A DNA stretch of 64,000 bases, from the NCBI GenBank assembly GCA_025765595.1, contig JAIVFH010000143.1, positions 1 to 64,000 of the forward strand, given 5' to 3'. Origin of the DNA: Obelidium mucronatum. Lineage: Eukaryota > Chytridiomycota > Chytridiomycetes > Chytridiales > Chytriomycetaceae. The notes under the pieces were generated by a model. The model did no database searches. It had not been told where the DNA came from and saw only the letters and a list, made by a program, of their open reading frames with translations. A program made the translations under genes and the position numbers. Below, one piece after another: positions 1 to 64,000 of the stretch (within the stretch, counting starts at the first letter, position 1; the number at the start of each line of letters is the position of its first letter).

Positions 1-348
1 AATCTCGAATGTGTATCACTTCATCACAATCAACTATCAGGATGTATTCCGGACCTTGGAGACTTGGTGAACTTGATCGCTCTCTCGCTTAATGGCAATC
101 ACTTGACTGGGCAGATTCCAACGTCTTTAAAGGCATGTGGGAAACTCAAAAGGCTTAATCTGTCAAACAACCACCTCTCAGGCACATTTTCCAGTACGGT
201 CTCTTGTTTAAAGCAGCTGCGAGAATTGAGAATTGAGAATAATAATTTGGAAGGGGTAATTTCTGCAGATATCAGTTCTTTGTCCAAGCTGGAAGTATTG
301 CGAATCAGAGGCAATAAGTTTAGCGGTGTTCTTCCAGAGGAGAAGTGA
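1..348 (+). CDS. Leucine-rich repeat protein, C-terminal part (gene runs off the left edge)
   Basis: The frame is open from base 1 to a stop at 346-348, giving about 115 residues with no start in the window. They are consecutive 23-24-residue leucine-rich repeats of the plant-like class: L..LSL..N.LSG.IP, then LIALSLNGNHLTGQIP, LKRLNLSNNHLSG, LRELRIENNNLEG and LEVLRIRGNKFSGVLP. LRRs of this type form a curved solenoid used for protein binding. The protein ends right after the last repeat, with no membrane segment or kinase domain behind it, so any signal peptide or other domain lies to the left. Intron-free in the part seen. The ligand and cellular location cannot be told from this fragment. 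Confidence 0.85.
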   Translation, partial: NLECVSLHHNQLSGCIPDLGDLVNLIALSLNGNHLTGQIPTSLKACGKLKRLNLSNNHLSGTFSSTVSCLKQLRELRIENNNLEGVISADISSLSKLEVLRIRGNKFSGVLPEEK

Positions 349-458
349 AGTAGTGAATAAATTATCACTGGACCGGTATAAGGTTGATAATTTGTGATGC
401 TGTCGATTGGGTGATATTTTATTAATCGGAGTTCTCGAAGAATGCAACCAACAATGAA

Positions 459-2316
459 ATGAGGATAGTCTTCTATGTCTCTGGTCCGTTGCTTCACACA
501 TCCGATACTCCGCAGGCGTACTTAAAGATTATTTGATTTGTAGGCCATGGTCTTGGGCATGCTACGTGAGTCTGCTAGTGCAAAATAATTGGGTCACATT
601 CTGATTACAAGAATAGACGGGCAATTGTATCGGTAGAAGAACTTGTTAGGCGAGGTCATTATGTCACCGTCGTGGCTGCAAACGGGCAACTCTTTTCGCC
701 GTTAGTTGCCAAGTATGCTGGGCAAGTCCAGCTGCGTATCGATCACGACGTGATTGACCCAGGAGTAGCTCAAGTAACGAATTGAAATGGATTAATGTTT
801 TGTATTCTTACGGGTTTTCACAGAAAGATGCGGTTTCTGTAGACATTGACAAAAGTAAGCATGGCTTGCGTTTTTGTGTACTGACCCTTGAATACAGGTA
901 TTCTCCAGATGTTTGAATTTTTGAAAACGCATAAGCAGAGAGTTGAATCTGAAATTGAATGGCTGAAGAACCGTGAGGTTGACGTGATTCTGCTTGATGC
1001 CCCACCTATACCAGCTGCCGCAGCAAAAGTACAAATCAAAGATATTTGAAAAAATCCATTTATTTATTTGGAACAATCAGGAGCTCGGAGTTCCTTCAGT
1101 TCTCATCTCCAATTTCGGGTTTGATTCGATTTTTGAAGGACTTGAGTCACTCGGTTCCCACTATCCGAAAGAAGCCACTTTCGTTTCCTCGACTCTCAGG
1201 CAGCTTTATTCAAAGATCGATTTTCTTTTGCGCTTACCAGGTGGATGGCTTTTATCGGCAAAATCTCACTAAATCCGATTAATTTAGGCGCCATTCCAAA
1301 TCCACTTTTTGATTATGAAGCCAATCGATTTGAATTTGGAAGTTTTGAACGCGGGATCTTAGATGCTGCCCATACGCAGGACCTTATATCGAATGAAGTA
1401 TTGAAGCCGGTTTGGAGAGATGACGTATCCAAAATACTGCAGGAGTATGCGACAGCTGCCTATCCTCGGCCAAATGATCAAACTCGGAAACTGAATTTAC
1501 CATTGGTTGTCCGTTTAGCAATTACTCCAAGAGATCAGTTCAGAGCTTTCTTGGGAATACCAATCGATGCCTTAGTTGTTTTGATTACGTTCGGAGGGCA
1601 TTCAGCTACAACTACGTCACCAGCTCGATCCCGGAACCCTTCTCCAAATCGCTCTACCACGCCAAATCCATTTTCTGTGGGGCCTAATACTGAAATTGTA
1701 TCCATTTCGACAACGCTGTCGAATCTGGAAGGAAGCAATGTGGCCATCAATGAGTCCGAGAATTCAATGGACTCATGGAAACGGGACGAACCAATTCATG
1801 CCGTTGATCGAATAGTACCGCCTGGGTGGCATACCATTATTGCTGTTCCTGGACCAAAAGGAGACTTACTCAACGATTATATCGACATCTCCGCTCCAGA
1901 GATGATTTCTATCGCTCCGGCGGATGCATTTGTACCAGATTTGTTGCAAGCATCCGATGTAGTAGTTGGAAAATGCGGTTATGGAACCTGCGCAGAAGTT
2001 GTCGCTCATGGAGTTCCCCTCGTTTATGTTCCGCGTCCTGCATTTGTGGAGGAAGTTGGATTAATTAATAACATCATGAAGCCTTTTGGGATGGGAGTCG
2101 AAATGGTAAGCTTGACACTCCAAATTCTAACCCGACACTAAAATTTCGTTCAAGTCGCAAAAAGACTTCTATGCCGGGAATTGGGCCAATTCGATTCTCC
2201 AAGCCCACTCGTTAAAGATGAAGGGCCCTGTTCTTTCCGTTAAAATGAATGGAGAGAGAGTTGCCGTGGATTGTGTGGAATCGATCGCCCGAAATGGAAG
2301 ACTCCCCGGCGAATAA
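459..2316 (+). CDS. GT-B glycosyltransferase resembling the N-terminal half of L-arabinokinase (8 exons)
   Basis: Exons 459-483, 544-565, 617-773, 824-854, 898-1028, 1081-1240, 1288-2105 and 2155-2316 join in frame to 501 residues. All introns are GT-AG and 46-60 nt long. The ATG at 459 starts MRIVFYVSG, followed across two introns by the nucleotide-sugar glycosyltransferase opening GHGLGHATR. Further matches to the glycosyltransferase part of plant L-arabinokinase are EIEWLKNREVDVILLD, LRLPGAIPNP and the C-terminal donor-binding region VVGKCGYGTCAEVVAHGVP. No GHMP sugar-kinase domain follows, so it is not a full arabinokinase. A Ser/Thr/Pro-rich insertion of about 70 residues (bases 1600-1820) separates the two Rossmann halves. 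Likely a UDP-sugar or related glycosyltransferase; substrate unknown. The first donor (GTCCGT) is weak, but it alone restores the start of the family motif. Confidence 0.8.
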
Positions 2317-2395
2317 AAGTTATTGCATAGGACATAAAGCATTTGTTGGGTTCGTTTGAAGTAGGATGGCGGGAAAAAAACAAGACTAAAAAAAA

Positions 2396-4605
2396 ATGGT
2401 TCTCACGTTTACAACACCCAGCCTCGCCAGACTGAACAAGAAATCAATTCCTCCGATACTTCTAGTTGTACTGGCAGCAATAATTCTATTCCACCAACGC
2501 AATTCCGTCAGTGGCTTAGTACTGCTTCCGTTTCAAACGTCCCGCCCACTCGAAACCAACCCAGTCCAATATTCATGGGAACGAGAAGCCAACATAGCAG
2601 AAACAAATGCACCAACTACGGACCCGTCCTACCCAATCTTTAAGTCTGTCTCTCGCGGCAACCTCATTCCAAACAGAATCCTTCGCACTTGGAAAACCAG
2701 TTCTGTTGAGGAAATTAAGCAAATGTCTTTAAATGGAAGCGACCATCCTGAGAGAATTGTCTGGTTTGAAAATTGGAGCAAGATGAATCCGCGGGCAATC
2801 CAGGTTGTGTTGAGTGACGCTGACATGGATCCATTTGTGCGCGGGGCTTTTACGAAACGTGTTGTTGATGCGTTTTTTAAACTGCCGAGAATGATTCTGC
2901 GCGCTGATTTTTTGCGGTATATGATGCTGTATGAGTTAGGAGGTTTGATATCCGTTCCATTGACCTTGCAAAATTTAACTGTTGCTTCAGGAGTCTACAC
3001 GGACATGGATACGAGCTGCAATATTCCAATATATAAATGGAATTTGGGTCTTGAGGGTGTTGCCGTGATCGTGGGAGTTGAGGTAAGAGCGTTAACGTGC
3101 TGTCTGAATAACGGTGGGGGGGGGGGGGGGGGGGGGGGGCTGACAAGTTTTTTTTTGTCTAGGATCCCGGATATCATAACGATGAGCAATATGGGAAAGG
3201 AATCGACAGTATTCAGCAATGGACAATGGCATCTGCGCGCCACCATCCTTTCATGGGCAAAGTGATCGATGCAATGTAAGCCAGAAAGTCAATTTCCTGA
3301 ATGCATTCGTTTGACTTTGTAATAGAACAAACAAAATCCATTCAATGACGGAAAAAGAACTTCTTGATGCAGATGTACTAGAATTGACAGGTCCAGGAAT
3401 CTGGAAGAAAGTTGTTTACGAACATTTGAAAGGACTTGGAGCAGACCTGGAGGCGACAGCTCACTTGTGGGGAGGATATAAACTATACGGTAAGAAAGCC
3501 AAAATTTGTTCAATAGCATTTTGGCTGGCACTTAAAAGCTTCTTACGTAGGTGACTTCTTGGTTGTTGGGAAACACTACCTCAACAACGACAATCCCAAC
3601 AACCCAAAATCATTCATACGTCACCACTTCACTGGATTTTCGTCTTTTGGCTGGCGCGTATCCGGAAACACTCTGGCGAACGAAACACGGGAAGCTTTTG
3701 CAAAAGAACAAAAACTGGCAGCAGTTCGCAACTCGACCGCTGTCACGAAATCAAAAGCCAAAGTCAGCCATTTATCTGCAAAAGAATTAGATGAGGAATA
3801 CAACTGGAAGTATTCTCCCCTCTTGGATTCTCTTGAACGAAGTGTGTCACAACTCAAACAAGCCAAAATACCAAAAGTAATTTTCCAGGTCTCCAACACC
3901 TCTTCTCCCTCCTATTTACCGATGAAGTACCAAGAACGTCGTAATTCATGGGTGGCTTTGAATTCAGATTACAAAGTCAAGCTGTTTTCTGATGGGGACA
4001 TGGATCGATATGTGTATTACAAATGCTCCACCCAGGAAAAAACAGCCTACTATCATCTTCCTTTATTGAGACAGCGGGTAGCTTTGTTCAGCTTGCTGTA
4101 CTTGCTCCACAACGGCGGTGTCTACGCCGAAATTGATACACTTTGTCGGGTGCCAATCAAATATTGGATCTTTGACTCGCCAATGAAACAGTACGGGCTT
4201 CTGATTGGCTTCAAAGATCAGCATCATAACCCTCCATCCTACCAACACTTAGTTGTTGCGGCAAAAGCGAATCACCCCATTATTGCCGACTTCGTCAAGA
4301 CACAAACCGCGGATATCATATTGCATTCACAAAAGGACTTCGAATCAAGAATTGATTTCAACGACTACTTTCGTGGTCAATTCAACAAACACATGAACAA
4401 AATACTTGAACAGGGTGGATTCAACCCTTCTCGAGACTTCAAGCAATTATCCTGGCATGGTCGTGTAGAGTACAAGGATGTTTTGATTTTAGGAAGCGAG
4501 AGGTTCTCGGCAAGCAACATGAATAATACAGTCTCTTTTGTGTCTCCGATGGGTGGACTATGGAATGATATTTGGCGTGAAGAAACGTTGGCAAAAAAAG
4601 AATGA
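2396..4605 (+). CDS. Two-domain GT32 (Och1-like) glycosyltransferase A, type II membrane protein
   Basis: Exons 2396-2942, 2991-3082, 3163-3275, 3326-3489 and 3551-4605 give 656 residues. A hydrophobic anchor (about residues 19-34, IPPILLVVLAAIILF) after a short basic N-terminus suggests a Golgi type II membrane protein. Domain 1 opens with NRILRTWKTS and has the GT32 metal-binding motif ELGGVYTDMDTSC near residue 187. Domain 2 repeats the fold (KVIFQVSN, LPLLRQRVALF) but has YAEIDTLC near residue 499, so the usual first Asp of D-x-D is Glu. GT32 enzymes such as yeast Och1 transfer hexoses to glycoproteins or glycolipids using Mn2+. Intron 1 is 48 nt and in frame, so its retention would only insert 16 residues. 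Intron 2 holds a run of 24 G. It sits 80 bp after the upstream glycosyltransferase and 118 bp before its paralogue. Confidence 0.82.
3116..3139 (+). repeat. G24 homopolymer inside intron 2 of glycosyltransferase A
   Basis: An uninterrupted run of 24 G lies between the donor at 3083 and the acceptor ending at 3162. It is the only long G tract in the window. Its length is likely to be unreliable in sequencing and variable between strains. It lies outside the coding exons. Confidence 0.95.
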
Positions 4606-4723
4606 AGATACTTGTATTCGTCAAGGGATGAACATAATAAAAGGAAGATGTATATAGTTGAGAATAGGGCGGGCAATTCCAAATGCTGCTCCAAAAAAAT
4701 CCTGTTCAAATTCAGACATACAC

Positions 4724-6880
4724 ATGCATCCAAAGAAATCTGAAAGGCTGGGAGTCAGATGGAGCCGTCTTCAAGCTCTGTTTTTGTTGTCGTTTATATT
4801 CCTCGTTGGTATCTCTGTGGCATGCAATTCAATCTTTGTCTTTCGAGAAGAAGAAGCAGCAAGAACCCCTGGTAAGTTCAGAAGGACATGACCAATCTTT
4901 CTCCAATGATTTTAAATGGTTTCATTACTTCCTAGCTCCCTCCGTTTTAGCGTTTGACCTTCTTGAGGAATCGATAGCATTGCCGCAATACCCTTCCTAC
5001 TCAATCTCTAACATTTCACGCGCCCTACTGATTCCGCAACGGATTCTGCGCACATGGAAAACAAATAGCCCACGAGAAATTCGTGAAAATTCCGAAACTG
5101 GTCGAGACCACAAGGACAGATTCACGTGGTTTCAAACTTGGGTAAAGCTCAATCCATCCGCAACCCAAGTGATATTCAGCGATGATGATATGGATCGCTT
5201 TGTTCGAGGGGCGTTCTCGAAACGCGTTGTGAAAGCATATTTTAAGTTGCCAAGGATAGTACTTCGTTCGGATTTCGCACGATATATGATGCTGTAAGTT
5301 CGATATCTAAATATTTTTTGCGAATAGAGGCTAACCAGAACCAAAGATACGAATTGGGCGGCTTTTATAGCGATATGGACACATCGTGTAGTGTTCCCAT
5401 TCATCAATGGAATTTGGGTCTTCACCAAGTTGCTATGATAATTGGTGTGGAGGTAATCACACCATGTTTTAAAAGTCTCTTTCAGAACTAACGCCTCCAA
5501 CTTAGAATCCTGGCAAATCAAAAGATAGCTTCTTGCAATGGACAATGGCATCTGCCCCCCACCATCCGCTTCTCGCAAACATTATATACCGTGTCACTGA
5601 AAAAATTCACTCTACCGATGAAAAATCTCTTCTCACCGATGATGGCGCAGTTCTCGAAGTAACCGGCCCCGGTATCTGGGCAACAGTCATTCAAGAGTAT
5701 TTGCAAAAGAAAGGAGCAAATTTGACCAAAATCGCCAATATGTGGGACGGATATCAACTCATTGGAGATATTTTGATTCTCGGAAAATCATACTTGAATA
5801 ACGATAATTCAGAGAGTCCAAAGAGTTTGATTCGTCACCATTTCACTGGTTTTTCTGATTTCGGCTGGAGAGTGCATGGAAAGCAGGCGGAGAGTGGTGC
5901 ACTAAGTGTGGCCAATGATGACTTTGATTTCTCGTTTGTATTCTTATTCTCCTAAGTTCGAGTCTGACCCACTCTATAGCTATAAGCCGCCAGTTGACTC
6001 TATTATGATAAATACATCCAAGACTCCCAAGAAAATCCCCAAAGAGGTTATTCAAGTCGCTAATTCATCTGATGTGGACCAAATTGGTACCACGTACAAG
6101 GCTTTTCGGAATTCTTGGGTGGAATTGAATCCAGGATACATCTTCAAGCTGTTTTCAGAGGACGATGTGTATTCCTTTGTACGTAGTAAAGCATCAGAAG
6201 AGGAGCGCATTGCCTTTTTCAAACTGCCCTTCTTAAGACAGAGGCTTGAATTATTTAGGTACGGTAGCCGTTTCCTTTAACTTGCGCACTGTTTAATTTG
6301 AACCTCAAGATTCCTGTATCTCCAATATGTTGGCGGCTTTTACACCGATGTGGATACTGCATGTCGGGTACCAATTGATAAATGGTTTGGCGGTTATGAT
6401 ACCATTGGTATGCTGATTGGATTAGCGGTGAGTGATATAGAATCGCTTAAGTACGTTAAGAAATAAATATAACAGGACCAATCGCATTCTCAAGGACCAG
6501 GATTCGTACGCTCAACCCTGGGATCTACGCCACACCACCCTGTCATCAAAGGATTTCTTAATAACAAAGTGACTGAAATACTCTCCATTGCGGAGTCTGG
6601 AAGGTTGAAGACATATTCATTCTTTGATATGTTTCAACATGGGTTTGATCAGTATATGCAAAACATATTCACGAATGAGGGTGTGAATATTACGCATGAT
6701 TTTCGGTCAATGTCGTGGGAGGGTATTGGCGTTGTGAATGACGTTCTAGTTTTAGGCCAAGAGAGGCTGCGAGCCAGCCACGGCCGGAGTACGCTTATGT
6801 ATGTGGATCACCGTAATGATATTTGGAGCACGGATAAAGGATTTTGGACTGAAAATCATGAGGTGTCCGTGTTTGAGTAA
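4724..6880 (+). CDS. Two-domain GT32 (Och1-like) glycosyltransferase B, paralogue of A
   Basis: Exons 4724-4871, 4936-5293, 5347-5452, 5506-5907, 5957-6258, 6310-6427 and 6476-6880 give 612 residues. The start is the ATG at 4724. A strong membrane anchor (ALFLLSFIFLVGISVAC) follows within the first 35 residues, predicting a type II Golgi protein. Domain 1 has QRILRTWKTN and, after intron 2, ELGGFYSDMDTSC. Domain 2 has KEVIQVANSS, LPFLRQRLELF and VGGFYTDVDTAC, so both D-x-D motifs are intact, unlike its neighbour. Extra introns split domain 2 at positions where gene A has none. The join at 5907/5957 uses a weak donor (GTGGCC) and is the least certain. The two genes form a head-to-tail tandem pair that arose by duplication of an already two-domain gene. 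Confidence 0.82.
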
Positions 6881-7020
6881 AGCCAAAAGTCCTGTATTTA
6901 AAAAATCTTTATATGTCACTGGTTGTTTCAAACTGTATCAAGATTGTTTGAATGCCAGACATGACAGATTTTCCATCCCTTCTGGGTCCATCAAGTATGT
7001 AACTTGGCCCTAACTTCTCC

Positions 7021-7093
7021 AGCCCGACGTGGGGGTCGAACCCACAACCTTAAGATTAAGAGTCTTACGCTCTACCGATTGAGCTAGCCGGGC
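7021..7093 (-). tRNA. tRNA-Lys(CTT), single copy
   Basis: The minus strand folds as a full cloverleaf: acceptor GCCCGGC/GTCGGGC, D arm GCTCAATCGGTAGAGC, anticodon stem TAAGA/TCTTA around loop CTCTTAA (anticodon CTT), T arm GTGGGTTCGACCCCCAC and discriminator T. No intron. The 73 bases match the tRNA-Lys of array units 1-4 (33 kb onward), although the flanks differ. Confidence 0.96.
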
Positions 7094-7156
7094 TACAAAT
7101 GTAACAATAAATTTTAATCATTACAAAGCAGATAGATGCAGCGGCCGCTTGACTGA

Positions 7157-7420
7157 GCTGTGGAAAGAGAACAAGGTGTTACTGTAGCTGAACCAGGAGT
7201 GGATAGGTCTTGCCAGGCAGCAAAGCCAAAAAAGCCAGGCAGGAGCTCTCCACGTACTCTATGCCGTAGCAAAAGACAGTCTTCTAGCAACAGCAACAAA
7301 GGCAAGGGAAGATTGGTGGAAGTCCCAGCAAGCAACTTCTTTCAAACAGTTGCCGCAAATGCTCCAGCCGCAGCTGCAGAAACCCAAAAGCGCACGCTTT
7401 ACTCTCGGGCTGTTAATGCC

Positions 7421-7452
<32 letters not shown>

Positions 7453-10400
7453 CTCAAGTCTGAATCAAAATTCTGGTTTGCAGTCTATTCAGCGGCCACC
7501 ATTGCACCCAACTACAAGTCTTGGTAATGCTGCAACAAATTCCCAAGCATCTAAAGGGGCCAGGACTGCTCTTTCCGGTGATAATGACAATGCCAGTGAC
7601 AGTGACAGGTTTTGTCATGACACAGACGATGACAATGTTGAATCTTTGACATCCCCAGCATTATCTGCAGCAACTGCAACCCCTACCCCTTTGATGTCCC
7701 AAATCAATACTGCCATTCAAGAAGGTCTCCAGCAGTCGCAAGCTAGATCCTCTGCAGCTTCTAGAAGGCACGCCGTATGTGGTGTGGAAAATATTTTCAA
7801 AAGAGTTTACACGCCTAAGGCCAGATCTGAAAGGATCAAATAGATACGCATATATCTGCCAATTCAGACTGGCAAACACAACAATTTGCGGTGGTGAAGG
7901 TAATTTTCTTTTTTTTTCCTCCTAAAAAATTGTTGCCGCTGACGAACGAGGTTCAACAAAAGAGCTACTCAAGCATGCTCAACTCCACAACATTCGCCCA
8001 CCTCCTAAGACCCCTACATCAGTAATGGGCTCCATTGATGGTGATGTTTCCGCCAACTGTGAAGATATTTTCAGCACCTCATAAAGCATAGCCACCTTCC
8101 CGAAAAACAAACACTGGCAAACTACCGCTTCATGACCCTTCGAAATCTCTTGGTTAACAATCTTGCATTCCGCTACGTTGAATCACCTACTGCTTTGCAA
8201 ATGATTACTTTCCTGAGTCCCGCTGCTAAGGAGCTTGGCTTTTTGGAGACGTCAACAACCTACTGCCATAATGTCCTCCCAAGAACTTACTTTTCTTGTC
8301 TTGCTGCTTTAAAGGTGCTTATTGTCTTTATGTTTTTTTTTTTTTATTTTTTATTTTCTCTGAATGTTCTTTTCATTTAGATATACTTTGCCACATTGGA
8401 CTCAAACATTGCCCTTGCAGCTGATTTTTGGACCATGTTTTTTTTTTTTTTTTAAATAACATGAGCTGTATTTTGTAATAAACACTTTATCAAACTGTTA
8501 ATCCCCCTCCAATTTCTTAAAACGGTTTAACAAGACCCGGCCCCATTTAGTCTATTCCCTTGCAGACCTCCCGCCTACCAACATGGCAACCCCGACTGGA
8601 TTTTTGGACCATGTTCATGAAAGCTGCCCTGATGGGTGTTTGTGGCTCATGGATCAGCTCGGATTTCTTGTTCCATTCAGTTACCATTGGGTTCATGCCT
8701 TTGCTTAGGTCACACAGGTACTTCAAAACTTCAAAAACAATAGCTAGTTACTAAAATTATGATTTGTATACGTCAAATATTGTGGCATGAATATATGGCT
8801 TCGCACGTGACTGTTTGTCTCCTTGTTCTGGATATCTTAAAGAAACTGCAGTCATTCACACCTGATAATGCATCAAACAATGACACATTGATTTCATCTC
8901 TCTCCGAAGTAATTAAAACCTGGCAGAACAATCCTGAGCATTCACATTTGGTGACACCTAAAATAGGTATACATTGCTTTTTATTATCTTTATGTTTTCC
9001 ATTGTTTTTAACAATTGGTTGACAGATGACAATCGGCAACCAGTGGAACATTTACGCTGCTTTCCACATCTTATAAATTTGGCAGTAAATGATGCCATAT
9101 TTGGGTTATGTGGACACTCCTCTGTTGCTGGTGGCGAAGACAACAACTTTGACGAAGTGGACACCAGTACGGGTGACAGTGACTTGGTACATGTTGATTT
9201 GGCTGAAGAAGCCATATTGGTTGAGTCTCAATTTTCTGTTGTAATCTCATGCCTTGAGCAGATGGACCCTGCATTGCTTGAAGCTGTTCGAACCTTAGCA
9301 GCGGCAGTTGGGGGTGATGGACGTGACATTGGAGACATTGTCATGTCTTCTTTGTCTTCCAGGGACTTGCTTGTGCCAGATGACGCACGTCAACTTTTTA
9401 AAAAGGTTCAATTTTTTAATTTATTCATTTGAAGCTCATTTAATGATAGTAAATCAGTTGCAAGCTGTAGCCCGAATGATGGCAAATAGCCCCAAACTGC
9501 GATCAGAATTGGAAAAAGAGTGCAAGGTTCAAAACATTCCATTCAAGATAATTCTGCGGTCAGTCAAAACACGATGGAACTCATGTCACGAAATGCTGGA
9601 GCCACTGTTTGCTCTTTGGGAACCTTTGAATGTGATATTGCGGAATGTAAAGCCAAAGGAACATGCCAGATACTGTGCTGCTTTCCAGGACCATCAAGAT
9701 ATGTCATTTAAACCAACAGATTTCGCAGTCTTTGAGCAAATGAAGAAGTTCCTACAGCCTTTCTACACAGCTACAGTTTGCTTGTCAAAAGGAGATCAAC
9801 CAACGGCTCAGCTTGCCATTCCAATGATGGTCTATCTACTGAAGCAAATGGAGTCTATTGGCAATGGAGACAATAGTGTTGCCCCGTACTTGAGGCAGGG
9901 GGCCCGAAACGCGTTGGAGAAGCTGAGAAAGTACAAGGATATTATTTTTACAACTGATGCCTATTTGGTTGCTACTGGTGTTTTCGACATTTTTAATTTT
10001 TCTGTACAACTTTTTTTTTAGTTCTCGATCCTTGTTGCAAGCTTGCCTGGTTTGATGCCAATTCCCAGTACGTTGACAAAAAGCTTGCAAAGGAGCGCGT
10101 GACAGCTATATTTCGCGACTATTCTGACAAATACAGTCTGACCAACACAAGCCCTGACGTTGCTCCCATTGTCCACCCAGTTCCTGTTGACCCTTTATTT
10201 CCTTCAACAGCCCCAGCAGCAGCAGGTTTGCAATCAGAGTTGGAAAGATACTTGGCCACAGACCCCATGGTTCCGTGTGGCGACAGTGGACATAGTCATT
10301 GGAACCTGTTGCTGTTCTGGAAGAAGCAAAAAGACATGCCTGTACTACAAAGGATTGTCCGGGACTTCTTTGCATCACCTGTCTCAAGTGTCGATGTGGA

Positions 10401-10551
10401 GCGTATGTTTTCTGTGAGTGGTCGGATGTGTACAAAGCTTCGTACACGGCTCAGTGGAATTACAGTTGAGTTGTCACAGTGCTTGATATGCTGGTATCCT
10501 CACTTCAGTTTCAATCAGATGGATAATGAGGACTACGTTTTTCACTTTTAA
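7157..10551 (+). CDS. hAT-superfamily transposase, spliced; 5' end unresolved
   Basis: A cut-and-paste DNA transposase. The C-terminus carries the hAT dimerisation region (VRDFFASPVSSVDVERMFSV, bases about 10,350-10,420). Upstream are EHLRCFPHLINLAVND (9,046-9,095), RSVKTRWNSCHEML (9,560-9,600) and, after an intron, ATVLDPCCKLAWF (10,020-10,060). Supported introns are about 8,965-9,025, 9,404-9,458 and 9,978-10,020. Earlier exons include 8,132-8,314 (FRYVESPTALQMITFLSP) and about 8,566-8,708. The first block, 7,157-7,843, is low-complexity (Ser/Gln/Ala-rich with an eight-fold Gly-Ser run) and has no ATG at its head, so the true start is unknown. No stop or frameshift interrupts the exons from 8,759 onward, so the catalytic part may be intact. 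Terminal inverted repeats and the 8-bp duplication expected for hAT were not found by eye. Confidence 0.75.
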
Positions 10552-10979
10552 TAATTATTGTTTTATTATTATTTGTACTCTTATTTTGCTATTATTGTTT
10601 GTACTATTATTTTGCTGAAGTGTTTCATTTATTAAAGAGTTGAATCAGTTGATGTTGTATCCAACAGATTCTATTCAGAAGTGGTGTCCAACCATCATCC
10701 ATACCGAGATAAAGTGTAATAAGGTGAGTATACACCTCTAAATCAAAATCTGGATGAATGCCGACCAGAAGCAGGATCTGGCAGATTGCGCCATACCTCA
10801 TGGAATACAGTCACCATTTCCTTATGGATTCCAGATGTACAGTCTGGCCGGCATAAGTCACGGAAATGTTGTCAGAGATCTAGCTTGTTCCGATGCCGCC
10901 TTTCAGCTGTTGCACCGGTGGTGTTTCAACAGGGCTGTAAGGTGGCATGATCGGGCTTGACCAAAATCAATTAAAGTAT
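10552..10979. other. Spacer between two transposon genes; no gene recognised
   Basis: AT-rich 3' flank of the hAT gene (10,552-10,640), then about 330 bp of mixed composition with no recognisable product. A 68-codon open stretch at 10,754-10,960 has no family resemblance that I can see. It may be transposon-derived. Confidence 0.4.
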
Positions 10980-13900
10980 AAAAATCAAAGCAATAAAGCC
11001 AAAGTTTTTATTCATCTGCGCAACTTCAGAACATTCTGCAAATCCACAGGCTGAACTGTTCTGCGTTTGGCATGGGCGGCAGAACAATTGCAATATTCCA
11101 TGAAGCGAACCATATACTCTTCAGTTATTTCTTGGATACAATCAAGAGCTGAAGCTTGAAAGCGGAGGTTCTGTCAATAGCTATGTGCTATTTCACAAAC
11201 CTTGAAATTGAAAGACTGTTTGATGAGTTTAATGCAAGAAAGGGAACCAACCAGTTGTTGAAATGGAAGACGACGCAGTAATAACATGGTGCTTCGCTGG
11301 TAAGTCTTGATTTCTTTGAGCGCAAAAGCCCCTGATTTGAAGCGACCCCTACAACTTTTTGACTTTTGGATGGCTTCCTTCATTCCAGAGGAGCATTCAC
11401 TATGACCACTCAAGATAGATATTAATGACAGAAGGTGCATGTTTGTTTGAATTGGCATGTGATCTCCTTGAATCTCCATTCATCTGCTCAGAAACCTCTA
11501 CAGCAATTCTGCACAGTGGTCCCCAAATGAAGAAGTCATCAGCAACATGAATTAGTTGATGGATCTTGTATTTTTTTTCAGCAGTTGATGGCATCAACAT
11601 CTGAAATAGTTTCAATGTAGACAAGAGTTTTAGCAAGTAGTAGTGATCTTGGTGGCTCTTATGTTCAACAGAATACACAAGTTTGGTGAGTAGTGAGGTA
11701 GCCATCCAAATCCAACAAAAATCTGGATGCACCCAACTGAAGAAAAAGGGGCCAAAAGAGGGACAATACCTGTTTCCTTTCGGACCCGATTCACAACAGC
11801 TTTGGATACAGCAGCTCCCATTTGAATCAGTGCTGCCTTTGTATTGTCCAGAGTACGTGCCGCATCACCAAGAAACATGCCTTTCTCACCTAGAAAGCTG
11901 CGGCAGTAGAGTGTTCCTTCAGCACCAACTTGCTGATAAATACTTGATGCTCGTGGATTGTCTACAAGCATTAGCAGCAAATGTGAACCTACAATTACAT
12001 CTTTTTTGGTGTACGCATTATACACCTTGATTCCTTTTGATAAATCAGCACCTATCACAGCAATTAATCAACTAAAATGACAACCTATATTATCTAACCA
12101 ATTTTAAGATCCCTTAGTGCCACTTCTGCTATATCCTTCCAATCACCTGCATTAGTAGTTGAACCAAGTTGATATGCTGTGATTCATGGATGTTATGAGG
12201 AAGGGCTGGAAACAAAACAAAGAAATTCTCAAATTTGTTGTATTGTTTTGCAATATTTCCTGATGTCTTGTCAGAGCTACTACAGCAAACAGGAAAGTTA
12301 TCAACTTCAAGGCCTAATGTGTTTGATGAAATTAATGCTCAATAATTGCAAATAACGTTGCCTCAAACCTTTTCTTGCCAGTAATCCATATCTGATTTTG
12401 TCTCTTCATGCTGATTTTTTGCAGTTTCATTATATTGTGGACAGGTTCTGATCTCTTTTGCCACTACAGAATGCCCAAAAACTTCTTGAATCATTTCGAT
12501 CCTCAGGAGGAACACGGCAAATTTTTTCCTTAAAGACAATATCTTGTGAAAATCAGGACATGGCACTTCCAGGAGATCAAAGAGACCCCACAGAAGCTTC
12601 ATTTGCTCAATACTTATTCGACGATGCTTTTCAAAAAGTAGCGTGAACATTATTGCATGTGACTTGTCAGGAATTGGTGAGAAGTAGTCATTTGTAAGTG
12701 TCGCGCTCACTTTGTTATCATCCCAGTCAAGTTCTTCATCTTCTGCCAGATATTCTTCATGATCTGATTCCAGTATGCTGAACAATTTATCTGAAACATC
12801 TGAAGAGACAGATTTTGTCTCATCTTCTTCCAAGTCTGCTTTCAGGTTTTCTCAATTAACCAGTATAAGGTTTTCATGGTCTTCTTCAAATCCTTCATGT
12901 TCAAAGACTGGAATACTCGGATCCAGTGGTTCATTGATTTCATTTTCAGTTATTGTTGCAATTATAACCTCAATTTCTTGCTCTTGGCAGCATATTTCAT
13001 GGGACCTGAGGTATCTGCTCCATCGGTCCCCAAAGAATGCTTGATTGCATCAGTGGCAGTGATTTCTTCCCTCCATTATTGTTTTTTTTTGAATCACACC
13101 ATTTTTTGATTGCACAATTCTCCTACAATTCAAAAAACATCATTTTCAAAACTCTTGTAAAAACACTTGACATTCATGTCATTCTTTGGGGGGGTGAGTT
13201 AGCATCTTCTTTCTCTTTATATGCACTGACATTGAGTCCAGTCAATCCTCAAGCCAGTTCTCAAACCAGCTGCATAATGGGCACAATAGCCATGATCGGC
13301 AATATCAGCAGTATCACCACCAAATGCCACCACCTGCAGATACTGGTCTCTCGGAAAATTGCTTCACTCTCTTGAGCATACACACCTCCCAGTAAGATCA
13401 TGCAGAGAATATCCAGAGTCTGAAAAACGCTGTTGCTGCAAACACCACCCGCAAAATGGCTCGAATTGGGCAAACTGTCAAAGCTGTTCCAACGCAAGCA
13501 AACGTGGTGGATACAGTTCCATCTGCAATGCATGAGTCAATGTCAACGTATGTTCAAAGGGTTCTTTACAGCACATCAATCAAAAAGTATCCATCCACAA
13601 TGCCAAAGTCTCAAATTAAGGTACTGCTATGTAATTGATAAAGCTATTAGATTCTAAACTATAAGAGGTACCTAATGGACCGACAGGGCCCTCTCATCAA
13701 CTCCTACACTGCCGATCAAAAAACAGTCTATGAAGTAGAATTAACTCAACTGCACAATAATGTCAGAGATTGATTTATGAAAATGGTATGTTCTTTTCCT
13801 GACTATTTTGCAATTAGAAGGACTCACATCTTTGACTGAAATATAGGTCAAAGGGAAATACGGTAAGAAAAACAATGGAAACAATAAGTTACGAGCATTT

Positions 13901-14760
13901 GCAAAAAGTATGTACGGAAACGAATGTATTGTCAATGATGCTCTCCTAAAGCAGGCTGCCTTACTTGTGAGTTCTCACCTTTTGCTTCTGAGAATAGAAA
14001 ATCTCCCCAGATGGTTTTATGGAAGCCTTTCTCGTAAAACCAGTGAGCTGGAAGATCTGAACGACAATGATCAAAAAAAAAAAACCATCTTGGATGAAAT
14101 CAAACAGGCTGATGAAGAAAACCAACAGTTCCAAGATGAACCAACTGCCGCAAGAAATAACAATGAAATTTATTTGGGACCCTTTTATTCTAATATGATC
14201 TTGGCTTTTTACCAATACATACCAATCCCCATTTCACCAGACAACAGGTACGGAATACTGTTGACCTGCCACAGAGTTCTGGCGTTCTGAATTGGTTGCA
14301 CAGCTCTTGGTACAGCTGGATGAATTCTTCTGTTCTTCCTTCAAGGCACCAATTGATTTCTGCCAGAATACCCAAGGGTTTCCAGCAGTCTGGTGGTGCT
14401 GACAACCAGAAGCGGTGGCATTGGTTTGCCGGCAATTGCCACGGTATTACTGATCACATGTGGGACGTCTGCTGGTTGTCCCATGTATTGAGGTGTATTC
14501 TATAAAATGCACCCACTGCAAAAAATAAGGCAGTGCAGGTGTTCTGGGCTGCCCATTGCATGTGACAGTAAGCACAGGCTCCTGGAAATCTTTTGTAAGG
14601 GTACAAGTTTGGGGATCCACAACTTAAGCAATGGGGGAACAAAGGAAGGACCGCCAAACAAATCACAAGCAAGGTTTATTCCTTTGATCTTCTGATTTAG
14701 TAATAAGCAGTTTTCTCTTTTGGGGATTGGAAACCATGGGAACAACAATTTTTGGGCTAA
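10980..14760 (-). mobile_element. Decayed Tnp2/Plavaka-like (CACTA-related) DNA transposon
   Basis: On the minus strand, several separated reading blocks resemble the large transposases of the fungal Plavaka/Tnp2 group. Bases about 11,900-12,030 encode GSHLLLMLVDNPRASSIY, like the conserved aDNPrase block. Bases about 11,450-11,570 encode KYKIHQLIHVADDFFIWGPL followed by SEQMNGDSRRSHANSNKHAP, matching the family block of His-rich helix plus SNrhAPS. Bases 12,363-12,833 are an acidic 156-residue block, and 14,454-14,672 hold cysteine-rich N-terminal material (FPGACAYCHMQW). The blocks lie in different frames with stops between them. Some breaks may be introns, but the whole looks degenerate. 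Terminal repeats were not identified, so the limits are approximate. Confidence 0.55.
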
Positions 14761-15580
14761 ACAAAAAATTAAGATTGAAAAATTGTTGATGGCAGGATTG
14801 AGCCACGTTACTTTTCAATCAACACTGTGAAACTGACATGAAACAGGCAGAGGTTGAATGGTGTCAAAGCTGGGTTGACTGCTAGATGGAATGCTTTCAA
14901 TTCATATAAGAGAGGAGTGGGGGCTGGCTGGCGTGGTGTTGGTGACTAGCATGTGCTGAAGCAAACATCATGATGCAACTCCACAATTTGAATTCTTGCT
15001 TTAAAATTCTTGTAAGCAAGCAATAAAATGCACATGTGAAATTTATTGATTAAAGCCTGTATTCAAAGTTAAAGTGAATCAACAGCTTTGTTTGAAGTCC
15101 TGTTGTCCTGTTTTGTTCATTGGGATAGGACTAGGGTTACAGTTTAGGGTTAGCCATTAAATAAAGCAGTCCCCATTGATTGTGTATCCTGTTTCAATTT
15201 GTTAGAATAAGATATAGTGTTTTGTTGAAAGAAAGGTGTTTCACATGGCCCAAAGTGTGTTTTGATTACAATCTTCCAACTGTTGAGCATGTTTGATTAT
15301 CAAATCCTCAACTAAAAGAAGTTCAACCAAGTGCCAGCCAGCAGAGGGAGCTATAGCTCAAGCACAAGGTGTGGTGGAGTAGAAATTTAGGGGATCAGAA
15401 ACTCAAACAAGGTTGTTTTTGTTTGGAACCTGTCAAAACTGGGACACCAAAAGGCCCCCCTTCCCAAGGAACAACAAATGCTAATTGAAAGTAAGCTTTA
15501 TTGAGTCAACAAGCTCTTTTTGAAGCAAAAGTTGTCAAAACAACCTGAATATTGGAACATTTGATTTGCTGAATTTTGTA
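14761..15580. other. Intergenic region without recognisable gene
   Basis: AT-rich sequence between the decayed transposon and tRNA-Ile. No coding frame longer than about 60 codons with family resemblance. Two TTTAGGGTT/TTAGGGTT-like words at 15,130-15,155 are isolated and not a telomere array. Confidence 0.5.
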
Positions 15581-15654
15581 TCTCCGCTAGCTCAGTTGGT
15601 TAGAGCGTGGTGCTAATAACGCCAAGGTCACAGGTTCGATCCCTGTGCGGAGCA
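15581..15654 (+). tRNA. tRNA-Ile(AAT)
   Basis: Acceptor TCTCCGC/GCGGAGC with discriminator A, D arm GCTCAGTTGGTTAGAGC, anticodon stem TGGTG/CGCCA with loop CTAATAA (anticodon AAT, read as inosine-AU), and T arm CACAGGTTCGATCCCTGTG. Position 1 is T opposite C72, so the first acceptor pair is mismatched; the other six pair. No intron. Confidence 0.92.
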
Positions 15655-15799
15655 TTTTGCTCCAATATCGAAGCTTCTTTTGCCGGTTGGGCGAAGGACA
15701 AAACAGGTTGATACAAGAAGTAGAACAGTGGGGTCTTTTTATCTTAATATCTATTTTTTCTTTCATTTCATGTTATTTTAATTTTTTTGTCCGAAAAAA

Positions 15800-17710
15800 A
15801 TGTCAGTACCAACCAAAGGTGTGGCCAAACGAGCTCGACAACAAACAGCCTTTGAATCAGAACCTTCTCGACGATCCAGCAGTCGCTCGGTTGCTAAAGT
15901 AAGGTACATTCGCTTCTCTCTTTGTTTTAAGGTTGTGGGGGGAATCATCCCGCTCAAACAAGTGATTTACACACTTTTCCTCGCTCTGGAAAAGCTCCGC
16001 CTGGTATGTTGGATACGCGGATGATTCAGAGTCAATCGAAGCCATCATGAAAAAGTTTGACGCTCTCGAAAAGCTGAAGGAGGAAGTGATTTCATCAACG
16101 ACCAACAGCTCGAATGATGAAACCAAGATTGCGATTGCCGACGTTGCCCAAGGCACTGATACTACAACTTTCGAAAGTAAAAGTCCTGCTCCTTGTAGTA
16201 GCACGGGGATTCGACAGGAATCGGCTGCTGATGGGCTCGGTGAACGGGAGCTGGAAGAGTTGTTTCGGAGAACGTCCAAGGCAACGGTTCGAGAGCTGAC
16301 TAGTCATGCTTATTCTCAGCAGAAGCTATTTGAGGAGCTGGTTGGAAACGATGAAAATGATGAAGATGATGGTGATGCGTATGAATGGGAAAATGAAGGG
16401 GATTCTGTCAGTGGGGAGTCCAATAACGTGTACATGGATGATGAAAGGTAAAACAGCCCAAATTCAAGGTAGTGTTATTTTTTTGTGTTTTTAATGAACA
16501 TTGTTTGTTTTTTAAGGGAGGCTATACCCCAGACCAAAAGGCGGAGACGTCAACAAACAAAAGATAAGCAACCCCAAGAAGCCAAGCAGGGCCACGCCGA
16601 AACCAAAACACGAAGTAAACAAGCCGTTCTTCAAGCTCTTCAATCTGGATCATCTAAACCTCCACTACCATGTACACGGTTTGTTTTTTTTTTGTTACAC
16701 AGTTTCACTTTCAAATGGTGATTTTTTGTTGAATGAAAGAATATCAGACCTGACCCTGACAAGCCAATACATATCCGTATCCCGAATGCTTTATCCCGAG
16801 CATGGGGTAGAACCATCGAGCCATTCATCCAACCAGTGCCCGTCGTTCACGAAACCCACGCCTCCAACGAATACAAAACAATACGAATATCTATTTTGGA
16901 TCCAAAATCGGTGCCGTTGATCAAAATGGCATGTCCGAATCCGCTTGTCATCTATATGGACCCTCCCTTGTGCCCAGAACGAGACGTTGATCATAATCGG
17001 AATCACACGGATGGAAGAATAACAGTGAAAGAGCTTGCCAAACTCAAGATTCCATCCTTGATTCAGTCTGGCTTTCTGTTTATATGGGCTGAAAAGGAGT
17101 TTACGCCGGATATTTTGGTGTGTAAAGAAAACGTGGACAACCTCAAAAAAATAATCAATACGATTTTATTGACATGCAGTATTTAGAAAATGGCAGATGT
17201 TTGGGGATTCCGCTATGTCGAAAACTTTGTGTGGGTAAAATGGACGAAATGGCATCGAATCGCTAGCGAGCCTGGTCAGTACTTTCGAAAATCCAAGACA
17301 ACTTGTTTCATTTTTCGCAAGGAGGGGGAAGCAATAGATTTGAAGCATCAACGTAATCCAGACTGTGAATTTGACTTTATCAAGCCAATTCAGTTATGTC
17401 CCAGTCTCAGTTACACTACCGCTCCATCATTAAACTTTCAAACATTAGGCCTGGTCGCTTGACGCAAGAAAAACCTCGTTTGATCTATGATGTGATTGAA
17501 ACAATGTTACCAGACGCAGTGTCAGCCAGCAGGATGCTTGAATTGTGTGTGTCGTACCTGTCTTTTTTTTTTCCATTGTTTAATCTCTGACTTTTCCATA
17601 TTTTTCTTCCATGTTGGAACAGATTTTCACCAGCAAATAGCAGCAACCGGCGCGCTGGATGGACATTTGTAGTAGACGATTGTTTGTCCGAAAGCACCAA
17701 AACCGAATAA
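15800..17710 (+). CDS. MT-A70 (METTL3/METTL14/MTA)-family protein with DPPL instead of DPPW
   Basis: Exons 15800-15903, 15995-16447, 16517-16678, 16748-17117, 17187-17392, 17449-17544 and 17623-17710 give 492 residues. The N-terminal third has a short motif AWYVGYADDSES followed by a predicted helix, then acidic and basic low-complexity stretches. The C-terminal half is an MT-A70 fold: VIYMDPPL at about residue 309, then IPSLIQSGFLFIWAEKEF, ADVWGFRYVENFVWVKW, LTQEKPRLIYDVIETMLP and MLELFSPANSSNRRAGWTFV. The family transfers methyl from S-adenosylmethionine to N6 of adenine in RNA or DNA. The catalytic motif is normally DPPW; here the Trp is Leu, as in the structural partner METTL14 (EPPL), so this may be a non-catalytic subunit. 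Donors at 15,904 (GTACAT) and 17,393 (GTTATG) are weak but are the only ones that restore the frame. PSF1 starts 25 nt downstream. Confidence 0.75.
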
Positions 17711-17735
17711 ACAAACAACAAAAACAGCTAAACAA

Positions 17736-18676
17736 ATGAGCACGTCACTGTACGGCGACGAGGCGCTCAAGCTCATCCGCGAGAGCAAGCGCGCCAGCGA
17801 GAGCGGGGTGTTCAGCGCGTACAACGACAACGTGGTGCGCAACGTCAAGCTCGAGCTGCGGCATTTGTACGACGCGATCCGCGGGCTGCTGGGCGCGCGC
17901 GAGGACGTGTTCCGCCGCATGGCGGCCGTGCGCGCGGACGCAGACGGCGACGTGGAGCTGCGCTCGGACGACTTGGAGGACAACACGCTCGCGCCGCCGC
18001 AGTCGCAGTCGCAGGCGCAGCTGGCGGCGCTGTCGCAGGCGTCGGCGGGCTTCACCGTCGCTGCGCAGATGCACCACCAGGCGATGCACAGGAACAAGCG
18101 CCTGCTGCTGGTGTACCACCGCGCGCGTCTGGGTGCGTCGCCATGCTGCTCTCTTTGTCTCTTTGTCTCTTTGTCTCTTTGTCTCTTACTCAGTCTTGTC
18201 TTGTCTTTGCAGATGCAATTAGAGAAATGGTCTGGGACCTGGGTGGCGGTGCTGCTGCCGCTCTGGCCGAGGAAGGCGGAATCAGAATGCAACAACAGCA
18301 AAACAACAACAGCAACAGTGACAGCATGGACGAAGATGAGGACGATAACGACGGAGCTGACAATCAGCCGAATATGCAACATATTAGCGCCCTTCCTGCT
18401 TCAATTGTGCGTGCAATGTCACCCAACGAACTCGAATTTCTAGCAAACTATCGTCAACTTCTCGAGGACTATCGGGGATCCATGCTCGATATTGACTTGA
18501 GCGCACCTTTGATTCCTCCCAAAGATTTGTACGTGGATGTACGTGTAGTCAAGGAATTGGGTGAAATTGTTGCAGACAGCGGGACAATCCTGAAACTCAT
18601 GAAGGGAGAACAGCACTACGTGAGAAGATCAGATGTAGAAAAGTTTATTACTCTAGGATATTTGGTTCAAGTATGA
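17736..18676 (+). CDS. PSF1: GINS complex subunit Psf1
   Basis: Exons 17736-18132 and 18213-18676 give 286 residues. GINS (Sld5-Psf1-Psf2-Psf3) joins Cdc45 and MCM2-7 to form the replicative CMG helicase in the nucleus. The N-terminus MSTSLYGDEALKLIRESKR and the helical core match Psf1, with RNKRLLLVYHRARLDAIREM across the intron. The late block AMSPNELEFLANYRQLLEDY and the C-terminal PPKDLYVDVRVVKELGE plus HYVRRSDVEKFITLGYL are the conserved Psf1 tail. An insertion of Gln/Asn repeats and an acidic run (about residues 160-185) lengthens it beyond the usual 200 or so residues. Exon 1 is extremely GC-rich while exon 2 has the composition of neighbouring genes. The intron is mostly repeats of CTCTTTGT. 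The start codon is 25 nt after the stop of the MT-A70 gene. Confidence 0.9.
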
Positions 18677-19354
18677 TTTCACCCAACGAATTTGTAGAAA
18701 TGGGCAATGAAAACTGAGAGTAAATGTAACAATATTATTGAATTCTATCTTCAATTTTATTCTTGATTGCAGTAGAGAAAGACAAAGAAGAAATCGAATC
18801 GAAGTAGGAATCTCGGCCACACGGGTGTCTGAATCATTAAGAAAAATGGTTCGGAATGAAGGACAACACGTTGAGATGTGCTTTTTATGCGTTCAAGTCA
18901 ACTGTTCAAAAGACCGGGCACAAAGACTCTGGTTTTGCAGCCGCATCTTTGAGCATTTCTTTCAGGGTGAATGTATGTCGCTCAAGTCAATTGTTTGGTC
19001 CAACTGGTTTGCTTCATTCGCATCCAAGACAGACGGCTTTGTTTGCGGATGTTTCAGGACTTTTCGAATGAATGCAGTGCGCAAAGAAGTCAATGTGCTA
19101 GAGGCTGCGGCTTCAAAGTAGTTTAACAGAGAAAATCTATTAGCATTGATGGGCCGTGATGATATCATCGAGTTCGCTGAGATTTGGCGAAGAGTTGTGC
19201 GTAAATTAGTCAATGTGTTGGTGGCTGGTGCTTGACGTTCGAAGCATTTTTAAAGTGACGAGAAATAAATATAGATAAATATACATTACAGTTTATTATT
19301 ATTGAATAATGTAAAGAAGAAAAGACATTAAAAAGCAGTAAATCGAATCAAAGA
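18677..19354. other. Downstream of PSF1; no gene recognised
   Basis: Contains open stretches on both strands (plus 18,738-19,121; minus 18,962-19,213), neither starting with a convincing ATG context nor resembling a family I know. The bases 19,070-19,095 and 19,195-19,215 are weakly similar to each other (GTGCGCAAAGAAGTCAATGT versus GTGCGTAAATTAGTCAATGT). Transcripts from the minus strand here would lie directly 3' of the ribozyme at 19,355-19,426. Confidence 0.4.
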
Positions 19355-19426
19355 GGTTCAGTGTCAGCCAGGGAGAAGCCCTGTTACCAGCGGGAGCCAC
19401 GAGGAGGCCCTGAACCATATCCCGCC
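19355..19426 (-). ncRNA. HDV-family self-cleaving ribozyme
   Basis: Read on the minus strand from 19,426 to 19,355 (72 nt), all elements of the HDV double pseudoknot are present in order. P1 is GGCGGGA (19,426-19,420) with TCCCGCT (19,395-19,389), seven pairs, with the first being the G1-U wobble typical of the cleavage site. J1/2 is TAT. P2 is GGTTCAG (19,416-19,410) with CTGAACC (19,361-19,355). P3 is GCC/GGC, closing a loop TCCTCGT that matches the HDV L3 motif. P1.1 is GG (19,388-19,387) with CC in L3. P4 is CAGGG/CCCTG with loop CTTCT. J4/2, GCTGACA, supplies the catalytic C (complement of 19,367). The predicted cut is between 19,427 and 19,426, with U at -1. No larger element is obvious around it. 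Pairing and conserved nucleotides are seen directly; activity is inferred. Confidence 0.88.
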
Positions 19427-19565
19427 ACATACCTTTTAAACGCGTCCCATCCGTAAATAAAAAAAAAAAAAAAAAGGAGATTCAGAAAGGACAACACTTG
19501 CAGAACCCAACTTAAAAACCAAAAGCACCCATGAATGTAAAATAAATAACCAAAAGTCCCCTTTT

Positions 19566-19601
<36 letters not shown>

Positions 19602-20834
19602 GTGGCGCGTCTTTTCGCTTGTTTTTTTAACCCCCTTTCTTTTTGTCTGTTTTATGGGCCCGTCTTTTCGGTTGTTTTTAAGGGTTTTTTAGGAGGGGAC
19701 TTGGTGAGAATAGGAGGGGCTGGTGGGGGTTGAAGTGTTGTCCGAGTTAAGTTCCCGAGTTCTTGAAGAGAGAAGAAGTTGTTGGTTTTTAAGAGAGAAG
19801 AAGTTTTTGTGAGAAGAAAAGAGGAGGGAATCTGCTCCCTATTTATACCTTTTTCGATTTTTGACAATTCCGCAATGTTTGGCGGGTCTTGAAATCTGAA
19901 CCAAACATCAGAACGCGTCGGGGATAATTGCAAACCAATAAAATGCGTTACGGCGGTTCGAATGCGCTTTTCAAAAGCTGAAAACGGTGCTGTTTTTGTG
20001 TTTGTGTTGTTGTTGTGTTGGGAAAGAAAGCTGTGTCATTTTGGGTGAAAGTGGCCAACTCAAGGGGATCTGCATCTCGCATCACTGGCAGCTGCACCGA
20101 CCTTCGATGTGATAAATGAGGCTAATACATAGTATGGAGCATGTCTGAGCGCACGGATTGGCTTCCTGACAGACTCGGTCCATACTGTAACTGTTGACGG
20201 CACCAAACAACTAGACTTCACCGCGACGCCACCAAATACTGAGCTCAGCGCATACTCAAATTAGCCACAATATAGAATGTAATTTATCAGTCGCGATAGG
20301 GCGTCCGCGCATAGGGGGCTCATATTGGACAGAGTCTGAAGTTTGTTTGATGCAACGAGGCATCGACGAGCAGAGGCCACATTCCTATTCAAATAGAGTA
20401 AGCGCGATAATAGATACCATACAAAGCTTTGGTGAGATCATCGGTATTTAATGGCGGCCGCCTTTGTTTATTCGATACCGGGTGACTTATAAAGAGCGTG
20501 GCTAATCACGCCCAGAGCCAACGCATCGCGTACGAAACATTATATTTGAATGCATATGAATCGCTGGTTGGATTAGTGGCTGCTCATCTGGTGAGGAGTC
20601 ATGTGAGTAGAAGTTGACCTAACCATGACCAACGTTGAACAACTGCGGCCTCCTTTGATAAATACGAAAAATAATCTCGAAAGCAGCTGTTCTTCCGCTC
20701 CGCCACTTGTAGTACTTTTTTTGGTGTAGTCAAGGCTGAATATAGTGCCTGTTACCGCAAAGACCCGACCAAGTATCCAGAAGCCCAACCGTATCAACAC
20801 TGAAGTCTTGGTCAATTAAAAGGAAACGTGTAAT
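19427..20834. other. Intergenic region with A and T tracts; no gene recognised
   Basis: Includes an A17 run near 19,458-19,474 and a T33 run at 19,568-19,600. No coding region with family resemblance. The stretch 20,040-20,560 has higher GC and no ORF of note; an unrecognised ncRNA cannot be excluded. Minus-strand open stretches at 19,652-19,933 and 20,573-20,815 look like chance frames. Confidence 0.45.
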
Positions 20835-21125
20835 ATGGAAACAAAAAATAAACATAAACTTGCGCCACTCCACCTTGGAAAGTCGAAATCAAAACCAAAG
20901 ACTGGCAACGACCCAATGGCTATTTTCGAGGATTCAAGGAAGCGAGCGGAATCGGCTCGATCAATCAAACGGCCGGAAAGAAAAACAACGGAATTCCGAA
21001 GAATGATAAGAAATGAGACGAATGGGGGTGCTCCACCGCAAGCGGACAACACCAACGTGTTATTACTGGCGCTATGGTCGGCGACGCTTCAGGAATATCT
21101 GACATCAGGTTGCTTATCCATATGA
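20835..21125 (+). CDS. Hypothetical small basic protein
   Basis: The ATG at 20,835 opens 96 residues, rich in Lys/Arg/Ser in its first two thirds (METKNKHKLAPLHLGKSKSK at the start, then RAESARSIKRPERKT), then a short hydrophobic patch (NVLLLALWSA). I do not recognise a family. A possible donor near 21,109 suggests the frame could continue into another exon, but no following exon was identified. It lies on the strand opposite the CHY gene, whose stop is 230 bp away. It may be a chance frame. Confidence 0.3.
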   Translation: METKNKHKLAPLHLGKSKSKPKTGNDPMAIFEDSRKRAESARSIKRPERKTTEFRRMIRNETNGGAPPQADNTNVLLLALWSATLQEYLTSGCLSI

Positions 21126-21355
21126 TATATGTTTGATACTATTACTAGTAGCTGCCATCGGCTTTCAAGTTACATTTTATCTAGTTTTTTTCTGGGTAGG
21201 CTAAATGTCAAGTTCATCCGATTATGTTCAATCAGGCATTGTTTCATATTGGTGGTCGTCATGGGCGAAAGTTTCGATTTCTTAAACAACAATGTCTTCA
21301 AAAAAATCATGGGCTAAATCAATCCCATATCATCAATGCCATCCCATATCATCCA

Positions 21356-23691
21356 TTACACTTTCTTTCCAACCCTCGAGCTTTTCATGGAGGTGGTCTT
21401 GCCCACTCCCTTGTGCTTTCTAGGGTCCTTCTTGCTCATCAAAACTTTGGAACGAGTTCCATTCCCTCCTTCCCAATATCCACCACCTCCGCCAGACCTT
21501 CTTGTCAGCTCCTTTCCACAAAGACACGAGGCTTGTTGAGAATATACTTGTTCCCTTGAACAGAAGCTTTTGACAAGAAAACGTTGTTTAGTCAAGAATT
21601 TGAAGTGCTAGCAAAACCAACCCGCAAATCATTCTGTTTGCCCATTTCATTTCATGATCGTCGCTTTTGTTCTCTTCGTGGCAAATATCGCACGCGAAAG
21701 CTTAAGGAAAAAGGGAATCAGAAATGACCTTTGCCAAAAAAAAAAACAATTACCTCGACCACAGCACGGGAATCTAAACCAACGGTATGATTTTCTGTAG
21801 TGCGAACAAGCTCCATTCTTTGGAAGAGCTTCGCCAAGAATGATGCCTTCATTGAGTGGCTTTTTTTTCTTGGGCTTCAACATCATTCTAGGGCCAGCAT
21901 TGACAGTAGCGCTTGGCATAAGCTTAATATACTTGATATCGTTGACTGGTAAAGAGATTCGTATCAATGAAACATACAAAGGCATGAGCAAAAAACAAGA
22001 CAAAATCTCAACTCATTATTCCCATCCGAGAATGGCAACCCGTGCACCCGATACGGAACTCCACTTCACCACGAGGTAAACTTTTCAAGACGCCAGTAGC
22101 AGAGATTTCTTTGCTGCAGTTCTCACATGTGACTTTCCAAGCCGATGGAAGCATATCCAAAAGAGCATATCCGTCTAAATCCAAGTATCCAACCGTTTGA
22201 GACGACATGTGGACCATTGAGGGGCGATATGTTATGGACACCGGAGTTGAACATGTCGGACAAGCTCGAGTGTTTATAGTGTTTGGAGTCAAATTTTGAG
22301 GTGAATCAAAGTTGGATTTGCAGCGGGTGCATGACAAAAGGAATTTAGGGCTGATGCATTCGAGAATTGCAATTCCTTTGAGGGAAGGGTCTACAAGACG
22401 AATTTGTGTACCCGTATGGGCGGGATTGAGAGCTGATACTGACGACGGGCCTCCTTCTTTGTCTTCAGTTGTGGCATCATTTTCATCATTATCGTCAGTG
22501 TCATTATCAATGAGCACTTCCCCGCCGGCATTTATTTTTGAAGAAACGACGGATTCTGTTTCATTAAACTCGGATCCCGTCAAGTCGTCATCAGAATCAC
22601 TACTTCCTCCTGCTTCGTCGTTTTCATCAACAGGAACTCCATAGTAAAATAGCCGCCCGCCATCGCGATCTGTTCAGTCAAAATAAAACCGTCAAATCAG
22701 TCACGATAATCATTCGGGGTCAAGGTTTACCAGTTCGGGCTACCATCAAATCAACTTGATTAAATCCGGCATTAACACGTTCCGTAATACTTTGCCTCAT
22801 CTCTTCAGGAGTGCGAGCATTATTAACGACAAGTGCAGTAACACCCACAACATCCGAGTCTCCCAACCCACTCAACAGCTTCTCAAGCTCCCTGTCCAGC
22901 CAATTGGTTAACGAGAGTAAAACCTGTCCAGGTATAAGAGCGGGCAAAGTTGTTCCTGGGCCCTTATTACTCAACAAGTGAGCGTCCAGCCTTTTCCGGA
23001 ATCCGATTTCAACAGCTCGTGCCAAATCAGGTGGAATCTCTGTATTCAAGACTTTGATGCGCGTTCCAGGCAAGATTGAAGCCAGTGTTGGAACAGCATC
23101 TGGTTGAAATACGTGTGTCGGAATCACCATTCGGAGTTTGAGAACCTCGAGATCGAAAGGGAAATCCGGATCCGATGGAACCATGTCGAACTCAATGATA
23201 GTTGGTGGTAGAGAGTGTTGCTGTTGTAGTGATGATGGTTGTGGTTGCTGTTGTTGTGGCTCTGAGTCACGATTGGCTGCAACCAGCAAAGGTGTTGCCG
23301 ACACAATCTTGTAGGAGGCACGGTACCTGCGTTCGATGCTCCTGAGTTCGAGTTCAAGCGGGGTTAGATTCTCAGGGACTTTTGGGGATGGGCGCGTCAT
23401 AGGCGCCCGCGCTGGATTCGGTGTTGGGACGGAAACGCGGGGGGCGGTCGGAGCTGGCGCAGCCGCCGGAACGGGCGGAGCGGAAGTTGCCGGCGCAACA
23501 GGCGCAGCGACGGACTTTGGCGCTTTCTTCGGCTTTTGTTTCTGCGACTGCGTTGGCGCCTTCGGCTGCGGCGGCAGCTGGTGGGAGAAGCGGCAAGAGT
23601 CTCCGCTGTGGCAGCCCTTTTCAGTTGCAAAGAAGCGGCAGCGTTGCTGGACTTTCAGTGCAGCTGCTGGTTCTTGGTTTGGAGTTGACAT
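21356..23691 (-). CDS. CCCH and CHY-type zinc-finger protein (5 exons)
   Basis: Exons in transcript order: 23691-22731, 22669-22013, 21945-21754, 21700-21622 and 21566-21356, giving 699 residues. Residues 18-37 form a CCCH finger (C-x8-C-x5-C-x3-H). A Pro/Ala-rich linker and a region with LTPLELELRSIERRYRAS follow. Then come an acidic Asp/Glu-rich stretch, Cys pairs (CTRC...CPTC and CENC...CTGC) and the CHY zinc finger: NGACSHYRKSYRWFRFPCCG, CDICHEEN, HEMKWANRMICGFC and CLCGKEL. The C-terminus is Gly/Lys-rich. CHY domains bind several zinc ions and occur in ubiquitin ligases such as Pirh2 and in yeast Hot13; this architecture without a RING is known in fungi, and its biochemical role is not established. 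All four joins preserve frame within conserved blocks. The CCCH finger suggests RNA contact. Confidence 0.88.
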
Positions 23692-23982
23692 AAATATTAT
23701 TGTGGTTAAGTGGCTTATTAATTAACTGTACTTGACTGAAAAGGGACTCGAGTCTGCGAGTTTTCGGTTGTCTCTGCGCCATATTCGTTTCAAAAGAAAA
23801 ACCAAAGCATCTTGTACTCAGAGGGCTATGGCCGAACCAGGAGTTACTCTGAGAGATAATGGACAAAGCACCCTGTGTAAATACTTACTGCTTCCTCATC
23901 CACAGTGCAGCTTTAAGTTTTCCGTTGGACCAAGACTCAACTTAAAACGAAAAGTATCCACGAAACCCAGCCAACGGGCTGT

Positions 23983-24056
23983 TGCCTCCTAGCGGATTTG
24001 AACCGCTGACTTCCTGCTTACTAGGCAGGCGATCTGACCAACTGAGCTAAGGAGGC
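23983..24056 (-). tRNA. tRNA-Thr(AGT)
   Basis: Minus-strand cloverleaf: acceptor GCCTCCT/AGGAGGC with discriminator A, D arm GCTCAGTTGGTCAGATC, anticodon stem CCTGC/GCAGG with loop CTAGTAA (anticodon AGT), and T arm AGCGGTTCAAATCCGCT. Seven acceptor pairs are intact. No intron. Confidence 0.95.
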
Positions 24057-24539
24057 GGTGGCCATATCGTTTGATTATTATATATAATCCTCTAACTCTA
24101 AAGTATGAAGAAGCAAAACTTGATGAGATTCTTTGTAAATCATAGCAGATCTCTTGACTTTTGTGCTTGGCTGCAATACAACAAGCAAATTGTTGGCTTG
24201 GTTATTCCTGTAGCAGTGTCACCTTGGGCCTCCCATTCCAAGTCCTTTGCCTACTTTTTCACGCCCAGGAACCTAGAGAACTTGGTTTTTGCTGGGAGGT
24301 CTCAGCACACTTGTTTCCTTTTTAAAACAATACTGAGACTGGAAAAGAAACCAGAAAGGTGGGGGAAATAAAAAAAGGTAACCCCAGGCTGCACACATTG
24401 CTTACACAGCGTCCAAAGAGGTGATACACATTCTGTTGGCCACCTCTGAATAAGTGACTGCATTTCCAAAAAACACTTGCAAAGCATTGTGGACTTATTA
24501 GACATGTGAGAAAAAAGAAACCAAAAAAAAGAACAACAA
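24057..24539. other. Intergenic region; nothing recognised
   Basis: AT-rich upstream flank of tRNA-Thr. Open stretches on the minus strand here are the shadow of the CTC microsatellite (long Arg run) and do not look like protein. Confidence 0.5.
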
Positions 24540-25147
24540 ATGTCAAAAATCACCGCCGCTACTGCCGCTAAGGTAACAAACCATTTTCCTCCTACCCTCC
24601 ATTCATTAAGTCTCCTCCTCCTCCTCCTCCTCCTCCTCCTCCTCCTCCTCCTCCTCCTCCTCCTCCTCCTCCTCTTCCTCGTCATCTTCTCCCTTTCCCA
24701 CCTCACTAACAATCTTCTTTTTTGACACCGCAAAAAAAAAACATTTTAACCCCCAACACAGTCAACCACAACAACAACACCCACTGCATGCATCAAACAA
24801 ACAAAGGCCCAGCCAACGATGGCCTTCGTGCGTCTGTTGCTGCTGTCAACGGTGGGTGGGATGATGTGGCGGCAGCGGAGCGCCCAGCCCCTGGGCGCTA
24901 TACTAGATCTGGAATCACACTTGACAGGAGCGCGAACTGGACCGAGGATTGTGCCTTTACCTTACGCTGCAAGAACAAAAATGCCAACAAAGTAAAAGGA
25001 AGCGCAGGACCGGGAGGGAACACGGAAGGAACTAGATCAGAGGTCAGTATGTTGTTTTTTATTTCAGGAGAGTTGCAGAGTTCCCGAAGTCTGGAATATC
25101 ATCAAAGTTATTATCCACAGTACAACTATGTACATCTTCAAGAGTAG
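24540..25147 (+). CDS. Hypothetical spliced gene around the CTC microsatellite (model uncertain)
   Basis: ATG at 24,540 starts MSKITAATAAK, followed by a good donor (AAG|GTAACA at 24,573). An acceptor ends at 24,761, after which two frames are open. One joins in phase to an 88-residue product ending at 24,995, with a hydrophobic segment MAFVRLLLLSTVGGMMW. The other stays open to 25,147 and has the composition of a soluble protein (GRYTRSGITLDRSANWTEDC). I recognise neither. The intron would contain the CTC repeat. Codon use and GC rise sharply at 24,810-25,030 relative to the flanks, which is the main reason for calling a gene. Confidence 0.25.
24612..24674 (+). repeat. (CTC)n microsatellite
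   Basis: About 21 uninterrupted CTC/TCC triplets, ending in an imperfect CTCTTCCTC. It probably lies in an intron of the hypothetical gene above. Confidence 0.95.
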
Positions 25148-26234
25148 TAGTAAAATAAAATAAAATAAAATGTAGCATTGAACATTTTCTTTTATTTACT
25201 TAGAGTTAATTTTCTTTTCGTCTAAGGGCATGAATTTCAATAAAGGTATGGCAAGCCTGTAGCGTAACGAGCTACGGCTCGAACTCATGACAAGGAAGGG
25301 AAGTAGTTTGAACCCCAAAAGAATTTTTTTTGTGGTGGACCGATGACAATATTTTTATGCGATTAAAAACCGATACATAGAAACCAATTTTTAGCGTTTA
25401 TTATTGATCTATCAATCGCAGGTAAAAACCGGCACATGTCTATTGCTGGAAATGTGGTTGACCGCACCACAACATGCAAGATGGCTTGGTGACTGAGGTG
25501 CGCTGTATCATGGCTAGGATTTTTTTAGCTACCCAATTTGACGGATGACATTTTTACTTTATTATAAATAAAAAGAAAACGAAGACGCAGGGTATAATGC
25601 ATGAAAATAATCTAAGAAAATGATGCTGCTAGGGTATGTTGAAGGGCCTTGAAGTCATCAAAATTGAGTCGCACTGACTGGCTTGCATATGCAGGAAGGC
25701 ATACCAGTTGAATTAAACACATCATTTCCGCAACTGCCTGTCTTGACAGTCTGAATTTGCGAGAATATTATGGGGTCAATCTGGAGATTAGACGGATGGA
25801 ACTAAGCTTGCTCATTCTGGAAAACCAAAAAGGCAACGTAAAGAGTTTGCGGTTTAAAGTGGATACAATCCAGTTTTGAAATCCTGATCCAGTGTTCAAG
25901 GGTAAATCCTTGCAATTTTTTGGGAGTGCAAACCAAAGCAGATATGACAGTGAAAATAGTTTGGCTGAGTTTGGAGTTGTATTGGCAACAACCCTAAGTG
26001 GACAGCCAGGTACCAAAATCCGTGTACAGTTCCTCACTTTTACAATTGCTTAACCACAACCCCATCAACAACAGTAGTAACATAGTTCTCCTTTGTCTGA
26101 GTCGCAAACCCAAGACAAAGCACAGAGTACCATTTGCAACGATTTTGAGATTATTCAGAACGGGAATTTGTTTGTGATCATAAGTGGCATGCCCAAGTAG
26201 AAATCCAAAAGCAAAGGTATCTTGTTGGTTCAAT
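25148..26234. other. Region left of the gypsy element; no gene recognised
   Basis: Low-GC sequence with two minus-strand open stretches (25,768-26,037 and 25,994-26,233). The second runs up to the left border of the retroelement, and its frame would have been open a little farther across the empty insertion site before reaching a stop. I see no family resemblance, so a disrupted host gene is only a possibility. Confidence 0.35.
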
Positions 26235-26726
26235 TGTTAGAACCAGATAGTCAATAAAAGACTTAAGGGTTCTTGGAGGCACGAGGGCTTAGGGGGCACG
26301 AGGGCTTGTCCAATAACGGCTTGAGGTCACGAGAGACGGGATTGAAGAGTTACAAAACTGAAGACTAACACAGAATGTATTGAAACTGAACTAAAACTAA
26401 GAGCAGAAAGCTTGCTATTTATGCAAGTTCTGGAATTTCAAATAACAAAAGTTCAAAAACAGAAAACAAACTGAAAATCAAACAGAAATTGTGATAGCAA
26501 GAGTGATAGCACAATAATATGTGAAATCAAGAATGATATCACAAAATGAAACAGAAAAACTTAGTAAAGTGACAAATCAAAGATGACAAATACAAAAATA
26601 GAAACTTAAAGTAAAATGTTACAAGCGGGGATCGAACCCGGGTTTCCACCGTGAGAGTCGCGCGTAATGTCCACTAAGCTACGGAAGTATAGAGAAATAT
26701 CCCTATAAGACGGGTGATTCCTAACA
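26235..26726 (-). repeat. 3' LTR of gypsy copy 1
   Basis: 492 bp, nearly identical to the right LTR. Ends form the 6-bp inverted repeat TGTTAG/CTAACA. Contains the same tRNA-like block and predicted start site as the 5' LTR. Confidence 0.95.
26622..26690 (-). other. tRNA-like sequence (A and B boxes) in U3 of the 3' LTR
   Basis: Minus strand has a Pol III A-box-like TAGCTTAGTGG and, about 40 nt on, a B-box GGTTCGATCCC, with CTCTCAC in the place of an anticodon loop (CTC would be Glu). Acceptor and anticodon stems do not pair well, so it is a degenerate tRNA-derived block rather than a working tRNA gene. Confidence 0.6.
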
Positions 26727-29700
26727 TCATCCCCTTCTTTTCTTGCGATTGCGAACACTTGCAGCAATCGCACCAGGACCAGGCTTATCGGGATATTTGG
26801 CATGGAATTCAGAAACCAACTCAGCAGCACCCGAAACATTGGCAGCAGGTTCCCAAGAGCGATCAGAGTTAGAATAACCCATCCAGTGTACCAAATATTG
26901 AAGTTTGTTGTAGAAAACGCGAGAATCCAAGATTTCTTGAACTTCCCATTCTTCAGTGTTGTCCACGATAACTGGCGGAGGCGGAGGTTGGGTAAACGCG
27001 GCGACAATATTCTTAGTTTTGGGATGCAGCAAAGACGCGTGGAATACTGGATGAATACGCATGGTAGAAGGTAAGGCAAGCTCAAAGGCGACTGGGTTAA
27101 TGACGCGCTTGACTTTAAAAGGACCAAGTTTCTTATCATCAATCTTTTGAGAAGGACGATTAGTCTTGATATTGCGGCGATCCAAGAAAACCAAGTCTCC
27201 GGGTTTAATTTCCGGAACCGGTAACCGAGATTTGTTGGCTTGTGTGGTGTAACCTTCCTGGGCAAACTTTAAGTTCGCACGAAGGTCTTCAAGAATTGTT
27301 TTCATAGACGCGAGGCGATTTTCAGCGTCAGGAACCGAGGATTCACGAATAACAGAGGGGTCAAAAATTGGATTGTGACCAGAGTTTGCGAAGAACGGTG
27401 TATGACCAGTAGTGGTTACCAAAGAATCGTTGTAGGCAAATTCGCAAAGCGGTAATTTGGATACCCAATCGTCTTGCTGGTAGTTACAGAAAACGCGTAG
27501 GTATTGTTCAATGACTTGGTTGAGGATCTCAGTAGATCCATCAGTTTGAGGGTGAAAAGCGGTAGAAATGTTAAGTTTAACGTTTAGGAGATCCATAAAA
27601 CGTTGCCAGAAACCACCAGTAAAACGCGGGTCGCGATCGGATACAATGGATCTGGAAGCACCGTGAAGTCTAAAAACTTCCCGAATGTAGATGTCTGCAG
27701 TATCAGCACCTGTAGAAGTTTTTACCGTAGGAATAAAGTGGGCTTGCTTGGTAAGCCTATCTTTTACCACAAGTAAGGCATCAAAACCTTGACTAATTGG
27801 CAAGTCAGTAATCCAATCCATAGAGATATCCATCCATGGTTTGGAAGGAACAGGTAAGGGTTGGAGAAGGCCAAATGGAGCATGGCGAGAAGGACGAGAA
27901 CGCTGACACGCGTCGCAGTTTGCGATGAAACGCTGAACTACGCGCCGCATGCGCGGAAACCAGTAATCGCGAGAGATTAACTCAACTGTTTTAGCAACGC
28001 CAAAGTGGCCAGCAGCGGGAGCACAGTGACGCTGACGGAAAACTTCAAGTTGAAGCTCCTCAGTTGGAAGGTAAATAAGTTCATCACGAAAGATGAGACC
28101 ATTGGATTCAGTGAAGATAATGTGTAACTTGCGCTTCTTGTGTAAGGCGTACAGAGCGGACTTGGAAGTAGCGAGGGTGACGCGATCGATCCAGCTTTTG
28201 TCCGAATTGACAATGGTAATGTCATCAATATCCACACGTTGGAATAGCTGAATAAAGTTTTGTTTATGCAGTTCATCGCCTTGCTGAGTGACGTAATCAG
28301 GGCGGCGGGACAGCGCGTCTGGTTTTCCGGAAAGTCGGCCAGGGCGATGAAAAATTTTAAAACTAAATTCCGACAACTTAGTCATCCACCTATATTGGCG
28401 ACGGGTCAGTTGTTGAACGGCAGTAAAGTTTTGAAGGCGGTCATGATCAGAGAAAACAATGATCGGATCCGAAGGCTCAACGGCTATCAGGTAATGTCTC
28501 CAAGCCGCGAACGCGTCTACGATGGCAAGCAGTTCCTTGTCGTGAGTATCGTAGTTGATTTCCGCCGGAATTAACTTGCGGGAATGAAAGGCAACCGGAT
28601 GTAACCTTCCATCCGAACCGAACTGGGATAAAATTGCGCCCAGTGCAAAATCTGAGCAATCAGTTTCCACATACACGGTACGACTGGGATCGAAGTGAAT
28701 CAGGACCGGAGCGGTGGAGAAGGCATGTTTAAGCTTTTCAAAAGCCGATGCCGCGGCTTCGGACCATGGAAAGGGTCCAATTTTGGCTTCCTTACGCGTT
28801 AGGCTGGTAAGCGGTAACACAATATCGGAGTAGCCGGTGATAAATTGGCGGTAAAAATTTGCAAATCCTAGAAAAATTTGCACGTCCTTGACAGACTGAG
28901 GTACCGGCCAACTGGAAACGGTAGCAACCTTGGCAGGATCCATCTTGACACCATCGGCAGAGAAGATATGGCCCAGGAATTCCGTGGAACTGGTATGGAA
29001 AGCGCATTTGGCAGGATTAACTACCAAGTTGTGTTTTCGCAAGCGCTCCAAGACTTCCTTAACGTGGCGTTCGTGTAATTCTTCATCTTCGGAAAAGATT
29101 AGAATGTCATCCAAATAAACGATGACAAACACGCCCAGTAAGTCCGAAAAAATGTCATTCATGAAGTACTGGAAGGCAGCTGGAGCGTTGGTTAGACCGA
29201 AACTAACCACATTATACTGGAAATGGCCAAACTTGCAGCGAAATGCAGTTTTCCATTCGTCACCAGAGCGTATTCTTAGTAAGTGGTACGCGTCCGGGAG
29301 ATCCAAGTGAGTGAAAATTTTAGCCTTGGATAATTTTCCCGCAAGATCCGTGAACAGCGGTAGCGGAAATTTGTTCTTGACTACAATGTTGTTGATGGCA
29401 CGATAGTCAATGCAAAGGCGGAAACCACCATTTGGTTTCTTGACAAAGAAGCAAGGGGCGGCAACCGGAGAGGTAGAGGGAGATATCCAGCCTCTAGCCA
29501 AGGCATTAGTAAGATATTCCTGGAGAACTTTTTCTTCGGCTGGGCTCAGTGGATAAATTTTCCCAGCCGGCGGTAATTTTGCCGAAGTTCCATCTTCATT
29601 CTTAACGATCTCGATAGGCAAGTCGTAAGGGCGATGAGGTGGAAGCGGCCGAGGAGTCTCAGACTTGGGTGCAAACACGTCCGAGTACTGCTTGTAGCGT

Positions 29701-30545
29701 AAAGGCACTCCTCTATCGTCAGAATCGATAGCAGACTCCTGATAGTCCTTTGTATTAATCACAGCTGAAATTGACACAGTGGGAGTGTCATCATCTTTAG
29801 AAGAAGTGACATCCATTCGAGCGGCAAAGATAGTAAGCCCGTGTTTCTTGGCAATGCCAAAGAACGCAGTGGTATTAAGCAACTCAACATCCGGTGTAGA
29901 ACTCGCTGGCGGATTTTCCGTCGGGATTGAAACAGAAGCGGTAGAAACCTCCAGATCCTTGACCGCAGGATCGTCTGGAGGGGAATAAGGCAAGGCCGTA
30001 AAAGCCTCAGGGGGCACGTGGTCAGCTGACAGGCAAGCCCCATCGGAGAACGTGACCAACATGTGACGCCAATTAACGCGAGGGTTGTGAAGGCGAAGCC
30101 ATGGAAGACCTAAAATAAGCGGACAAGAAATATCCGCGACAAGAAGAGACATCGTTTCGGTATGAGAACCAATTCGACAAATTAAAGGTACTGTTTGTTT
30201 AGTAATGGAGCGAGAGCGCGAACCATCTGCTAAATTAACATTGTACAAAGTGGAGGAAGGAATAACAGGTATTTTATTTCTTAGAGCGAAATCTAAGGAA
30301 ATAAGGCCGAAAGCCGAACACCCACTATCCACGAAGGCACCCAAAGAAAAGGGCTTGGTAAGGTTTGGAGATGAAGAAGAAAATTTTTCCCCGACAACAA
30401 GTGTACATGGAAGCACAATCTTGGAATCCGATGATGAGGGAACGGAAAGGTTGACAGTTTGCATCGCCAAACTGGGCGGGGAGTTTACGCCTGAGCACCC
30501 CTTCCCTGGGCGCTCCGAGCATTTTTTGCAACCAAGAGAGGGCAA
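26727..30545 (-). CDS. pol: Pol polyprotein of gypsy copy 1 (PR-RT-RNaseH-IN-chromodomain)
   Basis: An open frame of 1,272 codons, entered from gag by -1 frameshifting, so it has no ATG of its own. Aspartic protease motif FVDSGCSA near residue 73. Reverse transcriptase with YLDDILIFS near 473. RNase H with VETDCSDFALGA near 624. Integrase zinc finger H...C-x2-C (HFGVAKTVEL...CDACQRS) near 845-885, with catalytic Asp/Asp/Glu at MDWITDLP (about 905), SDRDPRF (about 973) and STEILNQVIEQ (about 1002). A chromodomain near 1200-1235 has LQYLVHWMGYSNSDRSWEP, which in such elements can steer integration to marked chromatin. All catalytic residues are present and no stop interrupts. The TGA stop is immediately next to the LTR. 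Confidence 0.95.
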   Translation of the reverse strand: MPSLGCKKCSERPGKGCSGVNSPPSLAMQTVNLSVPSSSDSKIVLPCTLVVGEKFSSSSPNLTKPFSLGAFVDSGCSAFGLISLDFALRNKIPVIPSSTLYNVNLADGSRSRSITKQTVPLICRIGSHTETMSLLVADISCPLILGLPWLRLHNPRVNWRHMLVTFSDGACLSADHVPPEAFTALPYSPPDDPAVKDLEVSTASVSIPTENPPASSTPDVELLNTTAFFGIAKKHGLTIFAARMDVTSSKDDDTPTVSISAVINTKDYQESAIDSDDRGVPLRYKQYSDVFAPKSETPRPLPPHRPYDLPIEIVKNEDGTSAKLPPAGKIYPLSPAEEKVLQEYLTNALARGWISPSTSPVAAPCFFVKKPNGGFRLCIDYRAINNIVVKNKFPLPLFTDLAGKLSKAKIFTHLDLPDAYHLLRIRSGDEWKTAFRCKFGHFQYNVVSFGLTNAPAAFQYFMNDIFSDLLGVFVIVYLDDILIFSEDEELHERHVKEVLERLRKHNLVVNPAKCAFHTSSTEFLGHIFSADGVKMDPAKVATVSSWPVPQSVKDVQIFLGFANFYRQFITGYSDIVLPLTSLTRKEAKIGPFPWSEAAASAFEKLKHAFSTAPVLIHFDPSRTVYVETDCSDFALGAILSQFGSDGRLHPVAFHSRKLIPAEINYDTHDKELLAIVDAFAAWRHYLIAVEPSDPIIVFSDHDRLQNFTAVQQLTRRQYRWMTKLSEFSFKIFHRPGRLSGKPDALSRRPDYVTQQGDELHKQNFIQLFQRVDIDDITIVNSDKSWIDRVTLATSKSALYALHKKRKLHIIFTESNGLIFRDELIYLPTEELQLEVFRQRHCAPAAGHFGVAKTVELISRDYWFPRMRRVVQRFIANCDACQRSRPSRHAPFGLLQPLPVPSKPWMDISMDWITDLPISQGFDALLVVKDRLTKQAHFIPTVKTSTGADTADIYIREVFRLHGASRSIVSDRDPRFTGGFWQRFMDLLNVKLNISTAFHPQTDGSTEILNQVIEQYLRVFCNYQQDDWVSKLPLCEFAYNDSLVTTTGHTPFFANSGHNPIFDPSVIRESSVPDAENRLASMKTILEDLRANLKFAQEGYTTQANKSRLPVPEIKPGDLVFLDRRNIKTNRPSQKIDDKKLGPFKVKRVINPVAFELALPSTMRIHPVFHASLLHPKTKNIVAAFTQPPPPPVIVDNTEEWEVQEILDSRVFYNKLQYLVHWMGYSNSDRSWEPAANVSGAAELVSEFHAKYPDKPGPGAIAASVRNRKKRRG

Positions 30546-31768
30546 GCTTTGGTGTCAGAAGCACCCTTGCAACCGTCTTGACCACAGTAAGCGCAAAGAC
30601 CTTTATCCTTGCGGCGCTGACGTTCCTCGTGGGTGGGCTTGCCTGACTTGACATCAGCAGCGGCAACATCAGCAGACCCAGAGGGCTTGGAAGTAGCGCC
30701 TGGGTTATTGGAGCGAGAGCTGGAACCAGAACCTTGGTTACCCTTGGAGGATCCAGAACGTTTGTTGTTAGCAAACACGCGCTCATCGAAGACAATGGCC
30801 TTGCGCATGAGCATGGAGAGGTTGGTTGGTTGAGGTTCCAGACCATCAATATAGTTCATCACGTGAAGCTTGAGACCCTGCTTGAACATCAACATCTTGG
30901 TGTAATCGTTGTGTTGAGTACCAGCAATCCAACGGAGAAAATCGCGGGCGTAGGCTTGACAAGAAGTAGTTTGGGTCAAGGTCTTGGCTTTGTCGTTGGC
31001 AATTGCTTCAGCGACACGTGGATCTTCGCCGAAGAAGGCGGCAAAGACATCGGCAAATTCCTGAAAGCTCTTGAACTGGAGCTCAGGCTTGGCGACGTGG
31101 TTGATGTACCACTTGGCAGCATTACCACCAAGGTAGGAAACCACGAAAGCAATCTTGGACTTGGTGGAAAGAATTCCCTTGGGTCCAGAATTATCAAAAT
31201 TGAGATAGACTTTGAGCATAAAGTCATCAAAATCGTCAGTAACGAGGCCCTTGAAAACAGGAGGCTTGGCAACGCGAAGAGAAATTTTGTCAGACTTGGA
31301 GGGTTCGAACCGGGAACCCGTTTCAGACTGATCATCAGAGTCCGAAGCGCTACCAACTGGGCTAACTGAACGTTGACGATGAACTTTACGATCGGCTTTT
31401 GATGATGCAGCAAACGCTTCAATGACTTTATCAAGACGACTGGATTGATTGCGGACAAGACGAGAAAGAGCCAAAAGATCCGTACGGAAGGCATCCATGG
31501 ATGTGGCCACATCAAATTCATTATCTGTGTTGGCTTCCATGTAGCGACTGGCCTCGTCAATTCCATCCAGGACATTGTTGGTTTGTTGTTCAGATCCATC
31601 ATCTTCATCAAAATCATTCTTGAGGGAGACAAGGTTGGGAGCAACGGAGCGACGAGTAAGCAAAGATTGGTCAGCGGCGGGGTTTGAAGGACCAGTGGCC
31701 GAAGAAGAGGGAGCAGCGGCAAAACCGACAGATTTCCGAGGGGCGGTGGCAGGAGGAGTATCAGCCAT
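30485..31768 (-). CDS. gag: Gag protein of gypsy copy 1
   Basis: 427 residues from an ATG 24 nt after the LTR. The central region is a retrotransposon capsid (KIAFVVSYLGGNAAKWYINH). The C-terminal quarter is Ser/Gly/Asn-rich, followed by a Cys-rich knuckle CAYCGQDGCKGASDTKACPL. This keeps C-x2-C-x4-C spacing but has Cys where the usual CCHC knuckle would place its later ligands and lacks the His. Gag forms the virus-like particle and packages the RNA. Its last 61 nt overlap pol in the -1 frame, with a slippery site just before the stop. Confidence 0.93.
   Translation of the reverse strand: MADTPPATAPRKSVGFAAAPSSSATGPSNPAADQSLLTRRSVAPNLVSLKNDFDEDDGSEQQTNNVLDGIDEASRYMEANTDNEFDVATSMDAFRTDLLALSRLVRNQSSRLDKVIEAFAASSKADRKVHRQRSVSPVGSASDSDDQSETGSRFEPSKSDKISLRVAKPPVFKGLVTDDFDDFMLKVYLNFDNSGPKGILSTKSKIAFVVSYLGGNAAKWYINHVAKPELQFKSFQEFADVFAAFFGEDPRVAEAIANDKAKTLTQTTSCQAYARDFLRWIAGTQHNDYTKMLMFKQGLKLHVMNYIDGLEPQPTNLSMLMRKAIVFDERVFANNKRSGSSKGNQGSGSSSRSNNPGATSKPSGSADVAAADVKSGKPTHEERQRRKDKGLCAYCGQDGCKGASDTKACPLLVAKNARSAQGRGAQA
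30493..30527 (-). promoter_or_regulatory. Programmed -1 ribosomal frameshift signal (gag to pol)
   Basis: On the minus strand the gag frame reads GCA AAA AAT, giving the slippery heptamer A AAA AAT (30,527-30,521). After a 5-nt spacer comes a 7-bp stem GAGCGCC/GGTGCTC (30,515-30,509 with 30,499-30,493) around a 9-nt loop. Pol lies in the -1 frame relative to gag, and the site is inside the gag-pol overlap. The same heptamer and stem recur in copy 2 at 62,856-62,890. Confidence 0.85.
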
Positions 31769-31779
31769 TATTGTATTTT

Positions 31780-31790
31780 AGTTTCAATAC
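31780..31790 (-). other. Primer binding site complementary to the element's own RNA 5' end
   Basis: Two bases from the 5' LTR, the minus strand reads GTATTGAAACT. It is the exact reverse complement of AGTTTCAATAC within the LTR (31,945-31,935), at the predicted transcript start. It shows no tRNA 3' terminal TGG. This is the arrangement of Tf1/sushi-type self-priming elements. Confidence 0.75.
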
Positions 31791-31944
31791 TATGTTAGAA
31801 CCAGATAGTCAATAAAAGACTTAAGGGTTCTTGGAGGCACGAGGGCTTAGGGGGCACGAGGGCTTGTCCAATAACGGCTTGAGGTCACGAGAGACGGGAT
31901 TGAAGAGTTACAAAACTGAAGACTAACACAGAATGTATTGAAAC

Positions 31945-31980
31945 TGAACTAAAACTAAGAGCAGAAAGCTTGCTATTTAT
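31945..31980 (-). promoter_or_regulatory. LTR promoter: TATA box and initiator
   Basis: Minus strand ATAAATAG at 31,980-31,973 lies about 30 nt before TCAGTTT, an initiator-like sequence whose A is at 31,945. Transcription starting there would begin AGTTTCAATAC, the sequence complementary to the PBS. Confidence 0.65.
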
Positions 31981-32179
31981 GCAAGTTCTGGAATTTCAAA
32001 TAACAAAAGTTCAAAAACAGAAAACAAACTGAAAATCAAACAGAAATTGTGATAGCAAGAGTGATAGCACAATAATATGTGAAATCAAGAATGATATCAC
32101 AAAATGAAACAGAAAAACTTAGTAAAGTGACAAATCAAAGATGACAAATACAAAAATAGAAACTTAAAGTAAAATGTTG

Positions 32180-32248
32180 CAAGCGGGGATCGAACCCGGG
32201 TTTCCACCGTGAGAGTCGCGCGTAATGTCCACTAAGCTACGGAAGTAT
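32180..32248 (-). other. tRNA-like sequence (A and B boxes) in U3 of the 5' LTR
   Basis: Same block as at 26,622-26,690, in sense orientation relative to the element, about 40-105 nt from the LTR start and about 235 nt upstream of the predicted Pol II start. Confidence 0.6.
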
Positions 32249-32284
32249 AGAGAAATATCCCTATAAGACGGCTTATTCCTAACA

Positions 32285-32733
32285 TCAATTGTTGTTCAAG
32301 TAAGAGATAAAAGAAATGTCAGTCCTGTTCTTGTTGTTTGCAGGTGCAGCAATAATCCTGGAACAGACTAACTGCTTCTCACAACAAGTACCCATTATGA
32401 TTTTTTGTCTGACAGAGCAACATTCAATATTTGTGGCAGTGGCAACACAAGCAAAAAATCAGAGGTTGGCGGTAGCGGCAGGGTCTGTTTGTTTGAAACA
32501 GATGCCACTATTTGGGAATTGTTTGAAGTCAAGTCAGCCTCAGTCAAAGCCCCCCATTGCAACAGAGATATCTGACGCCAAACCTGATCCAATAAATTGA
32601 TGTTATTGTGAGGGAATATCATCCTAAAGTAAATATTGGAAGAAATAATACCTTTACAGTTTCTCATAGGCGTCTCCCCCTCTCCACAAATTTGTTATCA
32701 ATGGCATCCGCTGATCCAGTGTCTTCTTTACAA
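32285..32733. other. Spacer between gypsy copy 1 and the tRNA array
   Basis: Continues the sequence interrupted by the retroelement (begins with the TCAAT target duplicate). No gene recognised. The last 20 bp already resemble the array (TCTTTACAACTTTCTCTAC). Confidence 0.45.
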
Positions 32734-33231
32734 CTTTCTCTACACAAGGTAGTTATCCTTGGATAGTAAAGCATTTTACTTGGGGTCTCAGGCCAGGGGG
32801 TCAGTATTATTGGAGGCAGGCTTCTCTCCTACAATCCTAGCTCTATGGCACAGCTCTTACCTCCCTTTGGTCACCACAAGGTTCCCTCTGCTGATGCTCA
32901 ATCCACAATGCCTCTATTGTACCTTTCCAAAAGCAATGAGAAAATCCCAACCATCAACAACTGGTTTATTTAGAGTGAACAGGTTAGGGTTTAAAACCAC
33001 AATGCCTCCATTGTACCATCCCAAAAGCAATGACGGAATTCTGAGAAAATCCCAAGCGTCAACAATTGGTTTACTCAGAGTGAACAAACATGTTAGGGTT
33101 TAGAAGAAAAAGGTGTCAATGGGAGGGGAGCCTTGTATGGAGGTGTAATGCAGAATGGAACACACCATGCAGGAATTAACCATTAGTGTACCTAGTTCAA
33201 ATACATGGTATGACCTGCACAGCACCACACA

Positions 33232-33304
33232 AGCCCGACGTGGGGGTCGAACCCACAACCTTAAGATTAAGAGTCTTACGCTCTACCGATTGAGCTAGCC
33301 GGGC
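33232..33304 (-). tRNA. tRNA-Lys(CTT), unit 1
   Basis: Same 73 bases as the single gene at 7,021-7,093; A37 present. Confidence 0.95.
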
Positions 33305-34069
33305 ACATGACCCATTCTATAAATAGATATACAGCAGACAACAATTCCCATGCTCAAATTTCAGCACACGGCCCTGGTTTCTGCAGCTGCTGCTTTCTCC
33401 ACAGTCTTGGCAATTGTATTCAATGGAAGTGTTTATTCTGGCAGCAACAGACTTTTGGCATTATGCATTGTGGCACCTTCATATACCTATGAAAACCACA
33501 CGCACAGTGCAAGAAGCGGACTTCCATGAATTCCAAAAGCACCATTGTGAACCTGCCTATGGAAGGTGCCACAATGCATAATGCAAGAAGCAGACTTCCA
33601 TGAATTCCAAAAGCACCATTGTGAACCTGCTTTCTTGGCAACATTTTGAAATTTGAAACAAAGAAACCTTGTTGGTTTGGAAATGATCATGCTTTCTTCT
33701 TTGTGGTAAATGAAAATTCTTTGTGTTTCAAATCACCAGATGAGTACTTTGGCATATCTTTATATTATCTCTGCGCATTTATACGTAGTAAACACTGTTC
33801 CAAATCACCAGTACTCAAGAACAAACACAAAATGCCAAAAACAGCAGTTTGCTAAAGGTGAATGGTGCAAACCATAAGAAGTAAGCCAGTGTACCTGCTG
33901 GAGGAGTGAAATAATCAGGGAGTTCATCCCAAGAAAAGCATAATAGTCACTGGCAGCATCAGCTTTCCATGTAGCTCCTTACTAACAGATTAAACAGGGA
34001 GATGCAAAGGTTATCTGTCAGTTCTGGATCCATGATCAAATGTGAGAGGGCCATTTCCACATGGCTGAA

Positions 34070-34151
34070 GGGCAGATGGCCGAGCGGTCTAAGGCGTCAC
34101 GTTAAGGCCGTGATCTATTCGTAGGCGTGGGTTCGAATCCCACTCTGCTCA
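34070..34151 (+). tRNA. tRNA-Leu(AAG), unit 1
   Basis: 82-nt type II tRNA: acceptor GGGCAGA/TCTGCTC, anticodon stem TCACG/CGTGA with loop TTAAGGC (anticodon AAG), variable arm CTA-TTCG-TAG, T arm GTGGGTTCGAATCCCAC, discriminator A. No intron. Confidence 0.95.
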
Positions 34152-35320
34152 TTTTCAGCCTCAAAAAGCACTTTGACTTTTGTCCATAATATGCTTGTCA
34201 TAGGAAACAAGCTGTTGGGTTTTATCAGGGAAAAGTGGTACAAAAAGACACTGGGGAAACTGTGAGGAATGAATTTTTATGCAAACTAATTTGTCTCATC
34301 TGAGATTGGATAGCATTGTATGAATATACAATGTGGGACCTGTAGGGGTGCAAATGTGTAGGCTGGGCCCAAAAAATATTCTCTACACACTAGTGTCCAG
34401 ATAGCCAGAAAGCCACAGTCTGTTGTCTTCAATTGGTGATAAACAATTGGGGATGGCAATATCATTGGTCTGTCACTGGGTTAAGAACAAGTTTTGCATG
34501 AAATAACAAGAGTTTTGAATCCAGGGACCAACATTGAGAGAGACACCAAAGTGCCACAGCCACCAAAATTTGCAAACCCTATGTTTGGAATGTCTAGCAG
34601 GGAAATCTTATCAAAACAAAGCCAGCAGACTTACTTGGCATGTTTACGTACCTGATAGATTTATAGTCTTGCAGCTGGGCAGAGGATGTTGAGGTTGGCA
34701 ACAATTAACATACATTTTTAAGTTTGCAGTTATGTGGAAAATTGGCAAACTTTCTGCAGGCACAAGAGCTCTTTTGCATGTTTATTGAATTTAAACTGAT
34801 TAGAGCTCTGCTTTCTTTACAGCTTTCTCTACACAAGGTAGTTATCCTTGGATAGTAAAGCATTTTACTTGGGGTCTCAGGCCAGGGGGTCAGTATTATT
34901 GGAGGCAGGCTTCTCTCCTACAATCCTAGCTCTATGGCACAGCTCTTACCTCCCTTTGGTCACCACAAGGTTCCCTCTGCTGATGCTCAATCCACAATGC
35001 CTCTATTGTACCTTTCCAAAAGCAATGAGAAAATCCCAACCATCAACAACTGGTTTATTTAGAGTGAACAGGTTAGGGTTTAAAACCACAATGCCTCCAT
35101 TGTACCATCCCAAAAGCAATGACGGAATTCTGAGAAAATCCCAAGCGTCAACAATTGGTTTACTCAGAGTGAACAAACATGTTAGGGTTTAGAAGAAAAC
35201 GGTGTCAATGGGAGGGGAGCCTTGTATGGAGGTGTAATGCAGAATGGAACACACCATGCAGGAATTAACCATTAGTGTACCTAGTTCAAATACATGGTAT
35301 GACCTGCACAGCACCACACA

Positions 35321-35393
35321 AGCCCGACGTGGGGGTCGAACCCACAACCTTAAGATTAAGAGTCTTACGCTCTACCGATTGAGCTAGCCGGGC
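35321..35393 (-). tRNA. tRNA-Lys(CTT), unit 2
   Basis: Standard sequence, A37. Confidence 0.95.
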
Positions 35394-35546
35394 ACATGAC
35401 CCATTCTATAAATAGATATACAGCAGACAACAATTCCCATGCTCAAATTTCAGCACACGGCCCTGGTTTCTGCAGCTGCTGCTTTCTCCACAGTCTTGGC
35501 AATTGTATTCAATGGAAGTGTTTATTCTGGCAGCAACAGACTTTTG

Positions 35547-35666
35547 GCATTATGCATTGTGGCACCTTCATATGAAAACCACACGCACAGTGCAAGAAGC
35601 GGACTTCCATGAATTCCAAAAGCACCATTGTGAACCTGCCTATGAAGGTGCCACAATGCATAATGC
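35547..35666. repeat. 26-bp perfect inverted repeat flanking and within the minisatellite (shown in unit 2)
   Basis: Bases 35,547-35,572 are the exact reverse complement of 35,641-35,666, separated by 68 nt. The right arm is part of the 73-bp monomer (ends ACAATGCATAATGC), so every added monomer adds another possible partner arm. A transcript across it would form a long perfect hairpin. Present in all units. Confidence 0.9.
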
Positions 35667-36295
35667 AAGAAGCAGACTTCCATGAATTCCAAAAGCACCA
35701 TTGTGAACCTGCCTATGAAGGTGCCACAATGCATAATGCAAGAAGCAGACTTCCATGAATTCCAAAAGCACCATTGTGAACCTGCCTATGAAGGTGCCAC
35801 AATGCATAATGCAAGAAGCAGACTTCCATGAATTCCAAAAGCACCATTGTGAACCTGCTTTCTTGGCAACATTTTGAAATTTGAAACAAAGAAACCTTGT
35901 TGTTTGGAAATGATCATGCTTTCTTCTTTGTGGTAAATGAAAATTCTTTGTGTTTCAAATCACCAGATGAGTACTTTGGCATATCTTTATATTATCTCTG
36001 CGCATTTATACGTAGTAAACACTGTTCCAAATCACCAGTACTCAAGAACAAACACAAAATGCCAAAAACAGCAGTTTGCTAAAGGTGAATGGTGCAAACC
36101 ATAAGAAGTAAGCCAGTGTACCTGCTGGAGGAGTGAAATAATCAGGGAGTTCATCCCAAGAAAAGCATAATAGTCACAGGCAGCATCAGCTTTCCATGTA
36201 GCTCCTTACTAACAGATTAAACAGGGAGATGCAAAGGTTATCTGTCAGTTCTGGATCCATGATCAAATGTGAGAGGGCCATTTCCACATGGTGAA

Positions 36296-36377
36296 GGGCA
36301 GATGGCCGAGCGGTCTAAGGCGTCACGTTAAGGCCGTGATCTATTCGTAGGCGTGGGTTCGAATCCCACTCTGCTCA
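36296..36377 (+). tRNA. tRNA-Leu(AAG), unit 2
   Basis: Identical to unit 1. Confidence 0.95.
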
Positions 36378-37546
36378 TTTTCAGCCTCAAAAAGCACTTT
36401 GACTTTTGTCCATAATATGCTTGTCATAGGAAACAAGCTGTTGGGTTTTATCAGGGAAAAGTGGTACAAAAAGACACTGGGGAAACTGTGAGGAATGAAT
36501 TTTTATGCAAACTAATTTGTCTCATCTGAGATTGGATAGCATTGTATGAATATACAATGTGGGACCTGTAGGGGTGCAAATGTGTAGGCTGGGCCCAAAA
36601 AATATTCTCTACACACTAGTGTCCAGATAGCCAGAAAGCCACAGTCTGTTGTCTTCAATTGGTGATAAACAATTGGGGATGGCAATATCATTGGTCTGTC
36701 ACTGGGTTAAGAACAAGTTTTGCATGAAATAACAAGAGTTTTGAATCCAGGGACCAACATTGAGAGAGACACCAAAGTGCCACAGCCACCAAAATTTGCA
36801 AACCCTATGTTTGGAATGTCTAGCAGGGAAATCTTATCAAAACAAAGCCAGCAGACTTACTTGGCATGTTTACGTACCTGATAGATTTATAGTCTTGCAG
36901 CTGGGCAGAGGATGTTGAGGTTGGCAACAATTAACATACATTTTTAAGTTTGCAGTTATGTGGAAAATTGGCAAACTTTCTGCAGGCACAAGAGCTCTTT
37001 TGCATGTTTATTGAATTTAAACTGATTAGAGCTCTGCTTTCTTTACAGCTTTCTCTACACAAGGTAGTTATCCTTGGATAGTAAAGCATTTTACTTGGGG
37101 TCTCAGGCCAGGGGGTCAGTATTATTGGAGGCAGGCTTCTCTCCTACAATCCTAGCTCTATGGCACAGCTCTTACCTCCCTTTGGTCACCACAAGGTTCC
37201 CTCTGCTGATGCTCAATCCACAATGCCTCTATTGTACCTTTCCAAAAGCAATGAGAAAATCCCAACCATCAACAACTGGTTTATTTAGAGTGAACAGGTT
37301 AGGGTTTAAAACCACAATGCCTCCATTGTACCATCCCAAAAGCAATGACGGAATTCTGAGAAAATCCCAAGCGTCAACAATTGGTTTACTCAGAGTGAAC
37401 AAACATGTTAGGGTTTAGAAGAAAAAGGTGTCAATGGGAGGGGAGCCTTGTATGGAGGTGTAATGCAGAATGGAACACACCATGCAGGAATTAACCATTA
37501 GTGTACCTAGTTCAAATACATGGTATGACCTGCACAGCACCACACA

Positions 37547-37619
37547 AGCCCGACGTGGGGGTCGAACCCACAACCTTAAGATTAAGAGTCTTACGCTCTA
37601 CCGATTGAGCTAGCCGGGC
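37547..37619 (-). tRNA. tRNA-Lys(CTT), unit 3
   Basis: Standard sequence, A37. Confidence 0.95.
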
Positions 37620-38382
37620 ACATGACCCATTCTATAAATAGATATACAGCAGACAACAATTCCCATGCTCAAATTTCAGCACACGGCCCTGGTTTCTGCA
37701 GCTGCTGCTTTCTCCACAGTCTTGGCAATTGTATTCAATGGAAGTGTTTATTCTGGCAGCAACAGACTTTTGGCATTATGCATTGTGGCACCTTCATATA
37801 CCTATGAAAACCACACGCACAGTGCAAGAAGCGGACTTCCATGAATTCCAAAAGCACCATTGTGAACCTGCCTATGAAGGTGCCACAATGCATAATGCAA
37901 GAAGCAGACTTCCATGAATTCCAAAAGCACCATTGTGAACCTGCTTTCTTGGCAACATTTTGAAATTTGAAACAAAGAAACCTTGTTGGTTTGGAAATGA
38001 TCATGCTTTCTTCTTTGTGGTAAATGAAAATTCTTTGTGTTTCAAATCACCAGATGAGTACTTTGGCATATCTTTATATTATCTCTGCGCATTTATACGT
38101 AGTAAACACTGTTCCAAATCACCAGTACTCAAGAACAAACACAAAATGCCAAAAACAGCAGTTTGCGAAAGGTGAATGGTGCAAACCATAAGAAGTAAGC
38201 CAGTGTACCTGCTGGAGGAGTGAAATAATCAGGGAGTTCATCCCAAGAAAAGCATAATAGTCACAGGCAGCATCAGCTTTCCATGTAGCTCCTTACTAAC
38301 AGATTAAACAGGGAGATGCAAAGGTTATCTGTCAGTTCTGGATCCATGATCAAATGTGAGAGGGCCATTTCCACATGGTGAA

Positions 38383-38464
38383 GGGCAGATGGCCGAGCGG
38401 TCTAAGGCGTCACGTTAAGGCCGTGATCTATTCGTAGGCGTGGGTTCGAATCCCACTCTGCTCA
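38383..38464 (+). tRNA. tRNA-Leu(AAG), unit 3
   Basis: Identical to unit 1. Confidence 0.95.
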
Positions 38465-39633
38465 TTTTCAGCCTCAAAAAGCACTTTGACTTTTGTCCAT
38501 AATATGCTTGTCATAGGAAACAAGCTGTTGGGTTTTATCAGGGAAAAGTGGTACAAAAAGACACTGGGGAAACTGTGAGGAATGAATTTTTATGCAAACT
38601 AATTTGTCTCATCTGAGATTGGATAGCATTGTATGAATATACAATGTGGGACCTGTAGGGGTGCAAATGTGTAGGCTGGGCCCAAAAAATATTCTCTACA
38701 CACTAGTGTCCAGATAGCCAGAAAGCCACAGTCTGTTGTCTTCAATTGGTGATAAACAATTGGGGATGGCAATATCATTGGTCTGTCACTGGGTTAAGAA
38801 CAAGTTTTGCATGAAATAACAAGAGTTTTGAATCCAGGGACCAACATTGAGAGAGACACCAAAGTGCCACAGCCACCAAAATTTGCAAACCCTATGTTTG
38901 GAATGTCTAGCAGGGAAATCTTATCAAAACAAAGCCAGCAGACTTACTTGGCATGTTTACGTACCTGATAGATTTATAGTCTTGCAGCTGGGCAGAGGAT
39001 GTTGAGGTTGGCAACAATTAACATACATTTTTAAGTTTGCAGTTATGTGGAAAATTGGCAAACTTTCTGCAGGCACAAGAGCTCTTTTGCATGTTTATTG
39101 AATTTAAACTGATTAGAGCTCTGCTTTCTTTACTGCTTTCTCTACACAAGGTAGTTATCCTTGGATAGTAAAGCATTTTACTTGGGGTCTCAGGCCAGGG
39201 GGTCAGTATTATTGGAGGCAGGCTTCTCTCCTACAATCCTAGCTCTATGGCACAGCTCTTACCTCCCTTTGGTCACCACAAGGTTCCCTCTGCTGATACT
39301 CAATCCACAATGCCTCTATTGTACCTTTCCAAAAGCAATGAGAAAATCCCAACCATCAACAACTGGTTTATTTAGAGTGAACAGGTTAGGGTTTAAAACC
39401 ACAATGCCTCCATTGTACCATCCCAAAAGCAATGACGGAATTCTGAGAAAATCCCAAGCGTCAACAATTGGTTTACTCAGAGTGAACAAACATGTTAGGG
39501 TTTAGAAGAAAACGGTGTCAATGGGAGGGGAGCCTTGTATGGAGGTGTAATGCAGAATGGAACACACCATGCAGGAATTAACCACTAGTGTACCTAGTTC
39601 AAATACATGGTATGACCTGCACAGCACCACACA

Positions 39634-39706
39634 AGCCCGACGTGGGGGTCGAACCCACAACCTTAAGATTAAGAGTCTTACGCTCTACCGATTGAGCTAG
39701 CCGGGC
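39634..39706 (-). tRNA. tRNA-Lys(CTT), unit 4
   Basis: Standard sequence, A37. Confidence 0.95.
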
Positions 39707-39910
39707 ACATGACCCATTCTATAAATAGATATACAGCAGACAACAATTCCCATGCTCAAATTTCAGCACACGGCCCTGGTTTCTGCAGCTGCTGCTTTCT
39801 CCACAGTCTTGGCAATTGTATTCAATGGAAGTGTTTATTCTGGCAGCAACAGACTTTTGGCATTATGCATTGTGGCACCTTCATATGAAAACCACACGCA
39901 CAGTGCAAGA

Positions 39911-40465
39911 AGCGGACTTCCATGAATTCCAAAAGCACCATTGTGAACCTGCCTATGAAGGTGCCACAATGCATAATGCAAGAAGCAGACTTCCATGAAT
40001 TCCAAAAGCACCATTGTGAACCTGCCTATGAAGGTGCCACAATGCATAATGCAAGAAGCAGACTTCCATGAATTCCAAAAGCACCATTGTGAACCTGCCT
40101 ATGAAGGTGCCACAATGCATAATGCAAGAAGCAGACTTCCATGAATTCCAAAAGCACCATTGTGAACCTGCCTATGAAGGTGCCACAATGCATAATGCAA
40201 GAAGCAGACTTCCATGAATTCCAAAAGCACCATTGTGAACCTGCCTATGAAGGTGCCACAATGCATAATGCAAGAAGCAGACTTCCATGAATTCCAAAAG
40301 CACCATTGTGAACCTGCCTATGAAGGTGCCACAATGCATAATGCAAGAAGCAGACTTCCATGAATTCCAAAAGCACCATTGTGAACCTGCCTATGAAGGT
40401 GCCACAATGCATAATGCAAGAAGCAGACTTCCATGAATTCCAAAAGCACCATTGTGAACCTGCTT
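39911..40465. repeat. 73-bp minisatellite, eight monomers (unit 4)
   Basis: Monomer core GACTTCCATGAATTCC, then AAAAGCACCATTGTGAACC, then a 26-nt segment that is an inverted-repeat arm. Monomer counts by unit are 2, 4, 2, 8, 5, 5, 5, 3, 6, 5. Monomers are nearly identical; one in units 9 and 10 has GCCAAAATGC for GCCACAATGC. Confidence 0.95.
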
Positions 40466-40901
40466 TCTTGGCAACATTTTGAAATTTGAAACAAAGAAAC
40501 CTTGTTGTTTTGGAAATGATCATGCTTTCTTCTTTGTGGTAAATGAAAATTCTTTGTGTTTCAAATCACCAGATGAGTACTTTGGCATATCTTTATATTA
40601 TCTCTGCGCATTTATACGTAGTAAACACTGTTCCAAATCACCAGTACTCAAGAACAAACACAAAATGCCAAAAACAGCAGTTTGCTAAAGGTGAATGGTG
40701 CAAACCATAAGAAGTAAGCCAGTGTACCTGCTGGAGGAGTGAAATAATCAGGGAGTTCATCCCAAGAAAAGCATAATAGTCACTGGCAGCATCAGCTTTC
40801 CATGTAGCTCCTTACTAACAGATTAAACAGGGAGATGCAAAGGTTATCTGTCAGTTCTGGATCCATGATCAAATGTGAGAGGGCCATTTCCACATGGCGA
40901 A

Positions 40902-40983
40902 GGGCAGATGGCCGAGCGGTCTAAGGCGTCACGTTAAGGCCGTGATCTATTCGTAGGCGTGGGTTCGAATCCCACTCTGCTCA
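40902..40983 (+). tRNA. tRNA-Leu(AAG), unit 4
   Basis: Standard sequence. The Harbinger-like element is inserted 77 bp downstream. Confidence 0.95.
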
Positions 40984-41264
40984 TTTTCAGCCTCAAAAAG
41001 CACTTTGACTTTTGTCCATAATATGCTTGTCATAGGAAACAAGCTGTTGGGTTTTATCAGGAAGATGCACTATTCAAATAAAATATTCAATAATAACAAG
41101 AAATATTGAATTTGATTGCAAACTAATAAACTAATTGAAGAAATCCTGTGATTGCAAACTAATAAACTAATAGACCTGATGCTATGGAAATCAAAGGGAA
41201 TTAAATCAATGTCAATAGAAGTGAATATTAACCCAAATTTATTTAAATTACACCAGAAGAACAA

Positions 41265-42230
41265 CTAAAAGATGAGTCTGGAAGTAATGTCAAAGAGGGG
41301 CTCTCTACGGAGTTTTACGTTAGTAATCTGAGCCACTGCTGTGAAAATAAGGTTAATCCGTTCTCTGCGACCACGGAATAAGCCAGCCAACACACGAAAG
41401 TCCTTCATTCTTTTATTGACAGTCTCGTGGCGAGACCCCAACAGATTCCAGTTTTTATTGTGTTTAATAATGTCTGGTGATGAACCCTTTAATTTAGTAA
41501 TCACGCGGACATCTCCCACATAACCCCTGTCAGCAGCCACCTGCTCGTCCTCCTCAAGATCCAGAAGCACTGTTTTTTGAACCTGATCCAGATCATTGTG
41601 GAGGCCGCAGGGAGTTCCGCCACCAATGAAAACTATCCTTGATGTTCCGATTGCAGTTGCAACTTGGAACCGGTAGCCAGCATGTTTGAACTTGTGGCTG
41701 AACAAGCCGGTATCAAGGGGTCTGGACTCAGGGACAGGAACGTCCACCCCATCAACATACATTGATGGTGCAAGAATATCCCAGTTGACCCAGCGGTCTT
41801 CAAAGCAAATCTAAATAAATAAGATTATTTTTTAATGTTGACTAATGAAAAATTTTGGAGGAAAATTTCGTCACACCTGATCCATACTTGCCAAAATTGT
41901 GAGAACTGCATCCACTTTAGTTCTCCAGTTCGTTTCAGATGTGCTGAACGTGGCGGCTGCCTGTGATTCAGTGGGATACACTTTAAGGAAGTAGAAGCAC
42001 CATAAGAGATGGATCTTGGAGAGCTTTGCAGCGTGGAAGTCACTCTTGATGATATCCCAGACATCACAGGTGGAATCCAAGGATAAACCAAAAAGAGCAG
42101 AGTAGCGGCGCAGCCAAGAGCGGCGGTCCTGCAGGTATCGGCGAGTCGAGAAGCCAAGAGACGGAGCTGCAAGCCTGATAAAACTCCAAAGTACCGCCGT
42201 GGGTGGAGGGGGGGGAGACTCTTCAACCAT
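41265..42230 (-). CDS. Harbinger/IS5-like DDE transposase
   Basis: Exons 42230-41877 and 41810-41265 give 299 residues, shorter than most Harbinger transposases (350-450). The intron (66 nt) begins GTGTGA and ends TTTAG. The DDE nuclease runs through SMYVDGVDVPVPE (first Asp), then EQVAADRGYVGDV (second Asp) and LGSRHETVNKRMKDFRVL (Glu), matching the DDE_Tnp_4 pattern including the HexxNxRxK block. The N-terminal 118 residues are helical and probably include a DNA-binding part (RRSWLRRYSALFGLSLDST). The frame is open throughout, so the enzyme may be functional. Confidence 0.82.
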
Positions 42231-42903
42231 TTCTGGGAGGAGTGTAAATTATAAGGGGAGTGAGGATTGAAAGGTGAATAGTTTTTTAATGTTTTTTTGA
42301 ATGTTTTTTTTTGGGAAGACTGCCTTTTATACTTTTTTTGAAAAATCCCCGAGAATTTTTCCGAGAATTTCTCCAAGAAAATTTTCAGACACTTTGCAAG
42401 CAAAGCAAAGAACCTTGAAACACTACCACGTGCAGCACGTGATGGAGATTTCAAGGAAAAACAATCGCGAAGATTGTTCAAGATTCAATATGAATATTCA
42501 ATAGAATATTCAACTTGAACTTTTGGTTCTAAAATTGTTTTTTTGGTTGGTAAGCTATTCAAGTTGAATTAACCTACTGAAACAGGTAATGTAATTGATT
42601 CATTCAGAATGATTTATTTTAATAAAGTCATTTTCGTGTTTCCTTGTCTTTGCGCGTATTCTGTGAATTACTTTTTTCTGAGTTGCGAAAAAATAAAATT
42701 GAACTCCCACAACTACAACCTATTCAATTCTTATTCACAATTAGAAGTAAAATTGTATCAAGATTCAGCATTATCTTTTCTCCAAGCGTCCATGTTGAAT
42801 ATTTTCATGATGAATCTTCAACATGAAGATTCAGCAGTGTTACAAGGCACGTGACGCTCCGCATGCGCACCAAGCCTGAAAAAATTAGGGTTAGTGCTAA
42901 AAG

Positions 42904-42910
42904 TATAAAT
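42904..42910 (+). promoter_or_regulatory. TATA box of the transposon's second gene
   Basis: TATAAAT about 60 nt upstream of the ATG at 42,967, within GTGCTAAAAGTATAAATACG. Confidence 0.5.
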
Positions 42911-42966
42911 ACGGGTCTTCTTTTTACTTTTCCTTCATTCAAAACCATCTCAAAGACATTGCAAGT

Positions 42967-44158
42967 ATGGGAGCCCAGCCCAAGCTTGCTGCAGATGGTG
43001 TCACGGTGCTACGCCTGCCAAGTTGAACAACTCAGACTGGGAGGTTTCGGACGCTGTGCGTCTGTTAGCACTGATAAAACAAAACCCGGATTTGACTGGA
43101 AGCATTGCTCGGGGTCTCGATCCCCAGCGGCTTGCTAAATTTCCTGCCGGAATCTTGAAGTCCAAGATTGGCGCGTGTCTCAAAAGACTTAAAGTCAAGC
43201 CGAGTAAGTATATTGCACTTTATTTTTCTTCCAATATATTTGTCTAAATTAGCATTCTAATCACTCAAAACTTACTTTAGATTGGGATCCCATGGTTGAC
43301 AATGCTCCCGTGAACTTATCCTCTGCCAAACGTCGCAAGGTTGTTACCGACGATGACCTAGACGACGAGAACGAAGACAGTCCCGAAGCGCTGATTGCCC
43401 GTAACGATCGCAAAGTGCTTTTGACACCAGCTGAAGTGAAAGAAGATGCTGCTGCCTTTCAAGCTGCGTTCTACAATAATTTGGCCAAGAAAAATGCCGA
43501 GAAAGCCGCCAAGCCTACTTGGGACAAGCCTGCAGTCAAGCCTTCCCACTCTCAAAAGCCCCCCTCGATGCCCCCTGCTTACACTCCAAAGAAACCGGAC
43601 TCCGTGCCATCCAAGAGCCGTGATGACCTGGAGCTGGACATGGGTGACAACCTTCGGCCTCGCTTCCGCCAGGTGGGACCCGGCATTCCGCTTCATGACT
43701 TGGCGTTTTTCAAGGAAGAAGGCAAGTTCTACTACTTGGTCTTCATTTACAACGTTGACGGTATGACAGTCACATTCAACAATCCTCCTGATGGGAAGAC
43801 CCTTGAATGTGTCTACACACCCACTGCCAAGCCAACAACTTTTTATTGCGACAAAAATTTTCCAGTTCAATCCATGCGGAACCAGGCGGTCTATCAGTAT
43901 TTTGCTAATCCCCAACAAGAGCAGTTCAAGTACTACATACAGTTTCCCAACGCTGTGGAGTCAAGCCCAATTGGAGATCCACGCATCTTGACAGAAAAAG
44001 TGGCATTATCAGGTGTTCCCTTTCATTGTCAAACTGGTGACCCTGTTACTATAGTCACTGACCGACCTGGCGGCATGGTGCTCACCTATCGTGTTGCTGG
44101 TCAGAAGAGCGAGATTGTGTTCGGCGGCTTCGGCACTGTAATTCTTGACGAGGACTGA
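42967..44158 (+). CDS. Harbinger second protein: Myb-like domain plus unknown C-terminal domain
   Basis: Two exons are clear. Exon 1 is open in frame from about 42,990 to 43,203 and encodes a Myb/SANT-like helical domain (DWEVSDAVRLLALIKQNPDL, then ILKSKIGACLKRLKVKP). Exon 2 is 43,281-44,158. The ATG at 42,967 lies in a different frame from the Myb block, so the true start, a short upstream intron or a sequencing slip remains unresolved. Exon 2 begins with basic and acidic low complexity (SAKRRKVV, DDDLDDENED), then about 160 residues rich in beta-strand pattern (GKFYYLVFIYNVDGMTVTF, TLECVYTPTAKP) ending GFGTVILDED. In Harbinger elements the Myb-like partner binds the ends and brings the transposase into the nucleus. 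I do not recognise the C-terminal domain. Confidence 0.65.
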
Positions 44159-45336
44159 TTTTTATTCAATAAAGACTGTTTGCGAAATAAATGATATCTT
44201 TATTATTGTCATTAAAATATTTATTTGAATAGTGCATCTTCCAGGGAAAAGTGGTACAAAAAGACTCTGGGGAAACTGTGAGGAATGAATTTTTATGCAA
44301 ACTAATTTGTCTCATCTGAGATTGGATAGCATTGTATGAATATACAATGTGGGACCTATAGGGGTGCAAATGTGTAGGCTGGGCCCAAAAAATATTCTCT
44401 ACACACTAGTGTCCAGATAGCCAGAAAGCCACAGTCTGTTGTCTTCAATTGGTGATAAACAATTGGGGATGGCAATATCATTGGTCTGTCACTGGGTTAA
44501 GAACAAGTTTTGCATGAAATAACAAGAGTTTTGAATCCAGGGACCAACATTGAGAGAGACACCAAAGTGCCACAGCCACCAAAATTTGCAAACCCTATGT
44601 TTGGAATGTCTAGCAGGGAAATCTTATCAAAACAAAGCCAGCAGACTTACTTGGCATGTTTACGTACCTGATAGATTTATAGTCTTGCAGCTGGGCAGAG
44701 GATGTTGAGGTTGGCAACAATTAACATACATTTTTAAGTTTGCAGTTATGTGGAAAATTGGCAAACTTTCTGCAGGCACAAGAGCTCTTTTGCATGTTTA
44801 TTGAATTTAAACTGATTAGAGCTCTGCTTTCTTTACTGCTTTCTCTACACAAGGTAGTTATCCTTGGATAGTAAAGCATTTTACTTGGGGTCTCAGGCCA
44901 GGGGGTCAGTATTATTGGAGGCAGGCTTCTCTCCTACAATCCTAGCTCTATGGCACAGCTCTTACCTCCCTTTGGTCACCACAAGGTTCCCTCTGCTGAT
45001 ACTCAATCCACAATGCCTCTATTGTACCTTTCCAAAAGCAATGAGAAAATCCCAACCATCAACAACTGGTTTATTTAGAGTGAACAGGTTAGGGTTTAAA
45101 ACCACAATGCCTCCATTGTACCATCCCAAAAGCAATGACGGAATTCTGAGAAAATCCCAAGCGTCAACAATTGGTTTACTCAGAGTGAACAAACATGTTA
45201 GGGTTTAGAAGAAAACGGTGTCAATGGGAGGGGAGCCTTGTATGGAGGTGTAATGCAGAATGGAACACACCATGCAGGAATTAACCACTAGTGTACCTAG
45301 TTCAAATACATGGTATGACCTGCACAGCACCACACA

Positions 45337-45409
45337 AGCCCGACGTGGGGGTCGAACCCACAACCTTAAGATGAAGAGTCTTACGCTCTACCGATTGAGC
45401 TAGCCGGGC
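45337..45409 (-). tRNA. tRNA-Lys(CTT) variant A37C, unit 5
   Basis: Anticodon loop CTCTTCA instead of CTCTTAA; the rest matches. Confidence 0.9.
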
Positions 45410-46385
45410 ACATGACCCATTCTATAAATAGATATACAGCAGACAACAATTCCCATGCTCAAATTTCAGCACACGGCCCTGGTTTCTGCAGCTGCTGCTT
45501 TCTCCACAGTCTTGGCAATTGTATTCAATGGAAGTGTTTATTCTGGCAGCAACAGACTTTTGGCATTATGCATTGTGGCACCTTCATATGAAAACCACAC
45601 GCACAGTGCAAGAAGCGGACTTCCATGAATTCCAAAAGCACCATTGTGAACCTGCCTATGAAGGTGCCACAATGCATAATGCAAGAAGCAGACTTCCATG
45701 AATTCCAAAAGCACCATTGTGAACCTGCCTATGAAGGTGCCACAATGCATAATGCAAGAAGCAGACTTCCATGAATTCCAAAAGCACCATTGTGAACCTG
45801 CCTATGAAGGTGCCACAATGCATAATGCAAGAAGCAGACTTCCATGAATTCCAAAAGCACCATTGTGAACCTGCCTATGAAGGTGCCACAATGCATAATG
45901 CAAGAAGCAGACTTCCATGAATTCCAAAAGCACCATTGTGAACCTGCTTTCTTGGCAACATTTTGAAATTTGAAACAAAGAAACCTTGTTGGTTTGGAAA
46001 TGATCATGCTTTCTTCTTTGTGGTAAATGAAAATTCTTTGTGTTTCAAATCACCAGATGAGTACTTTGGCATATCTTTATATTATCTCTGCGCATTTATA
46101 CGTAGTAAACACTGTTCCAAATCACCAGTACTCAAGAACAAACACAAAATGCCAAAAACAGCAGTTTGCTAAAGGTGAATGGTGCAAACCATAAGAAGTA
46201 AGCCAGTGTACCTGCTGGAGGAGTGAAATAATCAGGGAGTTCATCCCAAGAAAAGCATAATAGTCACTGGCAGCATCAGCTTTCCATGTAGCTCCTTACT
46301 AACAGATTAAACAGGGAGATGCAAAGGTTATCTGTCAGTTCTGGATCCATGATCAAATGTGAGAGGGCCATTTCCACATGGCGAA

Positions 46386-46467
46386 GGGCAGATGGCCGAG
46401 CGGTCTAAGGCGTCACGTTAAGGCCGTGATCTATTCGTCGGCGTGGGTTCGAATCCCACTCTGCTCA
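46386..46467 (+). tRNA. tRNA-Leu(AAG) variable-arm variant, unit 5
   Basis: Variable arm CTA-TTCG-TCG; the A to C change breaks the middle pair of its 3-bp stem. Confidence 0.93.
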
Positions 46468-47636
46468 TTTTCAGCCTCAAAAAGCACTTTGACTTTTGTC
46501 CATAATATGCTTGTCATAGGAAACAAGCTGTTGGGTTTTATCAGGGAAAAGTGGTACAAAAAGACTCTGGGGAAACTGTGAGGAATGAATTTTTATGCAA
46601 ACTAATTTGTCTCATCTGAGATTGGATAGCATTGTATGAATATACAATGTGGGACCTATAGGGGTGCAAATGTGTAGGCTGGGCCCAAAAAATATTCTCT
46701 ACACACTAGTGTCCAGATAGCCAGAAAGCCACAGTCTGTTGTCTTCAATTGGTGATAAACAATTGGGGATGGCAATATCATTGGTCTGTCACTGGGTTAA
46801 GAACAAGTTTTGCATGAAATAACAAGAGTTTTGAATCCAGGGACCAACATTGAGAGAGACACCAAAGTGCCACAGCCACCAAAATTTGCAAACCCTATGT
46901 TTGGAATGTCTAGCAGGGAAATCTTATCAAAACAAAGCCAGCAGACTTACTTGGCATGTTTACGTACCTGATAGATTTATAGTCTTGCAGCTGGGCAGAG
47001 GATGTTGAGGTTGGCAACAATTAACATACATTTTTAAGTTTGCAGTTATGTGGAAAATTGGCAAACTTTCTGCAGGCACAAGAGCTCTTTTGCATGTTTA
47101 TTGAATTTAAACTGATTAGAGCTCTGCTTTCTTTACTGCTTTCTCTACACAAGGTAGTTATCCTTGGATAGTAAAGCATTTTACTTGGGGTCTCAGGCCA
47201 GGGGGTCAGTATTATTGGAGGCAGGCTTCTCTCCTACAATCCTAGCTCTATGGCACAGCTCTTACCTCCCTTTGGTCACCACAAGGTTCCCTCTGCTGAT
47301 ACTCAATCCACAATGCCTCTATTGTACCTTTCCAAAAGCAATGAGAAAATCCCAACCATCAACAACTGGTTTATTTAGAGTGAACAGGTTAGGGTTTAAA
47401 ACCACAATGCCTCCATTGTACCATCCCAAAAGCAATGACGGAATTCTGAGAAAATCCCAAGCGTCAACAATTGGTTTACTCAGAGTGAACAAACATGTTA
47501 GGGTTTAGAAGAAAACGGTGTCAATGGGAGGGGAGCCTTGTATGGAGGTGTAATGCAGAATGGAACACACCATGCAGGAATTAACCACTAGTGTACCTAG
47601 TTCAAATACATGGTATGACCTGCACAGCACCACACA

Positions 47637-47709
47637 AGCCCGACGTGGGGGTCGAACCCACAACCTTAAGATGAAGAGTCTTACGCTCTACCGATTGAGC
47701 TAGCCGGGC
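47637..47709 (-). tRNA. tRNA-Lys(CTT) variant A37C, unit 6
   Basis: Loop CTCTTCA. Confidence 0.9.
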
Positions 47710-48691
47710 ACATGACCCATTCTATAAATAGATATACAGCAGACAACAATTCCCATGCTCAAATTTCAGCACACGGCCCTGGTTTCTGCAGCTGCTGCTT
47801 TCTCCACAGTCTTGGCAATTGTATTCAATGGAAGTGTTTATTCTGGCAGCAACAGACTTTTGGCATTATGCATTGTGGCACCTTCATATACCTATGAAAA
47901 CCACACGCACAGTGCAAGAAGCGGACTTCCATGAATTCCAAAAGCACCATTGTGAACCTGCCTATGAAGGTGCCACAATGCATAATGCAAGAAGCAGACT
48001 TCCATGAATTCCAAAAGCACCATTGTGAACCTGCCTATGAAGGTGCCACAATGCATAATGCAAGAAGCAGACTTCCATGAATTCCAAAAGCACCATTGTG
48101 AACCTGCCTATGAAGGTGCCACAATGCATAATGCAAGAAGCAGACTTCCATGAATTCCAAAAGCACCATTGTGAACCTGCCTATGAAGGTGCCACAATGC
48201 ATAATGCAAGAAGCAGACTTCCATGAATTCCAAAAGCACCATTGTGAACCTGCTTTCTTGGCAACATTTTGAAATTTGAAACAAAGAAACCTTGTTGGTT
48301 TGGAAATGATCATGCTTTCTTCTTTGTGGTAAATGAAAATTCTTTGTGTTTCAAATCACCAGATGAGTACTTTGGCATATCTTTATATTATCTCTGCGCA
48401 TTTATACGTAGTAAACACTGTTCCAAATCACCAGTACTCAAGAACAAACACAAAATGCCAAAAACAGCAGTTTGCTAAAGGTGAATGGTGCAAACCATAA
48501 GAAGTAAGCCAGTGTACCTGCTGGAGGAGTGAAATAATCAGGGAGTTCATCCCAAGAAAAGCATAATAGTCACTGGCAGCATCAGCTTTCCATGTAGCTC
48601 CTTACTAACAGATTAAACAGGGAGATGCAAAGGTTATCTGTCAGTTCTGGATCCATGATCAAATGTGAGAGGGCCATTTCCACATGGCGAA

Positions 48692-48773
48692 GGGCAGATG
48701 GCCGAGCGGTCTAAGGCGTCACGTTAAGGCCGTGATCTATTCGTCGGCGTGGGTTCGAATCCCACTCTGCTCA
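48692..48773 (+). tRNA. tRNA-Leu(AAG) variable-arm variant, unit 6
   Basis: Variable arm TCG variant as in unit 5. Confidence 0.93.
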
Positions 48774-49942
48774 TTTTCAGCCTCAAAAAGCACTTTGACT
48801 TTTGTCCATAATATGCTTGTCATAGGAAACAAGCTGTTGGGTTTTATCAGGGAAAAGTGGTACAAAAAGACTCTGGGGAAACTGTGAGGAATGAATTTTT
48901 ATGCAAACTAATTTGTCTCATCTGAGATTGGATAGCATTGTATGAATATACAATGTGGGACCTATAGGGGTGCAAATGTGTAGGCTGGGCCCAAAAAATA
49001 TTCTCTACACACTAGTGTCCAGATAGCCAGAAAGCCACAGTCTGTTGTCTTCAATTGGTGATAAACAATTGGGGATGGCAATATCATTGGTCTGTCACTG
49101 GGTTAAGAACAAGTTTTGCATGAAATAACAAGAGTTTTGAATCCAGGGACCAACATTGAGAGAGACACCAAAGTGCCACAGCCACCAAAATTTGCAAACC
49201 CTATGTTTGGAATGTCTAGCAGGGAAATCTTATCAAAACAAAGCCAGCAGACTTACTTGGCATGTTTACGTACCTGATAGATTTATAGTCTTGCAGCTGG
49301 GCAGAGGATGTTGAGGTTGGCAACAATTAACATACATTTTTAAGTTTGCAGTTATGTGGAAAATTGGCAAACTTTCTGCAGGCACAAGAGCTCTTTTGCA
49401 TGTTTATTGAATTTAAACTGATTAGAGCTCTGCTTTCTTTACTGCTTTCTCTACACAAGGTAGTTATCCTTGGATAGTAAAGCATTTTACTTGGGGTCTC
49501 AGGCCAGGGGGTCAGTATTATTGGAGGCAGGCTTCTCTCCTACAATCCTAGCTCTATGGCACAGCTCTTACCTCCCTTTGGTCACCACAAGGTTCCCTCT
49601 GCTGATACTCAATCCACAATGCCTCTATTGTACCTTTCCAAAAGCAATGAGAAAATCCCAACCATCAACAACTGGTTTATTTAGAGTGAACAGGTTAGGG
49701 TTTAAAACCACAATGCCTCCATTGTACCATCCCAAAAGCAATGACGGAATTCTGAGAAAATCCCAAGCGTCAACAATTGGTTTACTCAGAGTGAACAAAC
49801 ATGTTAGGGTTTAGAAGAAAACGGTGTCAATGGGAGGGGAGCCTTGTATGGAGGTGTAATGCAGAATGGAACACACCATGCAGGAATTAACCACTAGTGT
49901 ACCTAGTTCAAATACATGGTATGACCTGCACAGCACCACACA

Positions 49943-50015
49943 AGCCCGACGTGGGGGTCGAACCCACAACCTTAAGATGAAGAGTCTTACGCTCTACCGA
50001 TTGAGCTAGCCGGGC
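49943..50015 (-). tRNA. tRNA-Lys(CTT) variant A37C, unit 7
   Basis: Loop CTCTTCA. Confidence 0.9.
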
Positions 50016-50997
50016 ACATGACCCATTCTATAAATAGATATACAGCAGACAACAATTCCCATGCTCAAATTTCAGCACACGGCCCTGGTTTCTGCAGCTG
50101 CTGCTTTCTCCACAGTCTTGGCAATTGTATTCAATGGAAGTGTTTATTCTGGCAGCAACAGACTTTTGGCATTATGCATTGTGGCACCTTCATATACCTA
50201 TGAAAACCACACGCACAGTGCAAGAAGCGGACTTCCATGAATTCCAAAAGCACCATTGTGAACCTGCCTATGAAGGTGCCACAATGCATAATGCAAGAAG
50301 CAGACTTCCATGAATTCCAAAAGCACCATTGTGAACCTGCCTATGAAGGTGCCACAATGCATAATGCAAGAAGCAGACTTCCATGAATTCCAAAAGCACC
50401 ATTGTGAACCTGCCTATGAAGGTGCCACAATGCATAATGCAAGAAGCAGACTTCCATGAATTCCAAAAGCACCATTGTGAACCTGCCTATGAAGGTGCCA
50501 CAATGCATAATGCAAGAAGCAGACTTCCATGAATTCCAAAAGCACCATTGTGAACCTGCTTTCTTGGCAACATTTTGAAATTTGAAACAAAGAAACCTTG
50601 TTGGTTTGGAAATGATCATGCTTTCTTCTTTGTGGTAAATGAAAATTCTTTGTGTTTCAAATCACCAGATGAGTACTTTGGCATATCTTTATATTATCTC
50701 TGCGCATTTATACGTAGTAAACACTGTTCCAAATCACCAGTACTCAAGAACAAACACAAAATGCCAAAAACAGCAGTTTGCTAAAGGTGAATGGTGCAAA
50801 CCATAAGAAGTAAGCCAGTGTACCTGCTGGAGGAGTGAAATAATCAGGGAGTTCATCCCAAGAAAAGCATAATAGTCACTGGCAGCATCAGCTTTCCATG
50901 TAGCTCCTTACTAACAGATTAAACAGGGAGATGCAAAGGTTATCTGTCAGTTCTGGATCCATGATCAAATGTGAGAGGGCCATTTCCACATGGCGAA

Positions 50998-51079
50998 GGG
51001 CAGATGGCCGAGCGGTCTAAGGCGTCACGTTAAGGCCGTGATCTATTCGTCGGCGTGGGTTCGAATCCCACTCTGCTCA
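50998..51079 (+). tRNA. tRNA-Leu(AAG) variable-arm variant, unit 7
   Basis: Variable arm TCG variant. Confidence 0.93.
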
Positions 51080-52248
51080 TTTTCAGCCTCAAAAAGCACT
51101 TTGACTTTTGTCCATAATATGCTTGTCATAGGAAACAAGCTGTTGGGTTTTATCAGGGAAAAGTGGTACAAAAAGACTCTGGGGAAACTGTGAGGAATGA
51201 ATTTTTATGCAAACTAATTTGTCTCATCTGAGATTGGATAGCATTGTATGAATATACAATGTGGGACCTATAGGGGTGCAAATGTGTAGGCTGGGCCCAA
51301 AAAATATTCTCTACACACTAGTGTCCAGATAGCCAGAAAGCCACAGTCTGTTGTCTTCAATTGGTGATAAACAATTGGGGATGGCAATATCATTGGTCTG
51401 TCACTGGGTTAAGAACAAGTTTTGCATGAAATAACAAGAGTTTTGAATCCAGGGACCAACATTGAGAGAGACACCAAAGTGCCACAGCCACCAAAATTTG
51501 CAAACCCTATGTTTGGAATGTCTAGCAGGGAAATCTTATCAAAACAAAGCCAGCAGACTTACTTGGCATGTTTACGTACCTGATAGATTTATAGTCTTGC
51601 AGCTGGGCAGAGGATGTTGAGGTTGGCAACAATTAACATACATTTTTAAGTTTGCAGTTATGTGGAAAATTGGCAAACTTTCTGCAGGCACAAGAGCTCT
51701 TTTGCATGTTTATTGAATTTAAACTGATTAGAGCTCTGCTTTCTTTACTGCTTTCTCTACACAAGGTAGTTATCCTTGGATAGTAAAGCATTTTACTTGG
51801 GGTCTCAGGCCAGGGGGTCAGTATTATTGGAGGCAGGCTTCTCTCCTACAATCCTAGCTCTATGGCACAGCTCTTACCTCCCTTTGGTCACCACAAGGTT
51901 CCCTCTGCTGATACTCAATCCACAATGCCTCTATTGTACCTTTCCAAAAGCAATGAGAAAATCCCAACCATCAACAACTGGTTTATTTAGAGTGAACAGG
52001 TTAGGGTTTAAAACCACAATGCCTCCATTGTACCATCCCAAAAGCAATGACGGAATTCTGAGAAAATCCCAAGCGTCAACAATTGGTTTACTCAGAGTGA
52101 ACAAACATGTTAGGGTTTAGAAGAAAACGGTGTCAATGGGAGGGGAGCCTTGTATGGAGGTGTAATGCAGAATGGAACACACCATGCAGGAATTAACCAC
52201 TAGTGTACCTAGTTCAAATACATGGTATGACCTGCACAGCACCACACA

Positions 52249-52321
52249 AGCCCGACGTGGGGGTCGAACCCACAACCTTAAGATGAAGAGTCTTACGCTC
52301 TACCGATTGAGCTAGCCGGGC
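52249..52321 (-). tRNA. tRNA-Lys(CTT) variant A37C, unit 8
   Basis: Loop CTCTTCA. Confidence 0.9.
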
Positions 52322-53159
52322 ACATGACCCATTCTATAAATAGATATACAGCAGACAACAATTCCCATGCTCAAATTTCAGCACACGGCCCTGGTTTCTG
52401 CAGCTGCTGCTTTCTCCACAGTCTTGGCAATTGTATTCAATGGAAGTGTTTATTCTGGCAGCAACAGACTTTTGGCATTATGCATTGTGGCACCTTCATA
52501 TACCTATGAAAACCACACGCACAGTGCAAGAAGCGGACTTCCATGAATTCCAAAAGCACCATTGTGAACCTGCCTATGAAGGTGCCACAATGCATAATGC
52601 AGCGGACTTCCATGAATTCCAAAAGCACCATTGTGAACCTGCCTATGAAGGTGCCACAATGCATAATGCAAGAAGCAGACTTCCATGAATTCCAAAAGCA
52701 CCATTGTGAACCTGCTTTCTTGGCAACATTACTTTGAAATTTGAATTGACAAAGAAACCTTGTTGGTTTGGAAATGATCATGCTTTCTTCTTTGTGGTAA
52801 ATGAAAATTCTTTGTGTTTCAAATCACCAGATGAGTACTTTGGCATATCTTTATATTATCTCTGCGCATTTATACGTAGTAAACACTGTTCCAAATCACC
52901 AGTACTCAAGAACAAACACAAAATGCCAAAAACAGCAGTTTGCTAAAGGTGAATGGTGCAAACCATAAGAAGTAAGCCAGTGTACCTGCTGGAGGAGTGA
53001 AATAATCAGGGAGTTCATCCCAAGAAAAGCATAATAGTCACAGGCAGCATCAGCTTTCCATGTAGCTCCTTACTAACAGATTAAACAGGGAGATGCAAAG
53101 GTTATCTGTCAGTTCTGGATCCATGATCAAATGTGAGAGGGCCATTTCCACATGGCGAA

Positions 53160-53241
53160 GGGCAGATGGCCGAGCGGTCTAAGGCGTCACGTTAAGGCCG
53201 TGATCTATTCGTAGGCGTGGGTTCGAATCCCACTCTGCTCA
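53160..53241 (+). tRNA. tRNA-Leu(AAG), unit 8
   Basis: Standard variable arm TAG, unlike units 5-7. Confidence 0.95.
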
Positions 53242-54410
53242 TTTTCAGCCTCAAAAAGCACTTTGACTTTTGTCCATAATATGCTTGTCATAGGAAACAA
53301 GCTGTTGGGTTTTATCAGGGAAAAGTGGTACAAAAAGACTCTGGGGAAACTGTGAGGAATGAATTTTTATGCAAACTAATTTGTCTCATCTGAGATTGGA
53401 TAGCATTGTATGAATATACAATGTGGGACCTATAGGGGTGCAAATGTGTAGGCTGGGCCCAAAAAATATTCTCTACACACTAGTGTCCAGATAGCCAGAA
53501 AGCCACAGTCTGTTGTCTTCAATTGGTGATAAACAATTGGGGATGGCAATATCATTGGTCTGTCACTGGGTTAAGAACAAGTTTTGCATGAAATAACAAG
53601 AGTTTTGAATCCAGGGACCAACATTGAGAGAGACACCAAAGTGCCACAGCCACCAAAATTTGCAAACCCTATGTTTGGAATGTCTAGCAGGGAAATCTTA
53701 TCAAAACAAAGCCAGCAGACTTACTTGGCATGTTTACGTACCTGATAGATTTATAGTCTTGCAGCTGGGCAGAGGATGTTGAGGTTGGCAACAATTAACA
53801 TACATTTTTAAGTTTGCAGTTATGTGGAAAATTGGCAAACTTTCTGCAGGCACAAGAGCTCTTTTGCATGTTTATTGAATTTAAACTGATTAGAGCTCTG
53901 CTTTCTTTACTGCTTTCTCTACACAAGGTAGTTATCCTTGGATAGTAAAGCATTTTACTTGGGGTCTCAGGCCAGGGGGTCAGTATTATTGGAGGCAGGC
54001 TTCTCTCCTACAATCCTAGCTCTATGGCACAGCTCTTACCTCCCTTTGGTCACCACAAGGTTCCCTCTGCTGATACTCAATCCACAATGCCTCTATTGTA
54101 CCTTTCCAAAAGCAATGAGAAAATCCCAACCATCAACAACTGGTTTATTTAGAGTGAACAGGTTAGGGTTTAAAACCACAATGCCTCCATTGTACCATCC
54201 CAAAAGCAATGACGGAATTCTGAGAAAATCCCAAGCGTCAACAATTGGTTTACTCAGAGTGAACAAACATGTTAGGGTTTAGAAGAAAACGGTGTCAATG
54301 GGAGGGGAGCCTTGTATGGAGGTGTAATGCAGAATGGAACACACCATGCAGGAATTAACCACTAGTGTACCTAGTTCAAATACATGGTATGACCTGCACA
54401 GCACCACACA

Positions 54411-54483
54411 AGCCCGACGTGGGGGTCGAACCCACAACCTTAAGATTAAGAGTCTTACGCTCTACCGATTGAGCTAGCCGGGC
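54411..54483 (-). tRNA. tRNA-Lys(CTT), unit 9
   Basis: Standard sequence with A37. Confidence 0.95.
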
Positions 54484-55532
54484 ACATGACCCATTCTATA
54501 AATAGATATACAGCAGACAACAATTCCCATGCTCAAATTTCAGCACACGGCCCTGGTTTCTGCAGCTGCTGCTTTCTCCACAGTCTTGGCAATTGTATTC
54601 AATGGAAGTGTTTATTCTGGCAGCAACAGACTTTTGGCATTATGCATTGTGGCACCTTCATATGAAAACCACACGCACAGTGCAAGAAGCGGACTTCCAT
54701 GAATTCCAAAAGCACCATTGTGAACCTGCCTATGAAGGTGCCACAATGCATAATGCAAGAAGCAGACTTCCATGAATTCCAAAAGCACCATTGTGAACCT
54801 GCCTATGAAGGTGCCACAATGCATAATGCAAGAAGCAGACTTCCATGAATTCCAAAAGCACCATTGTGAACCTGCCTATGAAGGTGCCAAAATGCATAAT
54901 GCAAGAAGCAGACTTCCATGAATTCCAAAAGCACCATTGTGAACCTGCCTATGAAGGTGCCACAATGCATAATGCAAGAAGCAGACTTCCATGAATTCCA
55001 AAAGCACCATTGTGAACCTGCCTATGAAGGTGCCACAATGCATAATGCAAGAAGCAGACTTCCATGAATTCCAAAAGCACCATTGTGAACCTGCTTTCTT
55101 GGCAACATTTTGAAATTTGAAACAAAGAAACCTTGTTGGTTTGGAAATGATCATGCTTTCTTCTTTGTGGTAAATGAAAATTCTTTGTGTTTCAAATCAC
55201 CAGATGAGTACTTTGGCATATCTTTATATTATCTCTGCGCATTTATACGTAGTAAACACTGTTCCAAATCACCAGTACTCAAGAACAAACACAAAATGCC
55301 AAAAACAGCAGTTTGCTAAAGGTGAATGGTGCAAACCATAAGAAGTAAGCCAGTGTACCTGCTGGAGGAGTGAAATAATCAGGGAGTTCATCCCAAGAAA
55401 AGCATAATAGTCACAGGCAGCATCAGCTTTCCATGTAGCTCCTTACTAACAGATTAAACAGGGAGATGCAAAGGTTATCTGTCAGTTCTGGATCCATGAT
55501 CAAATGTGAGAGGGCCATTTCCACATGGCGAA

Positions 55533-55614
55533 GGGCAGATGGCCGAGCGGTCTAAGGCGTCACGTTAAGGCCGTGATCTATTCGTCGGCGTGGGTTCGAA
55601 TCCCACTCTGCTCA
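55533..55614 (+). tRNA. tRNA-Leu(AAG) variable-arm variant, unit 9
   Basis: Variable arm TCG variant. Confidence 0.93.
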
Positions 55615-56783
55615 TTTTCAGCCTCAAAAAGCACTTTGACTTTTGTCCATAATATGCTTGTCATAGGAAACAAGCTGTTGGGTTTTATCAGGGAAAAGTG
55701 GTACAAAAAGACTCTGGGGAAACTGTGAGGAATGAATTTTTATGCAAACTAATTTGTCTCATCTGAGATTGGATAGCATTGTATGAATATACAATGTGGG
55801 ACCTATAGGGGTGCAAATGTGTAGGCTGGGCCCAAAAAATATTCTCTACACACTAGTGTCCAGATAGCCAGAAAGCCACAGTCTGTTGTCTTCAATTGGT
55901 GATAAACAATTGGGGATGGCAATATCATTGGTCTGTCACTGGGTTAAGAACAAGTTTTGCATGAAATAACAAGAGTTTTGAATCCAGGGACCAACATTGA
56001 GAGAGACACCAAAGTGCCACAGCCACCAAAATTTGCAAACCCTATGTTTGGAATGTTTAGCAGGGAAATCTTATCAAAACAAAGCCAGCAGACTTACTTG
56101 GCATGTTTACGTACCTGATAGATTTATAGTCTTGCAGCTGGGCAGAGGATGTTGAGGTTGGCAACAATTAACATACATTTTTAAGTTTGCAGTTATGTGG
56201 AAAATTGGCAAACTTTCTGCAGGCACAAGAGCTCTTTTGCATGTTTATTGAATTTAAACTGATTAGAGCTCTGCTTTCTTTACTGCTTTCTCTACACAAG
56301 GTAGTTATCCTTGGATAGTAAAGCATTTTACTTGGGGTCTCAGGCCAGGGGGTCAGTATTATTGGAGGCAGGCTTCTCTCCTACAATCCTAGCTCTATGG
56401 CACAGCTCTTACCTCCCTTTGGTCACCACAAGGTTCCCTCTGCTGATACTCAATCCACAATGCCTCTATTGTACCTTTCCAAAAGCAATGAGAAAATCCC
56501 AACCATCAACAACTGGTTTATTTAGAGTGAACAGGTTAGGGTTTAAAACCACAATGCCTCCATTGTACCATCCCAAAAGCAATGACGGAATTCTGAGAAA
56601 ATCCCAAGCGTCAACAATTGGTTTACTCAGAGTGAACAAACATGTTAGGGTTTAGAAGAAAACGGTGTCAATGGGAGGGGAGCCTTGTATGGAGGTGTAA
56701 TGCAGAATGGAACACACCATGCAGGAATTAACCACTAGTGTACCTAGTTCAAATACATGGTATGACCTGCACAGCACCACACA

Positions 56784-56856
56784 AGCCCGACGTGGGGGTC
56801 GAACCCACAACCTTAAGATGAAGAGTCTTACGCTCTACCGATTGAGCTAGCCGGGC
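56784..56856 (-). tRNA. tRNA-Lys(CTT) variant A37C, unit 10
   Basis: Loop CTCTTCA. Confidence 0.9.
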
Positions 56857-57832
56857 ACATGACCCATTCTATAAATAGATATACAGCAGACAACAATTCC
56901 CATGCTCAAATTTCAGCACACGGCCCTGGTTTCTGCAGCTGCTGCTTTCTCCACAGTCTTGGCAATTGTATTCAATGGAAGTGTTTATTCTGGCAGCAAC
57001 AGACTTTTGGCATTATGCATTGTGGCACCTTCATATGAAAACCACACGCACAGTGCAAGAAGCGGACTTCCATGAATTCCAAAAGCACCATTGTGAACCT
57101 GCCTATGAAGGTGCCACAATGCATAATGCAAGAAGCAGACTTCCATGAATTCCAAAAGCACCATTGTGAACCTGCCTATGAAGGTGCCACAATGCATAAT
57201 GCAAGAAGCAGACTTCCATGAATTCCAAAAGCACCATTGTGAACCTGCCTATGAAGGTGCCAAAATGCATAATGCAAGAAGCAGACTTCCATGAATTCCA
57301 AAAGCACCATTGTGAACCTGCCTATGAAGGTGCCACAATGCATAATGCAAGAAGCAGACTTCCATGAATTCCAAAAGCACCATTGTGAACCTGCTTTCTT
57401 GGCAACATTTTGAAATTTGAAACAAAGAAACCTTGTTGGTTTGGAAATGATCATGCTTTCTTCTTTGTGGTAAATGAAAATTCTTTGTGTTTCAAATCAC
57501 CAGATGAGTACTTTGGCATATCTTTATATTATCTCTGCGCATTTATACGTAGTAAACACTGTTCCAAATCACCAGTACTCAAGAACAAACACAAAATGCC
57601 AAAAACAGCAGTTTGCTAAAGGTGAATGGTGCAAACCATAAGAAGTAAGCCAGTGTACCTGCTGGAGGAGTGAAATAATCAGGGAGTTCATCCCAAGAAA
57701 AGCATAATAGTCACAGGCAGCATCAGCTTTCCATGTAGCTCCTTACTAACAGATTAAACAGGGAGATGCAAAGGTTATCTGTCAGTTCTGGATCCATGAT
57801 CAAATGTGAGAGGGCCATTTCCACATGGCGAA

Positions 57833-57914
57833 GGGCAGATGGCCGAGCGGTCTAAGGCGTCACGTTAAGGCCGTGATCTATTCGTAGGCGTGGGTTCGAA
57901 TCCCACTCTGCTCA
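57833..57914 (+). tRNA. tRNA-Leu(AAG), unit 10
   Basis: Standard variable arm TAG. Confidence 0.95.
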
Positions 57915-58592
57915 TTTTCAGCCTCAAAAAGCACTTTGACTTTTGTCCATAATATGCTTGTCATAGGAAACAAGCTGTTGGGTTTTATCAGGGAAAAGTG
58001 GTACAAAAAGACTCTGGGGAAACTGTGAGGAATGAATTTTTATGCAAACTAATTTGTCTCATCTGAGATTGGATAGCATTGTATGAATATACAATGTGGG
58101 ACCTATAGGGGTGCAAATGTGTAGGCTGGGCCCAAAAAATATTCTCTACACACTAGTGTCCAGATAGCCAGAAAGCCACAGTCTGTTGTCTTCAATTGGT
58201 GATAAACAATTGGGGATGGCAATATCATTGGTCTGTCACTGGGTTAAGAACAAGTTTTGCATGAAATAACAAGAGTTTTGAATCCAGGGACCAACATTGA
58301 GAGAGACACCAAAGTGCCACAGCCACCAAAATTTGCAAACCCTATGTTTGGAATGTCTAGCAGGGAAATCTTATCAAAACAAAGCCAGCAGACTTACTTG
58401 GCATGTTTACGTACCTGATAGATTTATAGTCTTGCAGCTGGGCAGAGGATGTTGAGGTTGGCAACAATTAACATACATTTTTAAGTTTGCAGTTATGTGG
58501 AAAATTGGCAAACTTTCTGCAGGCACAAGAGCTCTTTTGCATGTTTATTGAATTTAAACTGATTAGAGCTCTGCTTTCTTTACTGCTTTCTC

Positions 58593-59085
58593 TGTTAGAA
58601 CCAGATAGTCAATAAAAGACTTAAGGGTTCTTGAAGGCACGAGGGCTTAGGGGGCACGAGGGCTTGTCCAATAACGGCTTGAGGTCACGAGAGACGGAAC
58701 AAAGAGTTACAAAACTGTAAAACTAACACAGAATGTATTGAAACTGAACTAAAACTCAGAGCAGAAAGCTTGCTATTTATGCAAGTTCTGGAATTTCAAA
58801 TAACAAAAGTTCAAAAACTGAAAACAAACTGAAAATCAAACAGAAATTGTGATAGCAAGAGTGATAGCACAATAATATGTGAAATCAAGAATGATATCAC
58901 AAAATGAAACAGAAAAACTTAGTAAAGTGACAAATCAAAGATGACAAATACAAAAATAGAAACTTAAAGTAAAATGATACTAGCGGGGATCGAACCCGGG
59001 TTTCCATCGTGAGAGTCGCGCGTAAATGACCACTAAGCTACGGAACTATAGAGAAATATCCCTATAAGACGGGTGATTCCTAACA
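58593..59085 (-). repeat. 3' LTR of gypsy copy 2
   Basis: 493 bp, TGTTAG...CTAACA, with scattered differences from the copy 1 LTRs, including in the tRNA-like block. Confidence 0.95.
58981..59048 (-). other. tRNA-like block in the LTR of copy 2
   Basis: A box TAGCTTAGTGG and B box GGTTCGATCCC are kept exactly, while intervening bases differ from copy 1 (ATGG for GTGG, CATTTACG for CATTACG). Confidence 0.6.
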
Positions 59086-62000
59086 TCATCCCCTTCTTTT
59101 CTTGCGATTGCGAACACTTGCAGCAATCGCACCAGGACCAGGCTTATCGGGATATTTGGCGTGGAATTCAGAAACCAACTCAGCAGAACCCGAAACATTG
59201 GCAGCAGGCTCCCAAGAGCGGTCAGAGTTAGAATAACCCATCCAGTGGACTAAATATTGAAGTTTGTTGTAGAAAACGCGAGAATCCAAGATTTCTTGAA
59301 CTTCCCATTCTTCAGTGTTGTCCACGATAACTGGCGGAGGCGGAGGTTGGGTAAACGCGGCGACAATATTCTTAGTCTTGGGATGTAGCAAAGACGCGTG
59401 GAATACTGGGTGAATACGCATGGTTGAAGGTAAGGCAAGCTCAAAAGCGACTGGGTTGATGACGCGCTTGACTTTAAAAGGACCAAGTTTCTTATCATCA
59501 ATCTTTTGAGAAGGACGATTAGTCTTGATATTGCGGCGATCCAAGAAAACCAAGTCCCCGGGTTTAATTTCCGGAACTGGTAACCGAGATTTGTTGGCTT
59601 GTGTGGTGTAACCCTCCTGGGCAAACTTTAAGTTCGCACGAAGGTCTTCAAGAATAGTTTTCATAGACGCGAGGCGATCTTCAGCGTCAGGAACAGAGGA
59701 TTCACGAATGATAGAGGGGTCAAAAATTGGATTGTGACCAGAGTTTGCGAAGAATGGTGTATGACCAGTAGTGGTTACCAAAGAATCGTTGTAGGCAAAT
59801 TCGCAAAGCGGTAACTTGGAAACCCAATCGTCTTGCTGGTAGTTACAGTAAACGCGTAGGTATTGCTCAATGACTTGGTTGAGGACCTCAGTAGATCCAT
59901 CAGTTTGAGGGTGAAAAGCGGTAGAAATGTTAAGTTTAACGTTTAGGAGTTCCATAAAACGTTGCCAGAAACCACCAGTAAAACGCGGGTCGCGATCGGA
60001 TACAATGGATCTGGAAGCACCGTGAAGTCTAAAAACTTCCCGAATGTAGATGTCTGCGGTATCAGCACCAGTAGAAGTTTTTACCGTAGGAATAAAATGG
60101 GCTTGCTTGGTAAGCCTATCTTTTACCACAAGTAAGGCATCAAAACCTTGACTAATAGGCAAGTCAGTAATCCAATCCATAGAGATATCCATCCATGGTT
60201 TGGAAGGAACAGGTAAGGGTTGGAGAAGGCCAAATGGAGCATGGCGAGAAGAACGAGAACGCTGACACGCGTCGCAGTTTGCGATGAAACGCTGAACTAC
60301 GCGCCGCATGCGCGGAAACCAGTAATCACGAGAGATTAACTCAACTGTTTTAGCAACACCAAAGTGGCCAGCAGCGGGAGCACAGTGACGTTGACGGAAA
60401 ACTTCAAGTTGAAGCTCCTCAGTTGGAAGGTAAATAAGTTCATCACGAAAGATGAGACCGTTGGATTCAGTGAAGATAATGTGTAACTTGCGCTTTTTGT
60501 GTAAGGCGTACAGAGCAGACTTTGAAGTAGCGAGGGTGACGCGATCGATCCAGCTTTTGTCCGAATTGACAATGGTAATGTCATCAATATCCACACGTTG
60601 GAACAGCTGAATAAAGTTTTGTTTATGCAGCTCATCGCCTTGCTGAGTGACATAGTCAGGGCGGCGGGACAGCGCGTCTGGTTTTCCGGAAAGTCGGCCA
60701 GGGCGATGAAAAATTTTAAAACTAAATTCCGACAACTTAGTCATCCACCTATATTGGCGACGGGTAAGTTGCTGAACGGCAGTAAAGTTTTGAAGGCGAT
60801 CATGATCAGAGAACACAATGATTGGATCCGAAGGTTCCACGGCTATCAGGTAATGTCTCCAAGCCGCGAACGCGTCTACGATGGCAAGCAGTTCCTTGTC
60901 GTGAGTATCGTAGTTGATTTCCGCTGGAATTAACTTGCGGGAGTGAAAGGCAACAGGATGTAACCTTCCATCCGAACCGAACTGGGATAAAATTGCGCCC
61001 AGTGCAAAATCTGAGCAATCAGTTTCCACATACACGGTGCGACTGGGATCGAAGTGAATCAGGACCGGAGCGGTGGAGAAGGCATGTTTAAGTTTTTCAA
61101 AAGCCGATGCCGCGGCTTCGGACCATGGAAAGGGTCCAATTTTGGCTTCCTTACGCGTTAGGCTGGTAAGCGGTAACACAATATCGGAGTAGCCGGTGAT
61201 AAATTGGCGGTAAAAATTTGCAAATCCTAGAAAAATTTGCACGTCCTTTGACAGACTGAGGTACCGGCCAACTGGAAACGGTAGCAACCTTGGCAGGATC
61301 CATCTTGACACCATCGGCAGAGAAGATGTGGCCCAGGAATTCCGTAGAACTGGTATGGAAGGCACATTTGGCAGGGTTGACTACCAAGTTGTGTTTCCGC
61401 AAGCGCTCCAAGACTTCCTTGACGTGACGTTCGTGTAATTCTTCATCTTCGGAAAAGATTAGAATGTCATCCAAATAAACGATGACAAACACGCCCAGTA
61501 AATCCGAAAAAATGTCATTCATGAAGTACTGGAAGGCAGCTGGGGCGTTGGTTAGACCGAAACTAACCACATTATACTGGAAATGGCCAAACTTGCAGCG
61601 AAATGCAGTTTTCCATTCATCGCCAGAGCGTATTCTTAGTAAGTGGTACGCGTCTGGGAGATCCAAGTGAGTGAAAATTTTAGCCTTGGATAATTTTCCC
61701 GCAAGATCCGTGAACAGCGGTAGCGGAAACTTGTTCTTGACTACAATGTTGTTGATGGCACGATAGTCAATGCAAAGACGGAAACCACCATTTGGTTTCT
61801 TGACAAAGAAGCAAGGGGCGGCGACCGGAGAGGTAGAGGGAGATATCCAGCCTCTAGCCAAGGCATTAGTAAGATATTCCTGGAGAACTTTTTCTTCGGC
61901 TGGGCTCAGTGGATAAATTTTCCCAGCCGGCGGTAATTTTGCCGAAGTTCCATCTTCATTCTTAACGATCTCGATAGGCAAGTCGTAAGGGCGATGAGGT

Positions 62001-62908
62001 GGAAGCGGCCGAGGAGTCTCAGACTTGGGTGCAAACACGTCCGAGTACTGCTTGTAGCGTAAAGGCACTCCTCTATCGTCAGAAACGATAGCAGACTCCT
62101 GATAGTCCTTTGTATTAATCACAGCTGAAATTGACACGGTGGGAGTGTCATCATCTTTAGAAGAAGTGACATCCATTCGAGCGGCAAAGATAGTAAGCCC
62201 ATGTTTCTTGGCAATGCCAAAAAACGCAGTGGTATTAAGCAACTCAACGTCCGGTGTAGAACTCGCTGGCGGATTTTCCGTCGGGATTGAAACAGAAGCG
62301 GTAGAAACCTCCAGATCCTTGACAGCTGGATCGTCTGGAGGGGAATAAGGCAAGGCGGTAAAAGCCTCAGGGGGAACGTGGTCAGCTGACAGGCAAGCCC
62401 CATCGGAGAATGTGACCAACATGTGACGCCAATTAACGCGAGGGTTGTGAAGGCGAAGCCATGGAAGACCTAAAATAAGCGGACAAGAAATATCCGCGAC
62501 AAGAAGAGACATCGTTTCGGTATGAGAACCAATTTGACAGATTAAAGGTACTGTTTGTTTAGTAATGGAGCGAGAACGCGAACCATCTGCTAAATTAACA
62601 TTGTACAGAGTGGAGGAAGGAACAACAGGTATTTTATTTCTTAGAGCGAAATCTAAGGAAATAAGGCCGAAAGCCGAACACCCACTATCCACAAAGGCAC
62701 CCAAAGAAAGGGGCTTGGTAAGGTTTGGAGATGAAGAAGAAGAAAATTTTTCCCCGACAACAAGTGTACATGGAAGCACAATCTTGGAATCCGATGATGA
62801 GGGAACGGAAAGGTTGACAGTTTGCATCGCCAAACTGGGCGGGGAATTTACGCCTGAGCACCCCTTCCCTGGGCGCTCCGAGCATTTTTTGCAACCAAGA
62901 GGGGGCAA
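59086..62908 (-). pseudogene. pol: Pol of gypsy copy 2, broken by one frameshift
   Basis: Upstream part (62,908 to about 61,250) holds protease and reverse transcriptase including YLDDILIF. An extra T near 61,247 shifts the frame shortly after the RT core, and the rest (RNase H, integrase, chromodomain; to 59,086) continues in the other frame without further breaks. Protein similarity to copy 1 is near identity on both sides, so the lesion is recent or a sequencing slip in a TTT run. Confidence 0.9.
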
Positions 62909-63999
62909 GCTTTGGTGTCAGAAGCACCCTTGCAACCGTCTTGACCACAGTAAGCGCAAAGACCTTTATCCTTGCGGCGCTGACGTTCCTCGTGAGTAGG
63001 CTTGCCAGACTTGACATCAGCGGCGGCAACATCAGCAGACCCAGAGGGCTTGGAAGCAGCACCTGGGTTATTGGAACGGGAGCTGGAACCAGAACCTTGG
63101 TTACCCTTGGAGGATCCAGAACGTTTGTTGTTAGCAAACACGCGCTCATCGAAGACAATGGCCTTGCGCATGAGCATGGAGAGGTTGGTTGGTTGAGGTT
63201 CCAGACCATCAATATAGTTCATCACGTGAAGCTTGAGACCTTGCTTGAACATCAACATCTTGGTGTAATCGTTGTGTTGAGTACCAGCAATCCAACGTAG
63301 AAAATCACGGGCGTAGGCTTGACAAGAAGTAGTCTGGGTCAAGGTCTTGGCTTTGTCGTTGGCAATTGCTTCAGCGACACGTGGGTCTTCGCCGAAGAAG
63401 GCGGCAAAGACATCAGCAAATTCCTGAAAGCTTTTGAACTGGAGCTCAGGCTTGGCAACGTGGTTGATGTACCACTTGGCAGCATTACCACCAAGGTAGG
63501 AAACCACAAAAGCAATCTTTGGACTTGGTGGAAAGGATACCCTTGGGTCCAGAATTGTCAAAATTGAGATAGACTTTGAGCATAAAATCATCAAAATCAT
63601 CGGTAGCAAGGCCCTTGAAAACAGGAGGCTTGGCAACACGAAGAGAAATTTTGTCAGACTTCGAGGATTCGAACCGGGAACCCGAGTCAGACTGATCGTC
63701 AGAGTCCGAGGCACTACCAACTGGGCTAACTGAACGTTGACGGTGAACTTTGCGATCGGCTTTTGATGACGCAGCAAATGCTTCAATGACTTTATCAAGA
63801 CGACTAGATTGATTGCGGACAAGACGAGAAAGAGCCAAAAGATCCGTACGGAAAGCATCCATGGATGTGGCCACATCAAATTCATTATCCGTGTTGGCTT
63901 CCATGTAGCGACTGGCCTCGTCAATTCCATCCAGGACATTGTTGGTTTGTTGTTCAGATCCATTATCTTCATCAAAATCATTCTTGAGAGAGACAAGGT
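62848..63999 (-). pseudogene. gag: Gag of gypsy copy 2, frameshifted and truncated by the window edge
   Basis: The upstream frame (63,904 and beyond, to about 63,520) encodes the N-terminal part, starting MEANTDNEFDVATSMDAF within this window. An extra T near 63,519 moves the capsid and knuckle region (to 62,848) into another frame. The slippery heptamer and stem for entry to pol are conserved at 62,856-62,890. Confidence 0.88.
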
Positions 64000-64000
64000 C

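Follow-up and report, generated by a model that had tools for sequence, protein, structure and literature searches.

Dispersed promoter-leader modules with HDV-like ribozymes in the chytrid Obelidium mucronatum, and candidate control of downstream messages

We describe an HDV-like self-cleaving ribozyme (drz) on the minus strand of a 64-kb stretch of Obelidium mucronatum DNA (hereafter, the window) and analyze its relatives across the genome of this chytrid. Judged from its sequence and from that of its relatives, the window ribozyme is almost certainly real. The interpretation that we put forward, with about even confidence, is that of a genuine ribozyme residing in a dispersed promoter-leader module, which would sever RNA polymerase II (Pol II) transcripts where their leader ends and whose most likely consequence would be control of the downstream message. 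Eukaryotic HDV-like ribozymes are best known from retrotransposons and from a few host-gene sites. In Obelidium, many copies are linked to a promoter and several immediately precede the start codons of host genes, whose messages may cut themselves before use. If cutting takes place in vivo, a eukaryote would be using RNA catalysis to strip ordinary mRNAs of the leader that bears the cap, and both cap-independent translation and ribozyme-based gene control would become directly testable in a free-living fungus. Among the titles and abstract starts surveyed, none dealt with ribozymes of Obelidium or described an HDV-like ribozyme cassette preceding host genes, and the one paper there that brought self-cleaving ribozymes and chytrids together is on ambiviruses.

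Fold and detection of the window ribozyme

The initial annotation of this DNA had claimed all five helices of an HDV-like ribozyme without a mismatch, together with a J4/2 segment carrying the expected C, and direct reading of 19426-19355 on the minus strand bears out both claims. Numbered from 19426 as nucleotide (nt) 1, the ribozyme occupies 19355..19426 (-) and is predicted to cleave between 19427 and 19426. P1 (GGCGGGA/TCCCGCT, 7 bp; nt 1-7/32-38; 5′ strand 19426-19420, 3′ strand 19389..19395) opens with a G-U pair and is followed, across a J1/2 of sequence TAT, by P2 (GGTTCAG/CTGAACC, 7 bp; nt 11-17/66-72; 5′ strand 19410..19416, partner 19361-19355). A single nucleotide, G18, separates P2 from the 3-bp P3 (GCC/GGC; nt 19-21/29-31), which spans 19396..19408 together with its loop L3 (TCCTCGT). 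The CC of L3 pairs with the GG at 19388-19387 to form the 2-bp P1.1 (CC/GG; nt 23-24/39-40), and P4 is a 5-bp hairpin (CAGGG-CTTCT-CCCTG; nt 44-48/54-58; 19369..19383). J4/2 reads GCTGACA and holds the candidate catalytic C, C60 (19367), which is invariant in the six ribozyme types compared and whose role we presume from HDV ribozyme biochemistry.

The window was scanned on both strands with a descriptor requiring a P1 of 7 bp (G-U allowed), a P2 of 5-7 bp, a P3 of 3 bp, P1.1 as CC/GG, a P4 of 4-5 bp and a C early in J4/2. The scan returned exactly one site, 19426-19355 (-), and none in 60 dinucleotide shuffles. The two Rfam models, of the kind proposed initially as a check, match at the site, and both score under their gathering thresholds (RF00094, 34.0 bits, gathering 50, E 0.0024; RF02682, 29.6 bits, gathering 44, E 0.001), so that a default Rfam scan does not include it. 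A gathering score is a threshold of the model and not a defining chemical feature of HDV-like ribozymes. Our covariance model R1, in which the window sequence itself is included, assigns the window copy 96.5 bits. An energy fold restricted to nested pairs scored the ribozyme no better than shuffles (z +1.1); such a fold is uninformative here, since the method cannot form P2 or P1.1. The window copy has in common with RF00094 and RF02682 the nested double pseudoknot, the L3 consensus TCCTCGY, the C of J4/2 and an expected cleavage 5′ of P1, and it differs from them in scoring under gathering, in its compact P4, in the one nucleotide between P2 and P3 and in belonging to a multi-copy chytrid lineage of its own.

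Genomic relatives, covariation and constraint

The Obelidium mucronatum genome (48.3 Mb, 694 contigs) contains at least 41 ribozyme places on 25 contigs, taken as the union of a search with the 72-nt window sequence and of searches with core patterns; all copy counts are lower bounds. The 72-nt search matched 34 places, and nine of these, including the window copy, are identical over the full 72 nt despite differing flanks. The core pattern was found at 40 places (39 exact, one with a single mismatch; reversed control 0), and a looser version recovered the same 40 (control 0). A total of 39 of the 41 places were read, comprising all 34 of the 72-nt search and five of the other seven. By grouping near-identical flanks and taking several contigs as second alleles, we infer about 27 loci. 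Matches to two ribozyme patterns were absent from viral contigs, and on this basis a viral source of the ribozyme was rejected.

The copies fall into six sequence families, designated A (that of the window copy), B, C, D, E (C219/C258) and F (C324), with one degenerate copy on C344 (L026). Families A and D are alignable over the ribozyme only, beginning 2 nt before the cleavage site. P1 occurs as GGCGGGA/TCCCGCT, GGCGGAA/TTCCGCT, GGCAGAC/GTCTGCT and, in family F, GATGGGA/TCCCATT; the nucleotide between P2 and P3 is G in A-D and F, and C in E; and P4 ranges from CAGGG-CTTCT-CCCTG to longer hairpins, varying in length and sequence with its pairing kept. Application of the Rfam models to the genome led to family E, and the window copy was absent from these genome-wide matches among the part of the candidates that was scored. 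Family F was found by pattern and lies outside model R1, which still scores it at 67.2 bits (E 2e-13).

Of the 20 distinct sequences read, 16 entered the covariation analysis; F, two other E variants and the degenerate copy on C344 were set aside. Over 25 pairs and 16 sequences, 99.2% of cells are paired, and double-sided changes affect 10 of the 25 pairs, distributed across P1, P2, P3 and P4. This degree of covariation was reached by 0 of 500 shuffles, and slid versions came nowhere near it. For eight of these 10 pairs the change comes from family E, a single row; changes at the sixth pair of P1 and at the inner pair of P4 occur in D as well, and in three of the 16 sequences the outer pair of P2 is not formed. 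A second comparison used six types, with F and two E variants included and with P4, which aligns badly, omitted. The 19 pairs of P1, P1.1, P2 and P3 form in all six types and nine of them show double-sided changes (0 of 500 shuffles), one of the five measures used, the number of pair types, being no better than in shuffles (446 of 500). P1.1 never varies among the relatives and is hence uninformative on covariation.

Relatives without compensatory changes in P1 and P2 had been named initially as the finding that would count against a ribozyme. What the relatives present is double-sided change in three of the seven P1 pairs and in three P2 pairs for the 16-sequence set, and in five of the seven P1 pairs and three P2 pairs among the six types. 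The P2 changes all come from family E, which was first found via Rfam models of the HDV fold, a route that favors P1, P3 and P4; because RF02682 as printed has no P2 pairing, these three P2 changes constitute the more independent part of the evidence. The first P1 pair is G-U in all 16 sequences and in all six types, which fits the minus-strand reading of the window site only.

Constraint was examined at seven distinct loci with an identical ribozyme, where the ribozyme has all 72 of its 72 columns invariant, the leader 315 of 431 and the stretch immediately behind the ribozyme 34 of 73. A row of 72 invariant columns has a chance of 2e-10 at the leader rate and of about 0.003 when the best leader segment alone (94 of 102) sets the rate, so the contrast is strong with respect to the flanks and milder with respect to the promoter-proximal leader. 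Over 12 family A copies, conservation stands at about 0.93 from -550 to -200, at 0.98 in the ribozyme and at 0.67 after it.

These results bear directly on whether the site could be a product of chance, or a repeat maintained at the DNA level, without ribozyme function. An energy fold not above shuffles and Rfam scores under gathering are what such a sequence might display, but the descriptor site is unique in the window, the compensatory changes contradict the idea, the ribozyme is more invariant than its own flanks, and family F is matched by a model from which it was left out. We therefore deem this explanation highly improbable, and the HDV-like identity first proposed gains support from the exact fold, from covariation among genomic relatives and from the match to family F.

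The promoter-leader module and its downstream genes

Families A-C very probably represent one module, composed of a TATA promoter, a leader, the ribozyme and an AATAAA motif. Their common core promoter, with TATAAATA, is located about 410-535 nt upstream of the cleavage site. In the window, the TATA box of the leader promoter (AAAAGGTATAAATAGG; 19842..19847, -) lies 421 nt upstream of that site, and the putative transcribed leader, with its start placed from the TATA box, would cover 19427..19820 (-). Searching the genome with 240 nt of an A promoter yielded 28 places, several of them allele pairs. At 27 of the 28 a ribozyme follows downstream on the same strand, 508-713 nt from the promoter match (487 nt in one case where a contig end truncates the promoter); the remaining match is a stub of 61 nt at the end of its contig. 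In family D, two of five copies have a TATA-like box near -390. The leader is pairwise 94.7-98.6% identical among the seven loci (gaps ignored) and, promoter and ribozyme apart, differs from one of the families A, B and C to the next. A structured leader RNA was considered and is unsupported, the leader being less structured than shuffles (z +2.06), and the family A leader shows no depletion of upstream ATG codons relative to dinucleotide shuffles.

The AATAAA of the window lies at 19292..19297 (-), 57 nt past the ribozyme end. Of the 34 tabulated copies, 31 have the motif at +114 to +139, and L022 (twice) and L025 have it at +304 to +319; in families E and F its position is +138 to +286. Homology between A copies with different neighbors stops roughly at AATAAA. 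On the other side of the ribozyme, most A copies carry directly 5′ of it the sequence AAAAG/GTATGT, which resembles a 5′ splice site, and B, C and L009-L012 carry GTAAT directly 5′ of the cleavage site. Placement of the ribozyme at the start of a 5′-UTR intron, as these motifs (AG/GTATGT, GTAAT) might indicate, was set aside because D, E and F have no such motif and the stretch from ribozyme to ATG in L030 has no AG.

Host start codons at intact loci follow the ribozyme by 60 to about 180 nt, or by about 290 nt in the case of GT64. At L024, and at its likely allele L031, the start codon of VAC8 is at +135, 60 nt past the ribozyme and 7 nt past AATAAA, which at L024 is seen around +122, just before that codon. 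By eye, the VAC8 N-terminus (MLCNCF...RRGYTAL) resembles that of Rhizoclosmatium VAC8 (MLC...SRRGYQRL), and exon 1 is followed by GTAAGA. The short distance and the orthologue-like N-terminus together place the ribozyme in, or directly at, the 5′ UTR. The first 120 nt of VAC8 were copied along with the module to C86 and C300/C425, which we interpret as the behavior of a mobile or duplicating segment. Other copies precede a DUS2-like gene (ATG +251; Dus E 7e-11 further down), a universal stress protein gene (ATG +201; Usp E 7e-14 in a later exon), an SNF2 gene (ATG +196; SNF2 E 3e-31 at +1790, introns assumed), an SLC12-like gene with a weak match (ATG +138 or +141; E 0.0016) and GT64 (ATG +364 in L034, domain in L027), for which another GT64 stretch lies upstream. 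The C161 copy is adjoined by an RTA1-family protein, 99% identical to an Obelidium mucronatum protein. Open frames of no recognized family stand behind L006 and L039 (ATG +320), and the open frame downstream of L004 has a sub-threshold LCD1 match.

Downstream of the window ribozyme there is a frame relic, MLRTSSTSHQHID (19206..19247, -), with a TAA stop at codon 14 and open in C143:75138 (L004); a homologue of the MLRTSS frame was sought and none was found. At C215/C5:639286, too, the ribozyme is perfect while the frame that follows it is broken at codon 13. Broken frames beside perfect ribozymes at these sites imply that selection there is not for that frame. A convergent frame lies behind the ribozyme in L010, L012 and L036, and no same-strand gene was recognized behind L013-L014, L017, L018, L022 and L025. 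The convergent neighbor of the window copy (17676-18440, +) gave no Pfam match; from its appearance by eye, we take it to resemble a PSF1-type GINS subunit.

Two pairs of possible or likely alleles differ in module organization. L022 (C362:2260 and 3602) holds two ribozyme units 1342 bp apart, and its possible allele L025 on C198, 78% identical over 1659 nt, holds one; copy number may vary here. L003 (C203) and L020 (C33:243674), likely alleles with a shared left flank and right-hand gene, differ in module extent, and in L003 the coding start of the module and the frame of the next gene lie in one 226-codon open frame.

Proposed function and rival explanations

In the mechanism that we propose, Pol II would start about 30 nt past the TATA box and produce a leader whose length would be about 390 nt for the window copy and about 380-500 nt across families A-C. 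Once the ribozyme is complete, the RNA would cut itself between 19427 and 19426, freeing the capped leader with a 2′,3′-cyclic phosphate end. The downstream RNA would retain the folded ribozyme at its 5′-OH end, pass AATAAA and, at intact loci, enter the start codon of a host gene. Cleavage would uncap this message and lower or condition its expression; alternatively, the ribozyme fold might aid a cap-independent start, as proposed for R2. A broader version makes the spreading cassette a gene-control device: an HDV-like ribozyme would cut dozens of transcripts, those of core host genes such as VAC8 among them, at the leader end, translation would proceed on uncapped mRNAs headed by a ribozyme, and the cassette would have reached new genes along with pieces of old ones. 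We consider this version doubtful.

The position of the ribozyme ahead of likely native start codons argues for a device of the mRNA leader, whereas perfect ribozymes ahead of broken frames argue for a unit kept for itself, be it a noncoding-RNA gene or a mobile segment. As an independent Pol II noncoding-RNA gene, the module would use the ribozyme to make its 3′ end and AATAAA as a backup polyadenylation signal, with neighboring genes as bystanders. The perfect ribozymes beside broken frames agree with this, as do the sharp drop in conservation past the ribozyme, the copies with a convergent frame or no recognized gene behind them, and the regular presence of AATAAA in 31 of the 34 copies, which would be as much in keeping with the end of a transcript as with a 5′ UTR. 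At L024, however, the likely native VAC8 start codon follows AATAAA so closely that no room is left for a separate VAC8 promoter, and a leader that is less structured than shuffles and divergent among A, B and C outside promoter and ribozyme also speaks against a noncoding-RNA gene, which we regard as an unlikely alternative.

The modules might instead be remains of a mobile element (a solo LTR, SINE-like or retrozyme-like), in which the ribozyme serves replication and proximity to genes reflects insertion preference, a possibility that we rate as rather improbable. The dispersal of copies over 41 places and the pieces of host genes taken with them point in this direction, as do the tandem pair at C362 versus one copy on C198 and the association of promoter, ribozyme and AATAAA, which is reminiscent of an LTR. 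The initial annotation saw no element near the ribozyme and left host function or a solo remnant open. Its first part stands among the RVT_1 matches scored (150 of 224 candidates), the nearest to the window copy being 9.5 kb away, in a Ty3-type element; its second part is narrowed, in that the window copy belongs to a dispersed promoter-leader-ribozyme module that at several places directly precedes host start codons, and is itself a copy whose downstream frame is broken. Within the same 150 matches, the nearest RVT_1 to any ribozyme lies at 5.1 kb (C33:274173) and no same-strand reverse transcriptase frame was found behind any copy. Flanks of at least 2 kb on both sides were read at part of the 41 places. 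The 3′ part of a Ty3-type pol (H2C2, SH3, chromo; L013:2-1360, C19:198001-199359) lies 0.85 kb behind the family C copy C19:200209. The RVT_1 matches scored miss it, and partial elements can thus escape such a scan; since it is on the opposite strand and at one of 41 places, this fragment, a point in favor of a mobile element, leaves our assessment unchanged. Against such an element, neither sharp common ends nor target duplications were seen by eye in the alignments, and no empty second allele came to light when the DNA flanking C5:689289 and C33:292416 was searched. A tandem pair of the unit was seen at C362 only.

Retrozymes have LTR ends and, like the Obelidium modules, are non-coding dispersed units with a ribozyme; of their hammerhead ribozymes and circular RNA (PMC4918200) and their LTR ends, none is shown for the Obelidium units. 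In R2 and L1Tc/ingi, as treated in PMC8256844 and PMC4035085, the ribozyme is ahead of the coding sequence, with a possible IRES role for R2, and in L1Tc promoter and ribozyme are joined; an IRES role is proposed for the HDV-like ribozymes of R2 and L1Tc in PMC8256844. The Obelidium ribozyme also precedes coding sequence, but of host genes, with no same-strand reverse transcriptase found behind its copies (150 matches scored of 224 candidates), and its promoter, unlike that of L1Tc, stands 400-500 nt before the ribozyme and would be missing from the RNA after cutting. CPEB3 (PMC10919898, PMC8256844) has in common with our loci an HDV-like ribozyme in a host gene; there it is single and intronic, whereas Obelidium has many copies between promoter and start codon. 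Fungal HDV variants, in the section of PMC5640933 devoted to them, typically show C-G pairing at the cleavage site, with P4 containing a loop E, and cleavage was shown for constructs of two species. They resemble the Obelidium ribozymes in being fungal and multi-copy, in the extra nucleotide between P2 and P3 and in their variable gene association. The Obelidium ribozymes differ in the G-U pair at the cleavage site (16 of 16 sequences, six of six types) and in a P4 that reads as a plain hairpin, and the section on the fungal variants gives no promoter or leader context of the kind found in the Obelidium module.

Elsewhere in the window, ten tRNA-Lys(CTT) genes (-) alternate with ten tRNA-Leu(AAG) genes (+) over 33232-57914. 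The units measure about 2.1-2.4 kb, one larger gap interrupts the series, and 73-bp satellite arrays intervene; an eleventh tRNA-Lys lies at 7020. The array is flanked by two Ty3-type chromodomain retrotransposons, one at 26606-31768 with its pol domains in one 1272-codon frame and the other at 59086-63996 with these domains in two overlapping frames.
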